Assembly: GCA_016946835.1 (NCBI GenBank)
Contig: JACVTC010000109.1
Location: forward strand, 100,001 to 142,500
Length of the DNA: 42,500 nucleotides
Direction: 5' to 3'
Source: Neocallimastix lanati (nom. inval.)
Lineage: Eukaryota; Neocallimastigomycota; Neocallimastigomycetes; Neocallimastigales; Neocallimastigaceae
The first letter of the stretch is position 1. Each line of letters begins with the position of its first letter. The position numbers were made by a program, and so were the translations under genes. The notes under the pieces are model-generated. The model was not told where the DNA came from and made no database searches. It saw only the letters and a program-made list of their open reading frames with translations. Below are positions 1 through 42,500 of the stretch, piece after piece.

Positions 1-96
1 AATTTAGGTTTAGAATTAGAGAATAATATTTTAAATTTTTCCTTATTATTAGAATATATTATTTTATTAATAAAATCTTCAGATCTTGTACCATAA
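1..96 (+). repeat. 3' end of the 5' LTR of a Ty3/Gypsy element
   Basis: These 96 bases are identical to 7359-7454, the last 96 bases of the 3' LTR, and are followed at once by a primer binding site. The rest of the 5' LTR lies outside the window. The identity over this stretch points to a recent insertion. Confidence 0.95.
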
Positions 97-100
97 AATT

Positions 101-118
101 TGGCGAGCTATGCAGGAC
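101..118 (+). other. Primer binding site (PBS) of the Ty3/Gypsy element
   Basis: TGGCGAGCTATGCAGGAC begins four bases after the LTR end. It has the TGG start expected of a site complementary to a tRNA 3' CCA end. The implied primer would end GTCCTGCATAGCTCGCCA; I could not assign it to a tRNA species. Confidence 0.75.
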
Positions 119-285
119 CTGAAGAGATAAAATAATATGAAAATAATAATTTGAGAAAATTTTAATAATTAATAAGGTTTAAAAAAAAAAAAAAAAAAAA
201 AATTTAATTTAATCAATAAATAAATAATAAATAAATAATTAAATAAATAGTAAGATAAATAAAATAAATAATAATAAATAAATAA

Positions 286-319
<34 letters not shown>

Positions 320-1043
320 AAGATTATTCTAAAATATTATTAATAGTAGTTATAAAAAATTAATAATTATTAAAAAAAAAAAAAAATTTGTTATTTTTAC
401 TTTTTTGAGAATATTAAAATCAAAAAGTATAATAATTCATATACAGTGTTTAAACCGTAAGAAAATTAATTAATAATAAGTTAGGGTGATTCCAATTTAT
501 TATTAATTAAGGTTTTTAATCGATCTCGTGAGTGCGTGAATACGTCCCAAAGTAATAATTATACTCCCCACGGCACTTTCTGTAGTTTATCAACTATCCG
601 AGTGTTGTCAGGGTTTTTGGACAAGATCGAGCACTGGAACAATAATGAACTTATATCACCGAAGGTATAAGGTTTTCTTTTTTAGAATTATTATATTAAT
701 ATAAAATAAAGTCGCGTCAATAATAAATAAATCGAAATATTCAGCAAAATTTTTTTCAGTTTATTAGCAATTAAAATTTCAATTCAGTAATAGTTTAATT
801 TTTCAATTTAGTTATTTCAAAATTTAGTTTAATTAAGATATAAAATTTTTTTTAATCATTCATCCATCCATCAACTTAATAAAAATATACAATTAAAAGA
901 ATATATTAATTCATCAATTTAATAAATAAAACAATTAATAATAATAAAAATAATAAAAATAAATTTATATAAGACATTTATCTCCTCATTCATCCATCAA
1001 TTCATCAATTAAATATTAAAAGCATTAGATTTTTTTTATCAAA
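119..1043 (+). other. Untranslated leader of the Ty3/Gypsy element
   Basis: This is a 0.9-kb stretch without a credible ORF. It contains A tracts near 180-202 and 290-317 and a markedly less AT-rich island at about 520-650. The island may hold packaging or dimerisation structure, but no specific element can be named from sequence alone. Confidence 0.6.
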
Positions 1044-2039
1044 ATGAAAATTTTAGAATTGGAAAGGCTATTACCCAGACTTAACGAAAGCGCAAGGGAT
1101 GTCGATTCATGGATCGATGAATTTTCAAGAATAATGGCACTGGCTGATATCACCAATCCAAGAAGCATTCTTACCTGGGCAATGGAGTGTGTAGAAGGAA
1201 AGTTGAGGGGCACTTTACAAGAACTACATACAATAGATGAGGAAGGTAATGAACATTTTCCATCAATGAGAGAAATAAAAGAAGCAATTGAAAATTCATT
1301 AGAAGTAACTCCACAAGAGAAATGTAAAAGACTACAACGAATGAAAATTCAAAGAGGAGAAAGCATAAAAAACTTTAATTGGAGATATAGGAAAATTTAT
1401 AACAGTCTACCAAAATTGTACCAAACATTTATAACAATAGAAGATTATGCTGATTCGATTATCTACCGTCCTTATGCTAGATCACAAGTAATAACACAAC
1501 GATGTATAGATCTTGAAGATGCTTTTGAAGAAGCAGAGTTAGCTGAAAGAGCTGAAGAAGGAGGAAATCTTAGAAATGAAACCGTGATGATGACAGTATT
1601 TAATTCTCAACCATTCTATTACCGAAGTAACACTCATCCATTTAAGCAATTCAATTCTCCAAGTTATAATTATAATTATAATGGAAGACAATTTTACATT
1701 AAGAAAACTCCTCGAAATTATACAAATTATAATGAAAATAGAGAATTTACAACTAATAATTTTAATACTAAATTCAATTCTAAAAATGAAATTATGCAAA
1801 GTAATAATTTAGAAAATACCACACAAAATATTAAAGATAGTAAAATAAGAAATAACTTGGTAAATAATGAAATCAAACAAGCCAGAAATACATTTAATTC
1901 TGAGAAATCCCATATTATTTGTTACCGTTGTGGACAACAAGGACACATTTATAAACTATGTCCTTATTCCTTTAAAGAATTTGCTAAACTAAGAAATCAA
2001 AATAATACAATAAATTCAAACAATCATTTAAACTTCTAA
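1044..2039 (+). CDS. gag: Gag polyprotein of a Ty3/Gypsy retrotransposon
   Basis: This 331-residue structural protein should assemble the virus-like particle and bind element RNA. A retrotransposon-Gag-like region (about residues 20-170, with the segment WRYRKIYNSLP) is followed by an Asn/Tyr-rich linker and one CCHC zinc knuckle, C293-x2-C296-x4-H301-x4-C306. The first ATG after the leader was taken as start. The frame ends in TAA at 2037, only four bases after a TTTAAAC heptamer placed in the gag frame as T TTA AAC. The pol frame overlaps only the last 34 bases, which fits translation by -1 frameshifting. The frame is intact, so the element may be competent apart from the pol duplication. 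Confidence 0.95.
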   Translation: MKILELERLLPRLNESARDVDSWIDEFSRIMALADITNPRSILTWAMECVEGKLRGTLQELHTIDEEGNEHFPSMREIKEAIENSLEVTPQEKCKRLQRMKIQRGESIKNFNWRYRKIYNSLPKLYQTFITIEDYADSIIYRPYARSQVITQRCIDLEDAFEEAELAERAEEGGNLRNETVMMTVFNSQPFYYRSNTHPFKQFNSPSYNYNYNGRQFYIKKTPRNYTNYNENREFTTNNFNTKFNSKNEIMQSNNLENTTQNIKDSKIRNNLVNNEIKQARNTFNSEKSHIICYRCGQQGHIYKLCPYSFKEFAKLRNQNNTINSNNHLNF

Positions 2040-2059
2040 ACGGGAGAAGGGAAACTCCC
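2027..2059 (+). promoter_or_regulatory. Predicted -1 ribosomal frameshift signal between gag and pol
   Basis: A slippery heptamer TTTAAAC at 2027-2033 sits in the gag frame exactly as X XXY YYZ (T TTA AAC). An 8-base spacer (2034-2041) follows, then a GC-rich hairpin with stem GGGAG (2042-2046) pairing CTCCC (2055-2059) across an 8-base loop. The gag stop lies within the spacer. The pol frame is the -1 frame, opens at 2006 and runs unbroken to 6589. All parts of a classic -1 signal are therefore present. A GC stem in this AT-rich element is unlikely to be chance. Confidence 0.88.
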
Positions 2060-5000
2060 AGTAATCAAACCAATGATGAAATAGTAGCTACTGCAGTTAG
2101 AAGAAAAGGAAAACAAGTTTTTGAAAAACCATATTCAAGAGATAAAAGAAAACAAAATGAAAATAAAGTAAATGATAATACTTCTAATTCTAATAATATC
2201 ATACAAGAAGATAATGAAGATATAGAAATTGAAAACAACGAAATAAATATAATATCTAACACTCCTATAAATGAAACCGAAAGACTTGAGGAGATTGATG
2301 TATCAGTTATTGCGCAACCCTCAATCAACAAAGCTAAACGAAATTCAAAGAAACAAAAAGAAAAAGAAATATTAGAAAGCACTAAGAATCTCGAGGTTAG
2401 TTCTAATAAAGAATCTAGAGTTAAACTTCCAAGTGTAGAATTAGAAGAGAAGAAAGTTAAAACCAACAATCCCAATAAACAAATAACCATTATGGAAGGT
2501 CAATCAAAATATGATATTTGTAAAGACATAAGTACTAGGTTTGCTAATATTACATTACCTCAATTATTGGATGTTAGTCCTAAACTCCGTGCTGATATTG
2601 TAAAGGCCTTAAAATTAAAAACCACAGAAACAATTAAAGAGACTCCTGAAGAAGTTGTATTATCTGCTATACGTAGGGAAGATGTTGCTACAGTTGAATG
2701 TTTAATTAATGGAGTCCAAGGTATTGCATTTTTAGATACAGGCGCAAGCATTAATATTATTACTAGACAATTTTTAAACAAGTTAGGAGATGTAAAACCA
2801 ATTGGATTTGTTAAAAATAATATTGTTCAATTATTATCTAAAGAGAATGTTAATACTGAAATCTACTTGCTAAAAGTTCAACTTGGAGATTTAGCTATTC
2901 ATGATATATTCCGAGTTATAGATAATCACCAAAACCTATTTGATGTTTTAATTAGCTATAAAACACTTAAAGAAAATAATTTATTTATTAATCCTATTAA
3001 TAATAATTTGTGCATAATGAAAGAAAATAACAAATGGATGTGTGTCAAAAATCTTTGCAAAGAAGAGAAAGGAAATGTTATTAGTGATGATGAAGATGCT
3101 GAATCAATAATTATATATGATAAAACAAATTCTGATATTAATAATAATTCCTACCTTTATTGCTTTGTTAATGAAATTGATAATATTAATAATAACTTAA
3201 CAATAACTCAAAATAAAATAGAAGACTCTAAAACAATAACTAAAGAAGTAGATATCATTAATGAAAATGGTGTTTTTGAAAAAGATCAACTCCTGCAAAA
3301 TATACTTAAAGGAATTCCAAAAAAGCTAAGAAATGAAGTAAAAAAGTTATTTGATGAATATAATACTATTCTTGCCACAAAAATTGATGAGTTAAAACCA
3401 ACTAAATTGTTACCTCATAGTATTCAACTTGAGCCTAACGCTAAACCGATTAAACAGAGATGTTATCGACTTTCTAAAGTTCAAGCATTAGCTCTTAAAA
3501 AGGAATTAGAAAAACTTATAAAAAATAAACTAATTGAACCATCACACTCCCCTTGGTCTTCTCCCGTTATTTTAGTGCCTAAAAAAAATAAACAGTGGAG
3601 AATATGTATAGATTTTCGAAAACTAAACAATCTTACTATTAAAGATGCATATTCGTTACCGCTTATAGATGAAATTTTATTTTCTATCGGGAAAAAAGTT
3701 AAAGTTTTTACTACGATTGATTTATTTTCGGGATTTCATCAGATCCCTATGAACAAAGAAGATATTCCTAAAACTAGCTTTGCTACAATGTATGGTAACT
3801 ATCAATTCTTAGTTATGCCCTTTGGTTTATGCAATGCCCCAGGTACTTTTCAAAGGGAAATGAATAGAATATTCTTTCCTCTTATTGGAGTATGCATGTT
3901 TGTTTATATCGATGATCTAGTTATATTTTCACCCTCCTTTGAACAATATATTATAGATATTAAGAAAGTGTTTGATATTATCAAAGAAAATGGATTAAAA
4001 ATTAACTTAGAAAAATGTCATTTTTTTAAAATAAAAGTCGAATTGTTAGGACATACTTTATCAATTAATGGTATTTCCCCTATTCAAGCTAAAGTTCAAG
4101 TCATATTAGAATGGATACCACCAAAAAATGTTACACAATTACAATCTTTCCTTGGTGCAGTGGGTTATTACCGTAAATTTATTCTTAACTTCGCTAATAT
4201 AGCAAAACCATTATTTAAACTTGTTAAAAAAGGTGTAAAGTTTGTCTGGGGTAAAGAACAAGAAGAAAGCTTTAATGAGTTGAAACTAAAATTAGCATCT
4301 GCTCCTATTCTTGTTATGCCTGACTTTGAAAAACAATTTATAATCAGAACGGATGCCTCTTTCGATGGTATTGGAGGTGTTTTACTTCAGAAAGATGAGA
4401 ATGGTATTGAAAAGCCAATTCACTTCGTAAGTCGCTCTTTAAAACCGGCGGAAAAGAATTATTCAATAACTGATCTTGAAGGAACTGCCGCGACTTACTG
4501 CGTTCAAAAATTTAAATCTTATATTTCTGGAAATAAATATGAAACTCTTTTATTCACCGATCATAAACCTTTAGTTGGACTTTTCAAAAATAAAGAAACT
4601 AACAATTCTAGACAAACTCGATGGGTATTACTTCTATCAATGCTAAAAGTTAAAGTCTTATATGAACCTGGAAAGAAAAATGTTATCGCTGATGCACTTT
4701 CTAGATTATCAACAAAAGAAAATACAATATTAACAACTGTTACTGAAGAGATAAATGAAAATAATCCGTATAACTTACTTACAAAATTTAAAGATAAATT
4801 TACAATAATTAATAACGAAGAATATTATAAAGACCATGGAAAACTTAGAAAAGTTATAAAAAATCAAAACGAAAAAATTGATTTAATACTAAAAGCTCAC
4901 AAAGTTGGTCACGAAGGAGTATTTAAAACTTACAATAGACTTAAACGTGACTACTATTGGATCAACATGATACTTGACGTTAAATACATTGTCAGAACTT

Positions 5001-6589
5001 GTGATAGGTGTCAACACTTTAGATCGCAATCTTTTAATAACCAAACAGAAGATATTGCTACTCAACCTGGTTTACCATTTACGAAAGTTGGCTTGGATAT
5101 AGTAGGGAATTATTCAATAACTGATCTTGAAGGAACTGCCGCGACTTACTGCGTTCAAAAATTTAAATCTTATATTTCTGGAAATAAATATGAAACTCTT
5201 TTATTCACCGATCATAAACCTTTAGTTGGACTTTTCAAAAATAAAGAAACTAACAATTCTAGACAAACTCGATGGGTATTACTTCTATCAATGCTAAAAG
5301 TTAAAGTCTTATATGAACCTGGAAAGAAAAATGTTATCGCTGATGCACTTTCTAGATTATCAACAAAAGAAAATACAATATTAACAACTGTTACTGAAGA
5401 GATAAATGAAAATAATCCGTATAACTTACTTACAAAATTTAAAGATAAATTTACAATAATTAATAACGAAGAATATTATAAAGACCATGGAAAACTTAGA
5501 AAAGTTATAAAAAATCAAAACGAAAAAATTGATTTAATACTAAAAGCTCACAAAGTTGGTCACGAAGGAGTATTTAAAACTTACAATAGACTTAAACGTG
5601 ACTACTATTGGATCAACATGATACTTGACGTTAAATACATTGTCAGAACTTGTGATAGGTGTCAACACTTTAGATCGCAATCTTTTAATAACCAAACAGA
5701 AGATATTGCTACTCAACCTGGTTTACCATTTACGAAAGTTGGCTTGGATATAGTAGGCCCACTTCCTACTTCAAGAAAAGGAAATAAATATATAATAGTT
5801 TTAGTAGATTACTTAACAAAGTGGGTTGAAGCAGAACCAACCCAAAATATTGATTCAGATGATGTAATAGAATTTTTATCCAAGATTTTTGCTCGATTCG
5901 GAATACCAGAAATATTAGTAACTGATAACGGTCCACAGTTCTGTTCTGATAAAACAAAAGCATTCTTAGACTTATATGGTGTTTATGTTAACTTCGTTGT
6001 TACTTATCATCCAGAATCTAATGGTCAAGTAGAAAATCGAAACAAAGAAATAGGCAAATACCTTAGATTACTTTGTAATAAAAATACATCAAAATGGGAT
6101 GAAATGCTACCTAGTGCTTTATGGGCCTTGCGTACTTGTAAAAATGAAACAACTAAATTTTCAAGTTTTGAATTGTTATATGGCCGACGTGACCTTCAGC
6201 CGTTTGAATTACAATTAAACTTAGATAAAAAGGAAAATTATGAAAGTGATGATGAATTTTTAATTAGAAGATTTACAAAACATTATAAATGGATCAAGGA
6301 AGCCATAAATAATATTCAAACAGCAAACAAAATCTGGGAAGATAGAAGAAAACAAGTAAAAAGACTTAAAGCTAATTATAAACCAGGAGATCTAGTATTA
6401 ATTAAATATATTAATAGAAGAAAACTTGATCCATACTTCTTAGGTCCTATGAAAATTGTTAAAAAACAATTCAATACTGTAACGTTATGTGATCCATTAA
6501 CAAACGAAATTGCTGAAAGAAATGTCCACTTAAAGAATATTATACCTTATAGACTATGCGAAATTGAGACTTCAAGGGACGAAGTCTGA
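2033..6589 (+). CDS. pol: Pol polyprotein (protease, RT, RNase H, integrase) of a Ty3/Gypsy element, with an internal duplication
   Basis: Made as Gag-Pol by -1 frameshifting; an internal ATG at 2492 is not needed. Residues here are counted from that ATG. A charged linker (2033-2491) leads to an aspartic protease with DTGA at 82-85, then reverse transcriptase with YIDD at 472-475, and RNase H with Asp621, Glu663 and Asp690. The integrase has an HHCC finger (HKVGH and CDRC), catalytic Asp1086, Asp1145 and Glu1181 (35 residues between the last two), and a C-terminal GDLVLIKY...LGPMKIVK chromodomain-side module. This domain order defines Ty3/Gypsy. Odd: 4456-5106 is repeated perfectly as 5107-5757, so half of RNase H, the connection and the HHCC finger occur twice in frame. 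This probably harms the protein unless it is an assembly artefact. Confidence 0.95.
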   Translation, partial: LLNGRRETPSNQTNDEIVATAVRRKGKQVFEKPYSRDKRKQNENKVNDNTSNSNNIIQEDNEDIEIENNEINIISNTPINETERLEEIDVSVIAQPSINKAKRNSKKQKEKEILESTKNLEVSSNKESRVKLPSVELEEKKVKTNNPNKQITIMEGQSKYDICKDISTRFANITLPQLLDVSPKLRADIVKALKLKTTETIKETPEEVVLSAIRREDVATVECLINGVQGIAFLDTGASINIITRQFLNKLGDVKPIGFVKNNIVQLLSKENVNTEIYLLKVQLGDLAIHDIFRVIDNHQNLFDVLISYKTLKENNLFINPINNNLCIMKENNKWMCVKNLCKEEKGNVISDDEDAESIIIYDKTNSDINNNSYLYCFVNEIDNINNNLTITQNKIEDSKTITKEVDIINENGVFEKDQLLQNILKGIPKKLRNEVKKLFDEYNTILATKIDELKPTKLLPHSIQLEPNAKPIKQRCYRLSKVQALALKKELEKLIKNKLIEPSHSPWSSPVILVPKKNKQWRICIDFRKLNNLTIKDAYSLPLIDEILFSIGKKVKVFTTIDLFSGFHQIPMNKEDIPKTSFATMYGNYQFLVMPFGLCNAPGTFQREMNRIFFPLIGVCMFVYIDDLVIFSPSFEQYIIDIKKVFDIIKENGLKINLEKCHFFKIKVELLGHTLSINGISPIQAKVQVILEWIPPKNVTQLQSFLGAVGYYRKFILNFANIAKPLFKLVKKGVKFVWGKEQEESFNELKLKLASAPILVMPDFEKQFIIRTDASFDGIGGVLLQKDENGIEKPIHFVSRSLKPAEKNYSITDLEGTAATYCVQKFKSYISGNKYETLLFTDHKPLVGLFKNKETNNSRQTRWVLLLSMLKVKVLYEPGKKNVIADALSRLSTKENTILTTVTEEINENNPYNLLTKFKDKFTIINNEEYYKDHGKLRKVIKNQNEKIDLILKAHKVGHEGVFKTYNRLKRDYYWINMILDVKYIVRTCDRCQHFRSQSFNNQTEDIATQPGLPFTKVGLDIVGNYSITDLEGTAATYCVQKFKSYISGNKYETLLFTDHKPLVGLFKNKETNNSRQTRWVLLLSMLKVKVLYEPGKKNVIADALSRLSTKENTILTTVTEEINENNPYNLLTKFKDKFTIINNEEYYKDHGKLRKVIKNQNEKIDLILKAHKVGHEGVFKTYNRLKRDYYWINMILDVKYIVRTCDRCQHFRSQSFNNQTEDIATQPGLPFTKVGLDIVGPLPTSRKGNKYIIVLVDYLTKWVEAEPTQNIDSDDVIEFLSKIFARFGIPEILVTDNGPQFCSDKTKAFLDLYGVYVNFVVTYHPESNGQVENRNKEIGKYLRLLCNKNTSKWDEMLPSALWALRTCKNETTKFSSFELLYGRRDLQPFELQLNLDKKENYESDDEFLIRRFTKHYKWIKEAINNIQTANKIWEDRRKQVKRLKANYKPGDLVLIKYINRRKLDPYFLGPMKIVKKQFNTVTLCDPLTNEIAERNVHLKNIIPYRLCEIETSRDEV
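4456..5757 (+). repeat. Perfect 651-bp tandem duplication inside pol
   Basis: 4456-5106 and 5107-5757 are identical on visual comparison. The unit length of 651 is 217 codons, so the frame is kept. The junction reads TAGTAGG/GAATTATTC, with no homology beyond one base at the breakpoints. It repeats the second half of RNase H through the integrase zinc finger. Confidence 0.95.
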
Positions 6590-6592
6590 ACT

Positions 6593-6606
6593 TAGGGGTG
6601 GCATCA
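6593..6606 (+). other. Polypurine-type tract before the 3' LTR
   Basis: A short purine-rich stretch around AGGGGTGG lies just after the pol stop and just before the LTR start TGTTACGG. This is the expected place for plus-strand priming. Its exact limits are uncertain. Confidence 0.6.
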
Positions 6607-7454
6607 TGTTACGGTACAATTAAATAAAGAAAAATTAAACTATTTAAAGAAAATATTAAAGTAAAAAATATCATTAACAATTATAAATAAATAATAAAAA
6701 TTTGAATATTAAAATATTAGTTATAGAATATTATAAAGTTAAATAAAAATAATTAGATGTATTAAAAAATCATGTATTAATTATATTATTTAATATTGTA
6801 AAATTTTTATATAATATTTTAATAATTTAGAAAATTTAAGTTTATTATATTTTTATTATTATATTTTTATTATTAAATTTTTATTATTAAATTTTTATTA
6901 TTAATTTTTTTTATTTTTATTTTTAATCCAATCAAATAAATATTTTATTAGTATAAAAAAGAACAAAGTAACACAATACTTTTGTTCTCTCTCTTTTTTT
7001 CTTACGACTTTATTATTATATTATTTTTTTAATATTTTCTAAAAGTTAAATAATAAATTAAATAGTTTAAAATAAATTAAAATTTATTAAATAGTTTTTT
7101 CTAAATTTAATGTTTTAAAAGTGTTTAATTAATAGTTTTGTGTTTAGTGTATAATATTAAGATAAGTATAGTATAAAATTAGTTTAGTAATAGATTAGTT
7201 GTATTAAACATTTTATAGAAATAGTAATAGATTTAGAGAAATTGTTTAGTTTAGATTAGAATAGTTTAGATTAAGATATTAGTTTAAGTTATTTTAACTT
7301 TGTTTAGATTCTTTTAGATTAGGATAGTTTAGACTAAAATTAGAGTAGTTTATTAATTAATTTAGGTTTAGAATTAGAGAATAATATTTTAAATTTTTCC
7401 TTATTATTAGAATATATTATTTTATTAATAAAATCTTCAGATCTTGTACCATAA
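6607..7454 (+). repeat. 3' LTR of the Ty3/Gypsy element
   Basis: This LTR is about 848 bp. Its start TGTTACGGTACAA and end TTGTACCATAA form short imperfect terminal inverted repeats. Its last 96 bases equal window positions 1-96. A TATA box and a pyrimidine-rich start region lie at 6952-7000, and AATAAA occurs near the 3' end. The target-site duplication cannot be checked because the left flank is outside the window. Confidence 0.92.
6952..7008 (+). promoter_or_regulatory. Putative LTR promoter with TATA box and start-site hairpin
   Basis: TATAAAA at 6952-6958 is followed by an inverted repeat, AGAACAAAGTA (6960-6970) against TACTTTTGTTCT (6977-6988), that pairs with a single bulged A. Then comes a run of CTCTCTC/T bases, as often seen at fungal transcription starts. 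The function is inferred from spacing. Confidence 0.5.
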
Positions 7455-9390
7455 TTGGTAAAGAACGAACATATAATGGATTATTAATTAGAATTTCAAC
7501 TTACTTTAGAATCCATTATATTATTCTTTACTTAATATTACTTTACTATATTTTCTATACTAAAATATTTTCTAAATATATTTATTTTTTTTATATTTTT
7601 ATTAAAAGTTTCTAAAATATTATCAATAATTTTATATTTTTATTATTAATATCAATATCTATAATTTAACCTTAAATTTTATTATTTTATTAAAGTGTTT
7701 ATTATCAATATTAATATTTTATTTTTATTTTCAAATATATTATTATATTATTATTATATTGTATCAATATTAAACTTGTATTCTTTTTAGTATTTTATTT
7801 TATTTTTAAATTGATTATTTTATATTTTTATTCCCCACAAATAAAATCAAATCTTAATTGATTAATAATAAATATTAAATATATTATAGTTTTTAAATTT
7901 ATTTTATATAAAATATAAGAATATTATATTAACATTCTTGATTAAAATAACTTTATTTTTCTGTAAAATCTTTTTAAATTTTGTTTGTTACTTTTCGTAT
8001 ATATTAAATAATTTAGTTTTAGTATATGAAAGATAATATAAAATTATTTAAACAAAATTTATTAAAATAAAAATACTTATGAATTAGTTAATTTAAATTA
8101 ATATAAAATTTTAAGTAATTAGTAATAGTAAATATTTTTTTTTAAATATAATAATAAAATGTAGAAAGGCTTTACATATTTATTTTTTTTCAAAAAGTAT
8201 AAATAAGTGAAGTTTTTCAATAATTAAAATGTAGACAGAAAAAATATTAAAAATAAATAATTAAATAAAATTCTAATAAAACCCGAACCATAACATAATG
8301 ATAAATAACAAAATTATTAAATTAAAATAAATAATAAAAAACAAATTCTTGTTAAAGTTTTCTAGCTTAACCCAAAAATTAATCCATTCTAAAAAAAAAA
8401 TTAAATCCATATTTAAGAAAAATTAATTAAATAAAGATAATTAAAATAAAATAATAATAAATTAATTAATCATTAATAATTTTAATTAAAAACTAAAATA
8501 AATTAATAAATAATATTTTTCTAAAACAACAAATAAACAAAATAATAAACATATTTAATAAATTATAAACAACAAATAAACAAACTTATAAACAACGCAA
8601 AATTAAAATTAAATAGTTAAATAATTTTTTAAGTTACTTTTATAATAATGATTATTTTATTTATTTTATAACTCAACTTTTATAAACAAATTGTAATTAA
8701 AATAACATTTTAAAACTTATCTTTATTAACATTTTAATTGTAAATATTGTTTAATTTAATAATAAATTATTCTTTATTTCTCTTTTATTAATTTTATTAT
8801 TTTTAATGTAAATAGTTTAAAATCAAAGAAAAATATAAAAACATGTAAATATTTCTTATAAATTATTCTTTATTATTAATTAGTTAATAAATTATTATAA
8901 ATATTTTATTAGTTTTAATAATCAAAAAGTATGATTATTAATTATTTAATAAATTATTATAGATATTTTATTAGTTTTTAATAATCAATTTTTTATGATT
9001 ATTAATTAGTTAATAAATTATTATAAATTTTATTAGTTATTAATAATCAATTTTATTATTAAAATTTAAAATAAATTAGTATAAATAATAAATATTTCAT
9101 TTTATTATTTTATTAGTTTTAACAATTATTTTATTAATTTAAACAAAATTAATTATTAAATAAATAAAGATTAATATTAAAATAAAAATAAATTTTTTTA
9201 ATAAAACATTTTTGTGTTTAATAATAAAACATATTTATTTTTTTTAAATTCCTTAAATCAATTTTTATTCAGTATTTATCCTTTTATTCACTTCTGCAAA
9301 ATTTAATTTTTGTAGATTAAGAATATTAGATATAAATCACTAATTAATTTGTGTCTAATAGAAATGGTATAAAATAATAAAAATACTAGT
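7455..9390. other. AT-rich non-coding stretch with short repeats
   Basis: No credible coding frame is present. Just after the LTR, an imperfect inverted repeat (7458-7482 against 7510-7531) could form a hairpin. Around 8880-9060 a roughly 60-bp motif (TTAATAAATTATTATAAAT...TTTTATTAGTT...AATAATCA) occurs three times in tandem. Otherwise nothing recognisable is seen. Confidence 0.6.
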
Positions 9391-11660
9391 TAAATTGTTA
9401 AGATAATAACTGAATTACAATTCAATTTCAATTTCAATTTCAATAATTCAGTTATTTGAATTTCAATATTAATAAATAATAATAATATAATAATTATTAT
9501 TAAATTAACTTTATTAAAATATTTAGGAATTAGTCTAGGCCAACTAATTACTAAATATTATTAACATATTGAATTTAATATATATTAAATAATGTAAACA
9601 CGTGATTGTCATATTAAATTAATTTTTACATATTATATTTTAATTATAAAATATAATATTTAGCAATATTTGATTCTTATATTTTATTTATATTAAATAT
9701 TTATATTATCTAACTTTATATTATCAATATCAAACTTATATTAATATTATTTACATATTCATATTAATAATTAATATTTTAATAATTAATTATTATATAT
9801 AAATACATGTTTAAATTCTTTGATTAATCCTTTGTAGGATTATTGTAATTTAAATTATAGTAATAATTATATAAAATAATAATGTAATAAAATATTATTA
9901 ATATTAAATAAAACTTATATTTTAAATAAAAGACTTATTTATAATAATAATATGTTTTAAATAAGAATAAAATTAAATTATTAATTAATTACTATAATTT
10001 GGCATCTTGACCTAATCGTTAAGACCAAATTATCCTAAAAACTTTGACATAAATTGTCACGAATACTAGTGGATTTGAAGTAAAATTCACTATTAGATCA
10101 ATTGAAATTTAATTTAGTTATTGACAAAAATTTATTTTAATTCGATTTTAATTATACAAATAAATATTAGAAACATTAAAGAATTAGAAACCAAAGGGTT
10201 TGGACTTAATTATTAAAGATAATTTAATTGGGTGTGGGGCATTTCGCCAAATTGCATTTCGCCAGGTTGCGTTTCGCCAATTTTTTTGAAAGCATGTGGC
10301 GTATTAAAAAAATGTGGCATTTCGCCAAGTTGCTTTTCGCCAAATTGAGAATTATTAAATAAATAAATAAATCAATAAATAAAATTAATTATCATTAATA
10401 TCGCATAAAAACAATTTTAAAAAAAAATATATTTTGAATTAATATTTATTTATTTATTCTTTATTTATATCAATACTCTACTTGTCGAAATGCAACCTGG
10501 CGAAATGCAACTTGGGGAAATGCAACTTGGGGAATTGCAACATTTTAATACTACGCCACTTGGCGAAATGCAACCTGGCGAAATGCAATTTGGGGAAATG
10601 CAACTCTCCCAATTTAATTTAATTTAACCCTTAAGAATTTGATAAAAATAACATGAAGAAAAACAACGATAACTCAACAAATAATGGAAATATTATATTG
10701 ACATTCCTGCTAAAATTATATTCATTGGAAAGCTAAGGACGAGAACTATAGCATATGTTAAAATCAACCTTATTGGATAACTAGATAACGAGATATTGGA
10801 CTTTAAAGATATTTAAATATAAAAATATAATTTAATTATTTAATTAAGACTCTAAATTATTAATTAAGAAATTTATATTAGATAAATCTCTTAACATGGA
10901 AATTATATTATTAATTTGTATTATTAATTAAAAATACAGAATTAGTTATTAATAATAGTTTTATAATATTTTAAATAAGTTTTATAAGTTTTATATATTT
11001 TATTATTATATATTAAATTCAATTATTTCTAAAAGATTCTAAGGAATTCTTTATCATTCTAAAGATTTCCGAATGAGAATTTTTAATTAGTTTTAATATT
11101 TTATTTTATTTTATTTTATATTTGATTATTAAATTAGTTTTATTATTAAATTGTTTTATGAATAATTATATAGTTATTTTATTAAAAGATTTTTATCAAT
11201 ATTATTTTATTATTATATTTTATATAGTTTATAAACATGTATGAATATATTAAGATTAAAATGTATTAATTGATTATATTGTTAATTATTATTTTAGTTT
11301 AGTATAAAAAGGATTTGAAATTCCATATTTTGAATTCTTTGTAATATTATTAACCTTTAACCTTTAACTATTAATTTAATGTGTTAACATAAAGTTAATG
11401 AATTAATTATAACAATAAATAATACCTTATATTAATCTTAGTTAAAATTTATTATTAAAATATATATTAAATAAAGTTCTAATAAAACATAAATCTTAAA
11501 TATTGAAATCTTAATTATAAAATTTTGTGTGTGTTATTTATTATTTAAATTTAATTAAATTGTTATAATTAATAAAAACATCTTGACCTGACCAATTTAA
11601 CCCAAACTAGGAAAGATATAGCAAGAATCTTACCTATCATCTAAAAAACTTTTACATAAA
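9390..11660. repeat. Copy 1 of a ~2.2-kb AT-rich module
   Basis: Landmarks recur in the same order in 11660-14720. They are GGAATTAGTCTAGGCCAACT (9530), a TATAAAT...CTTTGATTAATCCTTTGTAG segment (9800), CATCTTGACCTAATCGTTAA (10003), AAAGGGTTTGGACT (10191), GAAAGCTAAGG (10728) and CATCTTGACCTGACC (11579). It has no ORF. TATA-like boxes suggest parts could be old LTRs, but the element type is unresolved. It is interrupted by MITE copy A. Confidence 0.7.
10230..10610 (+). mobile_element. MITE copy A (TTTCGCCA family)
   Basis: This 381-bp non-coding element has long terminal inverted repeats. The left end reads GGGTGTGGGGCATTTCGCCA; the right end, on the other strand, reads GGGAGAGTTGCATTTCCCCA. 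The termini are built from ~15-bp units of the type TTGCATTTCGCCAAG. The AT-rich centre holds AAATAAATAAATCAATAAATAAAATTAA-type sequence. It is flanked by a 9-bp repeat AATTTAATT (10221-10229 and 10611-10619). The 8-9 bp target duplication across copies suggests a hAT- or Mutator-type transposase supplied elsewhere. Confidence 0.88.
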
Positions 11661-12372
11661 TTGTTGAAATTATAACTAAATTGAAATCTCAATTTCAGTT
11701 ATTTACATTTCAATAATTAAAAATATTATTTAATTATAAATAATATATAATTAATTAATAATTAATATAAATTCTTGTTTATAATATTTAAAGGGTTATC
11801 TTATTTAGGAAATAGTCTGGGCCAACTAATTAACCCATTTAAATCAATCTTATACATTAAATAATGTAATTACATGATTGATGATATTAAATTAATTTCT
11901 ATATTAATTTATGATCAAAATCTTTACATTTTATATTTTATAATTAAAATATAATATTTAGTTAATATTAGATTCTTATATTTTATTTATATTAAATAGT
12001 TATATTATAATCTTATTTTATAGTATCAATATCAAACTTTTATTAATATTATTACATATTCATATTAATAATCAATATTTTAATAATTAATTATTTTATA
12101 TAAATACATATTTAAACCTTTTGATTAATCCTTTGTAGCTTTGTAGAATTATTGTAATTCAAAATATTATTAAGATTAAATAAAATTTATATTTTAAATA
12201 AAAACTTACTTATAAAATTTATTAAAACAATATGTTTTAATAAAAGTAAATTTAAATTATAAATTAATAAATTACTATAAAATGGCATCTTGACCTAATC
12301 GTTAAGGCCAAATTGTCTTAAAACTTCAACATTAAAATGTCACGAATTTTTGTGGATTTAAGATTGAAATTC

Positions 12373-12600
12373 TTTTAGAAGGTAAAAATGGGTTTTATGA
12401 TAAATGTTTATTATGTATTAATAACTAATCTCAGATTTACAAATAAAGTAAAACCAGTTCTATTTATACAAGAACTGTGGCTAAATTTAGATACATGTTA
12501 ATTTATTTAATTAATGTATTACATAATATGATTCGTATATTCATATTAATTTAATCTAATTTAACATTTATTTATATATCATAAATTTCTACTTCTAACA
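12373..12600 (-). repeat. 3' LTR of the TRIM element
   Basis: This is the downstream LTR on the minus strand, adjacent to the polypurine tract at 12601-12609. It contains TATAAATA on the minus strand, framed by a 7-bp inverted repeat CAGTTCT/AGAACTG (12455-12461 and 12471-12477), a likely promoter. Confidence 0.85.
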
Positions 12601-13032
12601 TTCCCCCTCAAACTTGATTTTCTGTTTATACAAAAATCTAGTTTGCTTCAAAGAAGTTTAAATTTATTTAGTTTTAAATTATATATGCCGACTACGATGA
12701 ATTTTTTTTTCATACAAGTTTATTTTTGTCCCTTCATTGGTAATTTATATTTGCTTTTTGGTTTAGCAATAACCATAATTTATATGTTTTGTGGATTAAC
12801 ATTAACCATATTATTTTAGAGGTGACATTCTTGTTCGGTCTTACTAATTTCACATTTATTTTATGTGGGGGTAATGTCCTTTCCTTTTTGTAATCATTGA
12901 GCTAGTTATGAAGGCTAGTAGTTCTTCTAAAGTTCCGGCTATTATAGCTGTTGTAATATAGATTTCACTTCTTTATATTTTTGATTAAGAGTCTTTTGTA
13001 ATTACCATTTTGAAATTTTCTATTACTTGTCA

Positions 13033-13074
13033 GCTTATTTCGCTCAGTTGATTAGAGTCTTGAGACTCTTAATC
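13033..13074 (-). other. Primer binding region of the TRIM, complementary to a tRNA-Lys 5' half
   Basis: Read on the plus strand, these 42 bases look like a tRNA 5' half: acceptor GCTTATT, D arm GCTCAGTTGATTAGAGT, then anticodon arm TTGAGACTCTTAATC with the loop CTCTTAA (anticodon CUU, lysine). They abut the 5' LTR of the minus-strand element, where the primer site belongs. Copia-type elements are known to prime from cleaved 5' tRNA halves. One extra base precedes the anticodon stem, so it is not a perfect tRNA. Confidence 0.72.
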
Positions 13075-13302
13075 TTTTAGAAGGTAAAAATGGGTTTTAT
13101 GATAAATGTTTATTATGTATTAATAACTAACCTCAGATTTACAAATAAAGTAAAACCAGTTCTATTTATACAAGAACTGTGGCTAAATTTAGATACATGT
13201 TAATTTATTTAATTAATGTATTACATAATATGATTCGTATATTCATATTAATTTAATCTAATTTGACATTTATTTATATATCATAAATTTCTACTTCTAA
13301 CA
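13075..13302 (-). repeat. 5' LTR of the TRIM element
   Basis: This is the upstream LTR on the minus strand. It differs from its partner at only two places visible by eye (C for T at 13179 region, G for A near 13264), which indicates a fairly young insertion. Confidence 0.85.
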
Positions 13303-13467
13303 AATTCAATAAAAGATCAATTAAAATTAAATTTTGTTACTGATGTTTTTATTTTAAATTCGATTTTTATTATAAAAATAAATGATATTTAAAAACAAAA
13401 GGGTTTGGACTATTTTAATAAAAATTAATTCTATTTAATTTAACCCTTAAGAAAATGAAAAAAATTA

Positions 13468-13770
13468 GGGTGTGGGGCATTTCGCCAAATTGCAATTCGC
13501 CAAGTTGCATTTCGCCAGATTGAAAATTATTAAATAAATAAATAAATCAATAAATAAAATTAAATATTATTAATATCGCATAAAAACAATTTTAAAAAAA
13601 ATATATTTTGAATTAATATTTATTTATTTATTCATTTATTTATATCAATACTTTACTTGTCGAAATGCAACCTGGCGAAAAGCAACATGGGGAAAAGCAA
13701 CATTTTAATACTACGCCACATAGCGAAATGCAACCTGGCGAAATGCAATTTGGGGAAATGCAACTCTCCC
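13468..13770 (+). mobile_element. MITE copy B (TTTCGCCA family)
   Basis: This 303-bp copy has the same left end (GGGTGTGGGGCATTTCGCCA) and right end (...CAACTCTCCC) as copy A, with fewer internal units. The flanks AAAAAATTA (13459-13467) and AAAAATTTA (13771-13779) match at 8 of 9 bases. It sits in module copy 2 about 40 bp from the place used by copy A in module copy 1. Confidence 0.85.
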
Positions 13771-14721
13771 AAAAATTTAAATTGAAAAAAAAGACAATAA
13801 CTATACAAATAATGAAAATTTCCGGCTTAAATTAAAGTTAAAATTATGTGTATTAGAAAGCTCGAGATATATAATATATATTAATTTAAACTCATTTGGT
13901 CTACTAGAACATGAAATATTGGACTAAAATTAATTATATAAAAAAATAATTTAATTATTTAAATGGGCCCTAAATAATAAATTAATATTTTTATATAAAT
14001 AAAATCTTTAAATTGATTTTTGTATTACTAATTATTATAAATAAAAATTAATAATTAAATTATACAGAATTAAAAATTAAGAATAGTTTATAATATTTTA
14101 AATAACTTTATAGTTTTAGATAAATTAGTATAATAATTATTAGTAATAAGTTAGAAAAATAATTACGAAAAGATTTAAAGGAATTATTTATAATTCTAAA
14201 GATTTTTAAAGAGACTTTTGATTAATTTAAGATCTTAAATCATTTTATTTTTGATTTGTTTTATTTTAAATTATTTTATTCTTAATTTATTTCATTAATA
14301 ATTATATACTTATTTTATTAAAAGATTCTTATCAAAATTATTTTATTATTATAATTTATATAGTTAATATGTATGTATATAAATATTATTATTAAATGTA
14401 TTAATTATTTTGTTAATTACTACTTTTAAATTAGTACAAATAAGAATTGAAAAACTAATCACTTATAATCTTAATAAGATTATTAACCCAACATAACTAA
14501 TTAAAATTTAAATTAATTATAGCATTAGTATTAATTCTTAGTATTAATTTTAATAATCCTTGTCATTAAAATATTAAATAAAATATTCTAATAAAACATA
14601 AATTTTAATTATTGAATTTTTTAACTAATTCATAAAAACTTTGTGTGTAATAATTATTTTAATTACATCTTAACCTGACCAATATAATTCAAATTTAAAA
14701 AACTTGACAAAAAAAATGCTA

Positions 14722-14960
14722 CGAATATTAAATAATTATTTCAAAAGAAATAATATTATATTTTTACAATTAAATATTATTAAATATATTATTAAATAAT
14801 TATTTTAAAAGAAATAATATTATATTTTTACAATTAAATATTATTAAATATATTATTAATAATTATTTCAAAAGAAATAATATTATATTTTTATAATTAA
14901 ATATTATTTAATATATTACTAAATAATTATTTCAAAAGAAATAATATTATTAATTAATAA
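14722..14960. repeat. 64-bp tandem repeat, about four units
   Basis: A unit containing AATAATTATTTCAAAAGAAAT followed by AATATTATATTTTTACAATT repeats near 14728, 14792, 14856 and 14920 with few changes. The TATTTCAAAAGAAATA part is itself an inverted repeat. It is non-coding. Confidence 0.85.
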
Positions 14961-15158
14961 TATTTAATTGAATATTAATAAATTATATATATAAAAGAAT
15001 ATTTATTATTTATTTAATTATTTATTTACTTATTTAATTAATGAAAACAAGCCACATAGAAATACGCCACATAGAAATACGCCATATTGAGAAATGTACG
15101 ATTGCGAAACACACTAGATTCAAAAAAATAATTTAATTATTTAAATAAGCCTGTAAAT

Positions 15159-15446
15159 GGGAGAGTTGCATTTCCCCAAATTGCGTTTCGCCAAGTTGCA
15201 TTTCACCATGTTGCATTTCGACAAGTGTTGATATAAATAAATGAATAAATAAATAAATATTAATTCAAAATAATTTTTTTTTTAAACTTGTTTTTATTCA
15301 AAATTAATAATATTTAATTTTATTTATTTATTGATTTATTTATTTATTTAATAATTTTCAATTTGGCGAAATGCCTCATTTTTTTAATACGTCATATGCT
15401 CTCAAAAAAATTGGTGAAATACACTTTGGCGAAATGCTCCACTCCC
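15159..15446 (-). mobile_element. MITE copy C (TTTCGCCA family), inverted
   Basis: This 288-bp copy lies in the opposite orientation to A and B. It is flanked by an exact CTGTAAAT repeat (15151-15158 and 15447-15454), the best target duplication of the three because it is not low-complexity. A small run of related CGCCA(C/T)A units at 15049-15110 may be debris of another copy. Confidence 0.9.
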
Positions 15447-15581
15447 CTGTAAATAGTTGTCAACTAAGGCAATTTCAATTTATTTTTAAATCACCTGAAA
15501 TTACTTTACAAAATAACTCTTCAGAACAACAATATTTACTCATTAAAATATATTAATTATAAACAATACTAAAATTATAAA

Positions 15582-16014
15582 TTAAAAATCAGTTACAACC
15601 TTAACATCTAAAATCTTTATTATATCTTCCTTATATAAAGAGAGAGAGTGATTCTGAGTATTGTTCCTGAAAGTACTTACGTTCTGTGTTAGGAACGGTG
15701 TTGTTAGTAAATGTGTATAGATGAGAATTAACAGGACTTCTAACTGCACTATTCCTTTGCCATATCGGTAAGACGTCGTCACTCTTGGTAATGAAAGTAT
15801 TTTTGCTAAACCTCTCAAAAAGTAACTCAAGAGAGCTACTGATGATTGGTATTGTATTAGTAAGATATTCCTCAAGCCCTACAATGCAGGGAATAATAGA
15901 CCCCTGTGAACTTTTTAGGAGTTGTTCACTTAAATGTCTCAATTCCCCAGTATCGAATTGTAGTTTATCCAAAGCTGAAATTCTACCAACAGGAATATAT
16001 AAACATACCTGCAT
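15582..16014 (-). pseudogene. C-terminal fragment of a LINE ORF2
   Basis: The minus-strand frame (127 residues from 16014) aligns by eye with the extreme C-terminus of the larger LINE next door. Shared blocks include VGRI/LGGR, GELRHLSEQLLKSS against GE-RQLVDNIFKQSS, and EEYLTNTIPII against AEFLTNVIPFI. No reverse transcriptase or endonuclease part is present, so it is a dead 5'-truncated copy or recombination remnant. No poly(A) is obvious at its 3' end. Confidence 0.7.
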
Positions 16015-16378
16015 ATTAAGATTTCATATTCTAAAATATTAGAATAAGGATTTTTTTTTTTATTTTATTTTTAGAGACATAATTATTGCGAACCTTAATC
16101 TTTATTTATTTATTAATTTATTAATTACATGTATATTTTTTTTTTTTTAATAAAAAAATAAAAAAACACAAAATTAATAAAATAAATAAATATTATTTGT
16201 CCAATTTGAACATAATAATATTTAAAATAGAAACGTGAAATAAAAAGTAATATTCAAAAATAATGTGTATAAATAAATTCAGAAAAAAGTTCCTATACAA
16301 CTAACCTCATTTCCTTATGGATTAGGGTTTGACTTGACTATCTGAAATAAATTATGGACATTCCTTTTTATAATTTAA

Positions 16379-16383
<5 letters not shown>
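16015..16383. other. AT-rich spacer between LINE fragments
   Basis: No gene, RNA or recognisable element is seen here; there are only A/T runs and a short less AT-rich patch near 16300-16340. Confidence 0.5.

Positions 16384-16426
<43 letters not shown>
16384..16426 (-). repeat. 43-base T run, probable poly(A) tail of the LINE
   Basis: An uninterrupted T43 on the plus strand is an A43 tail on the minus strand. It lies about 145 bases beyond the last LINE coding similarity. Similar long homopolymers elsewhere in the window keep this from being certain. Confidence 0.6.
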
Positions 16427-16427
<1 letters not shown>

Positions 16428-19400
16428 ACTTTGAGAAAACTTAATTAAATTAATAATAATAATAAAATTACATGATTTTAATATAAAAAAAATAAAATAA
16501 AATATATGAAATAAAATATTATATATTATAAATTATAAAATTATAAAAGTATGTTAGAAGCAATAGCCTCTAACTTTTCCCATTATTGGGAGTAATAATT
16601 TCAGTATTAGTGTTATCTAACGAATCTGTATCTATTCTTTCACCGGCAGGAGAAAATCCATACCTTATCATTACGACGTCGACGCTCTTGGAAACGGTAG
16701 ATTCAACTGAATACCATTTCATCATCAATCTAAAAGATCGACAAATAAAAGGTATTACGTTTGTTAGGAACTCCGCAATCCCCACAAAATATGGAACAGT
16801 TGACGAAGTTGAACTTTGTTTAAAAATATTGTCAACTAATTGTCTTTATTCCCCATCATTAACTTTAATTTTTGAATATATTGAACGCCCACCAAGAAGT
16901 GCACTCAATATAATAAATATTATTATCATAATCCTTTTCTGTATCTAAAGAAACATCCATGGATTTTTGTTCAATTATCATTGCAAACTTCAAAAAGAGA
17001 TCATCTAGAAAAGGTAAAGATTTATTTCTGTAATTTTCCAATTTTTTGCAGGCAAAGATCCAGTGAGAAAAGCTAGGTACACTAACACCACAACAAGGGC
17101 AACATTTAGAGCAATCTTCTGAGACTATTTTTCTTTTAATGGAAATGCTAATGTCAAATTTAAAACCACACCTAATTCGAGAAATCCAAAAGAATCCCAA
17201 CTGATACTTAGGATATCGAAATGTTAAGTTTTTGATTTCTGAAATAAATCCAAAAAAAATCATTCTCCTTGTAAATAACTGCTTTTTTAGCCTTTGAGGG
17301 TTTGAAAACCTCTCTTTCCCAATAAAACTTTTTTATTTCACTTGTTTTCTTACCATTTAATTTCTTATCCAAAGTCCTTGATTCTTTAGTCCATGAGTAA
17401 TGTGACATAGTAGGAATATTATTAGTGAGATGATTAATAATACATGAAGAATTTTTCCATTTTCTAAAGCATCGTAATTGAGATATAGCACAGACAGCTG
17501 AAAGAGGAGGTATTCTCAATTCACGAGTAATATCATAGAGACTAACAGAAGAATTGCGAGATTTAAATCCATAACTCCAATAAAGTCCTCTATTAATAAT
17601 TTTTTGAGCTTTAGAACATCTGCTCTTATTTGAACCAAAGAGAGGAGCATAATATATAACAAGACTAAGAATAAACGAAATTAAAACATATTTCTTCAAT
17701 GGGAGAGGAACAGATTTATTAATAAGAAATCGAAAGTACGAATTTAACTTGACATTTAAATTACTGCTTAATTTGGATTGTATAGGTTTCAGTGATAAAG
17801 ATTCATCAAAAGGTATACCAAGATAGGTATAGTTGTCAGTTTTAGGTAATTTGTTACTACCAATAAAGAAAGATGGATCTTCATAGTTTATCGGTTTAAC
17901 AAAGTTAATCGGTTTTACAACAAGAGTAGCACACTTATTAATTCCAAAAGTCATTTCATTTTTAATAGCCCATTCATGAACTTTATTCAAAATTTTCTTA
18001 AAAGCTTGTTTAGATGGAGCAACTAAAACAATATCATCCGCAAAAAGTCCACCACAACAATATTGAGAATCTAAATATACACCATACTTATCACAATTAT
18101 CCAGTATATCATTAATGAACAAATTGAATAAAATAGGAGATAGAGGGCATCCTTGTCTAACACCACGATTAATCGAAAATTCTTCTGAGAGATTACCATT
18201 AAAAAAAGCACGAGCTTTAGAAGATAGATGAAGATTCTTTAAAAACAGATGACATTTATCTCTAATTCCTAAGTTATATAATTTGGTCAAAATATTAAAG
18301 ATAGGTACAGAATCATAGGCTTTTTTAAGATCGAGAAAAGCAAAATAAGTAAAATTTCCTTGAAATTTTCTTCTTTGACATATCTCTCTAATTGAAATAT
18401 ATAAACTTATGCATTCTTCTTTATTTCTAAATCCAAATTGTTCAGGTCTAACAAATTTATGTTCAAGGGCATTTTAGCAATTCTATTAGTAACAATCTTT
18501 GAAATAATTTTTAAGCCAACATTAATAAGAGAAATACTACGATAATTATTACAATCCGAAAGATCTCCTTTTTTTGGAATTGATATTATAGAAGCCGAAT
18601 TCCACTCTTCAGGGAAGTCACCATCCCAGATTTCGTTAAATAATGAAAGTAAACATTTAGCACACTTAGAGTAGTGATCATCTGAAGAATCATCTTGATT
18701 ATCGGATAAATCAGATTTACTAAAGAAGGCTTTAAAAAATTCAATCGGAATACCATCGGGTCCAGGAGCTTTATTATTTTTCATTTCAAGCACAGTGTTT
18801 TGAATTTCTTCCATAGTAATAGAATCATTAATATCCCAAGTAAGATTATTATTAGGATTAGTTCCAAATATACTTACCCAGTATTCATTATCCAAACTGT
18901 GTTGAGTAATATCAGAAGCTAGTTCACTGTAATGTTCAGCAAATCGATTTAATTGATCCGAATGAGAGAATAAAAAGTTACCCTGCTTGTCCTTTAAAAC
19001 ACTTGACGAAATAGAATTAGAGTCATAGGGTGAGATAGCTTCTTTAATTTTAACCAAGCACTTCTAGCATTTTTATTTCGAAAATCATTACATGCAGATT
19101 CTATTGACTGATGAAATTGTTTTGATTTAATAGAAAACTTAATTGACCTGACTTTACCACATATATTTTTATATTCACGAAGCAAATTTAAAAATTCAAC
19201 AAGGTTTTCAAGATTAGAACCTAAAGAAAAATTTTTGATTTCATTAAATGCAACATGCTTTTCATGAGAAAGTTTCTTGATATAATAAGGGCAGTGGAAA
19301 GCTGAGCCTTTAAGATCACAAGGAACTCTAGCATGAACTTTATCACCAACTTTATTAGCTGTTTCTATAAATTTATTGACCATTTCATTAGAACTTAATT

Positions 19401-20045
19401 CTTTATTATCATCAAATTCATTAAGAAGAATTGAGAAGTAGTTACTTGAGAATATTTCATTATGCTTTTCATTACACATGCGTTGGGACCACTTGAATCT
19501 TCTAGAAGGAGTAGGAGCACGAAAACCTTCTGAGTCATCTTTCTTACAGGAAAGGATAAGAGGGAAGTGGTCAGATATATCATTGAATGTACTACAAACA
19601 GATACCTTATTAATGTATTCATTTTACGATTATATAAAACATGATCAATACAAGACGATCTACCATCCCGAGCCCATGTGAAATCGAGACCTGATAAGTT
19701 TTTAGTGAACCACTGATGAGATGATTTATTAAGTAAACTTACTAATTGGGATTTAGACATATTAAAGTCACCTACAAGAATAGAAGGTGTATTAGTATGT
19801 TTCTTTATCCAATTAGTAATTTCTGAAAAGGCATTCTTTCTTTCTTCCTTATGAGTGACCGTAGGAACATAAATATTACCAATAGTGCATTTAATTCCCC
19901 AAAAAGAAGTAATGTTGACAGAAATGATATACTTATATTCAAAAGGATCAGGAGAAAATGAACAAGAACGATGTACACTTATACTAAGACCTCTCATACC
20001 GGGTATATTTGGATCAGCTTTTCGTAAAATTGTATTATAGTGATT
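16427..20045 (-). mobile_element. 5'-truncated non-LTR retrotransposon (LINE)
   Basis: The minus-strand order is endonuclease, linker, reverse transcriptase, cysteine finger, C-terminal tail, 3' UTR and poly(A). The 5' end falls inside the endonuclease domain (starting near ILRKADPNIPG) and abuts a 12-bp CTTGAACTTGTA tandem repeat. The start of the endonuclease and any ORF1 are missing, so the copy is 5'-truncated as most LINE insertions are. The APE-type endonuclease and C-terminal finger exclude restriction-enzyme-like clades; the exact clade (Tad1- or L1-like) is not resolved. Confidence 0.88.
16570..20038 (-). pseudogene. LINE ORF2 (endonuclease-reverse transcriptase), broken by frameshifts
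   Basis: The coding similarity runs through several frames. Endonuclease with GDFNM and FTWARDGRSSCIDHVL lies in 19395-19997. The linker and RT blocks with NNKAPGPDGIP and NYRSISLINVGLKI lie in 18407-19479. The RT core with GVRQGCPLSPILFNLFINDIL-type sequence and the catalytic FADD lies in 17208-18475. A CPCC...HWIFAC finger and tail lie in 16865-17263, and the last residues in 16570-16850, after an in-frame stop. I see at least four breaks, near 19440, 19060, 18475 and 17235; the last lies in a run of eight A. The fragments therefore encode no working enzyme unless some breaks are homopolymer sequencing errors. Confidence 0.88.
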
Positions 20046-20092
20046 GAACTTGAACTTGAACTTGTACTTGAACTTGTACTTGAACTTGTACT
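20046..20092. repeat. 12-bp tandem repeat at the LINE 5' junction
   Basis: CTTGAACTTGTA-type units, (CTTGAACTTGAA)(CTTGTACTTGAA)n, form about four copies between two LINE-derived segments. Expansion at a truncated LINE junction is plausible. Confidence 0.8.
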
Positions 20093-20094
20093 TG

Positions 20095-20205
20095 AAAGTA
20101 ATAATTCTTCACAGTTGCGAAAAACAAATTGTTCAGGTCTAATGAAATTGTGAGTAAGTGCCTAAGTAGATATTCTATCTGTTATAATTAAATTAGATGA
20201 TAATC
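20095..20205 (-). pseudogene. Fragment of a second LINE reverse transcriptase
   Basis: On the minus strand this reads IITDRIST-stop-ALTHNFIRPEQFVFRN. It matches the segment of the main LINE around 18420-18500 (IVTNRIAK...KFVRPEQFGFRN). It is only about 35 codons with an in-frame stop, so it is a relic of another LINE copy. Confidence 0.65.
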
Positions 20206-20965
20206 ATATCATTTTAACCCTCCTTTAAAAAAAAAAAAAAACTAAAATTTATTAAAAATACAACTTTAATTTTAAACACTCATTCAAAATTATAATTTTT
20301 TTTTTTATTTTTATTATTTTATTATTTTATTATTTATTTGCTTTATTAAATTTATACACAATTTTAAATGGATTTAATATATTAATAATATTAATAATCA
20401 ATTTTTCTTTTATTAATAAAATCAATTATGATAACATTATTAAATCTTTTAATTATTATATTAGTTTTCATTTTTAATATTTATTATATATTAATGAAAA
20501 ATTTATTATAATAATTATAAATTTTTCTTGTTCCCTTTTGATTTTTATTTGATTTTTTTTTTTTTTTTTTTTTTTTTTCATTTTTTTATCTAAATTATTC
20601 AATTGTATTAATTTTTAATTATTAAATTCATTTTTTCTTAATTTAATATTCTTAGAACTAAGTATTTTTTTTTTTTTTTTTTTTTTTTTTCGAAATTAAG
20701 ACATATCAAATAAAGATCTTGTAATTTATTATATAAAGTTTAAAAATATAAATTATTTTATATAATTAATTATAAATATCTATATATTCTATTATTAAAC
20801 TTATTTAAAATATTAGAAAGATAAGGATTTATAATAAATTACAAAATCTTAATCTAAATTTCAAATGTTAAAAATAAAAATCTTTCCTTGATTTTTTACA
20901 TTTATATAAAAATATAAAAATAATAAGAGAAGATTTTTTTTAAATTCTCATTTTATTTATTACAT
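20206..20965. other. AT-rich spacer downstream of the hexokinase gene
   Basis: It contains T runs near 20553-20578 and 20667-20690 and no coding signal. The part next to 20965 should hold the hexokinase 3' UTR and cleavage site on the minus strand; no specific signal is chosen among many A/T motifs. Confidence 0.5.
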
Positions 20966-22845
20966 TTAATCAGCTAAGGCAGCAATAATACCAGCACCAA
21001 TACCAGAACCATCCTTACCTAAAGCTAAGGTAATGTTTTCAGCAAAGAGACCTAAAAGTTCGTGAAGAGCATCTTGGATTCTGTTACCGAAGTGTGGGTA
21101 GTGTTCAAAGACAGAACCATCAATAGCAACAGTACAACCATCAAGCTTCTTCATTTGAGTAATTAAACCGGCAATACAGCAAGCAGAAAGACGAGCAGCA
21201 CGAATACCAACGAGTTCAACAATACGACGAACAATACGACGGTCACGAGCAGTAGTGTTTGGAATACCTAAGAGATCTTGAAGAACAATCTTAGTATCAG
21301 ATAAATCGGCAGAGTAATCTCTTTCAATTCTAGACATGTATTGAGTTTCGAAACTGTTTGGCTTCTTTAATTCTTCACTTAAGTAACCGTTGAAGAGGTA
21401 CTTCTTTTGAATAAGATCAAGGAAGACATTTCTACAGATTTCACCAAGGTACATACCAGAAATCATCTTTTCGTAAATGTGCTTACCTGGGTTTTGAGAT
21501 TCGGCATCTAACTTGTTATCATATTGAGTTAATGGAAGCATTGCCTTTTCTTCATCGTAAGCTCCCCATTCACAGTTAATGATCATTTCACCAGAAGCTG
21601 GGATAGCACCCTTCCACTTCTTAACGTTTTCAATCTTTTCAACGTAGGCAGCATTTGTACCGGTACCAAGAATAACACCAACAAGAGTTTGTGGATCGTT
21701 GTAGGCGTGGGAGATAAGAGTACCAACAGTATCGTTAACAAGAGCAGTAACCTTAACATTTAAGCCCTTACGGATGAAAGCTTGGTTAAGCATTTCAACA
21801 ACATCCTTACCAACAGTGTTGGTACAGTTGAAACCCTTTGACCAAACTAAAAGATTACCAGCATTAATGGCAGTTTGTTCGACTGGGAATGAGAAAGTGA
21901 AACCGAGTTCTAAGTTTTGTTGGGTTGGAACAACACCACTGTCCTTAAGGAAGGATTCAACAGAATTAGCAAGGAAATCGAAAAGAACTTCACCTTCAGC
22001 ATTCTTACATTCTTCTGGAATGGTGAACTTCTTTTGTCTAAGACGAACAGAACATTGACCTTCGAGGTAAACTTCACAAACACGGAAGTTGGTACCTATT
22101 TTTCATTTTAGTGTTTTTAATACAAAAAGAAATGAATAAATTATTATTTAGAAGTTCTTTTTTTCCAAATATAATTTATTTCCATATTAAAAAATTATTC
22201 TTTTTTCATTCTCTTATTCTTTATTATTAAATATTATGTATTTTTTTTATTATTTATAATTTCTCCCTTTTTTTTTATATTTCATATTTTATTTTATCTG
22301 TTTATATAAAAATTTTCCATTTTATTGTTTATAATATATTTAGTTTATTATTATTCTATTTTTCTTTGATTATACATCATTATTTTAAATTCTTTCTAAA
22401 TATATTATAAAAATATTTTATAAATTTTACAAAATACACATATTTTAAATACATTTCAACACTCTTAAAAATATTTATTCTAATTATTAATATTCTAATA
22501 TATTTATTAAATTTCTAAATTTAATTATTTAAATCTTTAAATTTTCAAAACTTAATATTTACCTCCTAAATCAAGAGCAAGGTAAGAACCTTGTTCTTTA
22601 CCAGTTGGACGGTTAGTAACAAAAGATGGAAGCATAGCAACAGTAGCACCATCGTGATCTAAACCCTTTTGCATTTCAGAAACGAAGTGCTTGACAATTT
22701 CCTTTAACTTAGTTGGACCAACAACGAAAAGTTCTTCCATATCAGCAAGAATTTCATCTTCGCTAACAATGGTGTTGGTCTTAGCTTGACGACTGTTCTT
22801 GAACATGCTAAGGAAGTTAGCAACTAATTCGTTAGTGTCAGACAT
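20966..22845 (-). CDS. HXK: Hexokinase, two exons
   Basis: Phosphorylates glucose and other hexoses with ATP in the cytosol, the entry step of glycolysis. Exon 1 is 22563-22845 and exon 2 is 20966-22095. The intron 22096-22562 (GTAAAT...AATAG) splits a Gly codon; the spliced frame is 470 residues, close to the usual ~480 of fungal hexokinases. Visible signatures are the phosphate loop LDLGGTNFR (91-99), the hexokinase signature GFTFSFPVEQTAINAGNLL continuing to WSKGF, the catalytic Asp217 in ALVNDTVGTL, LGTGTNAAY, NCEWGAYD, and a C-terminal GKDGSGIGAGIIAAL nucleotide loop. It has no signal peptide. Third positions are strikingly C-rich for a highly expressed gene in an AT desert. The start is the ATG of MSDTNELV. 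I see no frameshift or missing key residue. Confidence 0.98.
22096..22562 (-). other. Hexokinase intron (467 bp)
   Basis: The donor is GTAAATATT and the acceptor AAAAATAG. It is phase 1 and falls exactly in the LDLGG|TNFR phosphate-binding motif. It is almost pure A/T and no element is seen within it. Confidence 0.95.
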
Positions 22846-24901
22846 GTTGAATTTACTTAAAAATTTAATTAATTAAATAATTTAATTTTTTTAATGAAAA
22901 AAAATTGAAAAACAAAAAAAAAACTTTCGAGAAGGAAAAAGCAACCATATTTATGTAATTTTTATTTCGAATTTAATATGTTTCTAGATATATTTAAGTT
23001 TTAATAAGCCTATATATAAAAGTTGTTGATTTTGTTCATATATAATTAAATATATTGATATACTTATAATATATATATTAATTCAATTAATATAACATAC
23101 ATATTAACATATATTACAATATATTATATAATTGAATAATATAATATTTAATTTAAATAATATATTATTATAATATATATTATATAATTAAAAATCATTT
23201 AAAACAGTATATTAATTAAAAAGAAATAATTAAAATAAATATAAATTTAATAATATTCATGAATACAAATACATAATAATAAAAATTAATATTTCATATT
23301 TTATAAAAAATAACATTTATATAATACCAATTTCAAACAAAAAGTATAATTCTATATATAGATATAACATATATATAAATATACTATTTCTATTTCTATT
23401 TAATTAATTAGTTTGAATGAATTAATTGTTAATATATAAAATATGATATATTAAAAATAAAAATTGATACTGAATTAAAAGAAATTTTTTTTTTACTTTT
23501 AAGAATTTAAATAAACTATACCATATATTATGTATCGAGTATTTGAATATTACTTATAAATGGAGGCTATTTAATAATTTAATTATTAAATAAATCGAAT
23601 TGGATAAAGTTATTACATTTATAATAAAGGATTTTTATTATGACCGTATATTATAATATATTTATAATATATTATACCAATTATTATTCTGTTAAATTAC
23701 ATAATAGAAATAGCTTATATTAAAATAGTGAATCAAAAAAATAACTTTCTTTTTATTAATTTCAATAAATTATATTAATATTAAATGGAATCAAGGCTAT
23801 ATATATATATATATATATTTTTTTTTATTTTACTTTTTTTTTTTAAAGTTTGAAATAAATTCTCCTTTAATTACATATTACTATAAATTATAATTTATAA
23901 CTAATTATTATTTATTAATAAATATTTATTATTTATTATTTAATTATTTAATATTTAATTATTTATTATTTATTTATTATTTATTATTTAATTATTTAAT
24001 ATTTAATTCTTAATTATTATTTATTACTTATTATTTATTTATTATTTATCATTTAATTATTTAATTATTTAATATTTAATTATTATTTATTAATATTTAT
24101 TTTAATTTTAATATTTCACTGTTTTAATAATTATGATTTATTATTTATTAACTTATTTCGTATTTATTATATTTTATTTTAAAAAGAATATTTAAGATTT
24201 TATTCCAATATATTATTATTTATTTTAAGTCGGCTTTTTTTTTATTGTATTTCATTCGAGATAGATTGAAGATTATTTCATAATTCAAAATAATTCAAAT
24301 GGTGTATTATTTTATTTTTTTGTTATTTAATATTTTAGAAGTTATTAATTTTTAGAACTTTTCGAATAAAAAGATTAAACTTTATGAGATAAAATTTTTT
24401 AAAGATTGAATTTTATATTATTTAAAGTGTAACATGGAAAATAAAATTTTTTTTTCTTGATATAAAATTTAATTAATGATAAATTAATTTTTATTTTTTA
24501 TTTTTATAATAAAAATGATTTATCACCATATAAGGTCTAAAAAGTATTTTATAATATTTATATATATTCGATGAAAGGAAAAAAAAAATAAATCTATATT
24601 AAAGCATTATGGGATTAGTATATAATAATTTTAAATTGTAAAAGTAATTCAATAAAATATTTTAGAAAATTATATTAATAAAAGAGTATATATAAATAAT
24701 ACAAATTTATAAAGAGATGTTACTAATAACATTTAATAATAATAGTTATTAAACTTAACATAAATTTTATTACTTTTAAATCATATTCGAAAATTAGTAT
24801 AATAATATAAATATTTAAAAAGGGTCAATTTTTATAATAGTTATATATTTTAAAAACAAATTACTATTATTCAAGTAATAATTTTTTTTACATATTGATA
24901 A

Positions 24902-24956
<55 letters not shown>

Positions 24957-27776
24957 AGGTCAATTATTATAATTTTAATCAATAATTAATATTTATAAAT
25001 TAATTACTATTTAAAGAAACAATAATTAAAAAATTAAAAAAAAATATTTTCATTAATAAACATGTCAATGAACAAAATAGAATACATAAAATCTTTATAA
25101 AATTTTCCCTTCTTCATCTCGACATATATATATATTAAAATAACAAAATAAAAATATTATTATTAATAATACTTTAAAAAAAATATATGTGACATGTTTT
25201 CATCAAGGACCAAATTGGCGAATAAAAAAGAGAATATAAACCTATTTTTATTTTTAGTGCTATTTTTATTTTTTTTTTTTCTTCTGTATTTCGAAATATA
25301 TAAAAAGGATAACGAAATAATCCAATTAATATATATATTTCTCTTAAAATATGAAGATATCCCTAATAATTAATTTTTTTTTAATATTTTTATTTATCAT
25401 ATTTAAAATTAATATGAAAAATTATTTATTTATTTATTTATTTTTATAATCAATTGTTTATTAATTTTTCAATAATTGTTATTTCTATTTAATCATATAT
25501 TTAGTCGAATATATAAAAATATAATCATATATTATAAATAATAATTTATTTATGTATTAAATAAATTTCTTATAATTATTTATATTTAATTATTTTTATT
25601 ACATACTATTTCATGGAATAAGCATTTACTATAACAATATCATTAATATTTAAAGAATATATATTTATAATTATTTATAATTATGCTTTTTTTTTTTTTT
25701 TAATAATAATTCAATTTCTAAAAAAAACAACAAATAAGGAAATAATTAAATGATAAAAAAGAATTTTAATTGTTTTTTAATTTAAATATATTAACAATTG
25801 AAATATCAATATATTATTAAATAAAATAATTTCTATATAAAATTATATTGGCTAATATTATTTTTATAAACTGACATCATAGTTCATTTTATATTCTATC
25901 AAAATACATATTCAATAAAAATATAAATGAATTAAAATTGTGTTATGGTATAATTAAAAATTTAAATTAAATTTCAATTTCTTTCTAAACTTTAATATTA
26001 AAAATTTTCGACTATTTAAATAGTTACCATCCATATATTATTATATATTAATATTTAGAAAGTAGTATATTCCATTCACATAGTATTTATATATGAAATA
26101 AACTAAAGACTATAAATATAAAAATTTAATATTTGTAATAAATAAAATAAAGTTTAATTAATACGGATATAAATGGAAAAGAAATGGAAAAAATTTTTTT
26201 CAAATATATTACAAGGTATTAATAATATATAGGTAATTTAATTATAAAACGAAATTAATAATAATAATATCAATTAAATACCATATATATTAAATGGAAA
26301 ACAGTAGAAAACATCGTACAATATTTGATATTATAATAAATAATAATAAATAATAAATAATAAATAATAAATATTCAATATTCAATAATAAATCAAATAT
26401 TAAGTATTAAATGTTAAATTATAAATATTAAATATTAAATGGTTATTATTATAAATATTAAATATTAAATACTAAATGTTAAATGTTAAATAATAAAATA
26501 TTAAATAATAAATAATAAATAATAAATAATAAATAATAAATGTTAAATAATAAATAATAAAAAATTATTAATATTACAAATAAAAACACTAATAATACTA
26601 ATAAAATGAAATTAAAAAAGAAATTTAAAAATATTTTCCATATACTATAATTATAGGAAAATAATTCTAGTGAAAAAAAGTACACATGATAATTTATAAT
26701 ATATTAAAATGAATTAAAAGAAGTAAAAATATATATTATATTACCCTTTTATAAATATAAAAAGAGGGTAATATCATATTTAATATTTGTTTATTTTTAA
26801 TTTATTTAAAATTATAAAAAAGATAGATCAATGGGTATTTTAAAAACTAAAAAAAAAATAAAATAAAATAAAATAATAAAAAAAAAAAATAAAGTATTAA
26901 AATTTTGAATAAATGATTAATTAGAACTAATTAATACTGTTTAAATAATAGAAATGCTATTAAAAAATAATGGAAATTAAATGCAATTAATATTAATATT
27001 AATGGAAATTAAAAATTAACTTAATGTTGTTATTAATATTAATTAAGTTTTCTAATTTTTATTGATTTTTTCTTATGACATTTTTTTTTTTGAAATTACA
27101 AATTCGAGGAGTAAATTTTATTGAAAAAGATTTTTATTTCATACATTATGAAATGTACCAAAATGATTGGAAAAATAGAGATTTTATTTAATGATTGGTA
27201 ATTTATGTTCAAATATAAATTACGTAGATTATCCAATTTGAATTTTGTTTAAAGTGATTTTAAACATCATGAATTTTATAATTTTGTAAGGAGTTTTATT
27301 TATTAATATTTATTACATATTAATTATTTATCACTCATTATTTATTACTTATTATTTATTATTTATTTTATTATTTATTAAGTATTATTTATTAAGTATT
27401 ATTTATTATTTTTTTTTACTTAATTTAATATTAGTTATTTACTATTTATTATTATTTACATTATTTTCTTTATCTATAATTTATTATTAAATTATTTAAT
27501 ATTAAATATTTAATTTTACTATTTGATATTTAATATAACATATTACTATTAAATCTATTTTTTATTTTTGTTTTATTTTATTTTTTTTTACATGAATATT
27601 ATTTATTATTTAATATGTATATTTATTATTTAATATTTATTTTTTATTATTTATTTATTAATATATATTATTCAATATTTATTTATAACATTTTAGTACT
27701 TATTGATTACTACTTAATAATTTTAAAAAAAGTGCTTTTATATTTATGTTTTTGTATATTAATAATATTTATTTTA
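22846..27776. other. AT desert upstream of hexokinase
   Basis: About 4.9 kb with no coding frame beyond low-complexity. It holds a perfect (AAAT)n run at about 24900-24957, TATTTATTATTTAATTATT-type arrays at 23880-24110, AATAATAAAT arrays at 26330-26570 and further ATTTATTATT arrays at 27300-27690. The hexokinase promoter should lie just after 22845; the TTTTTTTGTTTTTCAATTTTT-type tract there on the minus strand is the only candidate feature. Nothing else is recognisable. Confidence 0.6.
24895..24957. repeat. (AAAT)n microsatellite
   Basis: A perfect tetranucleotide run of about 14 AAAT units, followed by GGTCAATTATT. Confidence 0.95.
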
Positions 27777-29395
27777 TATTGTTTAAATTTATTTTAATCC
27801 TTTTATATTTTGTGTAACTTGCATATATGTATAAGTATCCACGTGATATATATTCTATATATAATATCATTAATACACTATCCACTTCTCTCCTTATTTA
27901 CCATATTACGTATTATTATATTAAATAAATAAATGACATATATCTTATTAAGAGTCCCATTACCATCTAAATCTAATCAATTTCCTATTAAATAACCAAT
28001 TTTCAATTGTACAAAAACAATAGGAAATGATATTATGCTACACAGAAAGTAATTAGATGACAAAAACATTGAAAGATAACATAGAGGATTAGGTCATTTT
28101 AGTCATATACCTAAGTATCTAAATCTACATAATTTAAAAAACTCCTCCGTTCATAGATTACAAAATTTCTAAGATGATGAGAGGATCTCACAAAGGAGAA
28201 ACTCCAAAAGCTAAAGAATTCCAAGATAAACAATTCATTCAGACATTTCTGAGCCATATAACTTATCCACTAATAATAAGAAATACTTCCTCTTAATGAT
28301 GGATGAATTCTCAAGAAAACAAGGAGATTTATATTCAAGTCAAAGGCTAAAGCTAATATATAGAATATATGATTTTTACTACTAAAGAAAATGGTAATAA
28401 CTTTATTTATAAATATAAAACTCGTCTTATTGCTTGAGATTTTCGTCAAAAATGGGGTATTGATCATAACTTTACTTATTCCCCTCCTTTAAATATTGGT
28501 AATCTTAAAAACCCATTTTTGTTTTATCTACTGCTTTTCACTAGGACATCTTCCAAATTGATATTGAGGATGCTTATTTTAATTTTCTTCTTCATAAAAG
28601 ATATTTATACTACAATTCCTAAAGACAATATAAACTTTGGGAGGAGATATTGGAAACTTAATAAAGCCTTATATGTCCTTGTATAATCAGGTAGATAATA
28701 GTATGAAACAGTAAGAAAATTTTTAACTAATAATAATCTTAAAAAAAAAATATAAAATCGAGCAATGCACACTTAAACATACACAGTACATTATAAAACT
28801 AAATGTATATTGCGTTGATAATAGGTTATTGCTGGAGAAACAAAATACATCAAAAATATAATTTAGTTATTAAAATGTACAAGATAGGAAATTTCATTTG
28901 CCGTATAATGCTTTCAAGAAAAGTGAATAACCAACAATTTCAAACTGGAACAAGGTAATAAACATTTTAAAATATATAAATAATACAAAAGATTATAAAT
29001 GAAACATGATGGAAAGAGGGAGTTAATCGCATACACGGACTCATATTTCAGTATGTATCATGAAAAAATGGTCAAATTAATACATAGTTAAAACATGTAG
29101 ATTTCAGATAGCATTTCAATAGAGATAGCAATATTAAAAAAAAAAAAGGAATAAATTTAAAATATATAGACATATAGACACTGAAAACACATTAATTGAT
29201 ATATAAATTAACAAAAATTTTAAATGGTACAAAAATACTAAAATTTTAAAATAATATTTTTATATAAAAATCTCATTAAAGGGGGACGTTCATTTTATGT
29301 TGTATAAATTTATGTAAACAATCCTTTTAAATATTTTGTGTAACTTGTATATAGTAATGATATACACGTGATATATGTTCTGATATTCTTTCATG
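27777..29395 (+). pseudogene. Decayed Ty1/Copia retrotransposon
   Basis: Plus-strand similarities occur in Copia order but broken by stops and indels. A GHFSHIPKYLNLHN segment (pre-integrase) lies near 28090, and YFLLMMDEFSRK (integrase) near 28285. ENGNNFIYKYKTRLIA-stop-DFRQKWGIDHNFTYSP (reverse transcriptase) lies near 28390-28480, and FQIDIEDAYFNF and KALYVL follow at 28550-28680. ELIAYTDSYFSMYHEK (RNase H) lies near 29020. A GGGGGAC polypurine tract (29281) precedes a 3' LTR-like segment. The segments 27777-27860 and 29298-29385 are alike (AATCCTTTTA...TTTTGTGTAACTTG...CACGTGATATAT), consistent with old LTRs. No frame is functional. Confidence 0.82.
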
Positions 29396-30456
29396 TCCAT
29401 TGGTTGTTTTTAATAAAAAAAAAAATTTTTTTTTAATAATTATTTTTTACTTAATCTTTATTATATCAAACCAACCCAGATTATGAAGTAGTTTTTTTGA
29501 ATACAATTAAACTAACACTTATTTAAAAAATAATTATAATAATTTTAATTATATAGTTTTTAAATATAAATAAATTCAATATAAAAATATTATAATATAC
29601 TAAAATAAAATATATTTTTACAAGTATAATAAATAATTTTTATATATTTAATTATAATATTATTAATTATATAATTATAAAAGTCAAATATATTAAATTA
29701 TTATAAAATATATTAAAAAAAATAACTATTCTAATTAATATAAAACATATATCATTTTTAACATACTATTTAATAATTAATATTTCTTACATTTTTTTTT
29801 ATTTCATTTTTATTATTTTAATATATATATTTTTATTTATACTTTGATAATAATACAAATTTATAATTTAATGAATTTCAATATACTTTATTTTATTTTA
29901 TTTTATTTATTTTTTGATTATAATTCTTTAATTTAATTTAATTTATTTTTATTAATTTTTACTATTTTATATTATTTCAATATTTATTTTATTTTATTCA
30001 ATCTCTACATTTATATTTCTACTATTTATTTTATTTTATTCTATTTAATCTCTATTTTACATTTATATTTCTACTATTTATTTTATTTTATTCTATTTAA
30101 TCTCTATTTTACATTTATATTTCTACTATTTATTTTATTTTATTTTATTATTTTATTTTATTATTTATTTTTATTTTTATTTTTATTTTATTTTTATTTC
30201 AATAATATTAATAGTGAAGAATAATATAGTAATGATAATATATTCCTTTTATAAAATATGTACAATTCCATTTTAAACTTTCATTGAATTATCGTAATGT
30301 TGGTTATTTACCAGACATGTGACATTTTATATAGACATATTTTGGTTCATAACTGATTGAATATTTGAGAATAAAATTTGTTCATCACAAGACATATTTT
30401 TATGAGTAATTGGTGTTATTTTTTCTATTCGGTTTTATTTTATGGAAAATTTGACA
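29396..30456. other. AT-rich spacer with a 53-bp tandem repeat
   Basis: Most of this stretch is featureless A/T. At about 29998-30140 a ~53-bp unit (TTTCTACTATTTATTTTATT ... TTAATCTCTATTTTACATTTATA) occurs two and a half times. The end near 30430-30456 is the 3' UTR side of the ankyrin-MATH gene. Confidence 0.65.
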
Positions 30457-35883
<5,427 letters not shown>

Positions 35884-36254
35884 TTTTTTTAATAAAATAA
35901 AATAAAACAAAATAAAACAAAATAAAATAAAATAAAATAAAAAAAATAAAAAAAAGCTTGTTTCAAAAAGTTAATTTTTATTTTTATAATTATTTTATTA
36001 ATTATAATTATGAAATAATTTAAAATATTAAGTTAAATAATAAATTGTACGGACATAAATAATGTAGATAAAATGTATTAATAAAATAATATAACTACAG
36101 TAAATAGAACAAATTTAAGTTAGGATAGAATGAATTGTATTATTATTGTTATCGATATTTTATAACATTTATTAAATATAAATTATTTCATATTATTTTT
36201 ATTTAAAAAAAAAAAAAAAACTATTTTTTTGGCTCACGGAGCAAAATAATTCAA

Positions 36255-36306
<52 letters not shown>

Positions 36307-37135
36307 GTAATAATAATAAATATATAAATAAATAAAAATAAAACAAAAATACATAAAATATAAAAAAAATAAAAAAATAAAAACAAATGCCATAAAATAC
36401 ATAATAAATTAATAATAATAATAATAATTTAAAGTAAAAATAAAAGCAATTAAGAACAAAATATACCAAGCATGACTTTAAAAGACATTAAAAAATCTTA
36501 TTACTGAGCCTTAATCTAATTAAAATATCTGTTCGAGGAGAGAAAATAAATATTTTCAATTTATTTTAATAAAAATTATTATTATTTATAATTATTAAAG
36601 TTTAGAAATGAAATTGAAGGAAAAACTTTTAATAATAGATATAAAGAGTAATATAATAAATTAAATATAATATAAAAAAAAAAATAATATAAAATAATAT
36701 AAAATAAAAATATCAAATTTTTGAACTTTAATTTTTAATTAGAAATATATCTTAATTTTATATAATAGTCGTTGTTAATATATAATTTAATATATATATA
36801 TAAAATGTATAAACCAATTTTAAATTTTTAATTTTTTATTCATATGTATATTTATTAAAAAAGTTTTTTTAGTAATAAAAAAAAAAAAAAAAATCATTAA
36901 TATATACTATAATTAATTTTTTTAATTTTAGCATTTTGAAAATAATAGAATAGTCACTAATTACTGGTGTATCAATAAAAGTATGCTAATAGTTATAGTT
37001 GAAATATGAGCTTTATTTGAAAAACTCATAACATATTTTTTTTATTTGAATTCCAAAATAAAATGATTAAAGAAAAAAAATTAATAATAATAATAAAAAA
37101 AAGACATATATATATTGAATTTCTTATTAATGCTA

Positions 37136-37190
<55 letters not shown>

Positions 37191-38064
37191 TTTTCATCTT
37201 ATTATATGGAATAATACTTATAATTTATATATTATTTTAACTATCGTTATTCATTTGATTATATATATAATTGAAATACATACTAAATATTAAATTCAAA
37301 GAATTAATTATGTACATTACCTATATAATTATCTAAAATAATTGAATTTAGTATTCATTTTTAACAGTTGATATTATTATATTTTGATACTAATTTTTTA
37401 ATATTTATACAAATTTTAAATTATCAAATTATGTAAAAATATATTTTTATCATGTATAATAATAAATATATGATAATAACAAAATATCAGTTTTTTTATT
37501 TTTTTATATATTATTATTAATTAATTATTTATTATAATTATTATTAACTATTATTATTATTATAATTATTATTTTTAGTTTATTAACATATTATAAATAT
37601 TTGAATTTATTTAAAATAAAAAAAAAAAAATTAATAAAAAAAAAAAATATATATAAAATAAAATATAAATTTTATATGTATATTTAAAATATTTATATAA
37701 TTAATATATACATATATCTCAATTTTTTTATTTTTAATAAATTTTTTTTTATAAAAATTTTTTTTAAAAAAAAAAAAAAAAAAATATTTTTTATTTTTTC
37801 TATTAATATTAATTAATTATAAATTATTAATTAAAATGGAAAAATTAAAAAATATAAAATATAAATATATCTATTTTTATTATATCACATAATATATTTA
37901 GAAAAATTCTTTATTTTTTTTTGAAGTTTAATTAAATTAAATATAAAAAAAAAAAAAAATAATAAATATAACCTTTTATATTTCACCTATGTAATTGTGG
38001 ATTATAATTATTATTATTATCGAAGTATTTATCTTAATTATTAGTATTATTACTATTGTTATTT

Positions 38065-38215
38065 GATATTATCATTTATTTATTACTATTATTTATTACT
38101 ATTATTATCATTTATTTATTACTATTATTTATTACTATTATTATCATTTATTTATTACTATTATTTATTACTATTATTATCATTTATTTATTACTATTAT
38201 TTATTACAATTGTTG
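38065..38215. repeat. 36-bp tandem repeat, four units
   Basis: The unit TATCATTTATTTATTACTAT plus TATTTATTACTATTAT is repeated four times almost without change. It leaves one frame open, which explains a spurious LLLFITIIIIY frame. Confidence 0.9.
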
Positions 38216-38300
38216 CTATTATTATCATATATTATCATTTAATATTATTTATTATCATTTATTATTATTTATTATCAATATTATTTTTTATTATTATTTA

Positions 38301-38347
<47 letters not shown>

Positions 38348-39106
38348 TAATTTTTTTTTGTTCATATATTAAATCAGTTTAATTCTTTTTTTTTTTAAAT
38401 ATCAATTTCGATCATTTTATTTTTAAGAGTAATTCAAATAAACCTAAAATGCACATCTATTAAATTTCTATTAAATTATTCAAATTATTTATAATATATA
38501 AATTATATAAATATGTATATTTATATATTATAAATAATTTGTATATATATATAAATACAGTTCATTTTAATTATACCCAAAAATAAAATTTATATATATT
38601 TTAATATGTTAAAGTTTATATAAATTAATATACAATTGAATTTATTTAGTAATAAATTTAATTAAAAATATAAATTTTTATTAAATAAATTAATTTTAAA
38701 ATTTTAAAAATTTAATCTACTTTGTCTTTTTAAGGATTAGGAATTCAAAAATTTCGTTCCTATTTAATTATTTCTAACTTACAAATAAGAAACAAAAATG
38801 GATTAAAAAAAATATATATATAAATAATATTATTAAAATAAAATATTTATTAAAATCTATGCTTTTATTATATTTATTTTTTTTATTCTTAATTCAATAA
38901 TTAAATATTATTTCATTATAAGAAATAGCACTTAATTAAATTCTGATAATTTATATTTGATGTTAAATTTTCTTTCTATTAAATCCATATAACAATATTA
39001 TCTTTTAAATTGATTCATTAAGAATTTAATAATATAATAATCAAAAAATATTTTATATGTTAATTATTTTTTTTCAATAAATAAATATTTTTTTTAAAAA
39101 AAACAT

Positions 39107-39266
39107 TATGTAAAAATTGTTTTTAATTTTAGTATTGATATTAATGGGTTTAATTAACTTATTGATATTAATGTAATAAATTATGTAAAAATTGTTTTTA
39201 ATTTTAGTATTGATATTAATGGGTTTAATTAACTTATTGACTTATTGATATTAATGTAATAAATTA
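39107..39266. repeat. 74-bp tandem duplication
   Basis: TTATGTAAAAATTGTTTTTA and the following ~54 bases occur at 39107 and again at 39181. The second copy carries a 10-bp internal addition (TTATTGACTT repeated). Confidence 0.9.
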
Positions 39267-39508
39267 AAGTATGAAAATTTATAAATAAACAGTAAATGAT
39301 AACTACAACGGCATTAATAAATATTGATACTTATATGCACTTTTTTTACATAGTAAACAAAATTATTAATAATGCAGTAATTAATTTTAAAGTTTATAAA
39401 GTCTTTTGTTTTAAAGATGAAATATTTATAAAAGATATAAAAAAAATTTTTTTTATATTAATATATTATTCTTTCAAAAGAAAAAAAGTATAAAATATTG
39501 TTAAGTAT

Positions 39509-39542
<34 letters not shown>

Positions 39543-40003
39543 AAAAAAGAAAAAAAACAAAATTAAAATCAAATTTTTTTATTTTATTTATTAAACTTTT
39601 GTAAGTATTATATAGTTGAATAAGAGTCATTATTTAGTACGTTTAAAACATATAATATTAAAACATTATCTAACATCAAAATCATGTTAATATATATAAA
39701 AGTATTATATGAGATATTGAAGAATAATTTTTTCCAATTTTGTATCAAATCGAGTAAAAAATAAAATAAAATAAAAAAAAAAAAAAAAAAAATTAATAAA
39801 TACTAGAGAAGGAAAAGTTAATTATTATTATTATCAAATATACAATTTACTAAATTAATTTTAAAACATATATTTGTAAATATAATATATATTATATTAT
39901 AAATATAATATTAATTTAATAAGAGTATTTTTAATATAAAACAAATGTGATATAAATGAATTGAAATTTAAAGTTTTAAAATAAATATAATAATTAAATT
40001 ATT

Positions 40004-40054
<51 letters not shown>

Positions 40055-40533
40055 TGTTTTAATTATTTAAATTATTTTATTGTCGTAATATTTTGTTTTT
40101 ATGAACTTTTATGATTTTATGCTATCGTAATTTAAATTAAAGAGAAACTATAATTATTATTATTATTTTTTTATGTAAAAGAAGTTAATAAAATAAAAAT
40201 CATAATAAATTAGTAATTATTATAAACAATAATATATTGATATTTATGTAAATATAAATAAAATTATTTAACAAACATAATAATTTAAAACAAGTAAATA
40301 ATTTTATTCATGCTTTTTATTATACAGGGAATTTTATTTAAATTGAAAAGTTGAATTTCAATATAAATCAATTTAATTTCATAATTTCAATTTTAGCATA
40401 TATATGTGTTATTTTGACAGCAATATAAAATTTTTCATTTAAAAATTTTAACAAATTAAACAATAAAAAAAAAAAAAAAATTTTATCAAATTAAATAAAT
40501 AATTAATTAATAAATAACTGTGTTATTATCTCA

Positions 40534-42130
40534 ATGTTACCAATTTCAAAGGAAGTTCATACATTTACTTGGGTTTACGGTATTTAAGAAATAAATTTTA
40601 ATTTTTATTTTTTTTTTCCTTATTTTATATATAAAAATTATTTTACTGATGAATGATACATTTATTAATGTATTCTAATATTAATTCTAATATTATTAAA
40701 CTTTTTTTTTTTTTTTTTTTTTTTTTTGATTTCATTTTCAATAATTTGTAAATACATATATATATATATATATTTAATAATAAATAATAAAGGTCAACCG
40801 GAAAATGTTATAATCACAGGAAATTTTGATAATTGGGAGAAGAAAATTCAAATGGATAAAGATCCTTTAACCAATATATTTATTTCTAGAATATTGCTTC
40901 CAATTAATCAAAAAATTATTTATAAATTTGTAGTAGATGGAATATGGCAGAATGATCCAATGCTTCCTGAAGAAATTGATATGCAAGGAAATAAAAATAA
41001 TGTTCTTATTATAAAACCAAATAATACTAATAATTCATTTAAACAAATAAATGACTTTAATAAGAAAGATACCGATAATATTCAATTAAAGATGATACCC
41101 AATACTATTAATACTAAAAAGTTGAATTCTAAATTTCAGGCTAAACAGGAATTAAAACATACTAAATATGATTTTATTGAAACTAGAATTGAAAATAATA
41201 TTAATAATAATTTATTTAAAGGTACTTTTTACTTTTTATTTTATTTATTATTATTTTTTAATGAATTTATATATCTATATATAATATATAAATATACTAT
41301 TATATATATTAAAATAATAATATATAATATTCTTTAAAAAGTATATATATATATAATATATATATAACTCTTAAAAATAAAAAATATCGATATATAATTT
41401 TATATTTAATTTCAGTTAATTAATTAATATAAATATTATTAATAAAATTACAAAATATTTATCTAATTTAAATAATATTATACCTAGTATTATTAATGGG
41501 TGATAAAGGTACCGGGAAAACATGTATATTATCTCGTTTTGCATATAATGAATTTTCTATAAAATCAAAGTCAAAATATGGTATTGATTTTGGAACAAAA
41601 GTAGTTCAATTAAATAATAATAAAACAGCTATTAACACACATATATGGGATACCTCAAGATATTCAAGGTATTAAGAATAAGAAAAAAAAATAGTTGATA
41701 ATGATACAAAATAATACAAAATCATACATAAAGAAATATATATATATATATATATGTAACTTTATTATTATTATTACTTATTTTTTTTTATTTTTATTTT
41801 TATTTTTATTTATTATATTTTACTATTTTATATAAGACATATACCATTATTTTATTTAAAAGGTACAATATGTGTTATAGTAGTTTATGATATTACGAAT
41901 GAAGATAGTTTTGATAATTCAAAATTTTGGATTCAAGATATTAAAAATAAATATGAACGTATACGTAGTAAAGAAGACACTATATCTATTATGTTAATAG
42001 GGAATAAAGTAGATCAAGATCATGAAAGAGAAGTTAGTTATGAAACAGGGAAAAAATTAGCTGGTAATTTTATTGAATATAATAATAATAATAATAATAA
42101 ATATTATTATATATTGATTAGTTACATATA

Positions 42131-42162
<32 letters not shown>

Positions 42163-42345
42163 AAATAAATGTATATATAGAGGATGAAAAAATATTATTT
42201 GAAGAAATTTCAGCATTAGGTGCAATAAATGTTGAAAATGCATTTCATAATGCGTTAGAAGGTAATTACCATTTATAAACATAAACATTAGAAGTTTGAT
42301 TGTCTCTATATATCCATATTAATTAGTTATATATATATATTTATG

Positions 42346-42376
<31 letters not shown>

Positions 42377-42444
42377 TTATATTATATATATATATATATA
42401 TAGATTTATATCAAAAAGTATTAGCTAAGAAACAAAAAAATTAA
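40534..42444 (+). CDS. CBM48 (AMPK-beta-type glycogen-binding) domain fused to a degenerate Rab-like GTPase, six exons
   Basis: Hand-built exons: 40534-40579, 40793-41221, 41488-41668, 41837-42063, 42181-42261 and 42404-42444. All introns are GT-AG, phases close and the sum is 334 residues. Residues 7-89 form a CBM48/AMPK1-CBM fold with VIITGNFDNW, YKFVVDGIW and GNKNNVLII. Trp30, Lys60, Trp67 and Asn84/85 match the carbohydrate-contact positions known from AMPK beta. An Asn-rich linker (90-154) leads into a Rab-like domain: P-loop GDKGTGKT (163-170), GIDF (190-193), NKVD (275-278) and ISAL (304-307). The Rab beta-1 strand LFK|VLL is split by intron 2, so the two halves belong to one protein. 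The switch I Thr is Lys188, and WDTAGQE is replaced by WDTSR, losing the DxxG Gly and the catalytic Gln. The C-terminus KKQKN lacks a prenylated Cys. Predicted role: GTP-binding but poorly hydrolysing protein held on glycogen-like glucan (inference). Confidence 0.86.
40580..40792 (+). other. Intron 1 of the CBM48-Rab gene
   Basis: Donor GTATTTAAG, acceptor TAATAAAG. Exon 1 supplies the start and the TFTWVYG strand of the CBM; starting inside this intron would replace it with a nonsense poly-Tyr/Ile leader. It contains a T run (40702-40727) and an (AT)n run. Confidence 0.82.
41222..41487 (+). other. Intron 2 of the CBM48-Rab gene, at the domain junction
   Basis: Donor GTACTTTTTAC, acceptor TATACCTAG. 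It joins ...NNNLFK to VLLMGDKGTGKT, restoring the canonical Rab beta-1 strand. This is the key junction for the fusion call. No separate promoter or start for the GTPase part is evident, apart from an in-frame ATG at 41496 that would remove beta-1. Confidence 0.82.
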
Positions 42445-42500
42445 AATAAAGTAAAATAAAATAATGTATAAATATTTATATATAGTCTTAAATTTTTAAT

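Follow-up and report, generated by a model that had tools for sequence, protein, structure and literature searches.

The gene at positions 40534-42444 (+) of the window, by which we mean the whole stretch of 42,500 nucleotides analyzed here, encodes a protein in which an AMPK-beta-type carbohydrate-binding module (CBM48) is joined to a Rab-like domain. The organism, Neocallimastix lanati, is an anaerobic gut fungus. That the CBM48 and the Rab domain form a single architecture is near certain, and the GTPase half, probably descended from Rab11, has lost residues of both switches as well as the C-terminal cysteines. We suggest, with about even confidence, that the product may be a glucan-anchored, nucleotide-binding pseudo-Rab scaffold that would bring a partner to glycogen.

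Gene structure and occurrence of the fusion

Six exons separated by GT-AG introns give an open frame of 1005 nt, corresponding to 334 amino acids and the stop codon. The gene spans 1911 bases, of which 906 are intronic; introns 1 to 5 measure 213, 266, 168, 117 and 142 nt, and their G+C content is 0.06-0.12 vs 0.15-0.33 for the exons. The spliced product is identical to the deposited N. lanati protein P0001 (100% over residues 1-155 and 140-334). Exon 1 (40534..40579, like the other exons and the introns of this gene on the + strand) contains the start and residues 1-15 (MLPISKEVHTFTWVY), where the CBM48 begins, and is followed by intron 1 (40580..40792, phase 1, GTATTT...AAAG). Exon 2 (40793..41221) encodes the remainder of the CBM48 to residue 93, a linker, and the NNLFK that opens the Rab core, so that the CBM48 and the first Rab strand are encoded by one shared exon. 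Intron 2 (41222..41487, phase 1) falls within Rab strand beta-1 (K158|V159), at the position and phase of an intron in the Rab11 gene of N. lanati. Exon 3 (41488..41668) carries the P-loop GDKGTGKT, an altered switch I (SKYGIDF) and the beginning of an altered switch II (WDTSRYS); intron 3 (41669..41836, phase 2) interrupts switch II and, in the alignment, precedes the phase-2 intron of Rab11 by 7 columns. Exon 4 (41837..42063) completes switch II (RHIPLFYLKG) and continues with VVYDIT and GNKVDQ; intron 4 (42064..42180, phase 1) again has the position and phase of a Rab11 intron. Exon 5 (42181..42261) contains EISALGAINVENAF, which is the G5 region, intron 5 (42262..42403, phase 1) also coincides with a Rab11 intron in position and phase, and exon 6 (42404..42444) encodes only a short tail, DLYQKVLAKKQKN, and the stop, with neither a C-terminal Cys nor the hypervariable tail of Rab11.

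In Pfam searches the spliced protein matches AMPK1_CBM (PF16561) over residues 10-93 with E = 4.5e-15, at a score of 56.1 bits vs a curated cut-off of 26.8, and the Ras family profile (PF00071) over residues 158-324 with E = 5e-39, in keeping with Rab descent; the PF16561 match is shared by 8/8 orthologues at E <= 0.001. An earlier, sequence-only reading of this DNA had proposed six GT-AG exons in one 334-residue frame, joining an AMPK-beta-type CBM to a Rab-like domain, and had suggested a search against CBM48/AMPK1_CBM and Ras profiles as a check: the frame is borne out by the splice reconstruction and the identity to P0001, and both domains by their profiles. It had also taken the splitting of strand beta-1 (LFK|V) as an argument against two genes; the join is indeed real, and it sits at a Rab11 intron of the same genome.

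Protein database searches returned eight proteins with both domains (P0001 and P0003-P0009), from N. lanati, Orpinomyces (under the source's label Orpsp1), N. 'constans' and Piromyces finnis, plus the clusters P0004-P0007; the search of other gut fungi that the sequence-only reading had called for was successful in the second, third and fourth of these sources. A different contig contributes P0002, which is exon 2 read as an unspliced frame. The longest contigs for P0004-P0007 have 1286, 1697, 1175 and 1044 bases, with unbroken frames of 327-347 codons; since they are shorter than the intron-bearing gene of N. lanati and their frame is unbroken, they look most simply like spliced transcripts. 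The N-terminus of exon 1 type (MLPxxKEVHTFTWVYGQP) is found also in P0003-P0007; the models of P0008 (N. 'constans') and P0009 (Piromyces finnis) start at M36, and therefore do not include W30, and are taken as truncated gene models. With the GTPase region as the only query, 76 proteins were recovered, namely the 8 fusions (81-100% identity) and 68 other small GTPases (at most 46%). PF16561 is listed for none of these 68, and there is no CBM-less orthologue among the 76: orthologues that are always two separate genes, which had been named as an outcome fatal to the fusion, are contradicted by 8/8 proteins in which this GTPase carries the CBM.

No CBM-GTPase protein outside the family was present among the 76 GTPase-region or the 15 CBM-region matches, and none was confirmed in viral contigs searched with two peptide patterns (170 stretches). 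Neither Anaeromyces nor Caecomyces, both sequenced gut fungi, is named among the matches of these protein searches, which require shared 5-residue words and similar length, such that distant cases could escape. In the N. lanati genome, for which 199,045,447 bases in 762 contigs were searched (200 Mbp for the PacBio genome as given in PMC8561657), at least 20 CBM48 and at least 101 Ras matches are listed, and just one of these CBM48 matches has a Ras match closer than 100 kb, namely the fusion itself; the next-nearest pair among the matches listed, which are exon pieces, is 103 kb apart. In databases the fusion proteins carry generic names. Among the papers listed by keyword in the open-licence PMC literature, none is seen to describe a CBM joined to a small GTPase, in agreement with the earlier remark that no described family with this architecture was known.

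The CBM48 half

The four sugar contacts noticed in the sequence-only reading are present: W30, K60, W67 and N84 align with W100, K126, W133 and N150 of AMPK beta-1, which stack on or form hydrogen bonds with glucose units of beta-cyclodextrin (PMC9788615). W30 is found in 6/6 fusions that reach that position, and K60, W67 and N84 in 8/8. The two aligned Trp residues are needed for the binding of starch by PTST (PMC4339375), and also for the effect of beta-cyclodextrin on AMPK (PMC9788615). That reading had not mentioned that the remaining four contacts given in PMC9788615 are changed in 8/8 fusions (Q124 to I/V, Q145 to M, L146 to Q, T148 to N). Binding of a glucan by the CBM48 of the fusion is likely as judged from its residues, but as 4/8 of the AMPK-beta contacts differ the affinity may be low or the specificity changed.

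With AMPK beta and Sip/Gal83 the fusion shares the AMPK1_CBM domain and its W, K, W and N contacts; it differs from them in having its CBM at the extreme N-terminus, followed by a GTPase domain, and in lacking (by Pfam) the kinase-binding C-terminal domain. An identification of the protein as an AMPK beta subunit was rejected on the last ground, as no C-terminal alpha/gamma-binding domain is detected at E <= 0.001. The closest non-fusion CBM48 sequences found, at 44-46% identity, belong to fungal proteins with an N-terminal CBM, P0010 of Piromyces and those at C134 and C599 of N. lanati, which we take to be of the Mdg1/Crp1 kind. Unlike the fusion, P0010 continues as a coiled coil, and the GTPase domain is missing in P0010, P0080 and P0083. 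P0010 and the C134 and C599 proteins constitute a second gut-fungal CBM48 family: in P0010 the N-terminal CBM48 is followed by a long coiled coil of repeated EEQERIRLAEEERLKKEQ and, by eye, a hydrophobic C-terminal end, resembling a tail-anchored glycogen tether. We also sought the donor of the CBM through the site of intron 1. Besides the fusion, none of the 8 CBM48 loci readable there (C134, C599 near 88 kb, C312, C543, C25, C113, C739 near 190 kb and C699), out of 18 loci comprising 20 matches, has an intron at this site, and no donor was identified among them.

Origin of the GTPase half

On contig C113 N. lanati carries an ordinary Rab11, which ends in GGCC and whose DTAGQE motif is intact; in the tree it groups with a protein named Rab11B (support 94). 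Its introns are at V14 (phase 1), A79 (phase 2), A144 (phase 1) and E171 (phase 1), plus one after Met1; those in the Rab half of the fusion are at V159 (phase 1), R219 (phase 2), E295 (phase 1) and D322 (phase 1). In three of the four pairs both the phase and the place in the alignment agree (columns 55, 198 and 226), and the phase-2 pair is displaced by 7 columns (119 in the fusion vs 126 in Rab11). The chance of at least three coincidences is about 2e-6, assuming uniform placement and bearing in mind that Rab11 was picked after being seen as the best match. The intron at the KKxA|E site is missing, by eye, from the 11 other distinct kinds of Ras-family gene readable there, and the K|V intron is clearly present in no other of 13 P-loop contexts, with Ras-like L058/L059 ambiguous.

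In the tree the fusion proteins form one clade (support 99) on a long stem (1.43), not beside Rab11 and with no secure sister group; the tree was calculated by a quick method with a long-branch warning that names the fusion, and with 5 of 79 candidate rows omitted (P0065, P0067, P0074, P0077, P0078). Because the tree does not put the fusion beside Rab11, the Rab11 origin rests mainly on the introns, together with the best matches to Rab11/Rab8; by these sequence features the GTPase half goes back to a duplication of Rab11. The fusion and Rab11 (Ypt31-32) have in common the fold, the G1, G4 and G5 motifs, and three of the four intron positions and phases; 67 of 181 aligned residues are identical (37%). 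The fusion differs in the absence of the switch I Thr, Gly60 and Gln61, in the deletion of two residues of switch II, in the loss of the hypervariable tail and its Cys-Cys, and in the gain of the CBM48.

Loss of switch and anchor residues

Textbook GTPases sense and hydrolyse the gamma phosphate through three residues, the switch I Thr, Gly60 and Gln61. In an alignment of the 8 fusions with the 68 other GTPases from the same search, the switch I Thr, present in 66/68 of the others, is replaced by Lys (7) or Arg (1); Gly60 of DxxG, present in 68/68, is Arg in 8/8 fusions; and Gln61, present in 62/68, is Tyr in 8/8, a change that by itself is not unusual as 6/68 ordinary relatives also lack this Gln. 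The P-loop Lys, Ser/Thr17, the N, K and D of NKxD, and SA are retained in 8/8 fusions. A Cys in the last 6 residues is found in 0/8 fusions vs 63/68 others, although P0003 stops early and the end of P0009 is odd, leaving six of the eight fusion C-termini firm.

The changed stretch of switch II straddles intron 3: Rab11 has DTAGQERFRAITSA|YYRG where the fusion has DTSRYSR|HIPLFYLKG (the bar follows the codon that the intron interrupts). If donor and acceptor sites both moved, the catalytic segment could have been swapped out in one step. The mean pairwise identity between fusions is 94% in switch I, 89% in switch II, 85% in the GTPase domain, 94% in the N-terminus and CBM, and 53% in the linker. 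Since the altered switches are conserved at levels well above that of the linker, they are probably in use, and not decaying; the pattern across the N-terminus and CBM and across the GTPase domain would be that of purifying selection.

The sequence-only reading had envisaged a small G protein targeted to a glucan surface instead of a membrane. This proposal is supported in part: the CBM48 is there (with the binding itself presumed from its residues) and the absence of a prenylation Cys, on which it had relied, is confirmed; the part that does not stand is the ordinary switch, whose loss it had overlooked. Although Rab-derived, the domain is not expected to switch with GTP or to sit on membranes, and an ordinary Rab placed on glycogen was rejected on account of the lost switch and anchor residues. 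A better name would be Rab11-derived pseudoGTPase, or atypical GTPase, as by sequence the nucleotide-binding motifs are kept and the catalytic ones lost. To our knowledge, pseudoGTPases of the Rnd, RhoH and p190RhoGAP type contain no CBM. Their domains likewise have a small-GTPase fold without normal cycling (PMC13236570, PMC5593906); they differ from the fusion in being Rho-type or embedded in a GAP, and the Rnd proteins alter the G12 position, while the fusion alters switch I and DxxGQ.

Predicted structure

AlphaFold2 models were obtained with 8 similar rows (mean pLDDT 44.6) and with 43 rows, comprising the 8 fusions and 35 of the 68 other GTPases (mean pLDDT 59.9). In the 43-row model the GTPase half has the Rab fold, with means of 64-97 for ten-residue blocks, and residues 1-153 have pLDDT <50. 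As the pLDDT of the CBM is <50 in both models, its fold is assigned by sequence alone, and the model says nothing on the placement of the CBM against the GTPase. The best Foldseek matches include Rab8a-GDP, RabA1a, Rab2A and Rab11, with target TM values of 0.75-0.90 among the matches listed (best 50).

Other features of the window

The interval 1029-6589 (+) holds a gag-like frame that includes a zinc-knuckle motif and, after it, a reverse transcriptase/integrase frame of 1527 codons, motifs that presumably belong to an LTR retrotransposon; a stretch beginning NYSITDLEGTAATYC is present twice in the latter frame, as an in-frame internal duplication. Overlapping frames, broken into several, at 16865-20108 (-) carry motifs that we assume to be those of a LINE-like endonuclease and reverse transcriptase. 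A hexokinase gene is found at 20966-22102 (-) (Hexokinase_2, 1.2e-87; Hexokinase_1, 1.8e-50), and an ankyrin-repeat protein frame of 575 codons at 33721-35448 (-) (Ank_2, 1.5e-42). The frame at 30457-31746 (-), of 429 codons, is rich in Pro, Gln and Ser and highly repetitive, and the opposite strand also has a long repetitive frame. Composition probably explains why the 429-codon frame matches a profile of phage-spike repeats (Gp5_trimer_C, 1.8e-12). At 32077-32704, some 560-600 bases are a nearly pure AAT/ATT triplet repeat with several frames open.

Interpretation

The scaffold proposed at the outset would have arisen when Rab11 was duplicated and one copy received a piece of a CBM48 gene at its front, upstream of the beta-1 intron. 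The introns and the orthologues found support placing this event in an ancestor that Neocallimastix, Orpinomyces and Piromyces, at the least, have in common. By its conserved residues the CBM48 would hold the protein on glycogen, or on another alpha-glucan, via a platform of two Trp together with the Lys and the Asn; the Rab11-derived domain, having kept G1, G4 and G5, would still bind guanine nucleotide. With the switch I Thr lost along with Gly60 and Gln61, it would be expected neither to switch nor to hydrolyse in the normal way, and without a prenyl Cys it would not be a membrane Rab; most likely it would instead offer a fixed docking surface that recruits a partner protein to the glycogen, much as CBM scaffolds of the PTST or laforin type recruit theirs to starch or glycogen. 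In laforin, which is likewise a glucan scaffold made by CBM fusion, the partner part is a phosphatase. Scaffolds of this type share the principle of a CBM fused to another part, by which a partner or an activity is brought to the glucan (for PTST, see PMC4339375); PTST differs from the fusion in that its partner part is a coiled coil, not a small GTPase. Cells of N. lanati have been analyzed for glycogen-bound glucose (PMC8561657), which suggests that they hold glycogen.

Other readings have to be weighed against this one. The notion that a gene model has merged two neighbouring genes or a read-through transcript is barely conceivable: it could draw on the short N-termini of the deposited P0008 and P0009 models and on the fact that the transcript nature of the P0004-P0007 contigs is deduced from size and frame, but it is already largely contradicted by the single exon that holds both the CBM and strand beta-1, and by the same join in 8/8 proteins found, which the source labels assign to three genera except for four clusters whose contigs do not reach the length of the N. 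lanati gene. A mis-join, or a pair of neighbouring genes, was rejected on the strength of the shared exon and the orthologues together with the Rab11 intron at the join. Some claim, even if we hold it unlikely, can be made for an atypical GTPase that is still regulated on glycogen, in which the nucleotide state or GTP level alters the binding of a partner, another residue takes over from the Gln and Thr, and the energy state is reported: the retention of the G1 Lys, NKxD and SA in every fusion and the conservation of the altered switches, as expected of an active surface, are in its favor, and the joint loss of all three catalytic and sensing residues speaks against it.

The Rab11 origin and the modelled Rab8/Rab11-like fold would also suit a decoy that keeps Rab11 regulators or effectors on glycogen and off membranes. 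This we regard as very unlikely, as both effector-reading switches are changed in 8/8 fusions, which should weaken the binding of classical Rab11 effectors, and other motifs, presumably of the RabF2/F3 type, are gone by eye. A CBM48 that serves in protein interaction or stability without binding glucan, within a cytosolic pseudo-Rab unrelated to glycogen, is quite unlikely: no fusion retains the equivalent of the ring-piercing Leu146, or those of Thr148, Gln145 and Gln124, in line with such a role, but the platform Trp pair, the Lys and the Asn are kept in every fusion that reaches these positions, and the aligned Trp residues are those on which the starch binding of PTST and the beta-cyclodextrin effect on AMPK depend (PMC4339375, PMC9788615).

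If the scaffold reading is taken one step further, one may tentatively imagine, with a good deal less than even confidence, that the glycogen of gut fungi has a Rab-derived identity mark: a copy of Rab11 with a carbohydrate anchor in place of the lipid one and a frozen switch, giving a polysaccharide particle in place of a membrane a small-GTPase address that is read by a dedicated partner. Small GTPases confer membrane identity through lipid anchoring and switching. The origin of the present protein is unusually readable, in the introns common to Rab11, in the one exon that bears the join, and in the loss of switch II residues at an exon boundary with a displaced intron. If the proposal is true, it would show how a membrane address protein can be turned to new use on a carbohydrate particle, and this conserved Rab11 descendant would offer a defined handle on the handling of glycogen in anaerobic gut fungi.
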